Shown here in pieces: positions 1 through 64,000 of a DNA stretch of 64,000 nt (the first letter of the stretch is position 1; each line of letters begins with the position of its first letter). The stretch covers positions 1,054,001 to 1,118,000 of the forward strand of contig NZ_CP115300.1 in NCBI RefSeq assembly GCF_027625935.1. The letters run 5' to 3'. The position numbers were made by a program, and so were the translations under genes. The notes beneath the pieces are model-generated. The model did no database searches and was not told where the DNA came from. It saw only the letters and a list, made by a program, of their open reading frames with translations. The DNA comes from Streptomyces camelliae. GTDB lineage: Bacteria; Actinomycetota; Actinomycetes; Streptomycetales; Streptomycetaceae.

Positions 1-596
1 TCGGCATCGCGGGCAGCCCCGGTGCGGGCAAGACGACCCTCGCGGAGCATCTGGTGCGGGCCCTGAACGGGGACGGGCCGCCCTGGGCGGCGCATGTGCC
101 GATGGACGGCTTCCACCTGGCCGACGCCGAACTGGACCGCCTGGGCCGCCGGGACCGCAAGGGTGCCCCGGACACCTTCGACGCGGCCGGCTACGCGGCG
201 CTGCTGCGCCGGCTGCACGAGGACACCGAGGAGGTCGTGTACGCGCCCGGCTTCGAGCGGGTCCTGGAGCAGCCGCTGGCGGGCGCCATCCCGGTGGAGC
301 CGGCGGCCCGGCTGGTGGTGACCGAGGGCAACTACCTGCTGCTGACCGAGGGTTCGTGGGCGCGGGTGCGGCCGTGCCTGGACGAGGCGTGGTTCTGCGA
401 GCTCGCCGAGGAGGAGCGGATCCGCCGGCTGGTCGCCCGGCACGAGGAGTTCGGCAAGGGCCACGAGGAGGCGGTGGCCTGGGTGCTGGGCACGGACCAG
501 CGCAACGCCGACCTGGTGGAGACGACGCGGGGGCGGGCGGACCTGATCGTCCCGCCGACCGCGCTGCCCCGCGTCCCCCGAGGTGCCGGCCGGTGA
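1..596 (+). CDS. Nucleoside/nucleotide kinase family protein (5'-truncated by window)
   Basis: Reading in frame from base 3, the protein begins inside GIAGSPGAGKTTLAEHL, a Walker A P-loop, so the start codon lies just outside the window. It continues with MDGFHLADAELDR and RKGAPDTFDAAG, the pattern of the uridine-kinase-like P-loop family that phosphorylates nucleosides or sugars (often annotated as nucleoside/nucleotide kinase or fructose-transport system kinase). The family is usually about 200-230 residues and the visible 197 codons carry nearly all of it. A later LVVTEGNYLLL strand is also typical. The substrate cannot be told from sequence. It converges on the downstream minus-strand operon and may belong to a sugar locus to the left. 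Confidence 0.85.
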   Translation, partial: GIAGSPGAGKTTLAEHLVRALNGDGPPWAAHVPMDGFHLADAELDRLGRRDRKGAPDTFDAAGYAALLRRLHEDTEEVVYAPGFERVLEQPLAGAIPVEPAARLVVTEGNYLLLTEGSWARVRPCLDEAWFCELAEEERIRRLVARHEEFGKGHEEAVAWVLGTDQRNADLVETTRGRADLIVPPTALPRVPRGAGR

Positions 597-651
597 ATCC
601 TGGGAGGGCGTACGGCGGACGCCGAGCCGCTGCCGGCTGCTGAACCGGGCC

Positions 652-2469
652 TCAGGCGGAGATGTCCAGCCGGGGTTCGCCCACCGGCTCGCCGAGCACG
701 GCGGTGAACACCTCCGTGCGCACGGTGAGTCCCTCCGGGCCCTCCTCGAAGACAGGCGCGAAGGCTCCCCCGGGCCCGTACCGTACGGCGAACACGTGCA
801 GCCCGGCGGGGGCGCCCGGGGCCGGGTCGGCCTCCAGGGCGGTGGAGGAGACCAGGTGGCGCCAGCCTTCGTCCGGGTTGCCGTAGCCGCGCGGGTCGGC
901 GGCGAGGGCGAACGCGGCCTGTTCCTGGGTGAGTTCGCCGCGGGCGTCGAAGTGGTCGTCGCCCGGCGCCGCCGGGTGCGTGAGGCGCAGACCGCCCGCC
1001 GCCGTGACCTGGCCTTCGGCGGTGCGGCGGACCCGGTCGCCGTCATCGGCGGCGTACGGCATCCCGGACAGCAGGTACGGCGCCCCGTCGAGGCGTTCCA
1101 CGGCGACCGTCACCCACAGGCTGGTGCCGTCGGTGACGTACAGCGAGCGGACATGGCGCAGGACGTGGTCGCGGCCGACGACCGGTTTGGTGACCAGTTT
1201 GGCGGCGAGCCCGTCGGCGCGGACGTCGCGGACGCGTACCTGGCCCATCGGGCGGCACAGCAGGAAGCCGTCGGTGACCGGGCCGAAGCCGTGCTGGCGG
1301 CGCACGGCGGCGGGCAGGTAGTAGGTGCCGGCGGCCTCGATCAGGGCGGGGGTCATCCGGCTGTCGAAGGCCACGGAGACCGTGCCGGAGCGCAGTTGGT
1401 GGCGGGTGGGGCCGGGGGACGGGGTGCGGTGCCAGCGGGTCGGGTCCTGGATCTGCCAGACGAGCATGAAGGCGAAGTGCCCGTCGATCCGGCCGTCGCC
1501 CTGCACGGCGTGCCGGCCCCAGCGGGTGTCGCCCCGGTACCGGCCCAGGTCGGCGCCGATGCGCGCGCCGAAGTACCGCAGGCCCAGGACGGATTCGAAG
1601 CCGGAGTGCTGTTCGCTGTAGCGGGGTCCGCCGCAGTCGTAGCCGCCGCTGGTCAACCGGGCGTCGAGATAGCGGGCAAGGGTGTCCCCGTCCTCGGCGA
1701 ACATCTCCGCGCCGCTGACCCGGTGGGCCTGGGCGAGGAACGACAGGGAGATCGGGCCGTAGTTGTTGTCGTAGGCGCCGCCGTGCTCAGGCGGCAGCAA
1801 TGCGCCCCGGTCACGGACCCGGTGGGCGCGGATCTCCTCGGCGTACAGGCGCAAAGCCCGTGCACGCAGCAACTCCCCCTCGCTGTCCGGGAGATGGCGG
1901 GCGAGCATCAGGCCGCCGACCACGCAGCCGATGGCCTGGTTGCCGGCCTCCTGCGGGTTGAAGAAGGTCGCCTCGGTCAGCCACTGCCAGTAGCCGTGCG
2001 CCAACTCCCTCAGTTCGGTGCGCTGTTCGCCGTACACGAGGCCCTCGGCCGCGTCGAGGACGTTGACCGCCTGGAGCAGCGCCCAGACCGTGCTGGGCCA
2101 GTCACCGATGGGGTGGGCGCCCGCTTCGAGGACGTAACGGGCGTACGGCAGGCCCGAGTTGGTGACACGCAGGTTGGGGTAGCCGGGGTTGTCCTCGGTG
2201 TAGACGCGTTCGCGCAGGTGAAAGGCGAGGCTGGTGCGGACGGCCGCGGGGAGGCGGGGGTCCTTGCCGCGCTGCCAGGCGAGGGCGAGCAGGGAGGTGA
2301 TGCCGAGCGAGGTGTCGCCGATGTCGTCGCCGGCGTCCGGGTGCTCAAGGTTGCCTTCCGGCGTGATCCGCGCCAGGGCCGCCTCGACGACGTCCGCGAG
2401 GACCGCGTCGTACGCCTCGGGGGTGTCCGGCAGACCGTGCAGCGGGCCGAGCTGGCGCGGCAGGTGCAT
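652..2469 (-). CDS. Alpha/alpha-toroid lyase-like protein (heparinase II/III-type fold suspected)
   Basis: 605 residues, no signal peptide or membrane segment. The first half is helix-rich (residues 1-300) with patches typical of toroid polysaccharide lyases and unsaturated-uronyl enzymes: FFNPQEAGNQAIG, HGGAYDNNYGPISL and GGPRYSEQHSGFE, where conserved Asn, Tyr and His could be catalytic. The second half is beta-rich, as in lyase C-terminal sandwiches. I do not recognise a named family. It is the last gene of a minus-strand operon with a sugar ABC importer and a second toroid protein, so a cytoplasmic role in breaking down an imported oligosaccharide, perhaps uronic-acid-containing, is inferred. 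The ATG at 2469 is preceded by a purine-poor stretch, so the start is fairly but not fully certain. Confidence 0.6.
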   Translation of the reverse strand: MHLPRQLGPLHGLPDTPEAYDAVLADVVEAALARITPEGNLEHPDAGDDIGDTSLGITSLLALAWQRGKDPRLPAAVRTSLAFHLRERVYTEDNPGYPNLRVTNSGLPYARYVLEAGAHPIGDWPSTVWALLQAVNVLDAAEGLVYGEQRTELRELAHGYWQWLTEATFFNPQEAGNQAIGCVVGGLMLARHLPDSEGELLRARALRLYAEEIRAHRVRDRGALLPPEHGGAYDNNYGPISLSFLAQAHRVSGAEMFAEDGDTLARYLDARLTSGGYDCGGPRYSEQHSGFESVLGLRYFGARIGADLGRYRGDTRWGRHAVQGDGRIDGHFAFMLVWQIQDPTRWHRTPSPGPTRHQLRSGTVSVAFDSRMTPALIEAAGTYYLPAAVRRQHGFGPVTDGFLLCRPMGQVRVRDVRADGLAAKLVTKPVVGRDHVLRHVRSLYVTDGTSLWVTVAVERLDGAPYLLSGMPYAADDGDRVRRTAEGQVTAAGGLRLTHPAAPGDDHFDARGELTQEQAAFALAADPRGYGNPDEGWRHLVSSTALEADPAPGAPAGLHVFAVRYGPGGAFAPVFEEGPEGLTVRTEVFTAVLGEPVGEPRLDISA

Positions 2470-2522
2470 GGGAGGAGGTCAGCCCTTCATTCCGGTGGTG
2501 GCCATGGCGTGGGTCGTCGGGG

Positions 2523-4241
2523 TCACACGGCAGGTGCGGGCCGGCGGGCGCGCAGTGCGACGGTCAGTGTGTGCGGGCCGAGTCCACCGAGGTAGACGCG
2601 GTTCCCGGTCGTCGCATCGGTTCCGCCCACCACGGTGTAGTCCTGACCCGGGTCGTACCGCAGTATGTCGCTCCGGTCCGGCCCGGCAAGCGGTTCGCCT
2701 GCCTCGACGTCGGCCTCGACCCGGATCTCGTCGTCACCGACCCGGTAGGTCATCGGCCCGGTCGTCAGGCACCAGCGTCCGTCGCCGATCGGTACGGCGC
2801 CCTCTGGCACGCCGCCCGGCCGGAAGGTCAGTTCGAGAGCCCAGGGAACCCGTGGTCCGCTGATGTCGATCCGCAGGTCGGCACCGTCTTCCCTGAGGTC
2901 CGCTTCGACGCGGGTCGTGTGAGAGACCTCGTCCCGAGGCCGGTCCGGGAAGGCCATCGCGGCCGAGAAGCGGCCCTCGTCCGCCATACGGTAGGCGCCG
3001 TCGTCCCGGCGCCGGCCCGGCGGGAGCGGCTGGTAGTAGGCGGCCGACAGGGTTTCGGTGAGCCGGTAGCTGCTGTCGGTGAGCCGTTGCATGCCGGCGG
3101 CGCGGAACGGGCCCATGTCGAAGAACCCCCGCGAGAGACGGACCGCGTCGAGGACGGCGTCGCCGGCGAACAGGCGCAGGAAGGTGGGATTGCAGGCGAG
3201 GCCCGAGCGGATGCGCCGGTGCTCGGGGACGTCGGAGCCGCCGTACACCACCGTGTGCGCGCCGGCCGAGGCGCGTGTGGCGAGGCGTGCGGTGGTGAGG
3301 TACCGGTCGCGGGGCAGTGTCTCCACGGCCGGTGCGGGCAGTGCACGGCACAGGTCCGGGGTGAGGAGGGTCTCGGCGAGCAGGCCGGGGTCGTCGATGC
3401 CGCCGGCGGCCGCCAGCCGGGCCGCCCGGCTGAAGTCGCCCCGGCCGGTGCGGATCGCGAGCAGCCGGTAGTGCGGCAGGTAGGGCGCCAGCGGGAACGG
3501 GTGGTTCTGGTCCTGCCGTCGCGAGTGGACGGTCTCCACCGTGCCGTCCGGCCTGATGAGGTCCAGGGTCGTGGCGAGGTTGCGTTCGACGGCGTCCAGC
3601 AGGTCGGCACGGCCGAGCACGCCCGCCAGCAGCAGGAGCGAAGGGTTGGACACGTGGGCCGCGTAGATGGCGCTCCGTTCCGAGTACAGGCCCTCCGCGT
3701 CGATGTCGACGCCCTCGGCGAGCCATTCCGCTACGCGGTCGAGCAGCCGGTCGTCGGGGAACGACCGGTGCAGCCGGGCCAGCGCCGCGCACAGCTCCCA
3801 GCGGTGGTTCGGGGTGTGCACCCCACCGGTCAGGAGACTGCCGGTGGCGGCGCCGGCGATCTCGGCGAGCGCGGCCGTGACGTCGCGCAGTTCGGGCCCG
3901 GCGCCGGCGGCGAGGAGGTGCGCGTCGCACACGTCGTTGACGGTGAACGCGGAGTCCGGCGGTGACTGCACGTTGTCGCCGCCCGCGAAGAGGCCGGAGG
4001 GCGTCTGCGCGGCCCGCAGGGCACGGAGGTGGGTCATCGTGGCGGCGACGGCCTGCCTGCTGCCGTGCAGCGCCGAGTCCGGGGAACGGTACGCCGCGAC
4101 CAGAGTCTTCACCCGGCGGGCCAGGCCGCGGTGCGGCACGCCGGTGGGTTCCTCGTCGGGGCCGGCCGCCAGCGGGGCGGCCAGCCGGTCGGCGGCGCGG
4201 GCCACCGCGCGGACGAACTCGTGGTCGAGCGGGGTGGGCAC
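2523..4241 (-). CDS. Heparinase/lyase-like toroid protein
   Basis: 572 residues from a GTG at 4241, chosen because it sits 2 bp after the stop codon of the permease gene; the open frame extends further upstream but only as a shadow of that permease. Residues about 100-330 form helical repeats with GGVHTPNHRWELCAALARL, LYSERSAIYAAHVSNPSLL and HSRRQDQNHPFPLAPYLPHY. The NHRWE, Tyr and HSRRQ/NH clusters resemble active sites of heparinase II/III-like lyases. The C-terminal 200 residues are beta-sandwich-like. No export signal is seen, so it is presumably cytoplasmic and acts on what the ABC system imports. Tight spacing implies translational coupling to the transporter. The exact reaction is unknown. 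Confidence 0.65.
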   Translation of the reverse strand: MPTPLDHEFVRAVARAADRLAAPLAAGPDEEPTGVPHRGLARRVKTLVAAYRSPDSALHGSRQAVAATMTHLRALRAAQTPSGLFAGGDNVQSPPDSAFTVNDVCDAHLLAAGAGPELRDVTAALAEIAGAATGSLLTGGVHTPNHRWELCAALARLHRSFPDDRLLDRVAEWLAEGVDIDAEGLYSERSAIYAAHVSNPSLLLLAGVLGRADLLDAVERNLATTLDLIRPDGTVETVHSRRQDQNHPFPLAPYLPHYRLLAIRTGRGDFSRAARLAAAGGIDDPGLLAETLLTPDLCRALPAPAVETLPRDRYLTTARLATRASAGAHTVVYGGSDVPEHRRIRSGLACNPTFLRLFAGDAVLDAVRLSRGFFDMGPFRAAGMQRLTDSSYRLTETLSAAYYQPLPPGRRRDDGAYRMADEGRFSAAMAFPDRPRDEVSHTTRVEADLREDGADLRIDISGPRVPWALELTFRPGGVPEGAVPIGDGRWCLTTGPMTYRVGDDEIRVEADVEAGEPLAGPDRSDILRYDPGQDYTVVGGTDATTGNRVYLGGLGPHTLTVALRARRPAPAV

Positions 4242-4243
4242 GG

Positions 4244-5146
4244 TCAGTCCTTCAGTCCGGCATTGATGTCGGCGCCCATGACGTAGCGCTGGAAGACCAG
4301 GAAGATGACGATCAGCGGGATCATGGAGATGACCGATGCGCCGAGCAGTACCGACCAGTTGATGTTCTGCGCACCGACGATGCTCTGGATGCCGATCTGC
4401 ACGGTGAACTTGTTGGGGTCGTTGAGCATCAGAAGCGGCCAGATGTAGTCGTTCCACCGCCACTGGAAGGACAGGATGGCGAGGGTCAGCATGATGGGCC
4501 GGGAGAGCGGCACCATGATCCGCGCGAAGATCGACAGTTCGCGGGCGCCGTCGATGCGTGCGGCTTCGACGAGTTCGTCGGGAACCGTCAGGAAGAACTG
4601 GCGGAACATGAAGCATCCGGTCGCGGTGAGTACGGCCGGGAGGATGATGCCGGTGAAGGAGTTGTAGAGGCCGAGGTTGCGGACCACGAGGAACTCCGGG
4701 GCGAGCATGACCTCGGACGGCAGCATCGTGGTGGCCAGGATGCAGATGAAGAAGACCTTGAGCCACTTGTTGTCGTACTTCGCCAGCGCGTACCCGGTGC
4801 AGCAGCTGGCTCCCACCGTGAGGATCGTCGTGATCACGCACACGAGGGCCGTGTTGATGAAGTACTGGGAGAAGTTGGCGCTGCGCCACGCCGTCAGGTA
4901 TCCCGACAGGGTGGGGTGGTGCGGAACCAGCGTCAGCGGGTAGGAGAACAGATCCCCGGCCGGTTTGAGGGAGCTGAGGATGAACCACAGCACCGGCAAC
5001 CCGTAGAGGCACGCCAGGATCCACAGCAGTGTCGTGGCGGGTACCGCCCGCCGGAGCCCACCGCCGCCCGCGCTGCGGGGCCGCTTCTTGGAGACGGACC
5101 GTCCGGGATCGGCGTCGACCGGGCGTGCCATGTCTGTGGTTGTCAT
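4244..5146 (-). CDS. Carbohydrate ABC transporter permease (MalG-type)
   Basis: 300 residues with about six membrane segments, starting after a charged cytoplasmic leader (TTLLWILACLYGLPVLWFIL is the first). The EAARIDGARELSIFARIMVP stretch is the EAA loop that contacts the ATPase. MalG-type permeases end with short tails such as GADINAGLKD, as here. The ATG at 5146 overlaps the TGA of the upstream permease by four bases, a standard coupled start. No ATPase gene is present in the operon; in Streptomyces such importers normally share the MsiK ATPase, which is family knowledge rather than something visible here. The protein forms the membrane heterodimer with the upstream permease. Confidence 0.93.
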   Translation of the reverse strand: MTTTDMARPVDADPGRSVSKKRPRSAGGGGLRRAVPATTLLWILACLYGLPVLWFILSSLKPAGDLFSYPLTLVPHHPTLSGYLTAWRSANFSQYFINTALVCVITTILTVGASCCTGYALAKYDNKWLKVFFICILATTMLPSEVMLAPEFLVVRNLGLYNSFTGIILPAVLTATGCFMFRQFFLTVPDELVEAARIDGARELSIFARIMVPLSRPIMLTLAILSFQWRWNDYIWPLLMLNDPNKFTVQIGIQSIVGAQNINWSVLLGASVISMIPLIVIFLVFQRYVMGADINAGLKD

Positions 5147-6054
5147 CGGTTCTCCACCCGCCGGTTGACGATCAGCTGGATGATCGCGACGGCCATCAGG
5201 ATGAGCATGAGCACGAATGACGCGGCGCTCGCGTAGCCGATCTGGCCCCGCTGGAAGCCGGTCTGATAGATGTACTGGACAAGCAGGTTGTTCGACGTTC
5301 CGGGTCCGCCGTTGTTGAGGGAGACGAACAGCGGGTATTCCTTCATCGCGTTGATCGTGTTGAGCAGGATGACGATGAACGAGGTGGGCGCGATGCTCGG
5401 CAGCGTGATGCTGATGAACTGGCGCCACGGTCCGGCGCCGTCGAGCGCGGCCGCCTCGTAGTACGACACCGGTACGTTCTTGATCGCCGCGATGAACAGC
5501 AGCATCGAGAAGCCCGTCCAGGCCCAGGATGCCGCCATCACCACCACCAGCAACGACAGGTCCGCGTTCGACTGCCACGGAATCGCGTGCCCGCCGAACT
5601 TCTCGACGACGTAGTTGACCAGTCCGAAGTTCTCGCCGAACAGCCACCGCCACAGGACACCCACGACGATGGGCGACAGAAGCCACGGGATGAAGAAGAC
5701 GACGCGGGCGACCGACGTGCCCTTGGCGTGCTTGCTCACCAGCATGTTGGCGATGAGCAGCGAGAGTGCGAAGTTCAGCGGAACGAAGAGGACGGTGTAC
5801 AGCAGCGTCCGGGTCAGCGCGTCGTAGAAGGAGGAGTCCCCGAACAGGTTGCTGTAGTTGTCCAGTCCGACGAACTGGAACGCCCCCACGCCCGTGTAGT
5901 TCGTGAAGGAGTAGACGAGCCCGATCACCGCCGGCCACACGAAGAACAGCGCGAAGAGCACGACATTGGCCGCGATGAGGACGAGCGGCGCGATCGTGTA
6001 GCTGCGGCGTCTCCTGGGCGGGCTCGCGGACACGTCCGAGGCGCGTTTTGTCAT
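5143..6054 (-). CDS. Sugar ABC transporter permease (MalF/UgpA-type)
   Basis: 303 residues. After a basic N-terminus (RRRRSYTIAP) come six hydrophobic segments, the first ending WPAVIGLVYSFTNYTG. The EAA loop appears as YEAAALDGAGPWRQFISITL. This is the MalF-side half of the channel that passes the sugar delivered by the lipoprotein encoded just upstream (gap of 117 bp). The downstream MalG-type gene overlaps its stop by four bases. Length and topology are normal. Substrate is not deducible, though linkage to two toroid lyase-like enzymes favours an oligosaccharide. Confidence 0.93.
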   Translation of the reverse strand: MTKRASDVSASPPRRRRSYTIAPLVLIAANVVLFALFFVWPAVIGLVYSFTNYTGVGAFQFVGLDNYSNLFGDSSFYDALTRTLLYTVLFVPLNFALSLLIANMLVSKHAKGTSVARVVFFIPWLLSPIVVGVLWRWLFGENFGLVNYVVEKFGGHAIPWQSNADLSLLVVVMAASWAWTGFSMLLFIAAIKNVPVSYYEAAALDGAGPWRQFISITLPSIAPTSFIVILLNTINAMKEYPLFVSLNNGGPGTSNNLLVQYIYQTGFQRGQIGYASAASFVLMLILMAVAIIQLIVNRRVENR

Positions 6055-6171
6055 CTTCCTGACTCCGTGCTGGTGGAATGGGTTCCTGTGGGCTCACGCC
6101 ATGAGCCCGGCGTCACGTGGGCGAGCAGGGCCGGGCGGCGGTGTCTCGACCCCGCCGCCCGGCCCTGTGGT

Positions 6172-7500
6172 CTACGATCCGCCGCCGACCTGCTGGTTGT
6201 AGCCGGCCACGATGTTCTCCAGGGCCTTGTCGGCCGACTGCTGGCCGTTGATCGCCTTGCCGAGCTCCGTCTTGGTCGGGTCGGTGGTGAGGCTCTTGCC
6301 CTTCAGCACCCAGTTCGTCTGCGCGGTGTTGAAGTACCCGGAGATCGGGGCGTAGAGCGGGATCTCCTGGTTGTACAGCTTGAACGCCGCCTGCGCCGCC
6401 TCGGAGGTGAAGGGGTACTTCGGGTTCAGGCCGCTCTCGACCGGGAGGAACCCGGAGGACTCGACCAGCTCGGTGTACTGCTTCGGCTCGTACACCCAGG
6501 CCAGGAACTTCTGCGCGGCGGTGGCCGCGGCGCCGTTGTTGTTGAACCCGACCATCATGCCGCCGCTGTTGACGTCGCTCGCCTGGACCGGCTCGGCGGG
6601 AGTCGGGACGCTCGCCCAGTCGAACTTCTTGATGCTCTCCGCGAAGGCGGGAACCTGCCACACGCCGGACCAGTAGGCGACCACGTCACCGCTCTGGAAC
6701 ATGGCCGACGGGTCGGCGCCGCTGGTCCACACCGACTTCGGCATGGTCTTGTCGTCGTTCAGTCCGACGAAGTAGTTCACGGCCTTCTTGGTCGCGTCGT
6801 CCACCGAGAACGTGCCGGAGGAGTCCGCGTGGACGTACTGCCCGCCCATCTCGTACACCATGGCGCGGAGCCGGGACGGCGACTGGTCGAACGTCAGGGA
6901 GTACTTGGCGCCGGTCTTCTCCCGGACCGTGTTCGCCGCCTTGATGAAGTCGGTCCAGGTCCAGGTCTTCTGGGGCGAGGTCGGGAAGGAGACGCCGGCC
7001 TTCTTGAACAGGGTCTCGTTGATGTACAGGCCGGACGCGGTGACGTCCGAGGGGATGGACAGCACCTTCCCGGACGAGTCCTTGGCGAGGAAGTTGCCGT
7101 TGATGTTGTTGCTCTTGTTGTTGGCGATGGAGCTGAGGTCGAGCAGCTTGTTCGACCAGATCGGGTCCAGCGCGGGCACGTCCGCCACGTCCGGCAGAGC
7201 GTTCGCCTGAGCGGCGTTGTGGAGCTTCGCCGGGTAGCCGTCGTAGGGGATGTTGACGAGCTTGACGTCGACGCCGGTTTCCTTCTTGTACTGCGCCACC
7301 AGCTTCTTCCAGCCCGCGTCCTGCCCCGGAACCGTGGAGATCCAGAACGTCAGCGACTTGGAGGTCCCGCCCGAGCCGGACCCCGACCCGCAGGCGGAGA
7401 GCAGAAGGGCACCTGCCGCGGCCACGGCAGCGAGGGGAACCACGCGACGTATGCCGCCGCGGCCGAGTCGGCGGGAGCGCCGCACACCCACACTGGTCAT
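6172..7500 (-). CDS. Extracellular solute-binding lipoprotein, sugar ABC importer (family 1)
   Basis: 442 residues from ATG at 7500. Basic n-region RRSRRLGRGG, hydrophobic core, and lipobox LLSAC followed by GSGSG linker show a lipoprotein signal with lipidated Cys near residue 36. The mature part begins LTFWISTVPGQDAGWKKL, the N-terminal strand of family 1 sugar-binding proteins, and contains MFQSGDVVAYWSGVW, matching the usual hinge/pocket region. It captures the substrate outside the membrane for the two permeases downstream in the same operon. The open frame runs 84 codons further upstream, but that part lacks a signal and crosses the AT-rich promoter, so it is rejected. Confidence 0.93.
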   Translation of the reverse strand: MTSVGVRRSRRLGRGGIRRVVPLAAVAAAGALLLSACGSGSGSGGTSKSLTFWISTVPGQDAGWKKLVAQYKKETGVDVKLVNIPYDGYPAKLHNAAQANALPDVADVPALDPIWSNKLLDLSSIANNKSNNINGNFLAKDSSGKVLSIPSDVTASGLYINETLFKKAGVSFPTSPQKTWTWTDFIKAANTVREKTGAKYSLTFDQSPSRLRAMVYEMGGQYVHADSSGTFSVDDATKKAVNYFVGLNDDKTMPKSVWTSGADPSAMFQSGDVVAYWSGVWQVPAFAESIKKFDWASVPTPAEPVQASDVNSGGMMVGFNNNGAAATAAQKFLAWVYEPKQYTELVESSGFLPVESGLNPKYPFTSEAAQAAFKLYNQEIPLYAPISGYFNTAQTNWVLKGKSLTTDPTKTELGKAINGQQSADKALENIVAGYNQQVGGGS

Positions 7501-7734
7501 CTTCGATCCCTTTTCGTCGTAGGGGGACGGAGCACGGCGCCGACCGAGGCGGCACGGGTGCATTTTGCAGGAAATTTCGCTTTCCGGGGGCGCGGCCTCG
7601 CCCGGCCGCGTCGTCTTCGCGGGTGGGATCCCCGGCCATGAGGGCCGTCGTCGCACAAGCACGCCCTCGTGCGGCTGCCGTACTTCGCGTACGGGCGGGA
7701 CGCCAACCCAAGCCGGTGTCCCGCCCGGCTTAGA

Positions 7735-7751
7735 AAGCGCTTGTCCGGACA
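7735..7751. promoter_or_regulatory. Adjacent palindromes upstream of the ABC operon
   Basis: AAGCGCTT (7735-7742) abuts the perfect palindrome TGTCCGGACA (7742-7751), in the gap between the binding-protein gene and the ROK regulator gene. Nearer the operon start, AGGAAATT (7569-7576) is repeated in the ROK/kinase intergenic region. These are plausible operator elements for the ROK protein or a LacI-type regulator; binding is inferred only. Confidence 0.4.
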
Positions 7752-7774
7752 TTGGCAGAGCGAGCCGGAAGCCG

Positions 7775-8929
7775 TCAATGCCTCCATCGCGCGGGCTCGG
7801 TCACGGTTCGGACACCTCGGGCCACCGCGAGCCGGGCCGCGCCCACCACGGTGCCGAGATCGCCGACCGTGCTGCTGACCACCTCGGTGGGCCAGCTCAG
7901 CCGGGCCAGCTCGGCCCGCACCCCGGGCAGGAGCTGCGGGTCCGCGCCGGTGCTGCCACCGAGCACGATCAGCCCCGGGTCCAGTACGGCGGCCACGGCG
8001 GCGGCCAGCCGGCCCACGTCGGCGGCGTGGGCGTCGACCACGGCACGGGCCGGTCCCTGCCCGCCGCCGGCCAGCGCGAACAGGCGCTCGGTGGTCTGCG
8101 GGCACGGACCGTTCGCGTCCGGTGCGTCCCGCCAGGCCTCGGCGGCGCGGCGCAGCAGGGAGCGCGCGCCCATGTACTCCTCCAGGGCCTCCAGGCGCGG
8201 CTCGCGGCCCTCGTCCCAGGGGTAGGGCAGCCGGGCCAGCTCGCCGGCCGCGCCGTTCGCCCCGCGCAGCACCTGGCCACCGACGACGATGCCGAGGCCG
8301 ACGCCCACGCCGACCCGCAGATAGCCGAAGGTGCCCCGGCCCCGGGCGGCACCCTCGTGCAGCTCGGCGAGGGCGGCGCAGTTGACGTTGTTCTCCAGGT
8401 GGACCGGGACGCCCGGGGGCAGCGCGACGGCCACGGCGTCGAAGACCGGGCCCGCCTTGGCGGTCGCCGGACGCTCCCCGGAGCTCTCCGTGGCCGGTGC
8501 GCTGACGTCGCCGATCGCGACGACGATGGCCCGCAGCGGGGCCGCGGCCGGCAGCGCGTCGAGGGCTTCGGTCACCGCGTCCGCGGCCCCCGCCCGTGAG
8601 CCGGTGGCCTCGGCGAGCAGCGTGCCGTCCAGGGCGCAGCCCCGCACCCGGGTGAGGTCCGGGCCGAGATCCACGGCCAGGACCGCGCCGGCCTCCGGCC
8701 CGAGCCGGTAGACGGCGGCGGTGCGGCCGGTGCCACTGGAGGCGGTGCCGGAGTGAGCGGCGAGCCCGGCGCTCTCCAGCTCCGCGACGGCGGAGGACAC
8801 CGTCGGCTTGGACAGGCGGGCCAGGCTCGCCAGTTGCGGCCGGGTCGCGCTGCCCGCCTCGGCGAGCACGGCGAAGACCGCGCTCGCGCTCTCGGTCAGC
8901 CGGGGCACAGCCACCACGTCGTGTTCCAC
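7775..8929 (-). CDS. ROK-family transcriptional regulator
   Basis: 384 residues from GTG at 8929, four bases after a GGGAG ribosome-binding site. Residues 10-65 form a winged helix-turn-helix (RPQLASLARLSKPTVSSAVAELESAGL), followed by a sugar-kinase-like ROK fold starting AGAVLAVDLGPDLTRVRG. The usual ROK zinc motif (CxCGxxGCxE) is absent: the corresponding segment reads NGAAGELARLPYPW. It probably represses the adjacent sugar uptake operon and/or the divergent kinase gene until a sugar or sugar phosphate binds. The gene lies upstream of and co-directional with the ABC operon but separated by 274 bp with its own palindromes. Confidence 0.88.
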   Translation of the reverse strand: MEHDVVAVPRLTESASAVFAVLAEAGSATRPQLASLARLSKPTVSSAVAELESAGLAAHSGTASSGTGRTAAVYRLGPEAGAVLAVDLGPDLTRVRGCALDGTLLAEATGSRAGAADAVTEALDALPAAAPLRAIVVAIGDVSAPATESSGERPATAKAGPVFDAVAVALPPGVPVHLENNVNCAALAELHEGAARGRGTFGYLRVGVGVGLGIVVGGQVLRGANGAAGELARLPYPWDEGREPRLEALEEYMGARSLLRRAAEAWRDAPDANGPCPQTTERLFALAGGGQGPARAVVDAHAADVGRLAAAVAAVLDPGLIVLGGSTGADPQLLPGVRAELARLSWPTEVVSSTVGDLGTVVGAARLAVARGVRTVTEPARWRH

Positions 8930-8958
8930 GGTTCTCCCACTAGGTCGTCGCGAGACTC

Positions 8959-8996
8959 TTGACGCACTGTACTTCGTTAGTTAATTTCCTAACGAA
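8959..8996 (+). promoter_or_regulatory. Promoter with overlapping inverted-repeat operator
   Basis: TTGACG (8959-8964), a 17-bp spacer and TAATTT (8982-8987) form a near-consensus housekeeping promoter for the kinase gene. A perfect inverted repeat, TTCGTTAG (8973-8980) and CTAACGAA (8989-8996), covers the -10 box, the layout expected of a repressor operator. The ROK gene starts 30 bp away on the other strand, so autoregulation is also possible. Confidence 0.75.
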
Positions 8997-9144
8997 CTTC
9001 ACGGTACTCGCCTGCCGTACTCCGCCAGAGGCCCGTCCCGGGGCTTCCCGACCGTTCTGCCCCCGCTTCATCCAGGCACGGTTCGCCCGCCGTCGCAGCA
9101 CCACGCGCACGACAAACGACAGCGCACACGACGAAAGAGGTCCC

Positions 9145-10044
9145 GTGCAGGACTCCACGCCCGTCCTGGTCGGCATCGACGTGGGCGGCACCAAGACGCA
9201 TCTGCGTGCCCTGGCCGGCCACACCCCGATCGCCGACCACGTCCGTTCGAGCAGCGGCTGGCGGCCGCACGATCCGGTCGCCGCCGCCGGCTGGCTGGCC
9301 CGGCTGACCGCCGAGGCCCTGCCGGCCGGCCTGCGCCCGTCGGCGCTGGCGGTGGGCGGCCACGCCTGCGAGACCCCGCGCCAGTGCGAGCAGATCCGCA
9401 CCGCCCTGCATCTCCACTTCGACGCGCCCGCACTGGTGGTGGGCGACGCCGAACTCCTCGTCCCCGCCGCCGCCCTGGACAAGGGCGCCGGTCTGGTCGC
9501 CGGCACCGGCTCGGTGGCCGTGGGCCGCCGCGCCGACGGTACGCCGGTGCAGGTCGGCGGCTGGGGCGCGGTCCTCGGCGACGAGGGCGGCGCGGCTGGG
9601 CTGGTCCGCGAGGCGGTGCGCGCCTGCTGGGCCGCCCACGACCGGGGAGAGGCACCCGACACGCTGGCGGCGGCGCTCCTCGACGCGTTCGGCGTGCCCG
9701 AAGTGCCCGCGCTGGGCGCGGCGTTGGAGAGCGCCCCCGATCCGTCCGCCGCGTGGGGCCGGGCCGCCCCGGCCGTCTTCTCCGCCGCCGAGGCGGGCTC
9801 CGTGCTCGCCCGGGAGGTGATCGCCGCCGGGGGCCGCGGCCTGGCCGCGCTGATCGTCCTGCTGGAACGGCGGGGTGCGGCGGTCGACGACGTGGTGGTC
9901 GCGGGCAGCACGATCCTCGCCCAGCCACCGCTGTACGACGCCTTCGCCGGCGCGCTCGCCGCGTCCCTGCCGTCGGCCCGGCCCCGGCCGCTGCGGGTGC
10001 CGCCGGTTCAGGGGGCGGTGGCGCTCGCGCGTGCGCTGCTGTGA
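9145..10044 (+). CDS. BadF/BadG/BcrA/BcrD-type ATPase, probable N-acetylglucosamine kinase-like sugar kinase
   Basis: 299 residues from GTG at 9145, chosen for its GAAAGAGG ribosome-binding site at 9133-9140; longer readings would include the promoter. The N-terminus VLVGIDVGGTKTHLRAL is the phosphate-1 loop of the ASKHA ATPase fold. LVAGTGSVAVGRR and GGWGAVLGDEGGAAGLVREAV match the adenosine/phosphate motifs of GlcNAc kinase-like enzymes. It should phosphorylate an imported amino sugar or hexose in the cytoplasm. It is divergent from the ROK regulator, suggesting one regulon with the ABC/lyase operon. The exact sugar is inferred, not shown. Confidence 0.85.
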   Translation: MQDSTPVLVGIDVGGTKTHLRALAGHTPIADHVRSSSGWRPHDPVAAAGWLARLTAEALPAGLRPSALAVGGHACETPRQCEQIRTALHLHFDAPALVVGDAELLVPAAALDKGAGLVAGTGSVAVGRRADGTPVQVGGWGAVLGDEGGAAGLVREAVRACWAAHDRGEAPDTLAAALLDAFGVPEVPALGAALESAPDPSAAWGRAAPAVFSAAEAGSVLAREVIAAGGRGLAALIVLLERRGAAVDDVVVAGSTILAQPPLYDAFAGALAASLPSARPRPLRVPPVQGAVALARALL

Positions 10045-10125
10045 CGCACCAACTCCCGTGCACCCGGCTGCTGTTGTGACACATCCGTGCACCGGCTGTT
10101 GGTTTCTGTGCGCCGGACTCCCCGC

Positions 10126-10180
10126 GTTCACCTGCCGAACAGCCGGAGATCACCCGGGTCTCCCCAGCGGGTCACACCCT
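10126..10180 (+). promoter_or_regulatory. PHO-box-like direct-repeat array (predicted PhoP site)
   Basis: Consecutive 11-bp units start at 10126 (GTTCACCTGCC), 10137 (GAACAGCCGGA), 10148 (GATCACCCGGG), 10159 (TCTCCCCAGCG) and 10170 (GGTCACACCCT). Units 1, 3 and 5 fit the Streptomyces PhoP direct-repeat unit, roughly G(G/T)TCAYYYR(G/C)G. A TAAATA -10-like element follows at 10186-10191. The site precedes a PAP2-type phosphatase gene, so phosphate control makes biological sense. Confidence 0.6.
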
Positions 10181-10290
10181 CGCCCTAAATATTCATCCGT
10201 TCAACTTCTTCCCCGTTCTTCTCCACGGGATCACACAACTCGGCACAGTGCGCCGGGCTTTCCCGTGGCCCGTCCCTGAGAGGCACAGGC

Positions 10291-12198
10291 ATGCCGTCAC
10301 CCGCCGGGCACCCCTCCTCCGCGCTGAACCGGCGCGGCTTCCTCACGACCACGCTGGCCGCGTCGGCGGGGGTGCTCGCCGCCCCGGCCGTCGCCGTCTG
10401 GCTGCCGGCGGCCGACGCCAAGGCCGCGACGGCGCCGGCCGCGTTCGTGGACGACTACAGGACCAACGTCGCCGCCAACCTGACGCCCGAGACCAACGCC
10501 GTGGTCCGGGCCCTCGGCGGCTTCGCCCAGGTGTGGAAGACCGGCTCCGCCTGGAACACCGGCGCCCCGCTGCGCCCCGAGATCCTCCGCGCCGACCTGC
10601 GCTACTGCGCGACGACCACCGCCCGGCGCACCGACGCCCAGGCCAAGGAAGCCTTCGTCTACGACCGCCAGCACCAGAGTTACGCGATGATCGCCGGCCT
10701 CGGCCCGCTGGCCGGCCTGTACACGGCGGGCGCCAAGGCGGTCACCTCGATCACCGGCGCGCCCGACGGCACCCCGGCGACCACCGTCAGCGACGCCGTG
10801 CCCGCCGGCGCCCCGGCCGGCTCGGCGCTCGGCGCGGGCGCCCACGACTCCGCGCTCGGCAAGGTCGCCGAACTCGTCGACACCCTCCGCGGCCCCTACG
10901 CCTCCGGCAACCCCTCCAAGTACGCCTACCAGTACCCGCGTCCCTGGCGCCTGAACGAGAACAGCGAGGTCGTCGACACCGGGAAGACGGACGCGTTCGG
11001 GTACCCGGTCTACGACTCCCCCGTGGTCGTCGCCCCGCAGCTGCTGCGCCAGCGCGGCACCTCCCCGGCCGACGACGGCGGCTTCCCGAGCGGTCACACC
11101 AACGCCTTCCATCTGGCCGCGCTGGCCTACGCGTACGCCGTGCCGGAGCGCTTCCAGGAGCTGGTGACCCGCGCCTTCGAGCTGAGCCACACCCGGATCG
11201 TGGCCGGCATGCACCACCCGGTCGACGTCATGGGCGGCCGGATCATGGCCACCGCCCTCGCCGCGGCCACCCTCGCCGACCCGGCCAACGCCGGCCTGAA
11301 GGCCGCCGCCCGCGCCCAGGCCCTCGCCTACTTCACCGCGCAGACCGGCACCACGGCCGACACGCTGTACGCCTACGCGCACACCGGCACCGACCCGTAC
11401 GCCGACCGGGACGCCAACGCGCGCGCGGTCCGGCCCCGGCTGACGTACGTCCTCACCCGGCAGGGCCGCGAGGTGCCGCTGACCGTGCCGAAGGGCGCCG
11501 AGGTGCTGCTGGAGACCCGGCTGCCGTATCTGAGCGCGGACCAGCGCCGCGAGGTGCTGCGCACCACCGGGCTGCCCTCCGGCTATGTGCTGCTCGACGG
11601 TTTCGAGCAGTGGGGCCGGCTGAACCTGTTCGCCGCGGCGGACGGTTACGGCGCCTTCGACACGGACGTCACGGTCACGCTGGACGCGGCGGCGGGCGGC
11701 TTCTCGGCGGCCGACGCCTGGCGCAACGACATCGACGGGCGCGGCGGTCTGACCAAGCGCGGCACCGGCACGCTCACGCTGACCGGCCGCAACCGGTACA
11801 CCGGCGGGACCGTACTGGCCGGGGGCACGCTGGTCGCCGCCGGCGAGGACGCCCTCGGCCACGGGGACGTGCGGGTGACGGACGGCACGCTGCGGATCGA
11901 CGGGCGGCTGCGGGTGCGCGGCGCCTACGCGCAGGACGCGGGCACGCTGGAGGTCACCCTGCGCGCGGGCGGCAAGGCCCCGCTGACGGCCCGTCACCTC
12001 GCGGTGCTGGGCGACTCGGCGGTGCTGTCGCTGCGCCTCGACACCGAGCGGCCGCCGGCCGCGGGCAGCACGGTGCCGGTCCTCGACGTGCCCCGGCTGC
12101 GCGGCCGGTTCGCCCGGATCGACGTGAACTCCGAGCGGCTGCGGGCCGTACCCGTGTACACGGCAGAAGGTCTGTCGGTACGACTCGTGCAGCGATGA
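10291..12198 (+). CDS. Tat-exported PAP2 phosphatase / vanadium haloperoxidase family protein with autotransporter-type repeat
   Basis: 635 residues. NRRGF at 13-17 followed by a hydrophobic stretch ending near AKAATA is a Tat signal, so the protein works outside the cell. The PAP2 active site is complete: Lys210 and Arg217-Pro218 (motif KX6RP), P266-S-G-H269, then Arg302, His308 and Asp312 (RX5HX3D). These residues bind phosphate in acid phosphatases or vanadate in haloperoxidases. Residues about 480-560 carry an autotransporter-associated beta-strand repeat (RGTGTLTLTGRNRYTGGTVL and GGTLVAAGEDALG), which forms short beta-helix turns. A PHO-box-like array upstream supports a phosphate-scavenging phosphatase rather than a haloperoxidase. 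Confidence 0.88.
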   Translation: MPSPAGHPSSALNRRGFLTTTLAASAGVLAAPAVAVWLPAADAKAATAPAAFVDDYRTNVAANLTPETNAVVRALGGFAQVWKTGSAWNTGAPLRPEILRADLRYCATTTARRTDAQAKEAFVYDRQHQSYAMIAGLGPLAGLYTAGAKAVTSITGAPDGTPATTVSDAVPAGAPAGSALGAGAHDSALGKVAELVDTLRGPYASGNPSKYAYQYPRPWRLNENSEVVDTGKTDAFGYPVYDSPVVVAPQLLRQRGTSPADDGGFPSGHTNAFHLAALAYAYAVPERFQELVTRAFELSHTRIVAGMHHPVDVMGGRIMATALAAATLADPANAGLKAAARAQALAYFTAQTGTTADTLYAYAHTGTDPYADRDANARAVRPRLTYVLTRQGREVPLTVPKGAEVLLETRLPYLSADQRREVLRTTGLPSGYVLLDGFEQWGRLNLFAAADGYGAFDTDVTVTLDAAAGGFSAADAWRNDIDGRGGLTKRGTGTLTLTGRNRYTGGTVLAGGTLVAAGEDALGHGDVRVTDGTLRIDGRLRVRGAYAQDAGTLEVTLRAGGKAPLTARHLAVLGDSAVLSLRLDTERPPAAGSTVPVLDVPRLRGRFARIDVNSERLRAVPVYTAEGLSVRLVQR

Positions 12199-12290
12199 CA
12201 CCCCCGGCGGCGGGAGCGGTGCGACAGTAGGGCCATGATCCGGCCCACGCACTCCCCCGCCGCCGTACGGCCGGTGCCACCGCGGGGCGG

Positions 12291-14333
12291 ATGATGGCGC
12301 GCGCACAGCACCTGGTCCTCAGCCGAACGGCACCCGCGCGGGTGCCGGCCCGCCTGTACGCCCGGGTGCGCCGGCACCGGCGGTGGCTGGTTCCGCTTCT
12401 CGTGGCGTTGCTGCTGGCCCAGATGGCCGCGGCGATGGTGACGACGGCCGTCCGGCAGACCCCGACGATCGACGAACCGGTGTACGTCGCGACGGCCACC
12501 GACTATCTGCACGAGCACCGGATCCGGTACAACCCCGAGCATCCGCCGCTCGGCAAGCTGCTGATCGAGGCCGGGGTGGCGGTGGCCGGCCCGCACTACG
12601 ACCCGTCGTATCCCGGCACGCAAGGGGACGTGGGCCGGCATCTGCTGTACGAATCGGGCAACGACCCATGGCGGCTGATGCTGTGGGCGCGGCTGCCGGT
12701 GATCGCGCTGACGCTGCTGTGCGGGCTGGTCGCCTTCGCGTTCGCCCGCGAGCTGACGGGTACGGCCGGTGGCCTGGTGGCCCTCGCCCTGTACTCCTTC
12801 TCCCCCGATCTGATCGCCCACGGTTCACTGGCCACGCTGGACATGCCGGCGGCCGGCTGCGTGCTGACCTCGACCTGGCTGGTGTGGCGGGCGCGCCGGC
12901 GCCCCGCGCTGTATCTGCCGCTCGCCGGGGCGGCGCTGGGGGCGGCCGTGGCGACCAAGATGAGCACGTTGCCGGCGGTGCCGGTGCTGATGGGGCTGGC
13001 GGTGGTGTCGGTCCTGGCGGCGGGGCGGGGGCGGGCGGCAACGCCGGCGGACGGAACGGACTCCGGCACAGGCACGGGCCGGCGGTTCGCGCACGGCGGC
13101 CGGGAGGACGACACGCCCCGACGGACGGTCCCGTCCGCCCTCGCCGGTCCCGCCGGTGGCCGTCGGCGAAGGGCCCTGTCCGCCCTCGCCGGTCCGGCCG
13201 ATGGCCGTCGGCGCAAGGTCCTGTCCCTGCTCGCGGGGATGGCCGGCGGCCGTCGGTACGAGGCCCTGTCCAGTGCCGTGGGCCCGGCCGGCAGCCGTCA
13301 GCGAACGGACGAGTCCGCCGACGTCGGGCCGGCCCAGGACGGGCGGCAGCGCCGGGGCCTGGCCCCCCGCGCTGGAACGGCGGGCGGGCGGTGGCGGAGG
13401 GTGTCGGGGGCGGCCGGGGGTGCGGGCGTGGTGGGGCTGGTGGCCGTCGGCGTCGTCTGGGTCTCGTATCTGGCGGTCGATCCGCGGCTGCGGTTCTCGC
13501 CCGCCGAACCGGTCCCGGCCCTGCACGGTCTGCGCGGCCGGCTGGTCGGTCTGCTGCCGCTGCCGCCCGCGTACCGGGCCGGGATGCGGGTGCAGTTCGC
13601 GTTCGAGGACCAACCGTGGCAGGGGTATCTGTTCGGGCACCTCTACACCGGCTCGCGCTGGTACTACCTGCCCGCGGCCCTGCTGGTGAAGACACCACTC
13701 GGCCTGCTGGCCCTCGGTGCGGCCGGTGCCGTGGCACTCGTCGCGGTACGGCGGCTGCGGCCCGCGGCACCGTATCTGCTGCTGCCGCCCGGCGTCCTGA
13801 TCGCAGCGGCGATGACCGGCGCGCGGGACTTCGGGACGCGGTACGCGCTGTTCGTGCCGGTGTTCCTCGCGGTGACGGCGGCCTGTGCACCGGCCGGCGC
13901 ACCGTGGCCCGGCCGGCGCCGGACGGCCGCCGTGACGGCCGCGCTGGTGCTGTGGACGGCGGTGAGTTCGCTGCGGACCTACCCGTACTACCTGCCGTAC
14001 GCCAACGAGGCGTTCGGCGGGCCCGCGCAGACGCACCGGCTGCTGCACGACTCCAACGTGGACTGGGGTCAGGACCTGGGCCGGCTCGCCGACCGGCTCC
14101 GGCGGGAACCTCCGGGCGAGCGGGTGTGGCTGGTGTACAAGGGCAGCGGTGTGCCGTCGTACTACGGCATCCGCGCCGCCGATCCGCGCGATGTCCCGGC
14201 CGACCGGGTACATGGTCTGCTGGCGGTGTCGGACTCGGCGGTCGCCAAGGCGCGCGGGAAGCTGGCCGAACTGATCACCTCCAGTCATCCGGTCGGCGAC
14301 GTCGGTCATTCGATCAGCCTCTATCGCCGGTGA
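12291..14333 (+). CDS. GT39-like membrane glycosyltransferase with inserted tandem repeat
   Basis: 680 residues with many membrane segments. The first exoplasmic loop holds TIDEPVYVATATDYL and NPEHPPLGKLL, the acidic pair and HPP motif of PMT-like GT39/ArnT-type enzymes that use polyprenyl-phosphate sugars; the C-terminal loop has HDSNVDWGQDLGRL, also typical. The family usually has about 500-550 residues; the excess is an Arg/Gly/Ala-rich insertion at about residues 255-370, made partly of 15-residue tandem repeats, between two membrane segments. The likely role is O-mannosylation or envelope glycan transfer. Two in-frame ATGs lie at 12291 and 12294. Confidence 0.82.
   Translation: MMARAQHLVLSRTAPARVPARLYARVRRHRRWLVPLLVALLLAQMAAAMVTTAVRQTPTIDEPVYVATATDYLHEHRIRYNPEHPPLGKLLIEAGVAVAGPHYDPSYPGTQGDVGRHLLYESGNDPWRLMLWARLPVIALTLLCGLVAFAFARELTGTAGGLVALALYSFSPDLIAHGSLATLDMPAAGCVLTSTWLVWRARRRPALYLPLAGAALGAAVATKMSTLPAVPVLMGLAVVSVLAAGRGRAATPADGTDSGTGTGRRFAHGGREDDTPRRTVPSALAGPAGGRRRRALSALAGPADGRRRKVLSLLAGMAGGRRYEALSSAVGPAGSRQRTDESADVGPAQDGRQRRGLAPRAGTAGGRWRRVSGAAGGAGVVGLVAVGVVWVSYLAVDPRLRFSPAEPVPALHGLRGRLVGLLPLPPAYRAGMRVQFAFEDQPWQGYLFGHLYTGSRWYYLPAALLVKTPLGLLALGAAGAVALVAVRRLRPAAPYLLLPPGVLIAAAMTGARDFGTRYALFVPVFLAVTAACAPAGAPWPGRRRTAAVTAALVLWTAVSSLRTYPYYLPYANEAFGGPAQTHRLLHDSNVDWGQDLGRLADRLRREPPGERVWLVYKGSGVPSYYGIRAADPRDVPADRVHGLLAVSDSAVAKARGKLAELITSSHPVGDVGHSISLYRR
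13128..13355 (+). repeat. 45-bp (15-codon) tandem repeat inside the GT39-like gene
   Basis: Five units in register begin at 13128, 13173, 13218, 13263 and 13308. Protein units read VPSALAGPAGGRRRR, ALSALAGPADGRRRK, VLSLLAGMAGGRRYE, ALSSAVGPAGSRQRT, then a diverged copy. The DNA has drifted along with the protein, so the array is old enough to have diverged but still periodic. Confidence 0.85.
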
Positions 14334-14411
14334 GCACGTACGCTCAACCTGCTGGTCACAACGTCCGGTGAGCTATGTTGAATGGTCGTGGCAGACAAAG
14401 GAGGCGACCGG

Positions 14412-15329
14412 GTGTCCTCGCCCCAGCAGGCACGCGCGCAGGCGTCAGCGATCACCTCGGGCAAGACCGTGCCCGAAGCCGAGCCCGCCCCGACCTCCCG
14501 GCTCCGGGAGCTGTTCGACGGGCCGCGTCTGTCACCGGGTCAGCGGCGCATCGCCCAGTACCTGATCGAGCACATCACCGAGGCCGCGTTCCTGTCGATC
14601 ACGGAGCTGGCCGACCGGGTCGGGGTGAGCCAGCCCTCCGTCACCCGCTTCGCCGCCGCCGTCGGCTTCAGCGGCTATCCCGCGCTGCGCGAGAAGCTCC
14701 AGTCGATCGCCCTGAGCACCCTCGCGGGCGGACCCGGCGAGGAGAACCGGGCCAACGAGCTCCAGGCGGCCGTCGACGCCGAGATCGAGAACCTGGAGAA
14801 CCTGCGCCGCGACTTCGCCGACCCCGACCGGATCATCCAGGTCGGCCGCGCACTGTCCCGCTCGACCCCGCTGACCGTGCTGGGCCTGCGCATCTCCGTG
14901 TCCCTCGCCGAGTACTTCGGCTACGCGGCCCGCCGGATCCACCCCGACGTACGGCTGGTCACCCGGGGCGGCAGCGTGGCCTACGACGCGCTGCTGCAGT
15001 CCCGCGAGGCCGGCGGCACCTGGGTGCTCGCCTTCGCCATGCCCCGGCACTCCCAGGAGACCCTGCACGCCGTCCAGGTGGCCCGCGGCGCCGGCCTGAA
15101 GGTCGCCCTCGTCACCGACCTCGCGCTCGGGCCGCTGGCCGACGAGGCCGACATCACCTTCACCACCGGGACCGGCTCCCGGATGGTGTTCGACTCCTAC
15201 GCCGCGCCCGGTGTGCTGGCGGCCGCGCTGCTGCAGGCCATGACCGACGCCGACCCCGAGCGGACCCAGGCCCGGCTGGAGAAGTACGAGCAGCTCTCCG
15301 AGCAGCACCAGTTCTTCATGAAGGACTGA
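14412..15329 (+). CDS. MurR/RpiR-family transcriptional regulator
   Basis: 305 residues from GTG at 14412, chosen because a perfect AAAGGAGG lies seven to eight bases upstream; an ATG at 14382 is in frame but has no such site. An N-terminal RpiR-type helix-turn-helix (LSITELADRVGVSQPSVTRF) is followed by a SIS domain (TPLTVLGLRISVSLAEYFGY, GTWVLAFAMPRHSQETL) that binds phosphosugars. Such proteins regulate amino-sugar or sugar-acid catabolism. It is monocistronic, ending in a hairpin, and nearby targets are not obvious; the AT-rich element at 15440-15485 is one candidate. Confidence 0.9.
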   Translation: MSSPQQARAQASAITSGKTVPEAEPAPTSRLRELFDGPRLSPGQRRIAQYLIEHITEAAFLSITELADRVGVSQPSVTRFAAAVGFSGYPALREKLQSIALSTLAGGPGEENRANELQAAVDAEIENLENLRRDFADPDRIIQVGRALSRSTPLTVLGLRISVSLAEYFGYAARRIHPDVRLVTRGGSVAYDALLQSREAGGTWVLAFAMPRHSQETLHAVQVARGAGLKVALVTDLALGPLADEADITFTTGTGSRMVFDSYAAPGVLAAALLQAMTDADPERTQARLEKYEQLSEQHQFFMKD

Positions 15330-15340
15330 CCTGTCCACGA

Positions 15341-15363
15341 CGGACCGACGCCACGGCGGTCCG
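15341..15363 (+). terminator. Hairpin after the RpiR gene
   Basis: CGGACCG (15341-15347) and CGGTCCG (15357-15363) form a perfect 7-bp stem with a 9-base loop, 12 bp after the stop codon. No U-tract follows, as is common for Streptomyces terminators. Confidence 0.5.
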
Positions 15364-15439
15364 CGTCCGCGCGCCGGGCACCCGTGAAGATCCTGCACCC
15401 CCTCTCCCCCGGACAGGGATCATCCGACACAAAGCACGC

Positions 15440-15485
15440 ATGAATGTTTTCATACGGCTTGCAAACGGGACGGCATATATAAATA
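15440..15485 (+). promoter_or_regulatory. AT-rich promoter-like island with small inverted repeat
   Basis: In very GC-rich surroundings, ATGAA-TGTT-TTCAT (15440-15453) is a perfect inverted repeat. It is followed by TTGCAA (15459-15464) and TATATAAATA (15476-15485). Spacing between the -35- and -10-like elements is not ideal, so the exact promoter is uncertain, but this is the only plausible start for the leader segment and gene downstream. Confidence 0.45.
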
Positions 15486-15526
15486 CTGCTCGCACCACAG
15501 CCCCGAGAAAGCCGACGGACCAGCCC

Positions 15527-15682
15527 ATGCGTACGCACCTCACCACGCAGCGCCGGTTCCGCGTACCCGGGGCCCCTGTACGGACACCCTCAGCCGCCGT
15601 TCCCTACCCACGTCGGTGCCCGGGGTGTTCCGGGGCGCGCCATCTGCGCGACGCGCCCGTGGCGGCCCCGGCCATCCCCTAG
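15527..15682 (+). CDS. Possible 51-residue leader ORF
   Basis: ATG at 15527 opens a short frame beginning MRTHLTTQRRFRVPGAP and ending at TAG 15680-15682, rich in Arg, Pro and Ala and with one CPGC. It lies directly downstream of the AT-rich promoter-like island, and its last codons fall inside a strong GC hairpin. The ribosome-binding site is weak. I do not recognise the sequence; it could be a leader peptide, or simply an open frame in a long 5' leader. Confidence 0.3.
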   Translation: MRTHLTTQRRFRVPGAPVRTPSAAVPYPRRCPGCSGARHLRDAPVAAPAIP

Positions 15683-15694
15683 ACCGGGGCCGCC
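15661..15694 (+). terminator. Strong hairpin overlapping the leader ORF stop (terminator or attenuator)
   Basis: GGCGGCCCCGG (15661-15671) and CCGGGGCCGCC (15684-15694) form a perfect 11-bp stem with a 12-base loop containing the TAG stop of the short upstream ORF. Its position between a promoter-like island and the next gene makes attenuation possible. Confidence 0.5.
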
Positions 15695-15742
15695 CCGCAC
15701 TCGTCGACACCCTCACGACGCCGCACACCGGAAGCGATGATC

Positions 15743-16117
15743 ATGCCCTTGACCAGCACGCGCATCAGTCCCGACTGGCCCTGTCAGGTCAAGACGCCGG
15801 GCTCGTACGACTGGGAGCGCTCGGCCGCCAAATGGCTGCGGGAGCTGATCCCCGCGCGGTACGCCAGCTACCCGGCGCTCATCCGGCACCCCGTTCTGCT
15901 CGCCCGGCACGCCCAGATCCAGGTCCAGCAGGAGGTCCGCGTGGCCCGCACCGCCCTGCAGACCGCGCGCACCGAACTGCCGATGCTGGGACTGCCCGAG
16001 TCGGTCATCGAGCACACGATCAAGATGTACGCCGCCGAGGTCATGCAGCTCCAGCACATCGCCCGCAGCGTGCGCGCGGTCAGCGAGGCCCTGGCGGTCC
16101 GTGGCCCGGGCCGCTGA
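15743..16117 (+). CDS. Conserved-looking hypothetical protein
   Basis: 124 residues. ATG at 15743 is preferred over 15737 because GGAAG at 15730-15734 is eight bases from it. The protein starts MPLTSTRISPDWPCQVKTP and then has helical, Arg/Ala-rich segments (VQQEVRVARTALQTAR, EHTIKMYAAEVMQLQHIARS). No signal peptide, membrane segment or recognised domain. Codon use matches the neighbourhood, so it is taken as real. Expression probably runs from the AT-rich island about 260 bp upstream through the hairpin at 15661-15694. Function unknown. Confidence 0.65.
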   Translation: MPLTSTRISPDWPCQVKTPGSYDWERSAAKWLRELIPARYASYPALIRHPVLLARHAQIQVQQEVRVARTALQTARTELPMLGLPESVIEHTIKMYAAEVMQLQHIARSVRAVSEALAVRGPGR

Positions 16118-16172
16118 CGTTGGCGGCGGGCCGTCCGCTTCGTCCCTTGCCCCGGTCCGCTTCCGCCCGGTC

Positions 16173-16892
16173 TCAGAAACCGTCGCCAAGGGTCGTCCGT
16201 GATTCCAGCGCACGGCGCGTGTCGTTGCCGTAGACGCCGGTCTCGTCGCCCCTGATGCCGTACCAGAGCTGGAACCGGGCCACGGCCGCCGTGAGCGTGG
16301 CGTCGTAGGTGCCGTTCGTGGAGCCGTCGCGGTAGACGTCCGGGATGCGCAGCAGACGTTGCTGCAGTTCGGTGACCTCGGGGCCGGTGTCGCCCTGGCG
16401 GAGGGTGCCGGGGCCGTCGGGGTCGGTGGCGGCGGTGGGCGCGGCGGAGGCGGTGGGAGCCGCGGAGGCGGTGGGAGCCGGCGTGGTCGCGGGTGGTGCG
16501 GTCGTCGCGGGCGGGGTCGCAGGCGCGGCCGCGGAGGACTTCAGGCCGTCGGACAGCAGCATCGCGCAGCCGAAACCGACGAGCGCGGCCACCGCGATGG
16601 CCCCGGCGAGGACGGCCCGGCGCAGACCGGGGGCTCGGCGCGGGACGCCCGGGGTGGAGCCGGCCGGCGGCACGGGTGGCAGCTCCTGTGTGTCCTCCTC
16701 GGTGGTGTGCGCCGTTCGCTCCAGTGCCGGGCGCGGTCCGGGCTTCGTGGTGACGGGCTCGTACGCCACCGGGTCCGGCCGGATCTCCCGCATCAGCTCG
16801 GCGAGGGCGTCGAAGCGGCGAGGCCGCAGCACTCGTACGGGTTCCAGGACCGGTCCGTGATGCGGGCGTTCAGGATCGGGCGGTGTCGACAC
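16173..16892 (-). CDS. Membrane-anchored peptidoglycan-binding domain protein
   Basis: 239 residues from GTG at 16892, preceded by GGAAGGAGAG. A cytoplasmic Pro-rich N-terminus (about 110 residues) leads to one membrane segment (AVLAGAIAVAALVGFGCAML), then an Ala/Pro/Thr linker with imperfect PTASAAPTASAA repeats. A C-terminal peptidoglycan-binding type 1 domain follows (LRQGDTGPEVTELQQRLLRI, TYDATLTAAVARFQ). The protein should span the membrane and touch the cell wall. No enzymatic domain is visible; it may be a sensor, anchor or wall-associated scaffold. Confidence 0.8.
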   Translation of the reverse strand: MSTPPDPERPHHGPVLEPVRVLRPRRFDALAELMREIRPDPVAYEPVTTKPGPRPALERTAHTTEEDTQELPPVPPAGSTPGVPRRAPGLRRAVLAGAIAVAALVGFGCAMLLSDGLKSSAAAPATPPATTAPPATTPAPTASAAPTASAAPTAATDPDGPGTLRQGDTGPEVTELQQRLLRIPDVYRDGSTNGTYDATLTAAVARFQLWYGIRGDETGVYGNDTRRALESRTTLGDGF

Positions 16893-17174
16893 CAGGCTCT
16901 CCTTCCGTCCCCGAGCACTGATACGGCCGGGACAGCGGCCCCGTTCAGACCGCCGGGCCCGACCCGGGCCCTCACCTCCACGGCCGACGCTCACCGGGCG
17001 AAGTGGGCGCACATCGGCGGGCACGGTGGCCATACGCAGTGGCTCACCGTGACCTGGAGGCGGGCGGTCGTTGCGGTGACGTCCGCGCCGGGCACACTCC
17101 CCTCGGCGGCCACCGGATCGACGCTGCCCTTCGGCGACCTCACGGGCCCGGCGGGGACGACCCGCGGGTGACGG

Positions 17175-18029
17175 TCAGGCCGGGTTGAGGGCGGCGCCGT
17201 GCGCGAAGCGGCTCAGGGACGCCGTGAACGCGGTGACGAAGGCGTCCCTGGCCTCCTCCGCCAGCGCCTCCAGGGACAGATAGGGGTTCAGGTCCTCCAG
17301 TTCGACCAGCAGCAGGCCGCCGTCGCGGGTGCGGCAGGCGTCCACCCGCTGGATGCCGTGGCCGAGGTCGTTCCAGTCGATGAAGCGCCGGGCGAACTCC
17401 AGATCGGCGGCGGTCGCGGCGTGGGGCCGCAGCTCCCAGCGGCGCTCCGGGTCGGGCGCGTACAAGGCGTACTGGAAGTCGTCGTCGACGAAGTAGAAGG
17501 ACACCTCGTGGACGAAGTCGACGCAGGGCTGGATCAGCACCTCGCCGCCGGCCGCCGTGACGGCTGCCGCGACCTGTCCGGCGGGCACGATCCGCAGGCC
17601 GACGGAGTCCGCGCCGAGCTTCGGCTTGACGACGTACCGCTCGGCGGACGGCAGCCGGTGCAGCTCCTCGGCGCTGCCGACCGTGGGTATGACGGGGAAG
17701 CCGGCGGCGCTCAGGTCGAGCAGATACTGCTTGCCCGCCATGTCTGCCTTGCCGGTGAGCGGGTTGTACACCCGGGCGCCGGTGGCGAGCGCCTGTGCAC
17801 GGAAGGCGTCGTAGGCGCTCTGGTGACCCAGGACGGGCCCGCTGTTGCGGACGACCACGGCGTCGAAGCCGTCCATCAGCGCGCCCGCGTCCAGCGGGTG
17901 GCACAGGGCGAGGTCGAAGCGGGCACGCAGCCGGGAGGTGAGGAAGATGTCCTCGTCGCAGTAGCGGCGCCCGCGGGCCCGGTACGCCAGGTCGGTGACG
18001 TAGAGCAGACGGGGGCGGGCTGCGGACAT
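17175..18029 (-). CDS. ATP-grasp (RimK/glutathione-synthetase-like) enzyme
   Basis: 284 residues from ATG at 18029 with GGAG upstream. The sequence opens PRLLYVTDLAYRARGRRYC and has the ATP-grasp layout: a nucleotide-binding Lys pair near YVVKPKLGADSVGLRIV, then VLIQPCVDFVHEVSFYFVDD, and the metal-binding end LLLVELEDLNPYLSLEAL. Related enzymes join a carboxylate to an amine using ATP, for example in peptide-like natural products or resistance. No partner biosynthetic gene is adjacent, so the substrate is unknown. Single-gene unit. Confidence 0.75.
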   Translation of the reverse strand: MSAARPRLLYVTDLAYRARGRRYCDEDIFLTSRLRARFDLALCHPLDAGALMDGFDAVVVRNSGPVLGHQSAYDAFRAQALATGARVYNPLTGKADMAGKQYLLDLSAAGFPVIPTVGSAEELHRLPSAERYVVKPKLGADSVGLRIVPAGQVAAAVTAAGGEVLIQPCVDFVHEVSFYFVDDDFQYALYAPDPERRWELRPHAATAADLEFARRFIDWNDLGHGIQRVDACRTRDGGLLLVELEDLNPYLSLEALAEEARDAFVTAFTASLSRFAHGAALNPA

Positions 18030-18349
18030 GCGGGATCTCCTCGGACGGGCCGGCGTGGGAACGGCCGGTGCCCCGCCGCCGCAGAGGGTGCCTGCCGACG
18101 CGGGCCGGTCCCGGCACGGTGGAGAAAGGTTACGTCGCAGGCTGCGGGCGGTGCAGGGCGGGGCCGCTCGCCGTGCCCGCGGGGTGGGACGGGGCCGGGC
18201 CGGTGTCCCCGACCGGGACGGCCGGTGAGCAGGCGGCCGCGTCGGGCCTCGGTACGGCACACCGCCATGTCGCCCTCGGCCGGGACGCGCGCGGCGGCCT
18301 CGGTGATCCCCTCGTCGCACGGCGCCCCTGCCTCGGGGGGCGGCGCGCG
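18030..18349. other. Gene-free stretch
   Basis: Between the ATP-grasp start and the dehydrogenase fossil I see no credible gene, repeat or RNA. Open frames here have atypical composition and no similarity I recognise. It may be more of the decayed dehydrogenase neighbourhood. Confidence 0.5.
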
Positions 18350-18760
18350 GGGCGATGAACATGGTGCTGGACGGTGACCGTTCGGTGATGTCGAGGACGG
18401 CGTTTCAGGCGGGCGGTGAGCAGGTCTGCGGTGAGGGCGCCGGAGTCCACCAGGGAGCCGCGGGCGGTGCTGACGAGGGTCGCGCCGTCCTTGAGCAGGG
18501 CCAGGCGCCGGGCGTCGAACATGGACCGGGTCTCGGGGAGTTGGGGTGCGTGGATGGTCACCACGTCACCGCGCGCGGACAGTTCGTCCGGGCCGGCTCA
18601 TTCCGCGCCGAGGGCGCGGGCCTCGGCGGGGTCGACGTAGGGGTCGTGCAGCAGGACGTGCAGGTCGAAGGGGCGCGGTGCGGGCGTGGTCGCGGGCGAT
18701 GCCGAGGACGCGTTTGCCTGCGAACAGGACGCGCTGCTACGCCCACCATCGTGTCGATCG
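18350..18760 (-). pseudogene. Fossil D-isomer-specific 2-hydroxyacid dehydrogenase
   Basis: Three pieces in the right order but different frames match the NAD-binding domain: PFDLHVLLHDPYVDPAEARA (about 18672-18600, ending at an in-frame stop), then DELSARGDVVTIHAPQLPE and DGATLVSTARGSLVDSGAL (to about 18405), then AVLDITER after another frameshift. Intact enzymes have about 330 residues; the N-terminal catalytic half and the C-terminus with its His are missing. At least two frameshifts make it non-functional. It points to loss of a sugar-acid or formate-type dehydrogenase gene next to the TetR locus. Confidence 0.75.
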
Positions 18761-18807
18761 ATTCCGATCAATTCGATGGCTCCTCTGTTCGGCAGGCCTA
18801 CGCACAG

Positions 18808-18852
18808 CACTCAGTTCCCCTGTTGACCCACTCTTCCTGCACTGAGTGTCAC
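18808..18852. promoter_or_regulatory. Predicted TetR operator pair upstream of TetR gene
   Basis: CACTGAGTGTCAC at 18840-18852 is, on the minus strand, GTGACACTCAGTG. It matches the plus-strand GTGACACTGAGTG found ahead of the next gene at 19671-19683. A weaker CACTCAGT copy sits at 18808-18815, 32 bp away (about three helical turns). The sites lie 31 bp upstream of the TetR start, as expected for autoregulation. Confidence 0.6.
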
Positions 18853-18882
18853 GATTCCCCTCCGGGTGCTACGTTCCCGTTC

Positions 18883-19626
18883 ATGAGCTCCAGCAGCGTG
18901 GTGCCGACCGCGAAGCCGCCGATGCGGGAGGCCCTGGTCGCGGCGGCCTTCCGGCTCTTCCTGGAACGCGGGTACGAGCAGACCACCGTCGATGACATCG
19001 TGGCCCTGGCCGGAGTCGGCCGGCGTTCGTTCTTCCGCTACTTCCCCTCCAAGGAGGACGTGGTCTTTCCCGACCACGAACGCTGTCTGGCCGACATGAC
19101 CGCGTTCCTCGCGGCGGGCGGCGCGGAGCACGAACCGGTGCGGCGGGTGTGCGACGCGGCCCGGCTGGTGCTGCGGATGTACGCCGAGAACCCGACGTTC
19201 TCCGTGCAGCGCTACCGCCTCACCAGGCAGGTGCCGGGCCTGCGCGCCTACGAGCTGTCGGTGGTGTGGCGCTACGAGCGCGCGCTCGCCGAGTATCTGC
19301 GCGGACGCTTCGCCGGCCGGCCCGACGGCACGCTGCGGGCCGACGTGATCGCGGCCGCGGTCGTCGCCGCGCACAACAACGGCCTGCGGTCCTGGTTGCG
19401 CTCGGACGGCGAGGGCGACGCGGGGGCGGCGGTGGACCACGCGCTGGCTTATGTCCAGAAGGCGTTCGGACGTCCCGCCGAGGCGGCCGCGCCCGCCCCC
19501 GTCGGCCCGGGGCCGTTCGGCGGACCGGCGGGGGAGCCGGACGACGTGGTGGTGCTGGCCTGCCGCCGGGACACCCCGCTGTGGCGGGTGGTACAGGAGC
19601 TGGAGGCGGCACGCGGTCCCGCCTGA
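18883..19626 (+). CDS. TetR-family transcriptional regulator
   Basis: 247 residues from ATG at 18883. The N-terminal DNA-binding domain is clear: MREALVAAAFRLFLERGYEQ, then TTVDDIVALAGVGRRSFFRY and FPSKEDVVF. The ligand domain follows, with an unusual extra C-terminal tail after residue 200 (Ala/Pro-rich, then DDVVVLACRRDTPLWRVVQE) that most TetR proteins lack. Related tailed regulators occur next to acyl-CoA metabolism genes, which would fit the DUF35 gene downstream. Matching palindromes lie upstream of both genes. The ligand is unknown. Confidence 0.88.
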   Translation: MSSSSVVPTAKPPMREALVAAAFRLFLERGYEQTTVDDIVALAGVGRRSFFRYFPSKEDVVFPDHERCLADMTAFLAAGGAEHEPVRRVCDAARLVLRMYAENPTFSVQRYRLTRQVPGLRAYELSVVWRYERALAEYLRGRFAGRPDGTLRADVIAAAVVAAHNNGLRSWLRSDGEGDAGAAVDHALAYVQKAFGRPAEAAAPAPVGPGPFGGPAGEPDDVVVLACRRDTPLWRVVQELEAARGPA

Positions 19627-19670
19627 CACGGCTCGTCTGCACAGATTCAGGGTACGGAGTGTCTTTACGC

Positions 19671-19683
19671 GTGACACTGAGTG
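19671..19683 (+). promoter_or_regulatory. Predicted TetR operator ahead of the DUF35 gene
   Basis: GTGACACTGAGTG repeats the 13-mer found ahead of the TetR gene, in opposite orientation (centre base G instead of C). Its core CACT-n-AGTG is palindromic. A TTTACG -35-like box (19664-19669) abuts it and CATAGG (19685-19690) follows, although their 15-bp spacing is short. Confidence 0.6.
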
Positions 19684-19787
19684 CCATAGGCTGTTCGGCG
19701 TGCACGGTGGCACCGCTGCCGGGCACACGTGTGCCCGGTGCGCGCCGGACACGCGGGATTCCGGCCGAGCGCAGGGAGTTGACCAGC

Positions 19788-20204
19788 GTGTACCACCACT
19801 CAGCAAACACCTCGCATCCGGCAGCCGGTGCCGCGACGGGTCTGCTCGACCCCGTCTCCGCGGACTCCAAGGACGCCATCCTCTTCCAGCGCTGCACCTG
19901 GTGCGGCACCGCGATGTACCACCGGCTGCTGTGTCCGGTGTGCCAGGGCAGCGAGCTGCGCACGGAGCGCAGTGAGGGCGTCGGGACGGTCCGGCACTCC
20001 ACCGTGCTGCACCGCAATACGCCCGCCGCGCGCAATGTGTCGCTGATCGAGATGGCCGAGGGGTTCGTCCTGCGGGGCCGGGTCATGGGCCCGCCGATCG
20101 GAATCCACAGCGGTGACCGGGTCCGGCTGTCCACCGCCAAGGACCCGGTGCGGGGCGAGCCGGTCTTCCAGCTGATCGACGAGCCGTACCGGGCCTGGAC
20201 CTGA
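19788..20204 (+). CDS. Zn-ribbon / OB-fold protein (DUF35 family)
   Basis: 138 residues from GTG at 19788 with GGGAG upstream. An N-terminal rubredoxin-like zinc ribbon is formed by RCTWCGTAMYHRLLCPVC (two CxxC pairs), followed by a small OB-fold (GTVRHSTVLHRNTP, VLRGRVMGPPIGIHSGDRV). DUF35 proteins partner thiolases or 3-oxoacyl synthase-like enzymes in acyl-CoA, steroid and ketide chemistry; no such partner is adjacent here. A shared operator suggests control by the TetR protein. Start placement is supported by the ribosome-binding site and the position of the operator. Confidence 0.82.
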   Translation: MYHHSANTSHPAAGAATGLLDPVSADSKDAILFQRCTWCGTAMYHRLLCPVCQGSELRTERSEGVGTVRHSTVLHRNTPAARNVSLIEMAEGFVLRGRVMGPPIGIHSGDRVRLSTAKDPVRGEPVFQLIDEPYRAWT

Positions 20205-20209
20205 CCCAC

Positions 20210-20235
20210 CCGGGCGGGCCGGGGCGGGCGCCCGG
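20210..20235. terminator. Hairpin between convergent genes
   Basis: CCGGGCG (20210-20216) and CGCCCGG (20229-20235) form a perfect 7-bp stem in the 39-bp gap between the convergent DUF35 and oxidoreductase genes; it could serve both. Confidence 0.45.
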
Positions 20236-20243
20236 CAACGGCG

Positions 20244-21635
20244 TCACCGGGACCACAGACCCGGCACCAACTCCCGTACGCCGACGGGCCGTCCGGTCTC
20301 GAACGCACGGTTGGCGGCGAGGCCGACGGCGAGGGCCAGCGCGCCGTCGCGTTCGGTGGCCGTCGGCGCCGTACCGGTACCGACGACCGGACCGGGACCG
20401 ACGCCGTCGACGGGACGAGGCCCCGGACCGGGGCCGGCCGCGTCCACCGGCCCGAACAGGGCGTCCAGCATCCGCGGGTCTCCCCCGCCGTGTGCCTCGT
20501 GCGCGGTCCGCAGCGGGATGTCGGCCGGAGGCCGCCACAACGGGCGCAGCGTGAGGCGCACGCCGCCCGCGTGCCGGGCCGACGTGTCCCCGTGCAGCGC
20601 GCCGCTGCCGCCGGTGCGCTGCGGGGCGGGTGACTGCCAACGGCTCTCCTCGACCTCCAGCTCCAGCCGGCCGGCGCTGCCGTTGACCATGACCCGGTAG
20701 CCCTCCCACGGGGAGTAGGCGGTCAGGTGGTAGGTCATCGTGGCCCCGCGCGCGTACCGGACGAGGACGGCCATGTCGTCCTCGATGCCGATGGGGCCGT
20801 CGAAGACGTTGCGGTCGCGCAGATAGCCGTCGTCCCCCTCGGCGTCGAGGTAGAGGGCGCGCAGCGTGGCGTCGGCCGCGAGGTCGAGCGCGAAGGGGTC
20901 GCCCGCGGCCTCGGGCGCGCCATGGGCGCGGACGTAGTCCCGGCGCAGGCCGTGGCGTTCGCCCGCCTCGGCGCCGTAGAAGCCGAGCCTGCCGTAGCCG
21001 AAGACCTCGGCGGGTTCGTCGCCGAGCCACCAGTTGACCAGGTCGAAGTGGTGGCTCGCCTTGTGCACCGTGAGGCCGCCGCTGTGCCGCTTGTCGCGGT
21101 GCCAGCGGCGGAAGTAGTCGGCGCCGTGGCGGACGTCGAGCAGCCACTCGAAGTGCACGGAGAGCACCTCGCCCACCGCGCCGTCGGCGAGCAGGCGCCG
21201 TACCTCCTCGTGCACCGGATTGAAACGGTAGTTGAAGGCGACCGTGAGGGAGTTGCCGGTGGTACGGACGGCCTCCAGGATGCGGGCGCAGCGGTCGGCG
21301 TCGACGGTCATCGGCTTCTCCGTGACCACGCGGCAGCCGGCCTCCAGGGCGGGCACGATGTAGTGGTCGTGGGCGGAGTCGACGGTGGTGACGACGACTT
21401 CGCCGATGTCCTCCTTGGCGAGCATCTCGGTGAAGCGGTCCGGGTCCCAGGTGGCGGCCGGCGCTGCGCCCGCCTCGGTGAGCAGCCGGTTGTGGAAGGC
21501 CATCCGGGTGGGGCTCGGGTCGCACAGGGCGGCCACCTGGCGGCCGGGGCGGGCGGCGAGGGCCTGGGTGAACAACCGGGCGCGATGGCCGGTTCCGACG
21601 AGTGCGGTGCGCAGCGGAGGCTGGGTTCGGCTCAT
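20244..21635 (-). CDS. Gfo/Idh/MocA-family oxidoreductase
   Basis: 463 residues. N-terminal Rossmann domain: RTALVGTGHRARLFTQALAA, later EKPMTVDADRCARILEA, the conserved E-K-P segment that holds the cofactor and catalytic Lys. The C-terminal sheet domain contains FNYRFNPVHEEVRRLL and DYFRRWHRDKRHSGG, as in enzymes acting on sugars, inositols or glycosides. A low-complexity Gly/Pro insertion (AAGPGPGPRPVDGVGPGP) lies near the C-terminus. The likely reaction is NAD(P)-dependent oxidation or reduction of a sugar ring hydroxyl. Divergent from the FAD oxidoreductase gene, with 112 bp between. Confidence 0.87.
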   Translation of the reverse strand: MSRTQPPLRTALVGTGHRARLFTQALAARPGRQVAALCDPSPTRMAFHNRLLTEAGAAPAATWDPDRFTEMLAKEDIGEVVVTTVDSAHDHYIVPALEAGCRVVTEKPMTVDADRCARILEAVRTTGNSLTVAFNYRFNPVHEEVRRLLADGAVGEVLSVHFEWLLDVRHGADYFRRWHRDKRHSGGLTVHKASHHFDLVNWWLGDEPAEVFGYGRLGFYGAEAGERHGLRRDYVRAHGAPEAAGDPFALDLAADATLRALYLDAEGDDGYLRDRNVFDGPIGIEDDMAVLVRYARGATMTYHLTAYSPWEGYRVMVNGSAGRLELEVEESRWQSPAPQRTGGSGALHGDTSARHAGGVRLTLRPLWRPPADIPLRTAHEAHGGGDPRMLDALFGPVDAAGPGPGPRPVDGVGPGPVVGTGTAPTATERDGALALAVGLAANRAFETGRPVGVRELVPGLWSR

Positions 21636-21747
21636 GGGTGTGGCCCTTCCCGCTTCGGCCGCGGTCCAGTCGGGGATGCGACGGTGGTAAGGGTGCGGCG
21701 CACGGGGTGATGCACCCGCCCAAGTGGCCTGGAGGAAAGGGGATTTG

Positions 21748-22857
21748 ATGCGGGTCGTCGTCGTGGGTGCCGGGATGCTGGGGGCGTCGGTGGCGTATCA
21801 CCTGGCGGGCCGGAAGGTGCCGGTCACCCTGGTGGAGCGAGCGGCGCGGCCCGGCGCGGGGGTGACGGGCGACTCGTTCGCGTGGATCGGCGGCGCGGGC
21901 GGTCACTGGCCCGGTGGCGCGGCCGGCCTGCGCGGGTCGGTCCTGGCGGACTGGCGGCGACTGGAGGCGGAGCTGCCCCGGGTCCGGGCGCGCTGGACGG
22001 GCTCGCTGCGGTGGCCGCCCGGGGAGGACCTGCCCGAGGAGGCATGGCTGTCCGGGGACAGCCGGCCCGAAGAGGCATGGCCGTCCGGGGACAGCCGGCC
22101 CGAAGAGGCGGCCGACGGGGCGGTCGTACGGGTGGGTCCGGAGCGGATCAGGGCGCTCGAACCCCGGCTGCGCACTCCCCCGCCGTCGGCCGTCCATACC
22201 CCCTCCGACGGCGGCGTGGATCCGGTCGCGGTCACCGAGGCCCTGGTCCGGGCGGTGCCGGCGCTCGGCGGCCGGGTGCTGCTCGGGGCGTCCGGGGTGG
22301 CGCTGCGGGTCGCCGGGGGCCGGGTGACCGGTGTGGCCACCGAGGACGGCTTCCATCCGGCGGACCGGGTGGTGCTGGCCGCCGGTACGGGTGTGAACGC
22401 GCTCTGCGCGCCGCTGGGCATCTCCCTCCCGGTCACCGCGTCACCGGCGCGTCTCGTCCGGCTGACCGCGCCGCCCGGCCTGGTCAACGGCATCGTGGCC
22501 GGACCGGACTTCGCGGTACGGGAAGTGGCGCCGGGACAGCTGCTGATGACACTGCCGGAGCCGGAAAAGGCCGCTGCGCAGGGCTCGTCGAACCCTGCGG
22601 CGAACCCACTCGCCCTCCTGCGAGCCGCTTTCACCGGCACCGGCGCCTGCCAGGTCGTCGGCTCGCGGGTCGCCGACCGGCCGGTGCCCGCGGGCGGCCC
22701 GCTCATCGGCCCGCTGACCTCGGACGGCTCGGTGTACGTCGCCGTCGCCCACTCCGCCGTGACGCTCGCGCCCGTGATCGGCCGGCTGGTGGCGGCCGAG
22801 ATCGCCGACGGGCGGTCCGCGGAGCAACTCCGGGCGTGCCGACCCCGGTTGTCCTGA
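21748..22857 (+). CDS. FAD-dependent (DAO-type) oxidoreductase
   Basis: 369 residues from ATG at 21748 with GGAGGAAAGGGG upstream. The dinucleotide-binding motif RVVVVGAGMLGASVAYHL opens the protein; the C-terminus holds a second FAD contact (RPVPAGGPLIGPL, VYVAVAHSAVTLAPVIGRL), as in glycine/sarcosine oxidase-like DAO proteins that oxidise secondary or D-amino acids. Residues about 96-121 are a tandem 11-residue duplication (EEAWLSGDSRP, EEAWPSGDSRP), probably a surface loop. Substrate unknown; divergent from the Gfo/Idh/MocA gene. Confidence 0.85.
   Translation: MRVVVVGAGMLGASVAYHLAGRKVPVTLVERAARPGAGVTGDSFAWIGGAGGHWPGGAAGLRGSVLADWRRLEAELPRVRARWTGSLRWPPGEDLPEEAWLSGDSRPEEAWPSGDSRPEEAADGAVVRVGPERIRALEPRLRTPPPSAVHTPSDGGVDPVAVTEALVRAVPALGGRVLLGASGVALRVAGGRVTGVATEDGFHPADRVVLAAGTGVNALCAPLGISLPVTASPARLVRLTAPPGLVNGIVAGPDFAVREVAPGQLLMTLPEPEKAAAQGSSNPAANPLALLRAAFTGTGACQVVGSRVADRPVPAGGPLIGPLTSDGSVYVAVAHSAVTLAPVIGRLVAAEIADGRSAEQLRACRPRLS
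22033..22110 (+). repeat. 33-bp tandem duplication in the FAD oxidoreductase gene
   Basis: Units at 22033-22065 and 22066-22098 differ at only two positions, followed by a partial third copy (CCCGAAGAGGC...) to 22110. The repeat keeps frame and adds 11 residues per unit. Near-identity implies recent expansion. Confidence 0.85.
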
Positions 22858-22859
22858 TC

Positions 22860-22875
22860 TCGATCACGTGATCGA
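22860..22875. promoter_or_regulatory. Perfect 16-bp palindrome, candidate operator
   Basis: TCGATCACGTGATCGA is fully self-complementary and lies in the 126-bp gap ahead of the secreted hydrolase gene, three bases after the upstream stop codon. No regulator gene is adjacent; the binding protein is unknown. Confidence 0.5.
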
Positions 22876-22983
22876 CGGCCTCTCCTTCACAAGGAACCCA
22901 CAGACTCCGCGTTCCGTCCTCCGGGGGCGAGGGGCTCCCGGGACGGCCGGGACGCCCGAGGTCGGGGGTACGAAGGAGGAACA

Positions 22984-25743
22984 GTGGTCCGTGCCCGGCA
23001 CATAGGGGTGACCGCCGCCGCGTTGCTCGCGGTGGCGGGGGCATCCCCAGGGGCGGCAGTCGCCCAAGGCCGACCACCGGCACATACGGCCGAGTCAGGG
23101 GCATCAAGTGAGGGCACGCTGCCACCGGGCTGGCGGATCGCCGGCGGTCGGTCGCAGGCGCAGCTGGTGTGGCGGTCGGACCGGCCGGTGCCGATGGGTG
23201 ATGCCAGGGTCGAATTCCGGTCGGGCGGGCGCCTGTTGGGAGTGCCGCAGCCGAGCGGGGACGGCCACAGCTTCCGGCTGCCGCTGGACGGGCAGCGCGC
23301 CGGCGATCTGCACGGACTGCAAGTCTGGTCCGGCGGACGGCGGTTGGACGCGCGCGGGACGACCGGGGACATGTCGGCGGCCGAGCCTCCCGCCCCGCTG
23401 CCCGCGAACCCCGTCGACCCGGGCAAGCCCGGCTCGTACCGGACCAGGACGGGCGAGTACAGCCTCAAGTCGGTGAAGCTGCCCGGTCTTTCGGTGCCGG
23501 TGGAGATGCGCGGGGTGGTCGTCGCCCCCGTGGGCGCGTCCGGCGAGCGGCCGCTCGCGCTGTTCCTGCACGGCCGCCACTACACCTGCTACCAGGGCAA
23601 GCAGATCAGCGGCGACTGGCCCTGCAAGACCGGCTGGAAGCCGGTGCCCAGCCACCGCGGCTATCTGCGCGACCAGCAACTCCTGGCATCCCAGGGCTAT
23701 GTGACCGTCTCGATCTCCGCGGGCGGCATCAACGGCCAGGACTTCGCGGCCGAGGACGGCGGCGCCCAGGCCCGCTCCTCGCTGGTGCGGCTGCACCTGG
23801 CCCGGTGGGCCGACTGGGCCGCGCACCCCGAGACCGCTCCGGCCGTCGTACGCCGGTCACCGCGCGCCGATCTGTCCCGGGTGCTGCTCGTCGGGCACTC
23901 GCGGGGCGGCGAGGGCGTCAACCGGGCGGCCCTGGACAGCCTCTACCCGCCGCCGGCCGACCAGGACGGCTATCACGGCCCGGTCCGCTGGTCCGTCCGC
24001 GGCATGGTGCTGATCGGTCCCACGGTCTTCGGTCAGAACCCGGTGCCCGACGTGCCGTCGGTGACGGTCCTGCCAGGCTGCGACGGTGACGTCTCCGACC
24101 TGCAGGGCGAGGTGTACGTCGACGGGACCCGCGCGGTCAGCGACGGCAGCGCGCTGCACAGCGCCGTGTACGTCATCGGCGCCGACCACAACTTCTTCAA
24201 CTCCGAGTGGACGCCCGGCAGGTCCGCGGCGCCCTCGGAGGACGACTTCTCCGACGACCCGCAGCACCCGGATCCTGTGTGCGGCAAGCGCGCGGCGACC
24301 CGGCTCACCGCCGACCAGCAGCACCGGGCCGGCTCGACGTACATCGCCGCAGCCGCGCGGCTGTTCCTGGCCGGTGACGACCGGGTACGGCCGCTGCTGG
24401 ACGGTTCCGGGAAACGGGCGCCATCGGCGGATCCGGCGCGCGTCCTGAGCCATGCGGTGGGGGCGCGCCGGGGTGCCGGGTTCCTGCCGGACGGCGGGGT
24501 GTCGGTGACCGGCGCCCGGCTGTGCGACGCGGTGAACCCCAGCCCGGGCAAGGCGTGTCTGGACGGGCGCGCGGCGGGCGCCTCGCCACACTTCGCGCAG
24601 TGGGAGACCGACCGGGAGGCGGGCCGGCACGCGATCGTGCTGCGCTGGGCGCGCACCGGTGCCCTTGCCCGGGTGAGCACCTCGCACCCGGTGTCGCTGA
24701 GGGGCTCCGAGGCGCTGGCGCTGCGGCTGTTCGTGCCGCCGAACTCCCGGAGCACCCAGCTGGATGTGTCCCTCACCGACACCGCCGGCCGGAAGGTGAC
24801 GCTGGGCCGGGTGCGGGCCGACGGACTGCCCGGCAGTGGGCGCACCGCGTCGTACTGGGCGCGCGAGTTCCGGGTGCCGCTGACCGCGGCGACGCGCGGG
24901 CGGTTCGCGCTCGGCTCGGTCAAGTCCCTTGAACTGACGTCGCGTTCGGCGACCGGGCAGGCCTGGCTGATGGACGCGTGGGGCTGGCGGCCCGGGACAC
25001 CGGCGGTGCGGGCGGCCGCGCTGCCCCGCGTGGACATCGGCCGGATGACGGTCGACGAGGGCGACTCGGGTGTGCGCACCTACCGCGTTCCGGTCCAGGT
25101 GACCGGCCACGGCAGCGGACAGGTCCGGGTGTACGTGGTCGACCCGGCCACCGGGACGGCGAAGGACCGGCTGGTGACGGTGCGTCCGGGCGGTCACGAC
25201 ATCGACGTACCGGTCGAGGTGAAGGGCAACACGCACTACGGCCCCGACGTGTCGCACGACGTCCTGGTCAAGGCGGTGCACGGGGCGGTCGTCGGCTCCT
25301 ACCGGGGCGGGATCACGGTCCACGACGACGATCCGGCGCCGACGATGACCGTCACACCGGTCGCCGACCGGGTCACCGAGGGGAAGTCCCTGACGTGGCG
25401 GCTGTCGCTGTCGCAGGCGGTGGACGTGGACATGAGCGCGATGTTCACCGCGGTGCCGCCCGGCACCGGTCCGGAGCTGTCCACGAAGGACGTCCCGGCG
25501 CGCTGGCTTCAGGAGACCGCCGGGGTGAAGCCCGATCCGGAGCGTCCGCTGTCAAAGGCCGGGATCTACCTGTGGATGGACGTCCCTGCGGGGAAGACGA
25601 GCGTGGACATCACCGTGCCCACGGTCGAGGACAAGGTGAAGGAACCGGCCGAGGCGGTGCGGTTCCAGCAGACCGACATGAACACCGATGAGCCGAAGGA
25701 CGGCGGGCTGGTGCTGACCGGGTCGGTGCTGGACGCGTCGTAG
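22984..25743 (+). CDS. Large secreted alpha/beta-hydrolase with C-terminal Calx-beta-like domains
   Basis: 919 residues from GTG at 22984, four bases after GAAGGAGGA. A signal peptide (VTAAALLAVAGASPGAAVAQ) marks export. The catalytic domain, about residues 150-500, shows LALFLHGRHYTCYQ (oxyanion region) and LLVGHSRGGEG, the GxSxG nucleophile elbow. GADHNFFNSEW supplies a likely catalytic His. After a jelly-roll-like region, residues about 690-910 contain Calx-beta-type segments (MTVDEGDSGVRTYRVPVQVT, DRVTEGKSLTWRLSLSQ). It probably cleaves an ester in an extracellular polymer, lipid or natural product; the substrate is unknown. Monocistronic and convergent with the PPOX gene. Confidence 0.8.
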   Translation: MVRARHIGVTAAALLAVAGASPGAAVAQGRPPAHTAESGASSEGTLPPGWRIAGGRSQAQLVWRSDRPVPMGDARVEFRSGGRLLGVPQPSGDGHSFRLPLDGQRAGDLHGLQVWSGGRRLDARGTTGDMSAAEPPAPLPANPVDPGKPGSYRTRTGEYSLKSVKLPGLSVPVEMRGVVVAPVGASGERPLALFLHGRHYTCYQGKQISGDWPCKTGWKPVPSHRGYLRDQQLLASQGYVTVSISAGGINGQDFAAEDGGAQARSSLVRLHLARWADWAAHPETAPAVVRRSPRADLSRVLLVGHSRGGEGVNRAALDSLYPPPADQDGYHGPVRWSVRGMVLIGPTVFGQNPVPDVPSVTVLPGCDGDVSDLQGEVYVDGTRAVSDGSALHSAVYVIGADHNFFNSEWTPGRSAAPSEDDFSDDPQHPDPVCGKRAATRLTADQQHRAGSTYIAAAARLFLAGDDRVRPLLDGSGKRAPSADPARVLSHAVGARRGAGFLPDGGVSVTGARLCDAVNPSPGKACLDGRAAGASPHFAQWETDREAGRHAIVLRWARTGALARVSTSHPVSLRGSEALALRLFVPPNSRSTQLDVSLTDTAGRKVTLGRVRADGLPGSGRTASYWAREFRVPLTAATRGRFALGSVKSLELTSRSATGQAWLMDAWGWRPGTPAVRAAALPRVDIGRMTVDEGDSGVRTYRVPVQVTGHGSGQVRVYVVDPATGTAKDRLVTVRPGGHDIDVPVEVKGNTHYGPDVSHDVLVKAVHGAVVGSYRGGITVHDDDPAPTMTVTPVADRVTEGKSLTWRLSLSQAVDVDMSAMFTAVPPGTGPELSTKDVPARWLQETAGVKPDPERPLSKAGIYLWMDVPAGKTSVDITVPTVEDKVKEPAEAVRFQQTDMNTDEPKDGGLVLTGSVLDAS

Positions 25744-25775
25744 CAGCCCCTCTGTCCGGGTGGCCCTCGCCGCGG

Positions 25776-26162
25776 TCAGTCCGTGAGGGTCACCCGGATC
25801 CCGACCGTGCCGTCCAGGCCGCGCCGCAGCCGGCTGCCGAGCAGGGTGAGGCGGCCGAGGATGCCGTATTTGCGGGTGATCAGGCCCCGGTAGCGGGCGG
25901 TGGTGGCCGCGTCGGCGATCGCGGCGGTGGCCGGCAGCTGGTCGCCGGTGGGGTTGCCGCGCAGGTCGCAGGGGCCGACGAGGATGTCGGGGCGGCGCCG
26001 GATCCGCTTGACCTTGAAACTGTCGGCGGCCGTCCAGACCCCGAGGGTGTCCCCGTCCCGGACCACCCACACCGGGGTGGCGACCGGGGTGCCGTTCTTG
26101 CGATAGCTGGTCACCAGCAGATATTTGCCGGAGCCGAGCCGGTCCAGCCGTGTGTCGTCCAT
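25776..26162 (-). CDS. PPOX-class F420-dependent oxidoreductase (split beta-barrel)
   Basis: 128 residues. The sequence KYLLVTSYRKNGTPVATPVW, LGVWTAADSFKVKRIRRRP and VGPCDLRGNP follows the pyridoxamine-phosphate-oxidase-like flavin/F420 binding barrel. Actinobacterial members commonly use F420 to reduce or oxidise small substrates. It begins 10 bp downstream of the aminotransferase stop on the same strand, so the two are probably co-transcribed. Exact reaction unknown. Confidence 0.85.
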   Translation of the reverse strand: MDDTRLDRLGSGKYLLVTSYRKNGTPVATPVWVVRDGDTLGVWTAADSFKVKRIRRRPDILVGPCDLRGNPTGDQLPATAAIADAATTARYRGLITRKYGILGRLTLLGSRLRRGLDGTVGIRVTLTD

Positions 26163-26172
26163 GCCCGGCAGT

Positions 26173-27363
26173 CTAGGAGCCCGCTCGGAACAGAGCCGCC
26201 GCCATCCTCCGGACGCCCTCGGTGAGGATCTCCGGCGAGGTCGCCAGGTTCAGCCGTACGTGCCCCGCGCCGCCAGTGCCGAACGGCAGACCGGAGTTGA
26301 CGGCGACCCGGCCGCGGTCCAGGAAGACCTGCGCGGGATCGTCGCCGAGGCCGAGGGCACGGCAGTCGAGCCAGGCCAGATAGGTGGCCTCGGCCGGGTG
26401 GAGGCGGAGCGCGGGCAGGTGCTCGGCGAGGAGGGCGGCGAGCAGACGCCGGTTGGTGTCGAGGCCGGTCAGCAGGGCGTCCAGCCAGCCGGTGCCGTCG
26501 CGCAGGGCGGCCGTGTGGGCGATGACGCCGAGGTGGCTGGGGCCGTGGCTGACCTCCTCGGGCATCCGGTCGAGGTCGGCGGCCGCCTTCGGTCCGGCGA
26601 GGGCGAGGGCGGCCTTGAGGCCGGCCAGGTTCCAGCCCTTGGAGGCGGACATCAGGGACAGGCCGCGCTCGGCGCCGGGCACGCTCAGATACGGCACGAA
26701 GGGCACGCCAGGGGCGACGAGCGGGGCGTGGATCTCGTCCGCGACGACCCGGACGCCGTACCGCTCGGCGAGGGCTGCGACGGCGGCCAGCTCCTGCGCG
26801 GTGTGGACGGTGCCGGTGGGGTTGTGCGGGCTGCACAGCAGGAAGGCGGCGCGGCCGGTGGCGGCGGTCGCCGCCCGGAACGTGTCCTCCAGGGCGGCCG
26901 GATCGAGGCGCAGCCCGGCACCGAGCGGGGCCTCGACCACCTTGCGGTCCATGTGGCCGATGAACTGGAAGAACGGCGGGTACACCGGCGGATTGACGAT
27001 CACCGGATCGCCGGGCCCGGTGACCAGTTTGATCATCTCGACCACACCGAGCATCACGTCCGGGACGATCGCGGTGCGCTCGATCGCGATCCCGTCCCAG
27101 CCCCAGCGGTCGGCGGCGAACGCGGCCAGCGCCTCGGCGTAGGCGGTGCCGGCGGGGTACCCGGTGTCGCCGAGGGCGAGCGCGTCGGTGACGGCACGGA
27201 CCACCGGTTCGGCGAGGGGGACGTCCATCTCGGCCACCCACAGCGGCAGCACGTCCTCGGGATAGGTGCGCCACTTCATGCTCGTACGGCGGCGCAGCCG
27301 CTCCAGGTCGAGGGCGCGCAGCGGGTCCGGACAGGCAGAGGATTCGTGCGGGGTGCCGGTCAT
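26173..27363 (-). CDS. MalY/PatB-type PLP aminotransferase / C-S lyase
   Basis: 396 residues from ATG at 27363. Typical fold type I features: [20 protein letters not shown] at the N-terminus, the cofactor-binding [20 protein letters not shown] and the Schiff-base Lys in [14 protein letters not shown]. The closest named families are MalY and PatB/CsdB-like cystathionine or cysteine-conjugate C-S lyases, with aminotransferase activity possible. The open frame extends 21 codons upstream but with no better start. Followed at 10 bp by the PPOX gene. Confidence 0.88.
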
Positions 27364-27537
27364 GGGCTCACGATAGGCGGCCGAGGCGGGGGGAGGGAAC
27401 GGCGGAAGACCGGGGATGCCCGGCAATGATCAACTCGTGCGTCCCGATTGCGTCTTGAGCGGTGTGAACGCGCCGCTCGTCCGGTCTTTCTCCAGCCTCT
27501 CGTCCCGCTCTTCTCAGGCATCCAGGAGCTGACCCAC

Positions 27538-28162
27538 GTGACCGGCAACCCGGCAGCCACCGACGACGCGGCCGAGTCGCTGCGCAGCCGCATCGGCACC
27601 AGTCAGCCGCACACCGCCCGGATCTGGAACTACTGGCTCGGCGGCAAGGACAACTACGAGGCCGACCGCGCGGCCGGCGATCGGATGCGCCAACTGCACC
27701 CGGGCATCGGGGAGTACGCGCGCGCCGACCGGCTCTTCCCTGGCCGTGCCGTGCGCCGTCTGGTCGCCGAGGCGGGCATCCGGCAGTTCCTGGACCCTGG
27801 ACTTCAGCGAGCCGGTGGCGCTGATCCTGCTCGGCGTGGTCATCTTCATCGGCGATGGCGGAGGATCCGTACGGTCTGGTACGGCAGTTGACCGACCGGC
27901 TGCCGTCGGCAGCCATCTGATGCTGTCGCACACGATCACCAGCCCGTCGATGCCGGACGTGGACGAGGCGGTGAAATTCTGGAACGAGAACGGCACCCCG
28001 AAGCTGGCCCAGCGCACGCCCGAGGCCGTGGCCTGGTTCTTCGACGGCCTCGACCTGCTGGAACCGGGTGTGGTGTCGTGCTCGCGCTGGCGCCCGGAGC
28101 ACCCGCACGGGGCCGTGCCGGAGGAGGTCGCCATGTACGGCGGGGTGGCCCGCAAGGGCTGA
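27538..28162 (+). pseudogene. Degraded SAM-dependent methyltransferase (PF04672-type)
   Basis: The N-terminus is intact: PHTARIWNYWLGGKDNYEAD is diagnostic of this Streptomyces methyltransferase family. At FLD (27793-27795) the reading jumps to LDFSEPVALILLGVV in another frame, skipping the SAM-binding core (roughly 80 residues by family expectation); the join shows tandem CCTGGAC copies (27789-27802). Further on, AEDPYGLVRQLTDRLPS sits in a different frame again, and the end (FDGLDLLEPGVVSCSRWRPE) returns. Without the cofactor core it cannot work. Confidence 0.88.
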
Positions 28163-28420
28163 GCCGGCGCCGGAACGCGGTGGCGGCCGTACAGCCGGGC
28201 GTGGTTGCCGGGCGACCCTACGCCCGGGTGTGTTGCCGGGACGTGCGCCCTGGGCGGGGCTGCGGTGGCGGTGGATCGTCCCTCACCCGCAGGGCGGCGC
28301 CGATTCCGCTGAACGCCAGGGCCGTGACTCCCGTATGGGAGTGCGGCCCCCCGATGAGCCGGGGGTCTCGCGCTGCCGGTACGGGCGGCGCGCGTTCGGG
28401 TTCGGCTTCGGGAGCCATGC

Positions 28421-29827
28421 ATGCGGCACGCACGACGACGCATCGTCCGGCGAGTGACACGCCTGGCGGCGGTCGGCGGACTCCTTCTGGGGGGCGCGAT
28501 GGTCACCCAGGCGGCCATGGCGAGCGAGACACCTCCGGCCGCCGTGAGAGCGCTGGCCGCCCCCACCGGTACCGGGGACACCGGCGCCGCGCTGGTGGCG
28601 CGGCTCGGCACGGCACGTACGGCGGGCAGCTGGATCGGCGCCGACGGGCGGCCGGTGGTGGCGGTGACCGACGACGCGGCGGCACGGGCGGTGCGCGGCG
28701 CGGGGGTCGTGGCCAAGGTCGTCGCGCACAGCATGGACGAGCTCAAGTCGGCCACGGCCGCGCTGCGTTCGGCACCTCGGGTGGCGGGCACCGCGTGGGC
28801 GGTGGACTACCGGACCAACCGGGTCATGGTGAGCGCGGACAGCACGGTCTCCCGGGACGACTGGTCCCGGATGAGCCATCTGACCGCGAAAATAGGCGAC
28901 TTCGTGCGGATGGAGCGTACGAAGGGCACCTTCACCACACGGCTGAACGGCGCCCAGCCGATCCTGTCGACCGGCGGCCGCTGCTCGGCGGGGTTCAACG
29001 TGACCGACGGGCAGAGCGCCTTCATCCTCACCGCCGGGCACTGCGGTCCGGCCGGATCCACCTGGTTCGCCGACAGCCAGGGCAACCAGCAGCTGGGGCA
29101 GACGGTGAGCAGCACCTTCCCCGGCAACGACTTCTCGCTCGTGAAGTACGCCTCCGGCACGGCCGGTGACGGCGCGGACGTCGTCGCGATCGGCGGCGGC
29201 AACGGGGTGCGGATCACGGGGGCGGCCGATGCGCAGGTGGGGCAGCGGGTGTTCCGCAGCGGCAGCACCAGCGGTCTGCACGACGGGACGGTCACCGCGC
29301 TGAACGCCACCGTCAACTACCCCGAGGGCACGGTCACCGGGCTCATCCAGACGAATGTGTGTGCCGAGCCGGGCGACAGCGGCGGCCCGCTGTTCTCCGA
29401 CGGCATCGCGCTCGGTGTCACCTCGGGCGGCAGCGGGGACTGCACGGCGGGCGGGACGACGTTCTTCCAGCCGGTCACGAAGGCCATGACGGCGCTGAAC
29501 GTCAAGCTCATCGTGTCGGCCCAGAGCGCCGCCGCCCAGAACGCCCGGAACGCCCAGAACTCCGGCGGCACCGCCCAGAGCACCGCTCCCTCCCCCGCGG
29601 CCACGCAGGCGGCGATCGCGCCGAGCGCGGTCTCGCCGGGCTCGGCGGCACCGGTGTCCGGCGGCCCGAACGAAACGCTGCTGGCCCGGCTGACGGACAC
29701 CCGGAACATCGGTCCGGGGCTGCTGGTCATCGCGGGCAGTCTGATCGCGCTCGTCGCCACCCGGTACATCCGGGCCGAGCAGGACCGCAAGGCCTATCAG
29801 CGGTACTACTCGGCGACCTGGGGCTGA
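28421..29827 (+). CDS. S1-family (streptogrisin-like) serine protease with C-terminal membrane anchor
   Basis: 468 residues with an N-terminal signal, a pro-region (about 40-180) and a chymotrypsin-fold domain starting STGGRCSAGFNVTDG. The triad is complete: His207 in LTAGHC, Asp237 in NDFSLV, Ser320 in GDSGGP. After the protease, an Ala/Asn/Ser-rich linker (residues about 370-425) leads to a hydrophobic helix, GLLVIAGSLIALVATRYI, and a short basic tail. Secreted streptogrisins normally lack that helix, so this enzyme is likely tethered to the outer face of the membrane. A strong hairpin ends the gene. Confidence 0.92.
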   Translation: MRHARRRIVRRVTRLAAVGGLLLGGAMVTQAAMASETPPAAVRALAAPTGTGDTGAALVARLGTARTAGSWIGADGRPVVAVTDDAAARAVRGAGVVAKVVAHSMDELKSATAALRSAPRVAGTAWAVDYRTNRVMVSADSTVSRDDWSRMSHLTAKIGDFVRMERTKGTFTTRLNGAQPILSTGGRCSAGFNVTDGQSAFILTAGHCGPAGSTWFADSQGNQQLGQTVSSTFPGNDFSLVKYASGTAGDGADVVAIGGGNGVRITGAADAQVGQRVFRSGSTSGLHDGTVTALNATVNYPEGTVTGLIQTNVCAEPGDSGGPLFSDGIALGVTSGGSGDCTAGGTTFFQPVTKAMTALNVKLIVSAQSAAAQNARNAQNSGGTAQSTAPSPAATQAAIAPSAVSPGSAAPVSGGPNETLLARLTDTRNIGPGLLVIAGSLIALVATRYIRAEQDRKAYQRYYSATWG

Positions 29828-29854
29828 CGCGACGGCGGTTGCGGCGGTACGGCA

Positions 29855-29882
29855 AGGGCACCCGTGCGGTCACGGGTGCCCT
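29855..29882 (+). terminator. Intrinsic-type hairpin after the S1 protease
   Basis: AGGGCACCCGTG (29855-29866) and CACGGGTGCCCT (29871-29882) form a perfect 12-bp stem with a 4-base loop, 28 bp after the stop codon. It also faces the end of the small minus-strand gene and could act in both directions. Confidence 0.8.
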
Positions 29883-29913
29883 GGAGGTTACGGCGCGGTC
29901 CGCGCGAGGCCGG

Positions 29914-30087
29914 TCAGGCCGCTCGCTGCGATCGCGGGGCCGCGGCGGCCCACTCCATCACGAGGCGCTGGTACTGCGCGCGCTGCTCGGTGGTCAGTGT
30001 CCCGCCCGACCGGCGCCACAGGGCCCTGATCTCCTCGTTGACCTCCGCGGCCGATCGCTCGGGGGCGGCTTCAACAGTGGTGGACAT
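29914..30087 (-). CDS. Small hypothetical protein
   Basis: 57 residues from ATG at 30087 (MSTTVEAAPERSAAEVNEEI); an ATG three codons up (MLHSM) or further upstream is possible. It continues with helical RALWRRSGGTLTTEQRAQYQ and RLVMEWAAA. No membrane segment or recognised domain; composition suggests a small two-helix cytoplasmic protein. The ribosome-binding site is poor, leaving the start open. Its real status rests on codon bias and position between two terminator/promoter regions. Confidence 0.55.
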   Translation of the reverse strand: MSTTVEAAPERSAAEVNEEIRALWRRSGGTLTTEQRAQYQRLVMEWAAAAPRSQRAA

Positions 30088-30199
30088 GCTGTGAAGCATA
30101 TGCCGATCGGCGTGAAGGCGCTGTGAGTAAGTACACCCGATACGGACATTTCGGACCGTGTTACTCATCACGTCGATCTGTCAATCCGCGTACGGGAGT

Positions 30200-31345
30200 T
30201 CACACTCTCCCCTCACCCAGCACGAGCACCTGGATCGCCAGTACGGCGGCGCCACGCGCCCAGTCGTGGAAGTCGGAGACCTTCGTCTCCAGGTCCACGA
30301 CATCGGCGAGCGGATGCCGATGGGCGCGGACGGTCTCGTGGACCGCGGCCCCGGCCACATCCATCAGTCCGACCCCCTCACCGGCGAGCAGGATCTTCTG
30401 CGGCAGGGCGAAGTTGGCGATCTGGGCGACCAGGGCACCGAGCGCACGGGCGGCCTCGCCGACGACCCGGGCGGCCATGGGCTCGCCCGCGGCGGCACCG
30501 GCGAGGATCTCCGCGTAGGAGGTGTCGCGGCCGGTCGCGGCGCGGATCTGGTACTCGATGCTCGGAATGGTGAGCAAGGACACGGCGCTGCCGCGCACGC
30601 CGTCCGGGGTGAGCGGGCCGTACGGGTCGATGATCCAGTGCCGGCCGGGGCCGCGGCCCTCCTCCGCGAACGGCACGCGCCGGCCGCCGAGCACCAGTCC
30701 GTAGCCGATGCCGGCGCCGATGGTCAGCAGCGCGAAGCGGTCGAGGCCACGGCCCGCGCCGAACCAGGTCTCGGCCTCGGTCAGGGCGGCGACGTCGTTC
30801 TCCACGATGACCGGCAGCCCGGTGCGGTCCCGGACCAGTGCGGCGAGCGGCACGCCCTGCCAGCCGAGGAACGGCGACTCCTCGACCACCGCGCGCTCCC
30901 GCACCAGACCGCCGACGCCGATCCCGATACCGGCCACGGCGGGGCGCCCCTCGGCGAGCTCGGCGGACAGTGCGGCGACCACGTCGGCGACGGCGGCCGG
31001 GTCGTGCGTGGTCAGCGGCCGGTCCAGGCGGGCCGTGACCTCACTGCGCAGCGTGGTGACGACGCCGTAGACCATGTCGCCGGTGACCTTGAAGCCGAGG
31101 AAGGAGCGGGCGTCGGCCACCACCCGGAGCGGCTGCGAAGGACGACCCTGACGCGCCTGGGTCGCGCCCGTCTCGGGGGACTCCACCAGCAGCCCGGACT
31201 CGATCAGCGGCTTGGTCAGCCGGGTGAGACTGCCCTGGGAGAGCCCGAGACGCCGGGCCAGCTCAGTGCGCGACAGCGGACCATGTACGAGCACCTCGAT
31301 CGCCACGGAGCGCTCCGCCGGGCTCAGCGGCAGCCAGCTCGTCAT
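30200..31345 (-). CDS. ROK-family transcriptional regulator
   Basis: 381 residues from ATG at 31345, five bases after AGGAGGA; a GTG 15 bp upstream would swallow that site. The winged helix (LSRTELARRLGLSQGSLTRL) is followed by the ROK sugar-kinase fold (VAGIGIGVGGLV, LPVIVENDVAALTEAE, LTIGAGIGYGLVLGG). As in the other ROK protein in this window, the CxCG zinc motif is missing (GRHWIIDPYGPLTPDG instead). The gene is divergent from the Gfo/Idh/MocA gene with a palindrome in between, so it probably controls that dehydrogenase in response to a sugar. Confidence 0.9.
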   Translation of the reverse strand: MTSWLPLSPAERSVAIEVLVHGPLSRTELARRLGLSQGSLTRLTKPLIESGLLVESPETGATQARQGRPSQPLRVVADARSFLGFKVTGDMVYGVVTTLRSEVTARLDRPLTTHDPAAVADVVAALSAELAEGRPAVAGIGIGVGGLVRERAVVEESPFLGWQGVPLAALVRDRTGLPVIVENDVAALTEAETWFGAGRGLDRFALLTIGAGIGYGLVLGGRRVPFAEEGRGPGRHWIIDPYGPLTPDGVRGSAVSLLTIPSIEYQIRAATGRDTSYAEILAGAAAGEPMAARVVGEAARALGALVAQIANFALPQKILLAGEGVGLMDVAGAAVHETVRAHRHPLADVVDLETKVSDFHDWARGAAVLAIQVLVLGEGRV

Positions 31346-31367
31346 TTTCTTCCTCCTCACAAGTAAC

Positions 31368-31379
31368 TAGGACATCCTA
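31368..31379. promoter_or_regulatory. Operator-like palindrome between ROK and Gfo/Idh/MocA genes
   Basis: TAGGA-CA-TCCTA is a near-perfect inverted repeat. On the minus strand it contains TAGGAT, a good -10 for the ROK gene. On the plus strand TTGACG at 31419-31424 is a likely -35 for the divergent dehydrogenase, whose message would be almost leaderless. Confidence 0.6.
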
Positions 31380-31449
31380 TTGCGCACAGAGCATGCCGCA
31401 GAAGCTTCCATCCGCCTCTTGACGGGCAGATTCTTCCGCAACAAAAGTA

Positions 31450-32658
31450 ATGGGCATGACTTTCTCTCTCGGCATCGTCGGCGCCGGACAGTTCTCCGGT
31501 CAGTTCGCCGCACTGTTCCAGGCCCATCCCGGCGTCCGTGACGTGTATGTCACCGACCTGCTGCCCGAGCGGGCCGAGCGGCTCGCCGCCGCGCAGGATC
31601 TCGCCGGCACCTTCCCGTCGTACGAGGCCATGCTGGAGTCGGCCGCGGTCGACGCGGTCGCGGTCTTCACCCAGCGCTGGACGCACGGCCCGCTGGTCCT
31701 CAAGGGCCTCGGCGCCGGCAAGCACGTGTACTCCGCGGTCCCCATGGCCGTCACCACCGAGGAGATCGCCGCGATCATCGACGCTGTCCGGGCCACCGGG
31801 CTGACGTACATGATGGGCGAGACCAGCCAGTACAACCCGGCAACCGTGCACGCCCGCAACCAGATCGCCGAAGGCGCCTTCGGCCGCCTCTTCTACGCCG
31901 AGGGCGACTACGTCCACGACATGGACCTCGGCTTCTACGACGCCTACAAGTACAGCGGCGGCGACGACTGGAAGGTGACCGCCAGCTATCCGCCGCTGCT
32001 GTACCCGACGCACTCGGTGGGCGGGGTGCTCGGGGCCTGGCGGACGCACGCGGTGAGCGTGTCGGCGATCGGCGTGCGGGACGATCGCGGCGACGGCGTT
32101 TTCGACCGTTCGGTCAGCCAGTTCGACAACGACGTGTCCAACGCGACCGCTCTGTTCGAGGTGGCGGGCGGCGGATCGTTCCGCACCAACGAGTTCCGGC
32201 GGGTCGGCTATCCCTCGCACATTCGCGAGTCCCGGTTCCGGTTCTTCGGCACCGAGGCCAGCATGGAGCAGTTGGCGACGGTGGCGCTGTGGCAGGACAA
32301 GAACGGGGTGAAGGACATCAGCGAGCTGCTGGAGCCCAAGCCCACGCTGTCCCCCGACGACCCCTCGCTGGCCCACGTCGCGCCCGAACTGCGGGCCGCC
32401 TTCACCTCCGGCTCGGCCCCGGTGCACGACCGGGCCCGGCTGCCGCGGGAGTTCGACGAGCTGCACAACGGCCATGAGGGCAGCCACCACTTCCTGGTGG
32501 ACGACTTCGTGACCGCGGTCAACACCCGTTCCCTGCCCTCGGTGAACGCATGGGTGGCCGCCCGCTACACCCTGCCGGGGATCATCGCGCACGAATCGGC
32601 CCGGCAGGGCGGGGTACGGCTGGCGATCCCCGACTTCGGGGACGCGCCCGAGGCGTGA
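31450..32658 (+). CDS. Gfo/Idh/MocA-family oxidoreductase
   Basis: 402 residues (ATGs at 31450 and 31456). Rossmann start FSLGIVGAGQFSGQFAALFQ; the usual E-K-P cofactor loop is replaced by SAVPMAVTTEEIAAIIDAV, so the catalytic-lysine position is atypical. The C-terminal domain includes MMGETSQYNPATVHARNQI and LLYPTHSVGGVLGAWRTHA, which holds the conserved His expected in sugar dehydrogenases and glycosidase-like members. It probably oxidises or rearranges a sugar derivative. Divergent from, and likely controlled by, the ROK gene. Confidence 0.88.
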   Translation: MGMTFSLGIVGAGQFSGQFAALFQAHPGVRDVYVTDLLPERAERLAAAQDLAGTFPSYEAMLESAAVDAVAVFTQRWTHGPLVLKGLGAGKHVYSAVPMAVTTEEIAAIIDAVRATGLTYMMGETSQYNPATVHARNQIAEGAFGRLFYAEGDYVHDMDLGFYDAYKYSGGDDWKVTASYPPLLYPTHSVGGVLGAWRTHAVSVSAIGVRDDRGDGVFDRSVSQFDNDVSNATALFEVAGGGSFRTNEFRRVGYPSHIRESRFRFFGTEASMEQLATVALWQDKNGVKDISELLEPKPTLSPDDPSLAHVAPELRAAFTSGSAPVHDRARLPREFDELHNGHEGSHHFLVDDFVTAVNTRSLPSVNAWVAARYTLPGIIAHESARQGGVRLAIPDFGDAPEA

Positions 32659-32677
32659 CGTCCCGGGCGGCGACGGC

Positions 32678-33373
32678 TCAGGTGCCCGGCTTGCGGCCGT
32701 ACACGAAGACGTCGTCGCCCGTCCTCAGCAGTGACCAGTACGACGCGGCGTCCTTGCTCGTCATGTTGACGCAGCCGTGCGAACCCGGCGGGTTCCACAT
32801 GCTCAGACCGACCGAATGGAAGGCCTGGCCGCCGTCGAAGAACTGGCTGTAGGGCATCGGCACGTTATAGACGGTCGACACGTGGTGGAGGTCCCGCCAG
32901 TAGATCTTCTTCAGACCGGTGCGGGTGGCAAAGCCCTTGCGGCCGGTGCGGACGGGCACCGGTCCGTAGACGAGCTTCCTGCCGTCCTGGATCCAGCTGA
33001 GCTGGAGCGTGAGGTTCACGCAGGCGATCCGGCCCTTGTTCACAGGGCATCGGCCGTCCTTGTTCGGGTTGTTCCCGACGGCCTTCTGCTTGTTCATCAG
33101 GTCCATCACGCCCCAGGTGACCGATCCGGCGTAGCCGATCGCGGGCGTGATGCCGTGCTTGTTCTGGAAGGCCTGGATGGCCCTGCAGTCGGCGGCGGAC
33201 TGCCTGCCGTCGACGGGCCGGCCGAGGAACTTCTCCACCTGCTTCTGATACGGCCCCGTCTGCGTGGTACAGCTCGCCGCCTGGGCCGGCGCCGCGGTGA
33301 GGGCGAGCGTGAGCGGCGCCACCAGTCCCGTGACGCCCAGCGCGACGACGCCGCGTCTGCGTATGTCCCCCAT
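32678..33373 (-). CDS. L,D-transpeptidase (YkuD) with peptidoglycan-binding domain
   Basis: 231 residues from ATG at 33373, after GGGAGAAGGGGAG. A signal peptide ending APAQAA exports it. Residues about 35-95 form a peptidoglycan-binding module (QVEKFLGRPVDGRQSAADCR, IQAFQNKHGI). The YkuD catalytic core follows, with GLSMWNPPGSHGCVNM giving His199 and the nucleophile Cys201. The enzyme crosslinks peptidoglycan stems through 3-3 bonds or attaches proteins to the wall, making it resistant to most penicillins. Single gene, convergent with the upstream oxidoreductase. Confidence 0.93.
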   Translation of the reverse strand: MGDIRRRGVVALGVTGLVAPLTLALTAAPAQAASCTTQTGPYQKQVEKFLGRPVDGRQSAADCRAIQAFQNKHGITPAIGYAGSVTWGVMDLMNKQKAVGNNPNKDGRCPVNKGRIACVNLTLQLSWIQDGRKLVYGPVPVRTGRKGFATRTGLKKIYWRDLHHVSTVYNVPMPYSQFFDGGQAFHSVGLSMWNPPGSHGCVNMTSKDAASYWSLLRTGDDVFVYGRKPGT

Positions 33374-33597
33374 AGGTCTCCCCTTCTCCCCTTGTTCTCC
33401 CCATGGCACCCGGGGCATGCCCCAGGTGCTGTGTACGCGCTTCCCCGGATGTCGGACTGCTAGACCTGCGCGGGGGCCTGGGGGTTGTGGTTCCGGTCAG
33501 GCTGTGACGAAACGATGAACTTCGCCCCATGCACCCGGTCCACTTTCCCCGAATTGGACCGGGCGTCCGGCTCCCCCGACGATCTACGCTCCGGCAC

Positions 33598-34986
33598 ATG
33601 CATCCCACCCTCGCCGACGATCTCTCCCGGCTCCCCGAAATCCTGCAGTCCGCCCGCGACGTGGCCGCCCGTGAAGTGGCCGGGATCGGCGAACGGCCGG
33701 TCGCCGTCGCCGGGCCGGCACCCGACGCCGCTCGGCTGCCGGAGCACGGCGCCGGCGCGGACGCGGCGCTCGCGTCCTTCACCGAGCGGTGGGCGCCCGG
33801 GTTCTCCGGGTCCGCCGGACCCCGGTATCTCGGGTTCGTCACCGGGGGTGCGACGCCCGCGTCGGTCGCCGGGGACTGGCTGACGTCCGCGCTGGACCAG
33901 AACGTGTCGGGGGCGGGCGGTTCCTGGGCCCAGGAACTGGAGCGGGAGACCGTGGCCTGGCTGCGCGAGCTGTTCGGGCTGGGCGAGGAGCACAGCGGGG
34001 CGTTCGTGACGGGGGCCACCGCCTCCAACACGGTCGGGCTGGCGATCGGCCGGGAGTGGCTCGGCGAGCGGCTGGGCGTGGACGTCTTCCGGGCGGGTGC
34101 GGCCGCGCTGGGCCCGGTCGACGTGCTCTCCGGCAGCCCGCACTCCAGCGTCACGAAGGCGATGTCGGTGCTGGGCATCGGCCGGGACCGGCTGCGCCCG
34201 GTGCCGCTGCTGCCCGGCAACCGGGAGGCGGTGGACGTGGCCGCGCTGGAGGCGGCGCTCGCCGAGCGCGAGGGCCGGCCGGCGATCGTCGTCGCCAACG
34301 CGGGCACCGTGAACACCGTCGACTTCGACGATCTGCGGGCGATCGCGGCGCTGAAGGAGCGGTACGCCTTCTGGCTGCACGTGGACGCCGCGTTCGGCGG
34401 CTTCGCCGCGCTCTCCCCCGACCTCGCCGGCCTGGTCGACGGACTCGACGCGGCCGACTCGGTCTGCGTGGACCTGCACAAGTGGCTCAACGTCCCCTAC
34501 GACGCGGCCGTACAGTTCACCCGGCGGCGCGACCTTCAGGTGAAGGTGTTCCACAACGCGTCGCCGTATCTGGGCCTGCCCGACGGCGAGCCCGACTTCC
34601 TGCATCTGACGCCGGAGAACTCGCGACGGCTGCGCGCACTGCCCGCGTGGTTCTCGCTGGTGGCCTACGGGCGCGCCGGGCACCGGGAGATCGTGGAGCG
34701 GAACGTGGCCCTCGCCCGCCGGCTCGGCGCGGGCATCGAGGCGCTGCCGGGGCTGCGGCTGCTGGCACCGGTCCGGCTCAACGTCGTCTGCTTCACCCTC
34801 GCCGAGGACCCCTCGCCGGAGCGGGTCGCGGCGCTGGCCCGGGCGGTCGAGGCGTCCGGGGAGGCGTATGTGACGCCGACCGTGTACGGCGAAGTGCCCG
34901 GTCTGCGGGCCGCGTTCAGCAACTGGCGCACCACCGGCGCCGACACCGAGCGCGTGCTGGCGGCGCTGGCGAAAGCCTCGGGGTGA
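33598..34986 (+). CDS. PLP-dependent decarboxylase / aminotransferase-family enzyme
   Basis: 462 residues. The group II decarboxylase-like fold is seen in GPRYLGFVTGGATPASVAGD, SGAFVTGATASNTVGLAIGR, the PLP-stacking HVDAAFGGF and the Schiff-base Lys295 in VCVDLHKWLNVPYD. Related proteins decarboxylate aromatic or acidic amino acids. ATG at 33598 is preceded by TACGCT only 7 bp upstream, with no ribosome-binding site, which suggests a leaderless message. Substrate cannot be predicted. No partner gene is adjacent. Confidence 0.88.
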   Translation: MHPTLADDLSRLPEILQSARDVAAREVAGIGERPVAVAGPAPDAARLPEHGAGADAALASFTERWAPGFSGSAGPRYLGFVTGGATPASVAGDWLTSALDQNVSGAGGSWAQELERETVAWLRELFGLGEEHSGAFVTGATASNTVGLAIGREWLGERLGVDVFRAGAAALGPVDVLSGSPHSSVTKAMSVLGIGRDRLRPVPLLPGNREAVDVAALEAALAEREGRPAIVVANAGTVNTVDFDDLRAIAALKERYAFWLHVDAAFGGFAALSPDLAGLVDGLDAADSVCVDLHKWLNVPYDAAVQFTRRRDLQVKVFHNASPYLGLPDGEPDFLHLTPENSRRLRALPAWFSLVAYGRAGHREIVERNVALARRLGAGIEALPGLRLLAPVRLNVVCFTLAEDPSPERVAALARAVEASGEAYVTPTVYGEVPGLRAAFSNWRTTGADTERVLAALAKASG

Positions 34987-35075
34987 CCTTCAGATGAGGT
35001 GGCGGCCGTGCGGAAGCCGGCGTGCGCGACGGCGGCCTCCACGGCGGCACGGCCGCCCTTCTCGGCGGGACCGGC

Positions 35076-35990
35076 TCACCGGTATCCGGTGGCGTCCGCA
35101 GGCCGGCCCGCTTCGTGCACCTCGACGAGGTAGCGCCAGGCGTCGGGACGGCTGCCGTCGAGGTCGGTGAAGCCGTACTCCCGCGCGAGTCCGCCGCTGG
35201 ACAGCGACTGCCCGTTGAAGCGGGCCACGCCGGGATCGGCGGCCAGGGCGGCGACGGCGCGGCCGGCGAAGCGCGGGGTCTCGGAGATGACGAAGTGCGG
35301 TTCCTTCACAAGGGCGTCACGCCAGTTGTCCTCGCGCACCCCGTACAGGTCGAGCATCAGCTCGGAACGGAGCCAGCCCGGGGTGAGCGCGACGGCGGTG
35401 GCGCCGCGCGGGCCCAGCTCGTGGCCGAGGGCGAAGGCCATGCGCAGCACGGAGGCCTTGGCGAGGTCGTAGAAGAGGTTCACGCGGTAGGTGTCGCGGT
35501 TGTACTCGGCGGTGCCGTCGGTGACCTCCACGACCAGCCCGCCGGGCCGACGCAGCAGCAGGGGCAGCGCGTAGTGGCTGGTCACGGCATGTGTCTCGAC
35601 CCCCAGCCGGAGGAGCCGGAGCCCGCCCGCGAGGTCGTGCTCCCAGACCGGGGTGTCCCACTCGAAGAGTTTCTCCCCGCCCCAGATGTCGTTGACGAGG
35701 ACGTCGAGGCGGTCCTGCTCGTCGGCGATCCGCTCCACCAGGGCCCGTACGGCCGCGTGTTCCAGGTGGTCGACGGGCACGGCGATGCCCTGTCCGCCCG
35801 CCGCGGTGACGAGGTCGGCGGTGTCCTCGATCGTCTCGGGGCGGTCGTACTCCGAGCGCCGGGCGCGGGTGCTGCGGCCGGTGACGTAGACGGTGGCGCC
35901 GGCCGCGCCGAGTTCCACGGCGATGCCGCGTCCGGCCCCCCGGGTCGCCCCGGCGACCAGCGCCACCTTGCCCTGCAGCGGTCCTGACAT
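35076..35990 (-). CDS. SDR-family oxidoreductase
   Basis: 304 residues. The classical SDR motifs are present: LVAGATRGAGRGIAVELG for NAD(P) binding, LDVLVNDIWGG at the NNAG position (altered to ND-W), and the catalytic Tyr-Lys in NLFYDLAKASVLRMAFAL. The family member often annotated as SDR with GxWGG motif acts on unknown carbonyl substrates. Monocistronic; its start lies 15 bp from an exact 11-bp tandem repeat that may be regulatory. Confidence 0.9.
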   Translation of the reverse strand: MSGPLQGKVALVAGATRGAGRGIAVELGAAGATVYVTGRSTRARRSEYDRPETIEDTADLVTAAGGQGIAVPVDHLEHAAVRALVERIADEQDRLDVLVNDIWGGEKLFEWDTPVWEHDLAGGLRLLRLGVETHAVTSHYALPLLLRRPGGLVVEVTDGTAEYNRDTYRVNLFYDLAKASVLRMAFALGHELGPRGATAVALTPGWLRSELMLDLYGVREDNWRDALVKEPHFVISETPRFAGRAVAALAADPGVARFNGQSLSSGGLAREYGFTDLDGSRPDAWRYLVEVHEAGRPADATGYR

Positions 35991-36004
35991 GTCCGGCCTC
36001 CTGT

Positions 36005-36026
36005 GCGGTACGACTGCGGTACGACT
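36005..36026. promoter_or_regulatory. Exact tandem 11-bp repeat upstream of the SDR gene
   Basis: GCGGTACGACT occurs twice in direct succession (36005-36015, 36016-36026), one helical turn apart, 15 bp before the SDR start. Direct repeats at one-turn spacing are typical of response-regulator sites. Confidence 0.45.
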
Positions 36027-36085
36027 GCTGTCGTCCCCACTCTCACGGGAAAGCCGGACACCTTCTGTCGGTATTGGCCGCGGAT

Positions 36086-36460
36086 TCAGGTGCGGAGTCG
36101 CTCGTCCAGCTCCGCCGCGTCTGCGACGAACCAGAGTTGGCTGCCCTGGTTGGACTCGTACACGAAGTCCCGCAGGGCGTCGCTCGCCGCTACGTGGGCC
36201 GAGATGTCGCCGAGGACGGCGAGCCGCAGCCGGTAGTTCACGAACTTCTGCACGACGTCGCCGGCGACACCGGAGCGCAGCCGGAAGAACTCGTCCGATA
36301 TCCGCTCCACGGGCACCACGACCAGCTCCGCCTCCTGGCCGAAGGCGTCGCCGATCAGGTCCAGTGCCGCGCGCTCGCCGTCCAGGAGCGGGCCGTCGGG
36401 TGCGCAGCGCAGGACGCGGGTGCCGTGCAGGGTCTCCAGCGTGTTCGGGTGCGTGGTCAT
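36086..36460 (-). CDS. DUF4180 domain protein
   Basis: 124 residues from ATG at 36460. The core FFRLRSGVAGDVVQKFVNYR and LAVLGDISAHVAASDALRDF matches the DUF4180 family, small cytoplasmic proteins of unknown role found beside transcription regulators or stress genes. No signal or membrane segment. The gene stands alone between the metallo-hydrolase operon and the SDR gene; 43 bp separate it from the upstream hydrolase stop, so read-through is possible. Confidence 0.85.
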   Translation of the reverse strand: MTTHPNTLETLHGTRVLRCAPDGPLLDGERAALDLIGDAFGQEAELVVVPVERISDEFFRLRSGVAGDVVQKFVNYRLRLAVLGDISAHVAASDALRDFVYESNQGSQLWFVADAAELDERLRT

Positions 36461-36503
36461 GATCGTGATCGTACGGGCGTACCGGCTTCGGCCGTACCGG
36501 GTT

Positions 36504-37136
36504 TCAGTGCCCGCGCTTGATCCACTCCTCCAGGTGGGGTGCCTCGGCGCCGATGGTCGTGGAGTCGCCGTGCCCGGTGAGGACCTTGGTCTGCGGGGGC
36601 AGGGTGAGGAGCTTGTCGCGGATGGAGTCGATGATCGTCGGGAAGTGGGAGTAGGAGCGTCCGGCGGCGCCGGGGCCGCCCTGGAAGAGGGTGTCGCCGG
36701 TGAAGACGACACCGAGTCCGGGGTCGTGGAGGCAGACCGCGCCGGGGGCGTGGCCCGGGGTGTGGAGCACGGTGAGGTCGGCGCCGGCCGCCTCGATGAC
36801 CTGGCCGTCGAGAAGAGGCCGGTCGGGGTCGCGGTGCGGGTGGGTCTGCTTCCACAACGGCAGGTCATCGGGGTGCAGCCAGATGACGGCGCCGGTGAGG
36901 TCGGCAAGGGCGGGGGCCGCGTCGATGTGGTCGTTGTGGGCGTGGGTGCACACGATCGCGGTGAGCCGGCGGTCGCCCACGGCATGGGCGATGGCTTCCG
37001 CGTCGTGGGCGGCGTCGATGACGACGGCCTCGTGGTCGTCGCCGACGATCCAGACGTTGTTCTCGACGTCCCAGGTGCCGCCGTCGAGGGTGAACTGGCC
37101 GGAGGTGACGAGGCGTTCGATGCGGGCGGTCATCAC
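36504..37136 (-). CDS. Metallo-beta-lactamase-fold hydrolase linked to mscR
   Basis: 210 residues, starting at tandem ATGs 37136/37133. The zinc motif [12 protein letters not shown] (HxHxDH) and [12 protein letters not shown], with TGDTLFQGG and the final His in [13 protein letters not shown], define a glyoxalase II-like enzyme. Its start overlaps the mscR stop by four bases, so both are translated together. In mycothiol-making bacteria this partner is thought to hydrolyse S-formyl- or S-acyl-mycothiol, completing formaldehyde oxidation to formate. All metal ligands are present. Confidence 0.92.
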
Positions 37137-38218
37137 AGCACCACCACCGAGCGCAGTACGTCGCCGTGGTGCATCCGCTCGAACGCCTTCTCCACCTCGT
37201 CCAGTTGGATCGTCTCGGTGACGAACGCGTCGAGCGGCAGCCGCCCTTGCAGGTGCAGGTCGATCAGCATGGGGAAGTCACGGGAGGGCAGACAGTCGCC
37301 GTACCAGGAGGACTTCAGGGCGCCGCCGCGGCCGAAGACGTCCAGCAGGGGCAGTTCGAGCTTCATCTCGGGGGTGGGCACGCCGACGAGGACGACGGTG
37401 CCGGCGAGGTCGCGGGCGTAGAAGGCCTGGCGGTACGTCTCCGGGCGGCCTACGGCCTCGATGACGACGTCGGCGCCGAAGCCGCCGGTCAGCTCGCGGA
37501 TCGCCTCGACCGGGTCCGCCTCCCTGGAGTTGACGGTGTGGGTGGCGCCCAGGGTGCGGGCCTTGTCCAGCTTGCGGTCGTCGATGTCGACGGCGATGAT
37601 CTTCGCCGCGCCGGCGAGGTTCGCCCCGACCACGGCCGCGTCGCCGACACCGCCGCAGCCGATGACGGCGACGGAGTCGCCCCGGCCGACGCCTCCGGTG
37701 TTGATGGCCGCGCCGATGCCGGCCATGACACCGCAGCCCAGCAGGCCGGCGACCGCCGGGGAGACCGCCGGGTCGACCTTGGTGCACTGGCCGGCGGCGA
37801 CGAGCGTCTTCTCGGCGAACGCACCGATGCCGAGCGCCGGGGACAGCTCCGTGCCGTCGGTGAGGGTCATCTTCTGCTTGGCGTTGTGGGTGTTGAAGCA
37901 GTACCAGGGCCGCCCGCGCAGACAGGCCCGGCACTGGCCGCACACGGCACGCCAGTTGAGGATGACGAAGTCACCGGGTGCCACGTCGGTGACACCCTCG
38001 CCGACGGACTCCACGACGCCGGCGGCCTCGTGGCCGAGGAGGAAGGGGAAGTCGTCCGAGATGCCGCCCTGCTTGTAGTGCAGGTCGGTGTGGCAGACAC
38101 CGCAGGCCTGGACGCGCACCACGGCCTCGCCTGGTCCCGGGTCCGGCACCACGATCGTCTCGACCCGTACGGGCTCGTCCTTCCCCGGTGCGATCACGCC
38201 GCGGACTTCCTGCGCCAT
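37133..38218 (-). CDS. mscR: S-(hydroxymethyl)mycothiol dehydrogenase
   Basis: 361 residues from ATG at 38218. Zinc-dependent class III alcohol dehydrogenase: catalytic Cys/His in [15 protein letters not shown] and GHEAAGV, structural zinc [18 protein letters not shown] site [15 protein letters not shown]. The combination [14 protein letters not shown] and [16 protein letters not shown] is characteristic of the mycothiol-dependent formaldehyde dehydrogenase (MscR/AdhE2), which also reduces S-nitrosomycothiol. It forms an operon with the hydrolase downstream (4-bp overlap). A GAAAGGG site precedes the start. A strong marker for an actinomycete. Confidence 0.93.
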
Positions 38219-38444
38219 GGCCTGGCCCTTTCTATCGATTGCCTTCGCTGCCGACCCTACGCGTGACCGCTCGGTAGCGGGACGGACCACGGCGGTGAGC
38301 GTGGATCTTTCCGGCCGCCGCCGGCCTCCGTCAGGTCTCCGGCTCGTCGAGGAAGTGGCTGGCGTGCTTCAGCTGGAACGCCCTCCGTTCCCGCGGGCCG
38401 CGTCCGGCGAGAACAGGCCGGACTTGGCGGCCGCACTGGACGAA

Positions 38445-39030
38445 CCGCATTCCTGCCTCCCGGTGTTCGCCGAGGCGCTGGATGACATCCGCGCGCACGC
38501 CTCGACCCGCATCTCCAACTCCCGCCGGTCTGTGTGATGTCCGCGGCCGACGGCACCCGCAGGTGTCGTGCCGGACGTGGTCTACGGGCAGGGGCCGGGC
38601 GGATCGCCGCCGCGTGCGCCGCGGGCGTGTTGTCCCTGGCGGACGCCTGCCACGCCGTCGGCACCCTGGCCCGGCTCCTGGGCGGCCCGCCCGACCCGGC
38701 ACCGAGCCGTCCCGGCATGGACGGCGTCCTCGGCGCGTACGGCCGGACACTCGCCACCCTCCACCCGCGCACCTCGTGCCGCCCGCTCGTCTGCGACGGC
38801 AGCACCCGCCCGGTGGCGCCGAGACCGCCGAGCCGGAGCTCCGGGTACGGCGCCCACCGCCGCGGTTCGCGGACATGGCCGGCGTGCTGCACCGCGCCGT
38901 GGTCCGCACCTGGCTGGAGCTGGGGCCGGGCGCTCGTCCGCCTGCTCCGCGGCTGTCTGCCGGACGGCACGGTCTCGGCGTGCGCGCTGCCCCGGGACTG
39001 GGCGGCGCTGCGGGCAGGGCCGCCGGGCGC
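38445..39030 (+). pseudogene. Fossil polyketide synthase acyltransferase (AT) domain
   Basis: Ordered fragments in changing frames resemble an AT domain: PVFAEALDDIRAHA (from 38460, frame of 38088), PDVVYGQGPG then GRIAAACAAGVLSLADAC (38594 on; normally the GHSxG serine region, here lost at a frameshift), GRTLATLHPRTSCRPLVCDG, then RFADMAGVLHRAVVRTWLEL (from 38863, third frame), GPG, and LVRLLRGCLPDGTVSACALP. Length is about 580 bp against 900 bp for an intact domain. No KS, KR or ACP sequence is recognisable nearby. A decayed remnant of a modular PKS gene or acyltransferase is inferred. Confidence 0.55.
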
Positions 39031-39117
39031 AGGGTCCGGGGACGACGGCAAGCGGTGGGGGGCCGGTCCGGGAAGGTCACCTCGTGCAGGCCGCGCTCGG
39101 GAGGGTCAGGCAGACGT

Positions 39118-39144
39118 GAGGGCCGCCCCGTCGGGACGGCCCTC
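39118..39144. terminator. Strong hairpin, first element of a hairpin array
   Basis: GAGGGCCG (39118-39125) pairs with CGGCCCTC (39137-39144), and pairing continues inward apart from one mismatch. It lies about 95 bp beyond the stop of the small minus-strand secreted gene and after the PKS fossil, so could end transcription from both sides. Confidence 0.6.
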
Positions 39145-39233
39145 GGTGTGTCCCCGTCGGGACGGCCCTCGGCATGTCCCGGTCGGGACAGCCCTCGCGG
39201 CGTCCCTGTCGGGACGGTCCGCGGATCTGCGGG
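39130..39233. repeat. 26-bp tandem repeat, four units, each with internal hairpin
   Basis: Units start at 39130, 39156, 39182 and 39208, exactly 26 bp apart, with consensus GTCGGGACGGCCCTCGG followed by a variable part ending GTCCC. Units 1 to 3 each pair GGGAC with GTCCC; the fourth is diverged. This looks like a duplicated terminator just beyond the secreted-protein gene stop (39238). Confidence 0.8.
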
Positions 39234-39237
39234 CGGG

Positions 39238-39534
39238 TCAGGCCTCGACGGCCGGCAGCAGGCCCGTCACGGGGGCCGCGAGGTCGGTGACCTGGTGCAG
39301 CTGGTTCAGCTTGCTCACCTGGTTCAGCCCGCGCATCTGCTCGGAGACGCGCGGGACCTGGGCCTTGTGCGCGGCGGGGATGTCGCTGACGGTGAGCGAG
39401 TCGAGCATGCCCATGGGGCTGATCCGCCCGAGGGGCGCTGCGCTCGCGTCGGCCGCGTTCGCCATCGGGGCGGCGAGGGCCGTGACCCCGGCGGCGAGGC
39501 CGAGGGCGGCGACGATACGTCGTGTTGAGATCAT
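39238..39534 (-). CDS. Small secreted protein
   Basis: 98 residues with a clear signal peptide (MISTRRIVAALGLAAGVTAL to AAPMANAA), leaving about 70 mature residues without Cys. The mature part has amphipathic helical repeats, MRGLNQVSKLNQLHQVTDL, with Leu/Asn periodicity, and ends VTGLLPAVEA. It resembles small Streptomyces secreted proteins of unknown role. The start has a short AAGG site. Downstream is a hairpin repeat array. Confidence 0.75.
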   Translation of the reverse strand: MISTRRIVAALGLAAGVTALAAPMANAADASAAPLGRISPMGMLDSLTVSDIPAAHKAQVPRVSEQMRGLNQVSKLNQLHQVTDLAAPVTGLLPAVEA

Positions 39535-39706
39535 GCCTTCAGCAACGGCCCCGGCCCCCGGCCGGACACGGGCGGCGGCCCGCGCTCACTCGTGAGGCGG
39601 AGCCCATCGGCTGCGCTTGCCGTGGCCGCCGGGCCGGAGGAGTCTCGAAGGGTGAGGCCCACGCGGTCCGCTTCACGCGGGCCGCGGGCGCCTGAAGGAG
39701 GTCACC

Positions 39707-40072
39707 ATGGGCACCACGGCAGGTTCCGCCTTCGACACCGAGACACTGCGCCGGGCCATAGAAGGGAACACCGGCAACTCCCTGCTCGCGCTCTACACCG
39801 ACGACGCGGACATCCGTATCGTCGACCACAACCACCAGCCAAGCCACCCCACGGTCCTGCACGGCCGGGGCCAGATCGCCGAGTTGCTGGACGACATCTA
39901 CAGCCGCGACATGACACACAAGCTGGGCCACTGCGTCGTCCAGGGTGATCATGTCGCCTTCACCGAGACCTGCCAGTACGGCGACGGCACCCGTGTCCTC
40001 GCCGAGTCGATGCTCACGCTGCGCGACGGCAAGATCGCCGACCAGCTGATCATCCAGGCCTGGGACGAGTAG
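39707..40072 (+). CDS. NTF2-like (SnoaL-type) protein
   Basis: 121 residues, ATG at 39707 after GAAGGAGG. The cone fold is suggested by LRRAIEGNTGNSLLALYTDD, ADIRIVDHNHQPS, HGRGQIAELLDDIYSRDM and AESMLTLRDGKIADQLIIQA, matching nuclear-transport-factor-2/SnoaL domains that serve as cyclases, isomerases or ligand binders. No neighbour reveals a substrate. The gene ends at a strong hairpin. Confidence 0.88.
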   Translation: MGTTAGSAFDTETLRRAIEGNTGNSLLALYTDDADIRIVDHNHQPSHPTVLHGRGQIAELLDDIYSRDMTHKLGHCVVQGDHVAFTETCQYGDGTRVLAESMLTLRDGKIADQLIIQAWDE

Positions 40073-40101
40073 GCGCACCCCGGCATGACAGGCGCCGGAA
40101 G

Positions 40102-40149
40102 GAGAAGTGCGAGGGTCCAGGTCACCTCCAGGCTGACCTGGACCTTCTC
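40102..40149 (+). terminator. Long hairpin after the NTF2-like gene
   Basis: GGTCCAGGTCA (40114-40124) and TGACCTGGACC (40134-40144) form a perfect 11-bp stem with a 9-base loop. Outside it, GAGAAG on the left can pair with CTTCTC on the right after a bulge, and T residues follow the stem. Confidence 0.75.
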
Positions 40150-40337
40150 TGCCCACGCGCGCCTGGGCGGGCTGCGGCTGCGGTCGGTGCGGTCGATGCT
40201 GGGGGCCGCGTGCCCGCACCCGGTGCGCTCGGCGCGCTCGGTGCTGCGAGCGGCGCGCCCACGCCCGCTGCCGTGCGCCCGCAGGCCCCGGCACCGCTGA
40301 GCCACCCGCCCGGGACGGGGTCGTACGTGCGCTCGGC

Positions 40338-40343
40338 TACCCT
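40338..40343 (+). promoter_or_regulatory. -10 box of the folD riboswitch promoter
   Basis: TACCCT lies about 6-7 bases before the first conserved riboswitch bases, matching an actinobacterial -10. The -35 region is not canonical. Confidence 0.45.
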
Positions 40344-40348
40344 GTACG

Positions 40349-40421
40349 CGGGCCGTGACTGGCGCTGAGGTGGAGTACCACCGGGGAGCGGCCCTGAGGT
40401 GGATGCCGCGCGCCTGGGCGA
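40349..40421 (+). promoter_or_regulatory. ZTP (pfl-motif) riboswitch upstream of folD
   Basis: The RNA has the conserved pfl blocks in order: CCGTGACTGGCGC (from 40353), GGTGGAGTACCACCGGGGAG (stem and loop, ending near 40388), and CCGCGCGCCTGGGC (40406-40419), which closes the pseudoknot. Riboswitches of this class bind ZTP/ZMP, purine intermediates that build up when formyl-folate runs short, and raise expression of folate genes. It ends about 30 bases before the folD start, close enough to control translation or early termination. The recognition is by motif, not by covariance search. Confidence 0.88.
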
Positions 40422-40450
40422 GAGAGTCGATCCGCTCAGGAGTGTGCAGC

Positions 40451-41296
40451 ATGACCCAGGCCCGTCTCATGGACGGCACCGCCCTCGCCCGCCGTATCGT
40501 CGAGGAGACCGCGAAGAAGGCCGCCGAGCTCACCGCGCGGACCGGTGTCACCCCTTGTCTCGCGACCGTGCTGGTCGGCGAGGACCCGGCATCGGTGACG
40601 TACGTCCGGATGAAGCAGAACCGCTGTCGCACGGCGGGGATCGCCTCCCGTCACGTGGCGCTGCCCGCCGCCACGACCACCGCCGAACTCGTGGGCACGC
40701 TGAGGGAGTTGTCCGCCGATCCGACGGTGCACGGCATCCTGCTGCAGCACCCGGTCGGCGACCACGTCGACGAGCGGGCCGCGTTCGAGGCGATCGCGCC
40801 GGAGAAGGACGTCGACGGGGTCACCTTCGCGTCCTTCGCCACGATGAGCTTCGGTCTGCCGGGCTTCGTGTCCTGCACGCCCGGCGGGATCATGCGGCTG
40901 CTGGACGAGTACGGCGTCGACCCCGCCGGGAAGCGGGCCGTGGTCGTGGGCCGCAGCGCGATCCTCGGCAAGCCGGTCGGCATGCTGCTGCTGGCCCGGG
41001 ACGCCACCGTGACCTACTGCCACTCGCGCACCGCGGACCTGTCGGCGGCGGTCCGGGAGGCCGACATCGTCGTCGCCGCCGTCGGCCGGCCCCGGCTGAT
41101 CCGCGGGCAGGACATCAAGCCCGGTGCCGTCGTGATCGACGCGGGCTACAACCCGGGCAACGTCGGCGACGTCGACTTCGACTCGGCCGTGGAGCGGGCC
41201 GCGCTGATCACTCCGGTGCCGGGTGGCGTCGGTCCGATGACCATCGCCACCCTTCTGGAGCAGACGGTCGCGGCCGCCGAGGCGACGGCCGCGTAG
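40451..41296 (+). CDS. folD: Methylenetetrahydrofolate dehydrogenase / methenyl-THF cyclohydrolase
   Basis: 281 residues from ATG at 40451, the first start after the riboswitch with AGGAG nearby. FolD signatures: YVRMKQNRCRTAGIASRHVA contains the catalytic Tyr and Lys region, LLQHPVGDHVDERAAFEAI, PEKDVDGVTFASFATMS, and the NADP site VVVGRSAILGKPVGMLLL, then TPVPGGVGPMTIATL. It interconverts 5,10-methylene- and 10-formyl-tetrahydrofolate for purine and Met synthesis. Having a single riboswitch-controlled folD here suggests a second copy elsewhere or the primary one. Convergent with the GH27 gene, 13 bp apart. Confidence 0.96.
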   Translation: MTQARLMDGTALARRIVEETAKKAAELTARTGVTPCLATVLVGEDPASVTYVRMKQNRCRTAGIASRHVALPAATTTAELVGTLRELSADPTVHGILLQHPVGDHVDERAAFEAIAPEKDVDGVTFASFATMSFGLPGFVSCTPGGIMRLLDEYGVDPAGKRAVVVGRSAILGKPVGMLLLARDATVTYCHSRTADLSAAVREADIVVAAVGRPRLIRGQDIKPGAVVIDAGYNPGNVGDVDFDSAVERAALITPVPGGVGPMTIATLLEQTVAAAEATAA

Positions 41297-41309
41297 GAGG
41301 CCCCGGCGC

Positions 41310-43280
41310 TCAGGTCCGGGACCACTTCTGGTTGTCCTGCCCGTTGCAGGTCCACAGGACCAGTGACGTGCCGTTGCCCGTGGCCGCGTTGTAGGCGTCC
41401 AGGCAGAGTCCGGCGTGGACGTTGGTGAGCGTGCCGTCGGCGCTCAGTGTCCACTTCTGGTTGTCCTGGCCGTTGCAGTCCCAGAGCACGACCTTGGTGC
41501 CGTCGGTGGTGCCGAGGTTGTAGGCGTCGAGGCACTTGTCGCCGTAGACCACCAGTTCCTTGCGGGAGGTGTACGTCCAGGCCTGGTTGGCGCCGCCGTT
41601 GCAGTCCCACAGCTCGGCCTGCGTGCCGTTGGTGATCGTGTTGTCGTAGATGTCCGCGCAGCGCCCGGACTGCTTGCCCACCAGCAGCGTGCCGTTCGTG
41701 CCCGGAAGGGGGCGGACGGTGAGGGCGCCCAGGGCCGGACCGCCGCTCACCGCAAGGGAGTTGGCGGCTCCCTTGGTGAGGTTCACCTGGACCGAGACCG
41801 TGCCCTGGGCGGCACCGGTCGGCGGGAAGGAGACCGCGGTGGCGGTCTGCCCGTCGACCCGGAGCGTGCCGGTGACGGGCGTGGAGCCGGTGTTGGTGTA
41901 GGCGATGTCGACGACGTCGAGTCCGGTGCTCGCGGCGCTCACCCCGGTGAACGTGCCGGTGGAGGTGGCCGTGTAGCCGCTGCTCGCCGCCTCGGTGCCG
42001 CTCACTTTGAGCATGACCGAGCCGCCCGCCGGGACGCTGGTGGTGTAACTCGTGGCGTACGAACCGAGGTTCGCCCGCGCCCACAGGTCCCGCACGCTCG
42101 CCGTGGCGCCGGTCAGGCCGAGGTCGGACCAGCGGACGGTGATGTTCTGCGTGGTGGAGGTGCGGTTCAGCAGCACCACGGCCCGGTTGCCGGTGCCGGC
42201 CAGGACCTTGCCGTAGACCTGGAGTCCGGTGGTGTCCTCGGCGACCTTGACGCCCTGGAGGCCGCGCGGGTCCTGGTCGACGGCGACGACGTCCGGGTTC
42301 GTGAGGATCCCGGCGGTCTCGCTCGTCATCGTCGTCAGGTCGTTGCCGGCCAGCAGCGGGGCGCCGGAGATCGCCCACAGGGCCATGTGGGTGCGGTTCT
42401 GCGCGGCGGTGAAGCCCGGCATGCCGGTCATCAGCATGTCGGGGTCGTTGTAGTAGCCGGTGTGCTGGGCGGCCGGGTGCTGGGCCTGGTCGAAGTTGGA
42501 CAGCATGTTCGCCTGGGAGGGTGCGTTGCCGTAGTAGATGATGTCCGTGCTGGTGCGCCACATGGTGGCGAGGCCGGGCGCCCAGTTCCAGGGGTTCTGC
42601 TTGCCCCAGTTGCACACGGAGAGGGTGAGCGGGCGGCCGGTGGCCGCGGTGGCGTCGGTGACGGCGAAGCTGATCGCCTGGTACGTCGTCGCCGCGTTCA
42701 GTCCCTCGGCGTCGCCGCCGCACCAGTCGACCTTGACGAAGTCGAAGCCCCACTTCGAGAACTGGAGCATGTCCTGGTCGTAGTGGCCCTCGCTGCCGGT
42801 GTTCGGGGCGGCGGGGCGGCCGGTCGGGTAGTAGTAGCCGCAGCCGTTCTTGCCGGCGTCGGTGTAGATGCCGGCCTTCAGGCCCTTGCTGTGGATGTAG
42901 CCGGCGATGGCGCTCATGCCGCCGGGCCACTCACCGGTGTCGACGGTGATGTTGCCGGCGCTGTCGCGGGTGCCCTGCCACCAGCCCTCGTCGATGTTGA
43001 TGTACTTGTAGCCGGCGGCGGGAAGGCCTGCCGCGACGAACGCGTCGACCTGCTGCTTGATGACGTTGTAGTCGATCTTCGCGGCGAAGCTGTTCCAGGA
43101 GGCCCAGCCCATCGGCGCAGTGGGCACGGGGATCTGACGGACCGTCGCCGCCTGGGCGGTGCCCGGCTGGGCGAAGAGCAGAGCGGCGGCCGCGGTCAGG
43201 GCCAGGACCAACGCGCGTACGGCGGTGGTTCTGCAGCGGCGTACGAAGCCTTCGGCGGTCGGACGGGGTGGGGGGTACAT
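41310..43280 (-). CDS. Secreted GH27 alpha-galactosidase with ricin-type (CBM13) domain
   Basis: 656 residues from ATG at 43280. After a basic/hydrophobic signal ending AQPGTAQAA, the GH27 barrel starts MGWASWNSFAAKIDYNVIKQ. The nucleophile Asp185 lies in FDFVKVDWCGG and the acid/base Asp281 in YYNDPDMLM. A linker sandwich and NPCBM-like segment follow, then a C-terminal ricin B lectin trefoil with repeats ending QAWTY, QKWTL and QKWSR. It removes alpha-linked galactose from galactomannans or oligosaccharides outside the cell. An inverted repeat lies just upstream. Confidence 0.95.
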   Translation of the reverse strand: MYPPPRPTAEGFVRRCRTTAVRALVLALTAAAALLFAQPGTAQAATVRQIPVPTAPMGWASWNSFAAKIDYNVIKQQVDAFVAAGLPAAGYKYINIDEGWWQGTRDSAGNITVDTGEWPGGMSAIAGYIHSKGLKAGIYTDAGKNGCGYYYPTGRPAAPNTGSEGHYDQDMLQFSKWGFDFVKVDWCGGDAEGLNAATTYQAISFAVTDATAATGRPLTLSVCNWGKQNPWNWAPGLATMWRTSTDIIYYGNAPSQANMLSNFDQAQHPAAQHTGYYNDPDMLMTGMPGFTAAQNRTHMALWAISGAPLLAGNDLTTMTSETAGILTNPDVVAVDQDPRGLQGVKVAEDTTGLQVYGKVLAGTGNRAVVLLNRTSTTQNITVRWSDLGLTGATASVRDLWARANLGSYATSYTTSVPAGGSVMLKVSGTEAASSGYTATSTGTFTGVSAASTGLDVVDIAYTNTGSTPVTGTLRVDGQTATAVSFPPTGAAQGTVSVQVNLTKGAANSLAVSGGPALGALTVRPLPGTNGTLLVGKQSGRCADIYDNTITNGTQAELWDCNGGANQAWTYTSRKELVVYGDKCLDAYNLGTTDGTKVVLWDCNGQDNQKWTLSADGTLTNVHAGLCLDAYNAATGNGTSLVLWTCNGQDNQKWSRT

Positions 43281-43328
43281 CGGCGCCTCCGCGTGCGGAC
43301 GGATTCCACGCTGATCGACAGGGCGTGC

Positions 43329-43363
43329 GTTCGATATCCCGGACATAGATCGGTGAATCGAAC
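43329..43363. promoter_or_regulatory. Inverted repeat upstream of the GH27 gene
   Basis: GTTCGAT (43329-43335) and ATCGAAC (43357-43363) are perfect inverted copies separated by 21 bp, about 50-80 bp upstream of the GH27 start. Candidate sugar-regulator operator. Confidence 0.45.
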
Positions 43364-43486
43364 GTGTCGCGCGCCGACGGTAGAGCCGCACGAGGGTGAA
43401 GTCAACGGCTGCGGCAGAGGTGAACCGGCCGTCCACGCCGGGCATTTCGGCCCGCGCGGGGCGCGCTGCCGCCATACTTGGTCATC

Positions 43487-44731
43487 GTGCGCATTGCGAT
43501 CATGACGGCCGGTTCCCGGGGCGATGTCGCCCCCTACACCGGGCTGGGACACCGACTCGCGCTCGCCGGGCACGAGGTCACCCTGGTCACCCACGCACGC
43601 TTCGAGCCTCTGGTCACGGGCTCCGGCATACGGTTCCACGGGCTGCCCGTCGATCCGCGGGCGGAGCTGGAGTCACCGCGCGGCCGGGGTCTGCACCGCA
43701 GCGCGAGTGAGGCCACGAAGCTGCTGCGCCTTGCGGACCTGGCCCGTCGGGTCGTCGGGCGGATGACCGAGGACCTGCTCACGGCGGCCCGGGACAGCGA
43801 GGTGCTCCTGCTGTCCGCCTCCCTGGCCCCGCTCGGCCACACGATCGCTGAGGGCCTGCGACTGCCGAGCATGGGCGTCTACCTCCAACCCCTCTGCGGC
43901 ACCCGGGAGTTCGCGCCGCCTGTCCTCGGCGGCGGCTCCTGGGGGCCGACGGCCAACCGGGTCGCCGGGCACGGGGTCTGTCTCGCCACGGAACACATCT
44001 TCAGGCACGCCGTACCCGGGCTGCGCAGGCGGCTCGGGCTGCCGGCGCTGCGGGCCGGTGCCGCACTGCGGGCCCGGGAGCGACGCCTCTGGCCGGTGCA
44101 CCACGGCTTCAGTCCTCTGGTGGTGCCGCGCCCCCGGGACTGGCGGCCGCGCCTCACGGTGAGCGGCTACTGGTGGCCGTACGACACGGAGGACCAACTC
44201 CCCTGCAAGCTACGGGAGTTCCTGGACTCGGGCCCTGCGCCGGTCTTCGTCGGGCTGGGCAGTGCCACCGTGCCGGACGCCGGGCGGCTCAGCGCCCAGG
44301 TGGTCGCGGCGCTGCGGCGGGCGGGGCTGCGCGGGGTGATCCAGCGCGGCTGGGGCGGGCTCGCGGCCGACGGCGACGACATGCTGACCATCGGCGACGT
44401 GCCGCACGCGCTGCTCTTCCCCCGCCTGGCCGCCGTGGTCCACCATGCGGGCGCGGGCACGACCGCGGCGGGACTGCGCGCCGGGGTGCCGGCCGTGCCG
44501 GTGCCGGTCCAGTTCGACGCGGGCTTCTGGTCCACCCGCCTGATCACCCTGGGCGTCGCCCCCGCCGCCGTACCCCTGCGGCGCCTGACCGTGGACGCCC
44601 TGTCCTCGGCCCTGGTACGAGCCACGCGCGAGCCGGTGTACCGGGACCGCGCCCGCACCCTCGGCACCCGCATCCGCGCCGAGGACGGCGCCGCCCCGGT
44701 GCTGGCCGCACTGGAGCGGCTGGGCGGCTGA
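43487..44731 (+). CDS. Glycosyltransferase (GT1/UGT-type, macrolide-glycosyltransferase-like)
   Basis: 414 residues. GTG at 43487 is preferred: CATACT at 43473-43478 would place the transcription start about on this codon (leaderless); a TTG nine bases upstream is the alternative. RIAIMTAGSRGDVAPYTGLG is the classical GT1 start, and the C-terminal sugar-nucleotide site has FPRLAAVVHHAGAGTTAAGL with PVPVQFDAGFWSTRL. Such enzymes glucosylate lipids, sterols or natural products, including inactivated macrolides. No acceptor can be inferred. Confidence 0.9.
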   Translation: MRIAIMTAGSRGDVAPYTGLGHRLALAGHEVTLVTHARFEPLVTGSGIRFHGLPVDPRAELESPRGRGLHRSASEATKLLRLADLARRVVGRMTEDLLTAARDSEVLLLSASLAPLGHTIAEGLRLPSMGVYLQPLCGTREFAPPVLGGGSWGPTANRVAGHGVCLATEHIFRHAVPGLRRRLGLPALRAGAALRARERRLWPVHHGFSPLVVPRPRDWRPRLTVSGYWWPYDTEDQLPCKLREFLDSGPAPVFVGLGSATVPDAGRLSAQVVAALRRAGLRGVIQRGWGGLAADGDDMLTIGDVPHALLFPRLAAVVHHAGAGTTAAGLRAGVPAVPVPVQFDAGFWSTRLITLGVAPAAVPLRRLTVDALSSALVRATREPVYRDRARTLGTRIRAEDGAAPVLAALERLGG

Positions 44732-44816
44732 GCCGCGCGACCCGGCCGGGAGCGGCCGCGGCGGCCGGCTCCGGCGTGCGCCGTCGGTGCCGGCCACCGT
44801 GGCCCCTGCCCGAAAG

Positions 44817-45842
44817 TCAGCTGTACGTGAGTACCATGCGGAAGCGGGCGCCGCCCGAGAGCATCTTCTGGAAGGCGCCGCCCACATCGTCCAGCGGCAC
44901 GGTCTCGGTCATCGGACGGATGCCGTGCAGGGCGCTGAACTCCATGGTGTCCTGCACGTCCTGCGCGGTGCCGGAGGGGTGGCCGCGCACGACGCGGGCG
45001 CCCATGATCAGCTGGAGCGGGCTGATGCCCATGGGGTCGGGATCCGCGCCGATGACGACCAGTTCGCCGCGCGGTGCGAGGCCGTCCACGGTGGCCGTGA
45101 TGGCGGCGGAGTTGCCGGCGGTGGCCAGCACGACGTTCGCGCCGCCCAGAGACTGCAGGGCCTCGGCGACCGGCGTGTCCGCGGTGCTGTCGATGTAGTG
45201 GTGGGCGCCCAGCCGCTTGGCGAAGTCGGCCTTCTCCGCGCCGCGGGCGATCGCCACGGTCTCGAAGCCCATCGCCGCCGCGTACTGCACCCCGAGATGG
45301 CCGAGGCCGCCGAGGCCGAGCACCGCGACCAGGTCGCCCGGCCGGGCGGAGCTGCGCCGCAGCCCGTTGAACGTGGTCACGCCCGCACAGGCCATCGGCC
45401 CGGCGTCGCTCGCCGCGAGCGCGTCCGGGATCCGGGCCAGGGCGTCGACGGGCGCGATCACCTTCTCCGCGAAGCCTCCGTCGTAGGCCCACCCGGGCAC
45501 CTTCAGGCTCGCGCACAGGATGAAGTCACCCTTGCGGCACGGCTTGCAGTGCCCGCAGCTGCCGCCGAACCAGCCGACCGCCACCCGGTCCCCGACCTGC
45601 CAGCCCGCGTCCTGCGCGCCCGCGCCGAGCGTCTCGACGTGCCCGGCGATCTCGTGCCCGGGGACCTCGGGGAAGGTGATGCCCGGCATCGCGGCGTGCA
45701 CGAACATGGCGTCGCTGTGGCAGATGCCGCACGCCTCGACGGCGATCCGCACCTGGCCGGGCCCCGGCTCCGGCACCTCGCGCTCCGCCAGCTCGAACGA
45801 ACCGCCCGCGCTCATCACCTGCGCGACTCGATAGGTACTCAT
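44817..45842 (-). CDS. Zinc-dependent alcohol dehydrogenase (NAD(P)-type)
   Basis: 341 residues from ATG at 45842; the open frame upstream is not coding-like. Catalytic zinc ligands are in ACGICHSDAMFVHAAMPG and EVPGHEIAGHVE; structural zinc in CGHCKPCRKGDFILC; cofactor site LVAVLGLGGLGHLGVQYAAA. It resembles the zinc alcohol dehydrogenases of Streptomyces acting on primary alcohols/aldehydes. The TetR gene lies 164 bp upstream on the same strand, so the pair may be one unit or separately promoted. Confidence 0.92.
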   Translation of the reverse strand: MSTYRVAQVMSAGGSFELAEREVPEPGPGQVRIAVEACGICHSDAMFVHAAMPGITFPEVPGHEIAGHVETLGAGAQDAGWQVGDRVAVGWFGGSCGHCKPCRKGDFILCASLKVPGWAYDGGFAEKVIAPVDALARIPDALAASDAGPMACAGVTTFNGLRRSSARPGDLVAVLGLGGLGHLGVQYAAAMGFETVAIARGAEKADFAKRLGAHHYIDSTADTPVAEALQSLGGANVVLATAGNSAAITATVDGLAPRGELVVIGADPDPMGISPLQLIMGARVVRGHPSGTAQDVQDTMEFSALHGIRPMTETVPLDDVGGAFQKMLSGGARFRMVLTYS

Positions 45843-46006
45843 CACACGCTCTCCTGTGTCTCGCGGTGTGCCGGCCGCTGCGGAGCACGGGTACGACCGC
45901 CCCCGCACCAGCAGACCAGCTCCGGGCCGATCCCGCGCGCCGAGCGATACGAAACGGGCCTTGACCTGGGACGACAGGGGAAGGGCCACGTCACCCGGGT
46001 CACGGG

Positions 46007-46669
46007 TCATGCGGCCCGGGGGCGCCAGCCTTCCGGCCGGAGCATCCCCAGCAACAGCCGCACCAGCTCCTCCACCAACTCGTCCAGCGTGGCGTCCACC
46101 CAGCCGGCGCTCCAGTCGTGCAGGAGGCCGTTGACACTGCCGATGAAGGCCGTGGCGGCGAGCCGGTAGTCCCGGGGCGCCGCCTCCCCGCGCACCACGG
46201 CCGCGTCCGCCTCGGCGCGGATGAGGTCGACCCAGCGGGCCCGGCGGGCCAGCCGCTGCTCCTCCAGGCGAGGGCTGACGCCGACGATCTCCACGAAGGT
46301 GATGCGGATACGGCGCGGGTCGCAGGTGACGTCGGAGGCGTAGGCGCGGAAGAGCACCGCGGCCCGTTCGGCCAGCGGCAGGCCGTCCGCCCCGGCGAGG
46401 GCCGCCAGCACGGCCTGTTCGGCCCAGCCGTTGACCTCCAGGTGCAGCGCGGCGAGGACGTCCTCCAGGGTGCGGAACTCCTCGTAGAACTGGCGCGTGG
46501 ACAGGCCGGCGGCCTGGCTGAGCGCGGCGACCGTCGTCCCCCGGTAGCCGGGGGCGCCGCCGAACAGCTCCATGGCCGCGTCCAGGAATCGCCGGCGCCG
46601 CTCGGCCTGCCGCTCCTCGGCGGATCTGCCGCCGTAGCGGCCCGTCGGAGCCCTGAGCCTGCCCGTCAC
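46007..46669 (-). CDS. TetR-family transcriptional regulator
   Basis: 220 residues from GTG at 46669, preceded by GGAGGGGGAG. N-terminal helix-turn-helix: RRRRFLDAAMELFGGAPGYR, TTVAALSQAAGLSTRQFYEE, FRTLEDVLAAL. The C-terminal domain (LEVNGWAEQAVLAALAG, RIRITFVEIVGVSPRLEEQR) resembles regulators of fatty-acid, lipid or drug genes. A 16-bp palindrome lies 74-90 bp upstream near the divergent YVTN gene, and a similar site precedes the GH5 gene at 50037. So it likely represses those genes and itself. Confidence 0.9.
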   Translation of the reverse strand: MTGRLRAPTGRYGGRSAEERQAERRRRFLDAAMELFGGAPGYRGTTVAALSQAAGLSTRQFYEEFRTLEDVLAALHLEVNGWAEQAVLAALAGADGLPLAERAAVLFRAYASDVTCDPRRIRITFVEIVGVSPRLEEQRLARRARWVDLIRAEADAAVVRGEAAPRDYRLAATAFIGSVNGLLHDWSAGWVDATLDELVEELVRLLLGMLRPEGWRPRAA

Positions 46670-46742
46670 GTCTCCCCCTCCGTCCGCCGTCCCGACCCCA
46701 ATCTTGTCGTGCACACCTCTTGTCGAGTAACCGGCCCTCTCC

Positions 46743-46758
46743 TTACTTTTCAGTAAGT
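46743..46758. promoter_or_regulatory. Predicted TetR operator (perfect inverted repeat)
   Basis: CTTACT-TTTC-AGTAAG, 6-bp arms with a 4-bp spacer, between the divergent TetR and YVTN-protein genes. The same layout recurs at 50037-50052 as CTGACT-CAGA-AGTAAG, and flanking bases agree too (AGTAAGTT[C/G]ACT). Confidence 0.65.
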
Positions 46759-46808
46759 TCACTGTGAATGCGCCCGTGTTCAGATTCCCCCGAGGAAAGA
46801 GAGCAGTC

Positions 46809-48053
46809 ATGCCTGCCTCCAGAACCAGGCACCTGTGCTCCGTGGCCGCCGCCCTCGCCCTGACCGTCGCCGGACCGGCGACGGCCGCCTCCGCCGCCGA
46901 CGACGGCCTGCGCGAGGTGATGTTCGTCGGCAACAACTGGGACGGCACCGCCGATGTCATCAAGTCCTCCGGCGACTTCGCGAAGATCGGCCGGATCAAC
47001 GTCATCCCCGACAAGGCGGAGCGGCTCGCCGAGATCAACGCCGATCCGATCAAGTGGATCTACTACACGTCCATCCGCGACCAGGTCGGCCAGGGGCACG
47101 ACCAGTACGTGGACGACATGTACTCCACGCCCGACGGCCGGTCCGTGGTCGTCTCCCGGCCGAGCTTCGCCGACGTCGTCTCCATCGACCTGGCCACCGA
47201 CAAGGTCAACTGGCGCTTCCCGGTGGCCGGTTACCGCGCCGACCACATGGCGGTCTCGCCCGACGGCACCCGGGTCGCGGTGTCGGCCTCGACCGCGAAC
47301 AAGGTGCAGGTGCTGGACATCGACACCGGCAAGGAACTGGGCGAGTTCGACACCGGCGACAAGCCGCACGAGAATTTCTTCACCAATGGCGGCACATACA
47401 TCTGGAACATGTCCATCGGCGAGGTCACCACGTCCCTCGACGCGCCGGGGTGGGACTGGACCAAGGGCGACCGCCACATCACGATCGTCGACGCGACCAC
47501 GTTCAAGCAGGTCAAGACCATCGACATGCGGCAGCGGCTGGACGCGATCGGGCTGAAGGACTTCTCGGACGCGGTCCGGCCCGCCGCCTTCACGCCCGAC
47601 TGGTCCAAGCTGTACTTCCAGGTGTCCTTCTTCAACGGCTTCCTGGAGTACGACGTGGCCGCCGACAAGATCACCCGGGTGAAGACACTGCCGGAGAACC
47701 CGGCGACCAACCCGGACCGCACCACCTGGCTGCTGGACTCGCGCCACCACGGTATCTCCATGAACCCCGAGGGCACCAAGCTGTGTGTCGCCGGGACCAT
47801 GGACAACTACGCCACCGTGGTCGACCGGGCCTCCTTCGACGTCGGCCCGCTCATCACCGCGTCGACGCCGTACTGGGCGACCGTCAGCGGCGACGGCAAG
47901 GACTGCATCATCTCCGAGGCCGGCGCCGACCAGGTCACGGCCATCGACTTCGCGACCGGTCAGAAGGTGCTGTCCGTTCCGGTCGGCGACCATCCGCAGC
48001 GCGTCCGGCTGGGGCACGTCCAGGCCGACTGGACGAGTCCGAGCGGGAGTTGA
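46809..48053 (+). CDS. Secreted YVTN beta-propeller protein (YncE-like)
   Basis: 414 residues from ATG at 46809 with GAGGAAAGAG upstream; a signal peptide (RHLCSVAAALALTVAGPATA) follows. The rest is repeats of four-stranded blades, with motifs such as SPDGTRVAVSASTANKVQVL, DIDTGKELGEFDTGDKPHE and VAAVSGDGKDCIISEAGADQ-like segments (GDGKDCIISEAGADQVTAID at the end). Propellers of this type bind partners or quinones but have no known catalysis. Divergent from the TetR gene with an operator between. It ends at a strong hairpin facing the GH5 gene. Confidence 0.88.
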   Translation: MPASRTRHLCSVAAALALTVAGPATAASAADDGLREVMFVGNNWDGTADVIKSSGDFAKIGRINVIPDKAERLAEINADPIKWIYYTSIRDQVGQGHDQYVDDMYSTPDGRSVVVSRPSFADVVSIDLATDKVNWRFPVAGYRADHMAVSPDGTRVAVSASTANKVQVLDIDTGKELGEFDTGDKPHENFFTNGGTYIWNMSIGEVTTSLDAPGWDWTKGDRHITIVDATTFKQVKTIDMRQRLDAIGLKDFSDAVRPAAFTPDWSKLYFQVSFFNGFLEYDVAADKITRVKTLPENPATNPDRTTWLLDSRHHGISMNPEGTKLCVAGTMDNYATVVDRASFDVGPLITASTPYWATVSGDGKDCIISEAGADQVTAIDFATGQKVLSVPVGDHPQRVRLGHVQADWTSPSGS

Positions 48054-48060
48054 GCGCCGG

Positions 48061-48103
48061 CGGCCTCCGGGGTTCCCCCACCCCCACCCCACCCCGGAGG
48101 CCG
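48061..48103. terminator. Bidirectional terminator hairpin
   Basis: CGGCCTCCGGGG and its complement CCCCGGAGGCCG form a perfect 12-bp stem with a pyrimidine-rich 19-base loop between the convergent YVTN and GH5 genes; CTTCTTT follows on the plus strand. Confidence 0.8.
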
Positions 48104-48128
48104 TACGGCTTCTTTCCGTTCAGGCGTC

Positions 48129-49994
48129 TCAGAAGTGCGCCGCCGCCCACGCGGCCAGCTCCGACCGGGCCGCGCTCAGCAGGTCCGCCGAGGGCGCCGC
48201 GGCCCCGTTGGTCACCAGCGCGTAGTGCAGGGTCCCGGAGTCGGGGTCGGTGAGCAGCAGCCGGCGACTGCCCGTGCCGCCCGGTTCGGGGGCGACGGCG
48301 ACCGGTGTGGACGTGGTGTAGGCGGGCGGACCACAGACCGTGCCCAGGTCGGAGACGACGGTGGTGGACGCGGTCGGGAAGGACGCCGGCAGGTGCAGCT
48401 CGGTGGGCGCGGAGCCGTCCCCGGAGCGCCACACCAGCAGCCCGTACTGCCCGGAGCCCACCAGCCGGGCCACGTTCGGCAGCGAGCTCGGCACCGGGTT
48501 CCAGGTGAGGGTGGTGGAGCCGTCGCGGGAGCGGTCCTCGTAGGTGAAGGCCAGCGTCGTGCCGGCCGTGGCGCTCGGGTAGAGGCGGTCGAGCAGCCGG
48601 GCGTCCTGACGGAGGGTCACCTGGCCGGAGCCGTCGAGGCTCACGGCGGAGAGGTCCTCGTCGTTCCAGGCGTCGCCGGTGGTGAGGACCTTGTCGGGGT
48701 TGCCGTTCATCAGCTCGTGGTGCCGGCCGTTGTAGATGTCCCACTGCCACTGGGTGCCGGAGAGCACCGGGCCGGAGGCGCCCGGGTTCGACCACCAGCT
48801 CGCGCCCGGCAGACGGGAGTCCAGGGCCTGGTACATCGCCTTCAGGACGGTCGGCGCCTTGTCGGACACCGTGCCGGACAGCGGGTGCCCGAACTCGCTG
48901 ACCACGGCCGCGGTACCGGCGGACGCGGCGCGGTCGCGGACGGTGGCGAAGTCGGAGGCGTACTGGCCGTCGGCGGCCTTGCCCCACATCAGGATCCCGG
49001 AGATGGCCTTCTGGTCGTAGAAGTGGGTGTTGAAGACATAGCCCGGCCCGAGGGTGCCGGCGTCCAGCAGGCCGCCCTCCTGCTTCTGGGTGGAGATGTT
49101 GGCGTTCCAGAAGAGGTTGGGCTCCACGAAGGCGGGCTTGTCCTGCCAGCCGGCCGCGTCCATCCGGGCGCGGAACTTCACGTAGAACGGCCACAGCAGA
49201 TCGCGTTCCCAGGTACGGGAGGTCTGCCCGGAGTCGTAGCTGCCCGCGTACGGCTCGTTGTACGGGTCGAAGCCGGTGATGCCCGCGAACTCCGCGCTGC
49301 TCAGGTGCTGTTGGAGGTAGGCCATGGTCGCCTGGGCGGTGGTGAGAAAGGCGTCCTGGAGGCCGTGGTTGTTGTGCCAGAAGTCGTACTGCGCCTGCTG
49401 CACAGCCGCGTTCTGGGTGATGCTCTGGCCCCAGAAGAGGCAGATCCCGCAGGACTCGGCAGGGTAACTCCCCGCGTCCACAGCCCACTTGGGGGCGCCA
49501 TCGCCGGTGTACCAGCTGCCCGTGTTGAACAGGTGGCGGGAGTAGAGGTCCTGGTGAAAGTCGGGGAAGACGCGGATGCCCTCGTCCAGGAAGGCGCGCA
49601 TCTGCTCGGTGACGGCGGCCAGGTAGGCGGTGTCCACCTGGCCGCGTGCGGGTTCGGCGTGGGCCCAGGAGAGCAGGAAGCGGACTGCGTCGCCGCCGCC
49701 GAGGGCGCGTAGCGCGGTCGCGGACGTGCGGGCGTCGGCGACGGAGGCGAACGGCAGCCCGCTGTTCTCCTCCAGTTTGGTCTCGCCGGAGACGTTGTAG
49801 CCGCGCAGGACGATCTCGCGCCCCTGGCCGTCGGTGAAGCGGCCGCCCCGCACGGTGAGCGGGGAGCCGTCGAACCAGAGGGAGTCGGAGGGAAGAGCCG
49901 AGGTGCCGGCGGTGGCAGGCGGAGCACCCGCCACCGTCAGGAATCCGCTGAGGACGACCAGGACAACGAGCAGACGTGCCCGGATGTTCGACAT
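48129..49994 (-). CDS. Secreted GH5 glycosidase (endoglycoceramidase-like)
   Basis: 621 residues from ATG at 49994; a GTG a few codons upstream is possible. A signal peptide (ARLLVVLVVLSGFLTVAGAP) precedes WFDGSPLTVRGGRFTDGQG and REIVLRGYNVSGETKLEEN, the entry typical of endoglycoceramidase-type GH5 enzymes. Acid/base Glu247 is in GFDPYNEPYAG and nucleophile Glu367 in AVVSEFGHP. A C-terminal beta-sandwich follows. It would cut glycosidic bonds of glycolipids or related glycans outside the cell. A TetR-like operator overlaps the promoter region upstream. Confidence 0.9.
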   Translation of the reverse strand: MSNIRARLLVVLVVLSGFLTVAGAPPATAGTSALPSDSLWFDGSPLTVRGGRFTDGQGREIVLRGYNVSGETKLEENSGLPFASVADARTSATALRALGGGDAVRFLLSWAHAEPARGQVDTAYLAAVTEQMRAFLDEGIRVFPDFHQDLYSRHLFNTGSWYTGDGAPKWAVDAGSYPAESCGICLFWGQSITQNAAVQQAQYDFWHNNHGLQDAFLTTAQATMAYLQQHLSSAEFAGITGFDPYNEPYAGSYDSGQTSRTWERDLLWPFYVKFRARMDAAGWQDKPAFVEPNLFWNANISTQKQEGGLLDAGTLGPGYVFNTHFYDQKAISGILMWGKAADGQYASDFATVRDRAASAGTAAVVSEFGHPLSGTVSDKAPTVLKAMYQALDSRLPGASWWSNPGASGPVLSGTQWQWDIYNGRHHELMNGNPDKVLTTGDAWNDEDLSAVSLDGSGQVTLRQDARLLDRLYPSATAGTTLAFTYEDRSRDGSTTLTWNPVPSSLPNVARLVGSGQYGLLVWRSGDGSAPTELHLPASFPTASTTVVSDLGTVCGPPAYTTSTPVAVAPEPGGTGSRRLLLTDPDSGTLHYALVTNGAAAPSADLLSAARSELAAWAAAHF

Positions 49995-50036
49995 GTCCAC
50001 CACAGTCCGGCCCGCCGAAAGCGACGTCAATACCAC

Positions 50037-50052
50037 CTGACTCAGAAGTAAG
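50037..50052. promoter_or_regulatory. Predicted TetR operator ahead of the GH5 gene
   Basis: CTGACT-CAGA-AGTAAG matches the 46743 palindrome with a single arm mismatch and the same spacer. It lies next to the minus-strand TTGACG -35 (50030-50025) of the GH5 gene and within the end of the GTPase coding region/gap. Confidence 0.6.
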
Positions 50053-50059
50053 TTGACTC

Positions 50060-52042
50060 TCAGTCAGTTCCGCGCATCACGTTCAGCAGATACTCCTTGC
50101 GGTTCAGCGGATTGCGGTCGGTGCGCGGCCGCTCGGGGACGGTGCCCCGGGTGACCGGCGCGTAGTGGTCGAAGGCCGTCTCCAGCTCGCCCTCGCCCCG
50201 GGTGAGGCCGGGCAGCCGCTGCTCCAGCTCGTGCACCCGGGCGGCGGGCACCGTGCCCTCCAGCACGGCACTCGCGCCGGGCGCGCCGGTGGTCTCCGGG
50301 ACGGCGCCCAGCCGGGCGAGCACCGGCAGCAGCGCGCCCAGCGTGTCCGCCGGAGCCTGGAGCGTGAAGCGGTGCACCGGCTCGTGCACGACGGTGCCCG
50401 CGCGGCGCAGCGCCGCGGTCAGGACCAGCGGGGTCAGGCCCCGGAAGTCGTAGCCGGTGCTCGACATGCTCTTGTCGAAGCCCTGGTGGGCGTGGCTCTG
50501 CCGGGGCGAGTAGCCGCAGTGGGTCATGGTGACCGTGCAGTCGGGGATCCGCCAGCCGTGCAGCCCCTGGCCGAGCGTCTCGCGGACGGTGTCCTCGACG
50601 GCCTTGAAGAAGGCGTACGGCATCGAGCCCAGCTCCACCTCCAGCCGGAACGCGACGCCCGCGCCCGGCGGTGCGGGATCGACGCGCAGGCCGACCGTGG
50701 CCAGGAACGGGTTGGCGCCCTGCTTGTTGAACTCCACGGCGTGCCCGGTGCCCGCCGGCCGTTCGATGCACAGGGTCGTCGTCTCGCGGAAGGTGACGTC
50801 CAGGCCGTACTCCTCGGCGAGGGTGGCCTGCACGACCTCTTTCTGCACCTCGCCGTAGAGCGAGACGGAGGTCTCCCCCCGCAGCTCGTCGTGGCGGACG
50901 CCGATGAGCGGGTCCTGTTCGGCGAGCTGGGTGAGCGCGAGATGCAGCGAGCGCCGGTCCGTGCCGGGGCCGGGGACGACGACGGTCTCCAGGGTCGGCG
51001 GCGCGAAGTGGTGCTCGTACGCCCGTCCCGGCGCCCCGAGCGGGTCCCCGATCCGGATGCCGCCGAGGCCCTGGACCTTGACGATCCGCCCGGCGCCCGC
51101 ACTGTCCCGCCGGACGTCGGCGGCGCCGTCGAAGACGCTGAGCGCGGTGACGCGGCCCTCCGCCCGGTCCGCACCGCGAGCCGCGTGCCCGAACGGGATC
51201 CGGTCGCGGACGCGCAGGGTGCCCGAGAAGACGCGGGCATAGGCGATCTTCTCCCCCGCCGGGCCCCGCTCGACCTTGAAGACCGTGGCCGACAGAGGTC
51301 CGGCGGGGTCGCCGCCGGCTGCGGGCAGCAGGCGTTCGATGCCGGCGACGAGCTCCGGTACGCCCGCCCCCGTGACGGCGGAGCCGAAGTACACCGGGTG
51401 GACCTGGGACCGCCGGGCCTGGGTGGCGAGGGCCGCGTGCAGCCGGCCGCGGTCGACCCGGTCGTCGACGTAAGCGGCGAGCAGGTCGTCGTCGCGGTCG
51501 GCGAGCACCTCCGCGGCGGCCGGGCCGAGGCCGGGCACGAAGCGGGCGGCGCGGGTGCCGGACGCGGCGGGGCTGCCCATCGGGACGAGCGGCACGGCCA
51601 GCCTGCGGGCCATCTGGTCGAGCATGGCGGAGCCGTTCGCGCCGCGCCGGTCGATCTTGTTGATGAAGACCAGGGTGGGGATGCCCAGCCGGCGCAGGGT
51701 GCGCATCAGCACCCGGGTCTGCGCCTGGACCCCCTCGACGGCCGAGACGACCAGGACGGCGCCGTCGAGGATGCCGAGCACGCGCTCGACCTCGGCGATG
51801 AAGTCCGGGTGACCGGGGGTGTCGATGAGGTTGACGGTGACGCCGTCGAGCGGGAACGACACGACGGCGGACTTGATGGTGATACCGCGCCGGCGCTCCA
51901 GCGCGAGGGTGTCGGTCCGGGTGTTTCCGTCGTCGACGCTGCCGGCCTCGTCGATGACCCCGGCCGTGTGCAGCAGCCGTTCGGTCAGGCTGGTCTTACC
52001 GGCGTCGACATGCGCGAGAATTCCGAGATTGAGCAGATGCAC
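50060..52042 (-). CDS. Ribosomal-protection GTPase (OtrA/TetM-like tetracycline resistance)
   Basis: 660 residues from GTG at 52042, with AAGGA upstream. EF-G-like GTPase: P-loop AHVDAGKT (10-17), switch segment RRRGITI, DTPGH (74-78) and FINKIDRRG. Domains II-V follow, ending NPLNRKEYLLNVMRG, the tail seen in OtrA and TetO/TetM proteins that dislodge tetracycline from the ribosome. Ordinary EF-G is longer (about 700). The domain IV loop (PDCTVTMTHCGYSPRQSHAH) reaches the decoding site. No tetracycline biosynthetic genes are adjacent, so it is self-standing resistance or a ribosome-rescue paralogue. Divergent from the cox operon. Confidence 0.9.
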   Translation of the reverse strand: MHLLNLGILAHVDAGKTSLTERLLHTAGVIDEAGSVDDGNTRTDTLALERRRGITIKSAVVSFPLDGVTVNLIDTPGHPDFIAEVERVLGILDGAVLVVSAVEGVQAQTRVLMRTLRRLGIPTLVFINKIDRRGANGSAMLDQMARRLAVPLVPMGSPAASGTRAARFVPGLGPAAAEVLADRDDDLLAAYVDDRVDRGRLHAALATQARRSQVHPVYFGSAVTGAGVPELVAGIERLLPAAGGDPAGPLSATVFKVERGPAGEKIAYARVFSGTLRVRDRIPFGHAARGADRAEGRVTALSVFDGAADVRRDSAGAGRIVKVQGLGGIRIGDPLGAPGRAYEHHFAPPTLETVVVPGPGTDRRSLHLALTQLAEQDPLIGVRHDELRGETSVSLYGEVQKEVVQATLAEEYGLDVTFRETTTLCIERPAGTGHAVEFNKQGANPFLATVGLRVDPAPPGAGVAFRLEVELGSMPYAFFKAVEDTVRETLGQGLHGWRIPDCTVTMTHCGYSPRQSHAHQGFDKSMSSTGYDFRGLTPLVLTAALRRAGTVVHEPVHRFTLQAPADTLGALLPVLARLGAVPETTGAPGASAVLEGTVPAARVHELEQRLPGLTRGEGELETAFDHYAPVTRGTVPERPRTDRNPLNRKEYLLNVMRGTD

Positions 52043-52234
52043 TGAGCGTGATGTCCTTCGGCACGGGGTGGATTCCTTCCTGGGTGGACATGCACGCAGC
52101 GCGCATCGCTGGCCCTCTCTGAGTGACGTCGGATCGCCCAGCAGTGCAGCAGGGACGGCCCCGCAAGGGCAATGGATTAACGTTCAACAAGCGTGCGGTC
52201 GCAGCGTTCGCCACCCCCACAGCACGGCCATAGA

Positions 52235-52248
52235 GTGACGTACGTCAC
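52235..52248. promoter_or_regulatory. Crp/FNR-like palindrome ahead of the cox operon
   Basis: GTGACGTACGTCAC is perfectly self-complementary and fits the Crp half-sites GTGA-N6-TCAC. It lies 24 bp upstream of the coxS-like start, so it may control the molybdenum-hydroxylase operon and/or the divergent GTPase. Confidence 0.55.
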
Positions 52249-52271
52249 GATGGTGGCGGTCGGGAGGTCCC

Positions 52272-52784
52272 ATGACCCGCATCAAGGTGAACGTGGACGG
52301 CACGGCGTACGAGGATGACGTCGAGCCCCGGCTCCTCCTGGCCCACTACCTGCGCGACCGCCTCGGTCTGACCGGCACCCCGATCGGCTGCGACACCTCC
52401 ACCTGCGGGGCGTGCACGGTCGACCTGGACGGGCAGAGCGTGAAGAGCTGCGCGGTGCTGGCGGTGCAGGCCGACGGCGGCGCCGTGACCACCGTCCAGG
52501 GGCTGGCGCGGAACGGCGCGTGGACGGCGTTGCAGCGCGCCTTCCATGAGCGGCACGGCCTCCAGTGCGGTTACTGCACCCCCGGCATGATCATGGCGGC
52601 CCGGGACCTGCTGCGCGAGAACCCGCACCCCACCGCCGACGAGGTCCGGCAGGCCCTGGAGGGCAACCTCTGCCGGTGCACCGGATACCAGAACATCGTC
52701 CGCGCGGTGCTCGCCGCCGCCGAGGAGGAGGACACCTCCGCCCGGCCTGAGGCCCACCAGGTCACCGAGGAGGCCACGGCATGA
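52272..52784 (+). CDS. coxS: [2Fe-2S] small subunit of molybdenum hydroxylase (CoxS-like)
   Basis: 170 residues. The plant-type cluster Cys are in GCDTSTCGACTVDLDGQ and SVKSCAVLAV; the second cluster in LQCGYCTPGMIM and NLCRCTGYQNI. The protein transfers electrons from the molybdenum site to FAD in CO dehydrogenase/xanthine dehydrogenase-type complexes. Its stop overlaps the start of the large subunit by four bases (ATGA), showing one operon. Confidence 0.95.
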   Translation: MTRIKVNVDGTAYEDDVEPRLLLAHYLRDRLGLTGTPIGCDTSTCGACTVDLDGQSVKSCAVLAVQADGGAVTTVQGLARNGAWTALQRAFHERHGLQCGYCTPGMIMAARDLLRENPHPTADEVRQALEGNLCRCTGYQNIVRAVLAAAEEEDTSARPEAHQVTEEATA

Positions 52785-55144
52785 CCGGCCAGGCGGTCGA
52801 ACCCGAGGTCGGGCGCGCAAGGGCCCGCAAGGAGGACGCGTGGCTGATCACCGGCCAGACCACCTGGACCGACAACATCCAGATGGCCGGACTGCTGCAC
52901 CTGGCCGTCCTGCGCAGCCCGATGGCCCACGCCCGCGTCACCCGCGTCGACGTCACCCCGGCGCTGCGATGCCCCGGTGTGGTCGCCGCGTTCAGCGGCG
53001 CCGACCTCGCCGAGGGGCTCGGCTCGCTGCCCTGCGCCTGGCCGGTGACCGAGGACATCGTGCTGCCCGACCACCCGCCGATCGCCGTCGACGAGGTCCG
53101 CCACGCCGGCGATCCGGTCGCCGTGGTGGCGGCCCGCGACCGGTACGCGGCTGCCGACGCCCTGGAGGCGATCGAGGTCGACTACGACCCGCTGCCCCCG
53201 GTCCTGGACCTGGAGGCCGCGCTGGCGCCGGACGCCCCGCTGGTCCACGCGGACAAGGGCACCAATCGCTGCTACACCTGGCCGCTCGCCACCGGCGAGA
53301 GCTTCGAGGCGGTGCGCGCACGCGCCGACGTCGTCCTCAGGCGCCGCTACCACCAGCAGCGGCTGATCCCCAACGCGATGGAGCCGCGCGCGGTCGTCGT
53401 CACCCCGCTCGCCGCCTCCGGCGAGTACACGGTGTACTCGGCGACCCAGATCCCGCACATCCTGCGGATCATGCTGTCGGTGGTCACCGGGATCCCCGAG
53501 CAGAAGCTGCGGGTCATCGCCCCGGACGTGGGCGGCGGCTTCGGCTCCAAGCTCCAGGTGTACGGCGAGGAGGCCCTCGCGCTCGCGATCGCCCGCAGGC
53601 TCGGCCGGCCGGTGAAGTGGACCGAGTCCCGCTCGGAGGGCTACCTCGCCACCCACCACGGCCGCGGGATGATCCAGGACGTCGAGGTCGCCGCCACGAG
53701 CGAGGGCAGGCTGCTCGGCCTGAAGGTCGGTCTGCTCGCCGACATGGGCGCCTACCTGATGCTCGTCACCCCCGGCATCCCGATCCTCGGCGCCTTCATG
53801 TACCCGGCGATCTACAAGATGGACGCCTACGAGTTCAGCTGCACCGGCGTGTTCACCACCAAGACCCCCACCGACGCCTACCGGGGTGCCGGGCGCCCGG
53901 AGGCGACGTACGCCATCGAGCGGGTCATGGACGAGCTGGCCGCCGAACTCGGCCTGGACCCGGTCGAGTTGCGGCGCCGCAACTGGATCCGGCACGACGA
54001 GTTCCCGTACACCACGATCGCCGGACTGACCTACGACAGCGGCGACTACGAGGCGGCGACGGCGAAGGCCCTCGAACTCTTCGGCTACGACGCCCTGCGC
54101 GCCGAACAGCGGGAGCGGAACGAGCGGGGCGATCCCGTACGGCTCGGCATCGGCGTGTCGACCTACACCGAGATGTGCGGTCTGGCGCCGAGCCGGGTCC
54201 TGCGGGATCTGCGGTACTCCGCCGGCGGCTGGGAGGCGGCGAGCATCCGAATGCTGCCCACCGGCAAGGTCGAGGTGGTCACCGGCACCAGCCCGCACGG
54301 GCAGGGCCACGAGACCTGCTGGAGCCAGATCGCGGCCGACGTGCTGGGCGTGCCCTTCGAGGACGTCGAGGTGGTGCACGGTGACACCAGGACGGCCCCG
54401 CAGGGCATGGACACCTACGGCTCGCGGTCGCTGGCCGTCGGCGGCGAGGCCGTGCACCGCGCCGCGACGACCGTCGTGGCGAAGGCCCGCAAGGTCGCCG
54501 CCCACCTGCTGGAGGCCAGCGAGCAGGACCTGGAGTTCAGCGGCGGAGTGTTCTCGGTCAAGGGCTCCCCGGAAGCCCATAAGACCATCCAGGAGATCGC
54601 CTTCGAGGCATTCACCCACCACGACCTGCCCGACGGCGTCGAGCCCGGCATCAACGCCGAACACGTCGTGGACCCGGAGAACTTCTCCTACCCGCACGGC
54701 ACCCATCTGTGCGCGGTCGAGGTCGACACCGAGACCGGGCGGACCCGGATCCGGCGTTACGTCTGCGTGGACGACGTCGGCCGGGTCGTCAACCCGATGA
54801 TCGTGGAGGGGCAGGTGCACGGCGGACTGGCGCAGGGCATCGCACAGGCGCTGTACGAGGAGGCCGTGTACGACGACGAGGGCAACCTCGTCTCCGGCAC
54901 CATGGCCGACTATCTCGTACCGTCGGCGGCCGACCTGCCGGACTTCGTCACCGACCGGACCGAGACACCGGCCACCTCGAACGCCCTGGGTGTCAAGGGC
55001 GTCGGGGAGGCGGGCACGATCGCCTCGACGCCCGCCGTGGTCAACGCCGTCGTGGACGCGCTGCGCCCGCTCGGTGTGCACGACGTCCGGATGCCCTGCA
55101 CGCCCGAACGCGTGTGGCGCGCGGTGAAGGAGGCGTCGGGATGA
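52781..55144 (+). CDS. coxL: Molybdopterin-binding large subunit (form II CO dehydrogenase-like)
   Basis: 787 residues. The active-site loop is AYRGAGRPE (A366 to R372), the form II signature, not AYRCSFR of true CO-oxidising form I; the usual catalytic Glu743 is in GVKGVGEAG. Other molybdenum-cofactor contacts include the [19 protein letters not shown] region. Form II enzymes are thought to oxidise aldehydes or heterocycles, or CO weakly. The substrate is thus open. It is the core of a complex with the small and FAD subunits, encoded in a single operon. Confidence 0.95.
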
Positions 55145-55995
55145 TTCCCCCGGCATTCGAGTACGCCCGTCCGGAGAGCGTGGAGGAGGCGGTGCGGCTG
55201 CTCGCCGACGCGGGCGAGGAGGCGAAGGTGCTGGCCGGCGGGCAGAGCCTGCTGCCGCTGCTCAGGCTCCGGCTGGCCTTCCCGGAACTGGTCGTGGACG
55301 TCGGCCGGATCCCTCGGCTGCGCGGGGTCCGCGAGGACGGCGACACGCTCGTCATCGGCGCCCTGACCACCCACCACGACGTGATCCGCGACCCGCTGGT
55401 GCGCCGGCACGCCGGTCTGCTGGCCGAGGCCACGGCCACGGTCGCCGATCCCGCCGTACGGCACCGGGGCACCCTCGGCGGGTCCCTGGCGCACGCCGAT
55501 CCGGCCGGGGATCTGCCCGCGGTGGTGCTGGCCCTGGACGCGGAGCTGATCGCCGCGGGGCCGGACGGCCGGCGCGCCATCCCGGCCCGGGAGTTCTTCG
55601 TGGACTACCTCCAGTCGGCGCTCGCGCCCGACGAGGTACTGGTGGAGGTGCGGGTCCCCAAGACGGACGGCTGGGGCTTCCACTACGAGAAGTTCCACCG
55701 GGTCGCGCAGGCGTGGGCGATCGTCGGCGTCGCGGCGCTGGTACGGCGCGACGACGGGCGGGTGGCCGAGGCCCGCATCGGGCTCACCAACATGGGCACG
55801 ACCCCGCTGCGCGCGTCGGCGGCCGAGGCGGCGCTGGCCGGTGCCGACGGTCCCGAGGCCGTGGCCCGGGCGGCCGAGCGGGCGGCCGAGGGCACCCGGC
55901 CCGCGCAGGACCTGTCCGCCTCGCCCGAGTACCGGGCGCATCTGGCCCGGGTGCTGACCCGGCGGGCGGTGCTGGCCGCCGGTGGAACGGGGTGA
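55141..55995 (+). CDS. coxM: FAD-binding medium subunit (CoxM-like)
   Basis: 284 residues from ATG at 55141, overlapping the large-subunit stop by four bases. The PCMH fold shows VLAGGQSLLPLLRLRLAFPE and HRGTLGGSLAHADPAGDLPA, the FAD pyrophosphate loops, and a CO-deh-type C-terminal domain. It passes electrons from the clusters to the acceptor. Operon order S-L-M is typical of form II loci (form I is M-S-L), which agrees with the active-site motif. Confidence 0.95.
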   Translation: MIPPAFEYARPESVEEAVRLLADAGEEAKVLAGGQSLLPLLRLRLAFPELVVDVGRIPRLRGVREDGDTLVIGALTTHHDVIRDPLVRRHAGLLAEATATVADPAVRHRGTLGGSLAHADPAGDLPAVVLALDAELIAAGPDGRRAIPAREFFVDYLQSALAPDEVLVEVRVPKTDGWGFHYEKFHRVAQAWAIVGVAALVRRDDGRVAEARIGLTNMGTTPLRASAAEAALAGADGPEAVARAAERAAEGTRPAQDLSASPEYRAHLARVLTRRAVLAAGGTG

Positions 55996-56010
55996 GCGCC
56001 GATCAACACG

Positions 56011-56886
56011 ATGGACGACCCGGAGCGGGTGCGGGCCCGCCTGGAGGAGACGGGGTACCTCGTCGACGAAGGGCTGGCCGTCACCTGCTTCCTGGCCCTG
56101 AGGCTGCACCGGCCGCTGTTCTGCGAGGGCGACGCGGGCGTGGGCAAGACCGCGCTCGCCGCCGCCCTCGCCGAGGCGCTCGGCGCGCCGCTGATCCGGC
56201 TCCAGTGCCACGAGGGCATCGACGCCTCGCAGGCCCTGTACGACTGGGACTTCCCGCGCCAGCTGCTGCATCTGCGTGCCGCCGAGGCGGCCGGGGTGAC
56301 GGACGCGGAGCGGCTGGAGAGCGAGCTGTACGACCGCCGTTTCCTCATCGCCCGGCCGCTGCTGCGGGCACTGCAGACCCAGCCGTCGGTCCTGCTGGTG
56401 GACGAGATCGACCGGGCCGACGACGAGTTCGAGGCGTTCCTGCTGGAACTGCTGTCGGAGCACTCCGTCACCATCCCCGAGCTGGGAACACTGCGTGCCG
56501 AGGAGCCGCCGGTGGCCGTCCTGACCTCGAACCGGACCCGGGAGGTGCACGACGCGCTGAAGCGGCGCTGTCTCTACCACTGGTTCGACCACCCGTCCTT
56601 CGCCCGTGAACTGGCCATCGTGCGACGCCGGTTGCCCCGGGTGTCGGCGCGGCTGGCCGAACAGGTCACCGCGCTGGTGCAGGCTCTGCGCGGCGCGGAC
56701 CTGATCAAACCGCCCGGCGTGGCCGAGACCCTCGACTGGGCCGAGGCCCTGGACGCCCTCGGCGCGAACGAGCTCGACGCCGACCTGGCGCTGGCGACGC
56801 TGGGCTCGGTCCTGAAGTACCGCGAGGACACGGAGCGCGCCCGGGGCCTGGACATCACGGCGGTCCTCGCGGCACGGGGCGGGTGA
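56011..56886 (+). CDS. MoxR-family AAA ATPase (CoxD-like)
   Basis: 291 residues from ATG at 56011. Walker A is CEGDAGVGKTALAAALAEAL, Walker B LLVDEIDRADDEFEAFLLEL, and sensor I VLTSNRTREVHDAL. CoxD-type ATPases assemble or insert the sulphur/copper-containing active site of molybdenum hydroxylases, usually with a von Willebrand partner, found next. Its start follows the FAD gene stop by 15 bp, and its stop overlaps the next start. Confidence 0.92.
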   Translation: MDDPERVRARLEETGYLVDEGLAVTCFLALRLHRPLFCEGDAGVGKTALAAALAEALGAPLIRLQCHEGIDASQALYDWDFPRQLLHLRAAEAAGVTDAERLESELYDRRFLIARPLLRALQTQPSVLLVDEIDRADDEFEAFLLELLSEHSVTIPELGTLRAEEPPVAVLTSNRTREVHDALKRRCLYHWFDHPSFARELAIVRRRLPRVSARLAEQVTALVQALRGADLIKPPGVAETLDWAEALDALGANELDADLALATLGSVLKYREDTERARGLDITAVLAARGG

Positions 56887-58139
56887 GCGGGATGGGTACG
56901 GCGGGAAGGGGGGCGGGGGCTTCCTGGGGAGGGGAGAGGGAGCGGGCCGGGAACGGGTGGCTGGGGGCCGATGCCGTGTTGCTCGGTTTTGTGCGGGCGT
57001 TGCGGGCGGCCGGGGTCGAGGCGAGTACCGAGCGGCTGCACGCGTTTCTGCGGGCCGTGGCCGCGCTGCGGCCCGGGGTGCGTGCGGATGTGTTCTGGGC
57101 GGGGCGGGCGACGCTGTGCGGCGGGCACGACGACCTGGAGCGGTACGAGCGGGTGTTCGCCGCGTACTTCGGCTCCGCCGGCGAGCGGGCGCCGCGCCCG
57201 GCGCGTGCCGCTGCCCCGTCCCGGCTGCGGCTCGTCGCCCGTAAGGCGCCCGTGGTTGCGGGTATGCCGGGCGACGGTGAACCGCAGGGGCCGCCCGCCG
57301 CCGTGCTCGCCGGCTCCGCCGAGGTGCTGCGGCACCGCGACGTCGCCACGCTCGACGCCGCCGAACGGGCCCAACTGCGGTGCCTGCTGGCCGCGTTCGC
57401 GCTGGAGGGTCAGGCGCGGCGCTCGGCCCGGCGCCGGCCCGCCCGGCGCGGCGAGGTCGATCCGCGGCGCACCGTACGGGAGTTGCTGCGCCGCGGCGGG
57501 GAACCGGCCCGGCTGCGGCGGCATGCACGGGTCGAGCGGCCTCGCCGGGTGGTGCTGCTGGTGGACGTGAGCGGCTCGATGGCGCCGTACGCCGACGCAC
57601 TGCTGCGGTTCGCGCACGCGGCGGTGCGCGCGGGCCGTACGGAGGCGTTCACCATCGGCACCCGGCTGACCCGGGTGACCCGTGAACTCTCGCACCGCGA
57701 CCCGGACGTGGCGATGGCGGCGGTCGCGGCGGCCGTGCCCGACTGGCGCGGCGGCACCCGGCTCGGCGAGCTGGTGCGGGAGTTCCTGAACCGGTGGGGG
57801 CAGCGCGGGATGGCGCGCGGCGCGATCGTCGTCCTGCTCTCCGACGGCTGGGAGCGCGGCGATCCGGAGCTGCTCGGCCGGCAGATGCGCCGCCTGCACG
57901 CCCTGGCGCACCAGGTGATCTGGGCCAACCCCCGCAAGGCCCGCCCCGGTTACGCCCCGCTGGCCGCCGGCATGGCGGCCGCGCTGCCCAGCGTGGACGC
58001 CTTCGTCGAGGGGCACAGCCTGGCGGCACTGGAACGGCTGGCGGCGGTGGTGCGGGGCGCGGACGCCGGTGCGGAACGGGTGACGGGTGCGGGCCGGGCG
58101 GCCGGCCCGGACCCGGTGAGAGGAGCCGAGCGTGCGTGA
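56883..58139 (+). CDS. VWA-domain protein (CoxE-like)
   Basis: 418 residues from GTG at 56883 (4-bp overlap upstream). Residues 1-200 are Arg/Ala-rich and helical; the von Willebrand factor A domain has the MIDAS motif VVLLVDVSGSMAPYADALLR (DxSxS), later TRLTRVTRELSHRD and IVVLLSDGWERGDPELL. It is the partner of the MoxR ATPase in maturation of the hydroxylase. Overlap with the following XdhC-like gene (58132-58139) keeps the operon tight. Confidence 0.9.
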   Translation: MSGMGTAGRGAGASWGGERERAGNGWLGADAVLLGFVRALRAAGVEASTERLHAFLRAVAALRPGVRADVFWAGRATLCGGHDDLERYERVFAAYFGSAGERAPRPARAAAPSRLRLVARKAPVVAGMPGDGEPQGPPAAVLAGSAEVLRHRDVATLDAAERAQLRCLLAAFALEGQARRSARRRPARRGEVDPRRTVRELLRRGGEPARLRRHARVERPRRVVLLVDVSGSMAPYADALLRFAHAAVRAGRTEAFTIGTRLTRVTRELSHRDPDVAMAAVAAAVPDWRGGTRLGELVREFLNRWGQRGMARGAIVVLLSDGWERGDPELLGRQMRRLHALAHQVIWANPRKARPGYAPLAAGMAAALPSVDAFVEGHSLAALERLAAVVRGADAGAERVTGAGRAAGPDPVRGAERA

Positions 58140-59235
58140 GATTCTGCCGGTGCTGGCCCGGTGGCATGCGGCCGGGGTGCCGTTCGGGCTGGCCACGGTC
58201 GTCGCGGTCAGCCGCAGCGCCCCGCGCGGGCCCGGCGCCGCCATGGCGGTGGGTCCGGACGACGAGGTCGTGGGGAGCGTGTCCGGCGGCTGTGTGGAGG
58301 GCGCGGTGTTCGAGCTGGCGCAGGAGGTCGTGGCCGGCGGTGAGGCGCGTCTGGAGACGTTCGGGTACAGCGATGCGGACGCCTTCGCGGTCGGGCTCAC
58401 CTGCGGCGGCGAGATCACCCTGCTGGTACGGCCGGTGACCCCGGATTCCGATCCGGCGTTCGGCGCGGTCGCCGCGTCGGTCGCGGCGGGCGAGCCGGTG
58501 ACCGTGGCCACGGTGGTGGACGGACCCGCGCCGCGCGGCGCCACGCTCGCCGTCTGGCCGGACCGGTCGGACGGCACCCTCGGCGCATCCGGACTCGACG
58601 TCGCGGTCACCGCCGACGCGCGCGGCGAACTCGCCCTCGGCGCCTCGGTGGTACGGCACTACGGGCCGCACGGCGAGCGCCGCGAGGACGCCGTGACGGT
58701 GTTCCTCCAGTCGTTCGCGCCGCCGCCGCGCATGCTGGTCTTCGGCGCCATCGACTACGCGGCCGCGGTGGCCCGCATCGGCGACTTCCTCGGCTACCGG
58801 GTGACCGTGTGCGACGCCCGCCCGGTCTTCGCCACGCCCAAGCGCTTCCCGGCGGCCGTCGAGGTCGTGGTCGACTGGCCGCACCGCTACCTCGCCGGCA
58901 CCGAGACCGACGACCGCACGGTGATCTGCGTCCTCACCCACGACCCGAAGTTCGACGTGCCCCTGCTTCAGGAGGCCCTGCGCCGCCCGGCCGCCTACAT
59001 CGGGGCGATGGGCAGCCGGAAGACCCACGACGAGCGGCGTGCGCGGCTCACCGAGTCCGGTCTGACCGCCGCCGAGCTGTCCCGGCTGCGCTCACCGCTC
59101 GGGCTCGACCTCGGTGCCCGCACCCCGGAGGAGGTCGCGGTGTCCGTCGCCGCCGAGATCGTCGCCCTGCGCTGGGGCGGCAGCGGAGCGCCCCTGACCA
59201 CGACCGCCGGAGCCATCCACCCGCCCGCCGCCTGA
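58132..59235 (+). CDS. XdhC/CoxF-family maturation protein
   Basis: 367 residues. The N-terminal XdhC domain includes LATVVAVSRSAPRGPGAAMA and GSVSGGCVEGAVFELAQ; the C-terminal Rossmann part has RMLVFGAIDYAAAVARIGDF and YIGAMGSRKTHDERRARL. XdhC-like proteins carry and sulphurate the molybdenum cofactor before insertion. It overlaps the CoxE-like gene by eight bases, indicating coupled translation. It fits the canonical set of cox accessory genes. Confidence 0.93.
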   Translation: MREILPVLARWHAAGVPFGLATVVAVSRSAPRGPGAAMAVGPDDEVVGSVSGGCVEGAVFELAQEVVAGGEARLETFGYSDADAFAVGLTCGGEITLLVRPVTPDSDPAFGAVAASVAAGEPVTVATVVDGPAPRGATLAVWPDRSDGTLGASGLDVAVTADARGELALGASVVRHYGPHGERREDAVTVFLQSFAPPPRMLVFGAIDYAAAVARIGDFLGYRVTVCDARPVFATPKRFPAAVEVVVDWPHRYLAGTETDDRTVICVLTHDPKFDVPLLQEALRRPAAYIGAMGSRKTHDERRARLTESGLTAAELSRLRSPLGLDLGARTPEEVAVSVAAEIVALRWGGSGAPLTTTAGAIHPPAA

Positions 59236-59266
59236 CGAAGCCCGGCGTGTCCGAGAGGAGCAGGTC

Positions 59267-59911
59267 ATGGAGCTGCACCACGATTTCACCGTCCCCGTCC
59301 CGGTCGACGACGCCTGGCAGGCGCTGCTCGACATCGAAGGGGTCGCGCCCTGTCTGCCGGGCGCGGTGGTGGAGAACGTCGAGAGAGGTGACGGCACGAC
59401 CGTGACCGGCTCGGTGAAGGTGAAGGTCGGCCCGGTCACCGTCGCCTACCGGGGTACGGCGGTCTTCGAGGAGCAGGACGCCTCGGCCCACCGGATGGTG
59501 CTCGTGGCGAGCGGCCGGGAGATGCGGGGCCAGGGCACGGCGCGGGCGACGGTCACCGGCACGCTCAGCGAACACGACGGCGGCACCGCGGTGTCCGTAC
59601 ACACCGAACTGACGGTGACCGGGCGACCGGCACAGTTCGGGCGGGGTGTGCTGGCGGAGGTGGGCGACCGGTTGGCCGGCCAGTTCGCGGCCTGCCTGGC
59701 GGACCGGTTGACCACGGGTCCCGAACCCACCGCCGAGGAACCGGCCGCCCTCACCGACGAACAGCCCCAGCCGCTGGACCTCCTGCGCACGGCCGGAGTC
59801 CCGGTGGCCAAGCGTGCGGCCCTCGCCGTAGCGGCGCTGGCCGCACTGGCGTACGTGGCGAGACGGCTGCTGCGACGCGGGCGGAAGGGCCGCACCTGTC
59901 AACGCGGGTGA
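59267..59911 (+). CDS. coxG: CoxG-like SRPBCC protein with C-terminal membrane anchor
   Basis: 214 residues, start ATG 59267 after GAGAGGAGCAGG. A START/SRPBCC fold (LHHDFTVPVPVDDAWQALLD, GVAPCLPGAVVENVERGDGT) with a hydrophobic cavity is followed by one C-terminal helix, RAALAVAALAALAYVARRLL, and a basic tail. CoxG proteins recruit CO dehydrogenase to the membrane and may shuttle quinone. It closes the operon S-L-M-D-E-F-G; an IS remnant follows at once. Confidence 0.92.
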   Translation: MELHHDFTVPVPVDDAWQALLDIEGVAPCLPGAVVENVERGDGTTVTGSVKVKVGPVTVAYRGTAVFEEQDASAHRMVLVASGREMRGQGTARATVTGTLSEHDGGTAVSVHTELTVTGRPAQFGRGVLAEVGDRLAGQFAACLADRLTTGPEPTAEEPAALTDEQPQPLDLLRTAGVPVAKRAALAVAALAALAYVARRLLRRGRKGRTCQRG

Positions 59912-59948
59912 AGAGGTGAACGCACCGATCCCGGCAGCCGGCTGATCC

Positions 59949-60380
59949 ATGTTTCAGAAGTGTGCTTCGCGCCTTGCCCTGCGCCGTGATCATCTTGGTG
60001 TGGGGCGAGGGGATCTTCCTGACGAGCAGTGGTCGGTGTGGGAGCCATTGCTGCCGGTCGCGGTGTTGGGCAGGCCGACCGTGGGCCGCCGACCATGGCC
60101 TGGGCCGGTCCCGCGTCCGTCCGCTGCGGGTGAGGGGCGACGAGGCTTGTTCGTCCCGCGCCAACCGGGCCTCCCTGCGAAAGCGCGGGATCCGCTGCAC
60201 GATTCCGGAGCCGGCCGACCAGGCCAGGAACCGCAGGCGGCGTGGGAAGACAGGCGGGCGGCCTCCCGCCGTCGACCGGGAGGACGACAAGGCCCGGCAC
60301 GCGGTCACGGTGCGGACGGCGGGCCGAGCCGCGCGACGCAGGAGTGTTGCCGGTGAGAAGGCCGTGCACCACGGGTACCA
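59949..60380 (+). pseudogene. IS5-family transposase remnant
   Basis: Two pieces in different frames: DLPDEQWSVWEPLLPVAVLG followed by RPTVGRRP (near 60010-60100), the usual N-terminus of Streptomyces IS5-type transposases, and RVRGDEACSSRANRASLRKR, IPEPADQARNRRRRGKTGGR and PPAVDREDDKARHAV (about 60130-60310), their middle part. The intervening DDE core and the C-terminus are gone, and a frameshift separates the pieces. No terminal inverted repeats were found by eye. It sits at the end of the cox operon and may mark how it was acquired. Confidence 0.8.
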
Positions 60381-60427
60381 CCCTGCACTGACAATCCCCC
60401 CGTGGATCCCCCGCACCCGCTCCTCGG

Positions 60428-61021
60428 CTACCCGGCGTCGCCCGCCACGCGCGCGTGCAGATGCTGGTCGTGCCAGCCGTCGCTGTGCAGGAGGGCGCTG
60501 CGCTGGGTGCCCTCGTAGGTGTATCCGGCCTTCTCGGCGACCCGGCAGGACGCCGGGTTGGCGACCGAGTGGCACAGGCGCAGGCGGTGCAGGCCCAGGT
60601 CGTCGAAGGCCCACTGGGTGAGCCTGCGGGTGGCCTCGACGGCGATGCCGCCGCCGCGCGCCTCGGGCAGGAGCCAGTAGAGGATCTCGGCGCTGCCGCC
60701 GTGCAGGTCGATGTCGCCCCATCCGCAGAGTCCGACGGCCGGGCCGTCCGGTCTGGCGATGGCCCATATCGCGGCGATCTCGGCCCGCCAGCGGGCGTGC
60801 ATGCGCTCGATCCTGGCGCACGCCTCCTCACGGCTGCCGACGGTGAAGCGGTTCCACGTGCGGATCGCGGGATCCTGGCCGGCGGTCAGCAGCGTCTCGG
60901 CGTCGTCGGAGCGCCAGGGCCGTAGCTGGAGTCCGCCGGGCAGAGCGAGTACGGGCTGCTCGCCGCCGGCCATGCGACCCGCCGGAACGACGTCACCCGG
61001 TATGCCGTTGTCAGAGATCAT
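60428..61021 (-). CDS. GNAT-family N-acetyltransferase (RimJ/RimL-like)
   Basis: 197 residues from ATG at 61021. Core GNAT features: QLRPWRSDDAETLLTAGQDP, LYWLLPEARGGGIAVEATRR (acetyl-CoA loop R/Q-x-x-G-x-G/A as ARGGGIA) and NPASCRVAEKAGYTYEGTQR. This subgroup acetylates the N-terminal Ser/Ala of ribosomal proteins or small amines. The phosphoesterase gene starts upstream on the same strand, 23 bp away, so the two may be co-transcribed. Substrate unknown. Confidence 0.9.
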   Translation of the reverse strand: MISDNGIPGDVVPAGRMAGGEQPVLALPGGLQLRPWRSDDAETLLTAGQDPAIRTWNRFTVGSREEACARIERMHARWRAEIAAIWAIARPDGPAVGLCGWGDIDLHGGSAEILYWLLPEARGGGIAVEATRRLTQWAFDDLGLHRLRLCHSVANPASCRVAEKAGYTYEGTQRSALLHSDGWHDQHLHARVAGDAG

Positions 61022-61044
61022 CTCGGCATCCTGGCACACGGCCG

Positions 61045-61545
61045 CTACCGCTGCGGCAGCCGATGCAGGGTGATCTCGGTGAGGGCGCCTCCGGTGAGGA
61101 TTGCCGTCAGGTAGGTGCAGTGGGGCTGGCGGCGCCGGTCGGTCGGGGAGCCGGGGTTGAGCAGGCGCAGGCCGTTCGGGGCGGTGGTGTCCCAGGGGAT
61201 GTGGCTGTGGCCGAAGACCAGCACGTCGAGATCGGGGAAGCGGGCGGCGCAGCGGGCCTCGCGGCCCTGGGCGGGGCCGGTCTCGTGCACCACGCCGAAG
61301 CGCAGGCCGTCCAGCTCGGCGTACGCCACCTCGGGGAGCCGGGCGCGCAGTTCGGGGCCGTCGTTGTTGCCGTACACCCCGATCAGGCGGCGGCTGCGGC
61401 TCTCCAGCAGGTCCAGGGTGGCGGTGTCGACCCAGTCGCCGGCGTGGAACACCACGTCCGCGCGTGGGAGTTCGGCCAGCAGCTGCTCCGGGAGCCGTTT
61501 GGCGCGCTTGGGCAGGTGGGTGTCGGACAGCATCAGCAGACGCAC
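61045..61545 (-). CDS. YfcE/MJ0936-type metallophosphoesterase
   Basis: 166 residues from GTG at 61545. Metal-binding signature in order: LMLSDTHLPKRAKRL (DxH), VFHAGDWVD (GDxx), GVYGNNDGPELR (GNxD), VVHETG and FGHSHIPWD (GHxH). All ligands of the binuclear centre are present. Family members hydrolyse phosphodiesters, such as 2',3'-cyclic nucleotides. It probably forms an operon with the GNAT gene downstream. Confidence 0.92.
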   Translation of the reverse strand: MRLLMLSDTHLPKRAKRLPEQLLAELPRADVVFHAGDWVDTATLDLLESRSRRLIGVYGNNDGPELRARLPEVAYAELDGLRFGVVHETGPAQGREARCAARFPDLDVLVFGHSHIPWDTTAPNGLRLLNPGSPTDRRRQPHCTYLTAILTGGALTEITLHRLPQR

Positions 61546-61600
61546 AGGGTCAACGTAACCGAGAGGCCGCCCCGGAATTCATCAGGCAAATAATCAGGTG

Positions 61601-61645
61601 GGGCTGAACAGTTTGGACTGGACAGTTTCAGCTGTCGGTCCTACG
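61601..61645 (+). promoter_or_regulatory. Promoter and MarR operator upstream of the MarR-MFS pair
   Basis: TGGACA (61617-61622), 17 bp, TACGCT (61640-61645) form a promoter whose start lies about 10 bp before the ATG. Around the -35, ACAGTTT occurs twice as a direct repeat (61606-61612, 61620-61626) inside outer inverted arms GCTGAA (61601-61606) and TTCAGC (61625-61630). The layout fits autorepression by the MarR protein. Confidence 0.6.
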
Positions 61646-61653
61646 CTGACCGC

Positions 61654-62091
61654 ATGGCTGACATCTCCGACACCGCCACCCGTGCCGCGCGCGATCTGCG
61701 CGTGGTCTTCAGCCGGCTGCGGCGGCGGCTGCGCGAGGTCGCGCAGGACACCGACCTCAGTCCGTCCCAGGAGTCGGCGCTCACCCTGGTCGGCAAGCAC
61801 GGCGCCGCCACGGCCAGCGCCCTCGCCGCCACCGAGGGCGTGCGCCCGCAGTCGATGGCGACCACGCTCGCCGCTCTGGAGCAGCACGGCCTGATCCGGC
61901 GCGCCCCCGACCCGGCCGACGGCCGCCGCCAGCTGGTCACGCTGACCGACACCGGCAGGGCCCGCATCGAGGGCAACCGGCAGGCGCGGGAGGAGTGGCT
62001 GGCCCGCGCTTTCCAGGACCGGTACACCGAGGAGGAGCGGCAGACGGTCCTCACGGCGCTGGAGCTGATGGAACGGCTGTCGCAGCCGTGA
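61654..62091 (+). CDS. MarR-family transcriptional regulator
   Basis: 145 residues from ATG at 61654. Winged helix: LSPSQESALTLVGKHGAATA, LAATEGVRPQSMATTLAALE, HGLIRRAPDPADGRRQLVTL (wing). Such proteins repress drug-efflux genes until a ligand binds. The stop overlaps the start of the MFS transporter (GTGA), so they are co-translated. Operator-like repeats precede the promoter. Confidence 0.93.
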   Translation: MADISDTATRAARDLRVVFSRLRRRLREVAQDTDLSPSQESALTLVGKHGAATASALAATEGVRPQSMATTLAALEQHGLIRRAPDPADGRRQLVTLTDTGRARIEGNRQAREEWLARAFQDRYTEEERQTVLTALELMERLSQP

Positions 62092-63497
62092 TACCCAGGC
62101 TGAGGGGACGCACCGCCCGGGAGGTCGGCCGCCCCGCCCCGGCCGGATTCGACCGCCGGCTCATCGCGCCGATGGCCCTCGGCTCGGTCCTGAACCCCGT
62201 CAACTCCTCCATGATCGCCGTGGCGCTGGTGCCGATCGGCGTCGCCTTCGGTGCCCCGCCCGCCGAGACGGTGTGGCTGGTCTCGGCGCTGTACCTGGCC
62301 ACGGCCGTCGGCCAGCCCGTGATCGGCCGCCTGGTCGACATGTACGGCCCGCGCAGGCTCTACCTCACCGGTACGGCCCTGGTCGGCGTCGCCGGTCTGC
62401 TGGGCGCGCTCGCGCCCTCGCTGGGCGTGCTGATCGCGGCCCGGGTCCTGCTCGGGTTCGGCACGTCGGCGGCGTACCCGGCGGCCATGCGGCTGACCCG
62501 CAGCGAGGCCGAGCGCACCGGGCGGGACAGCCCCGCCGGGGTGCTGGCCGTGCTCGCCGTCGCCAACCAGACGGTGGCCGTCGTCGGGCCCGCGCTCGGC
62601 GGCCTGCTGATCGGGGCAGGCGGCTGGCGCGCCGTGTTCACCGTCAACGTGCCGCTGTCGGCGGCCTGTCTGGTGCTCGGCGCGCTCCGGCTGCCCCGGA
62701 CCGAGACCCGGCGGCGCAGCGTGGACCTGCCCGGCATGGCGCTGTTCGCGCTGATGCTGGTCGCGCTGATGCTGTTCCTGATGGACCCGCGCGGCGACCG
62801 CTGGTATCTGCCGGTGCTGTCGGCCGCCGCGGCCGCCGGTTTCGCGCTGCGCGAGCTGCGGGTGCCGGACCCGTTCGTCGACCTGCGCGTCCTCGGCGGC
62901 AACGGCCCGCTGCTCGCCACCTATCTGCGCCAGCTGCTCGCCTACACCACGTCGTACACCTTCATGTACGGCTACACGCAGTGGCTGGAGCAGGGGCGCG
63001 GGCTCAGTGCCTCCACCGCCGGGCTCCTGCTGCTGCCCCAGTCGGCCGCCGCGCTGGTCGTGTCCGCGCTCAGCGGACGCCGCGAGGCGGTGCGGAGCAA
63101 GCTGCTCGTCGGCTCGGTGCTCCAGGTCGCCGGCTGCGCCCTGCTGCTCCTCGTGCGCGCCGGCAGTCCGCTGTGGCTGCTGCTCGTGGCCGGCGCGGTG
63201 CTCGGCGTCCCGCAGGGGCTGCTCGGCCTGGCCACGCAGAACGCCCTGTACCGGCAGGCCGCCCCGGAGCGGATCGCCTCAGCGGCCGGGCTCCTGCGGA
63301 CCTTCGGCTATCTCGGCGCGCTGGCCGCGTCCGCCGCCACCGCGGGGTTCTACCCGCACCGCGCCGACACCGCCGGGCTGCACGGCCTGGCCCTGTTCAT
63401 GCTCGCCGGCTCCGCCCTGTTGCTGGCGACGACCCTGCCCGACCGTTCCCTCGGCCGGCTCTCCCCCAGACCCACCAGCACCCCTGGAAAGGACTGA
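62088..63497 (+). CDS. MFS drug-efflux transporter (DHA2-like)
   Basis: 469 residues from GTG at 62088, overlapping the MarR stop by four bases. About 12-14 membrane helices; helix 1 region MALGSVLNPVNSSMIAVALV, then motif A-like DMYGPRRLYLTGTALVGVAG and motif C-like NQTVAVVGPALGGLLIGAGG (antiporter signature). It should export drugs or toxic metabolites in exchange for protons. The downstream hydrolase gene starts 8 bp later and may belong to the same operon. Confidence 0.93.
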   Translation: MIPRLRGRTAREVGRPAPAGFDRRLIAPMALGSVLNPVNSSMIAVALVPIGVAFGAPPAETVWLVSALYLATAVGQPVIGRLVDMYGPRRLYLTGTALVGVAGLLGALAPSLGVLIAARVLLGFGTSAAYPAAMRLTRSEAERTGRDSPAGVLAVLAVANQTVAVVGPALGGLLIGAGGWRAVFTVNVPLSAACLVLGALRLPRTETRRRSVDLPGMALFALMLVALMLFLMDPRGDRWYLPVLSAAAAAGFALRELRVPDPFVDLRVLGGNGPLLATYLRQLLAYTTSYTFMYGYTQWLEQGRGLSASTAGLLLLPQSAAALVVSALSGRREAVRSKLLVGSVLQVAGCALLLLVRAGSPLWLLLVAGAVLGVPQGLLGLATQNALYRQAAPERIASAAGLLRTFGYLGALAASAATAGFYPHRADTAGLHGLALFMLAGSALLLATTLPDRSLGRLSPRPTSTPGKD

Positions 63498-63504
63498 CCG
63501 ACTC

Positions 63505-64000
63505 ATGTCGCTCACCACGCTCGACCCCCGTACCGCCCTCGTCGCGATCGACCTGCAGAACGCCATCGTGGCCATGCCGACCCAGCCGTACCCCGGCTCC
63601 GAGGTGGTGGCGCGCACGGCGGAGCTCGCCGACGCCTTCCGCGCCCGGAACCTGCCGGTCGTCCTGGTCCGCGTCTCCTTCGCCGCCGACGGCGGGGACA
63701 TGGTGCCCGGCCGCACCGAGCGCCAGGCCCGCGGCCTCGCCTTCCCCGAGGGCTGGGACGTCATCGTCGACGAACTGTCCGGCCACGCCGGCGACATCCG
63801 TGTCACCAAGCACAACTGGAGCGCCTTCCACGGCACCGACCTGGACGTCCAGCTGCGCCGGCGCGGCATCACGCAGATCGTGCTGACCGGCATCGCCACC
63901 AGCATCGGCGTGGAGTCCACCGCCCGGGACGCCTACGCCCACGGCTACCACGTCACCCTCGCCACCGACGCGATGGCCGACGCCGACGGCGAGGCGCACG
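63505..64000 (+). CDS. Isochorismatase-like hydrolase (3'-truncated by window)
   Basis: First 165 codons; starts ATG 63505 with GGAAAGGA upstream, eight bases after the MFS stop. TALVAIDLQNAIVAM supplies the catalytic Asp, RVTKHNWSAFHGTDL the Lys. At the nucleophile position, VLTGIATSIGVESTARDAYA has Gly where cysteine hydrolases have Cys. True isochorismatases (EntB, PhzD) also have Gly, so it may hydrolyse an enol ether rather than an amide. Probably co-transcribed with the MarR-MFS genes. Confidence 0.9.
   Translation, partial: MSLTTLDPRTALVAIDLQNAIVAMPTQPYPGSEVVARTAELADAFRARNLPVVLVRVSFAADGGDMVPGRTERQARGLAFPEGWDVIVDELSGHAGDIRVTKHNWSAFHGTDLDVQLRRRGITQIVLTGIATSIGVESTARDAYAHGYHVTLATDAMADADGEAH

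Follow-up and report, generated by a model that had tools for sequence, protein, structure and literature searches.

The window analysed here is a stretch of 64,000 nucleotides from contig NZ_CP115300.1 of Streptomyces camelliae, whose genome measures 9.6 Mb. The locus under study occupies positions 652 to 10044 of that window (Table 1). The solute-binding lipoprotein (SBP), MalF- and MalG-type permeases, ROK regulator and BadF-type kinase named in the original prediction are all present and recognised by Pfam matches, together with two further proteins, referred to below as A and B. A binding lipoprotein encoded with two permeases is the composition of a MalEFG-type carbohydrate ABC importer, and the locus has it. 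The two permease genes overlap by four bases, the start of B lies 2 bases past the stop of MalG, and the start of A lies 53 bases past the stop of B; this spacing makes a single transcript plausible. As predicted, neither an ABC ATPase nor a glycoside hydrolase is recognised among the proteins of 652-10044. A GH65 gene sits 0.9 kb beyond the left edge of the window. Genes lying between A and a nucleoside-kinase-like gene were ruled out as pathway members, since their content varies from locus to locus.

Table 1. Features of the locus, in window coordinates
Feature	Position	Strand	Evidence
A, 605 aa	652..2469	-	predicted alpha/alpha toroid and beta-sandwich; no Pfam or NCBIfam family
B, 572 aa, GTG start	2523..4241	-	predicted alpha/alpha toroid and beta-sandwich; no Pfam or NCBIfam family
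MalG-type permease	4244..5146	-	BPD_transp_1, 68 bits; UgpE and MalG models under cut-off
MalF-type permease	5143..6054	-	BPD_transp_1, 71 bits; UgpA and MalF models under cut-off
Solute-binding lipoprotein (SBP)	6172..7503	-	SBP_bac_8, 109 bits; SBP_bac_1, 105 bits; lipobox LSAC by eye
Importer promoter and putative operator	7733..7778	-	TTGACG (7778-7773), 18 bases, CAATGT (7754-7749), then CCGGACAAGCGCTTTC (7748-7733)
ROK-family transcriptional regulator	7775..8929	-	ROK, 79.8 bits
Palindrome, putative ROK operator	8973..8996		TTCGTTAG-N8-CTAACGAA, between ROK and kinase
BadF-type kinase, divergent; best start	9139..10044	+	BcrAD_BadFG, 49.8 bits (cut-off 31.5)

Two protein families and their exchange among loci

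No family in Pfam or NCBIfam, including PF07940 (Hepar_II_III_C), matches A or B above its cut-off, and searches against PDB sequences find no credible relative; PDB chains of PL33 and PL8 enzymes give no match at E<=1 by phmmer or by profile. Two Subdoligranulum relatives of B and one member of a divergent group, B', likewise have no Pfam family above cut-off. A comparison of the A and B profiles is not significant, so that the two proteins have no detectable homology to each other, and their description as two different unclassified proteins holds. Neither profile gives a significant match to a heparinase-like protein of Subdoligranulum or to a Hepar_II_III frame of the same genome as A and B, and hhalign comparison with six PL8 proteins returns 3-6% probability, which is not significant (six of eight PL8 loci yielded a frame passing the motif filter, and the remaining two were dropped).

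Compared with five relatives each, A and B differ less at first and second codon positions than at third positions and four-fold sites. The difference at four-fold sites is 36-43% for A and 21-30% for B, against 9-16% for A and 7-9% for B at second positions, a pattern that fits purifying selection on both. Judged by these codon-position differences and by the recurring gene order, A and B behave as genes.

In a scan of genome contigs, 306 stretches encoded a B relative; the 80 retained comprise 79 titled Streptomyces and one from Actinobacteria bacterium OV320. Adding seven stretches of 4.7 kb, the window's own among them, gives a set of 87 loci in which a match over more than half of the query occurs 87 times for B, 86 for MalG, 86 for MalF, 78 for SBP, 75 for ROK, 73 for BadF and 66 for A, the seven short stretches being too short to include the upstream genes. 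In Streptomyces sp. CoH27 most of the locus is 95-99% identical, and B is 86% identical. Among genomes of the phylum, profile searches detect B in 3 of 296 and A in 3 of 296, all in the genus of the window and one A match being a fragment, and single-sequence searches for relatives detect 3 of 296 and 2 of 246; about four first-look candidates were scored per genome in these and the genus searches, so distant copies may be missed. Two scans of IMG/VR returned no relative. Plasmid records include two from Subdoligranulum with distant B relatives, and none with A outside Streptomyces.

Profile searches for A and for B each covered 295 genomes of the genus, taken as one set, and the results were sorted by hand. 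A full-length A is present in 61 genomes, a canonical B in 50, and both in 36 (Fisher p 8e-19, a value that ignores relatedness). Full A occurs without a full canonical B in 25 genomes, two of which keep pieces of B; in G448, one of these two, the pieces lie at a contig end, so that an assembly break may account for them. In 14 genomes canonical B stands without full A, and six of these retain A fragments; two more genomes have an A fragment only. The divergent B' (390-436 bits) is found in 11 genomes, four of which also have A. Because each protein can stand alone in a genome, A and B may carry out one and the same step, as alternatives or as complements.

Surroundings were fetched for 10 of the 25 genomes with A and no full B. 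At eight of these A-only loci a different importer lies between ROK and A, with 26-29% identity to the studied SBP (in the six loci where it was matched), 37-39% to MalF and 30-31% to MalG. The other two, L149 and L156, have the same importer and no B. A mechanical gene picker finds ROK at all ten loci and BadF at seven.

Two putative regulatory sites accompany this exchange of parts. Between ROK and SBP, a 23-column block, CAATGTCCGGACAAGCGCTTTCT, is identical in all 76 sequences compared (the window plus 75 loci with both ROK and SBP in order), and TTGACG lies 18 bases upstream of it. The block could be read as codons, ATG-TCC-..., but it shows no synonymous change at all, which argues for function at the DNA level. 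Within it, AAGCGCTT has what we take to be a LacI-like look. The 16-base core of this site is perfect at nine of the ten A-only loci, which include seven of the eight that carry the different importer; no match was found at L152. The palindrome between ROK and the kinase has its left arm, TTCGTTAG, identical in 74 of 74 sequences and its right arm, CTAACGAA, in 72 of 74; it is found at eight of the ten A-only loci and was not found at L152 and L153. Neither site has a second perfect copy in the genome, so control looks local. A wider regulon was considered and rejected: the other matches in the genome carry three mismatches and do not outnumber those in a reversed control.

Predicted folds and candidate catalytic residues

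Structure models of A and B, with pLDDT of 66.9 and 61.3, are of modest confidence, and residues 304-382 of the B model fall below 50. By predicted secondary structure and Foldseek, both consist of an N-terminal alpha/alpha toroid and a C-terminal antiparallel beta domain, the architecture of polysaccharide lyases of the PL8/12/15/17/21/23/33/35/39 type. All 28 Foldseek chains for B at E<=0.001 are polysaccharide lyases, the best being BtPL33HA (5.9e-7), as are 20 of 21 for A, the best being GAGase VII (5.2e-6), although many chains in these counts repeat the same protein. Query-normalised TM-scores for these matches are 0.30-0.39, with rmsd of about 13-17 A. A non-lyase fold had been named in advance as grounds for abandoning the lyase proposal; the models instead support a lyase-like fold for A and B, at the modest confidence they carry, with lyases of uronate polysaccharides as the best matches.

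The short patches singled out in the original prediction are where it placed them, NHRWE within B and YDNNYGP and GGPRYSEQH within A, and are conserved among aligned relatives. NHRW is invariant in all 15 aligned B relatives, including two Firmicutes sequences of 24-27% identity, and both A patches are invariant in seven of seven aligned A relatives. Among the lyases tabulated in PMC12088678 (Table 4), a catalytic Asn is followed 53-63 residues on by Tyr, and His lies mostly in the beta domain; PMC11848413 gives the PL33 set as N238, Y291 and H444. Both proteins were screened for an invariant Asn followed by Tyr 50-60 residues on and then His 130-170 further. In A, N177, Y233/Y237 and H393 are invariant and show this pattern, which also arises in 47-60% of shuffles (invariant letters permuted among 267-319 invariant columns) and is therefore at chance level. 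The residues N177, H229, Y237 and R283 of A also stand in the PL8-like order, of which Arg is a part; 5.5-9.6% of shuffles reach it.

The B alignment of 15 sequences comprises B, two close relatives, ten B' and the two Firmicutes relatives. Its 38 invariant columns include D96, H142, N145, H146, R147, W148, E176, D179, Y186, E188, R189, S190, R242, Q243 and D244. The only invariant Asn, Tyr or His residues are N145, Y186 (41 residues on), H142 and H146, so that in these sequences there is no invariant Asn-Tyr-His set at lyase spacing and no invariant His in the beta domain. Y193, 48 residues on from N145, is Tyr in 13 of 15, and the other two have Tyr one position later. If B is a lyase, it is thus not a standard one, and it would extend the catalytic designs known for the toroid fold.

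A proposed cytoplasmic cleavage step and its alternatives

Inspection by eye finds no signal peptide in A or B, which suggests that both are located in the cytoplasm. We tentatively favour the reading that they cleave an imported uronate-hexosamine oligosaccharide there, probably by beta-elimination, and that the kinase takes the freed hexosamine; this is possible, though short of probable. The predicted fold agrees with the original proposal of lyases, whose imported substrate was suggested to contain a uronate or an amino sugar. The residue screen speaks against that part of the proposal, as the expected triad is missing in B and at chance level in A, and so do some of the structural matches considered next.

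The fold could be lyase-like in shape only, with A and B being glycoside hydrolases on a toroid scaffold that act on a neutral or amino-sugar oligosaccharide. Next after the lyases in the Foldseek list of A are GH127 hydrolases, which match along the full length at E 0.003, and GH88, matching one domain at E 0.0065; acidic residues are numerous among the invariant positions of B (D96, E176, D179, E188 and D244), and the kinase is amino-sugar-like. On the other side, no glycoside hydrolase model of Pfam or NCBIfam matches A or B, GH88 (PF07470) included, and every Foldseek chain at E<=0.001 is a uronate enzyme. We regard this explanation as unlikely, while still worth weighing.

Sugar epimerases or isomerases are the next candidates, either uronyl C5-epimerases such as DS-epi1 or 2-epimerases. 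The one non-lyase chain for A at E<=0.001 is a uronyl epimerase, human dermatan sulfate epimerase 1, which appears in the VIA-align lists of both proteins as well. With the toroid halves of A and B scored alone by VIA-align, relatives of cellobiose 2-epimerase head the lists, complement and TEP toroids also score for B, and the absence of a family from a list does not exclude that family. High Z values are, however, common among toroids, 2-epimerases to our knowledge lack the beta-sandwich, and an importer operon with no bond-cleaving enzyme would be incomplete, all of which makes an epimerase role for A, B or both quite improbable. It is very improbable that A or B is a new unsaturated-uronyl hydrolase replacing GH88 and splitting disaccharides made by a PL8 lyase elsewhere in the genome: the genome does have one PL8 match, one Hepar_II_III_C match and no GH88 match, and the toroid matches of A include GH88 proteins, but PL8 occurs in 4 of 4 genomes with B and also in 8 of 12 without it (16 genomes, no association shown), and the beta-sandwich favours lyases.

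Clues to the substrate, each of them indirect, come from the neighbouring genes. The nearest PDB chain to the BadF kinase is the N-acetylmuramic acid/N-acetylglucosamine kinase 8zo3, and the NagK model scores 48.5 bits, far under its cut-off of 370; from these sequence relations the kinase substrate is probably an amino sugar. The nearest PDB chains to the SBP are sugar-binding proteins, and its PDB relatives include binders of acarbose/maltose, arabino-oligosaccharides and xylo-oligosaccharides, none indicating a uronate, and nothing in the importer, the ROK regulator or the kinase is uronate-specific. In one of the Subdoligranulum plasmid records the B relative adjoins a GH88 gene (289 bits), in a stretch that also has a sub-cut-off Hepar_II_III_C match (18 of 24 bits), a GH2 gene and a ROK gene. 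ABC importer genes are visible by eye in the same stretch. The second Subdoligranulum relative has no comparable context by eye.

In the pathway that would follow from the lyase reading, the lipoprotein and MalF/MalG may import an acidic oligosaccharide, powered by an ATPase encoded elsewhere; for Streptomyces importers this is usually the shared MsiK. A, B or both would then break a bond beside a uronic acid, with beta-elimination the likeliest mechanism. Acting on a hexosamine-uronate disaccharide, a lyase would release hexosamine for phosphorylation by the BadF kinase, leaving GH88 unneeded. Acting at the palindrome, ROK probably represses both its own expression and that of the kinase, and the importer promoter would answer to its own conserved site. 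A bolder version holds that A and B are two new families that independently perform the same cytoplasmic uronate-bond cleavage, with a site in B (H142, N145, H146, R147, Y186, E188, R189, R242 and D244) unlike that of the Asn-Tyr-His lyases, that importer and enzyme are swapped as modules under one promoter, and that in Streptomyces the locus takes the place of the GH88 route. Taken whole, that version is doubtful.

The general form of such a pathway is known, and the original prediction, which knew of no described pathway composed in this way, is too broad as far as the overall logic goes. Alginate systems (the Sphingomonas A1 pit system and Firmicutes alginate users) take up an acidic saccharide through a binding protein and an ABC importer and cleave it with lyases in the cytoplasm (PMC8286568), as is proposed here, and both A and B have the Agrobacterium alginate lyase 3a0o/3afl among their best structural matches. 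Unlike those systems, A and B have no credible sequence relation in the PDB, and the operon lacks an ATPase gene and is accompanied by a BadF kinase and ROK. For the glycosaminoglycan cluster of Streptobacillus moniliformis, PMC5430744 describes SBP-dependent ABC import of uronate-hexosamine disaccharides and their cytoplasmic cleavage, again resembling the present proposal, but cleavage there is by the GH88 enzyme UGL, for which the host genome here has no match. PL33 and PL8 lyases, the best structural matches of B, share its toroid and beta-sheet fold (PMC11848413), and B differs from them in having no PDB sequence match and no invariant His in the beta domain to correspond to PL33 H444. 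For A the best matches are PL35 GAGases and PL15, PL17, PL21 and PL39 lyases, in which Asn and Tyr are similarly spaced (PMC12088678, as tabulated there), but it has no sequence match to them and its spacing is at chance level. A literature search by terms, which may have missed a paper, found no description of the particular gene set. A and B appear to be enzymes new with respect to Pfam, NCBIfam and PDB sequences, within an import-then-cleave logic that is already established.

The intracellular use of acidic oligosaccharides by Streptomyces seems little mapped. Members of the genus are prominent among the organisms that degrade polysaccharides in soil. Two conserved families outside Pfam and NCBIfam, which substitute for each other at a regulated uptake locus, offer a direct and testable entry to such use.

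Divergent relatives of protein B

Divergent relatives of the 572-residue lyase-like protein B, designated B', occur in 11 loci (L137-L147) from other genomes of the genus; blastp puts their identity with B at 38-41%. In the ten that were aligned (L138-L147), a twin-arginine-like signal can be read by eye near the likely start. At locus L140, the neighbors of B' encode a LacI regulator, two Gfo/Idh/MocA oxidoreductases, a DUF6807 protein and another ABC importer, and there is also a cupin match below cutoff. Because of this putative signal and this gene company, B' is probably a secreted branch whose pathway differs from that of B. The profile search for B relatives across genomes of the genus found no B' in the window's own genome; an oxidoreductase related to one near B' at three other loci is encoded about 10 kb from the BadF-type kinase gene (see table).

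Other genes in and near the window

A relative of the PAP2 phosphatase-like protein is found in 77 of the 87 B-encoding loci compared. The sole PDB match of the 919-residue protein is 9xg1, named protein-asparaginase (235 bits). L115, L149 and L156 have genes close to the locus that, by eye, resemble the GH65 gene.

Features in or near the window
Feature	Position	Strand	Remark
PAP2 phosphatase-like protein	10291-12198	+	PATR (passenger-associated-transport) repeat
Gfo/Idh/MocA oxidoreductase	20244-21635	-	55-58% identity with an oxidoreductase encoded near B' at L142, L144, L145
919 aa protein	22984-25743	+	No Pfam or NCBIfam match
GH65 family gene	L116 6745-9108 (genome C1 1050745-1053108)		Left of window, 0.9 kb beyond edge

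Subdoligranulum records and possible loss of A

The two Subdoligranulum records with distant B relatives, L091 and L092, bear a plasmid label. V-type ATPase subunit-like genes, recognized by eye in L091, mean that this record may be a piece of chromosome.

Fragments of A, the 605-residue lyase-like protein, occur in eight genomes (G250, G403, G412, G418, G449, G450, G595 and G601), that in G403 with internal stops, which suggests that A has been lost repeatedly.
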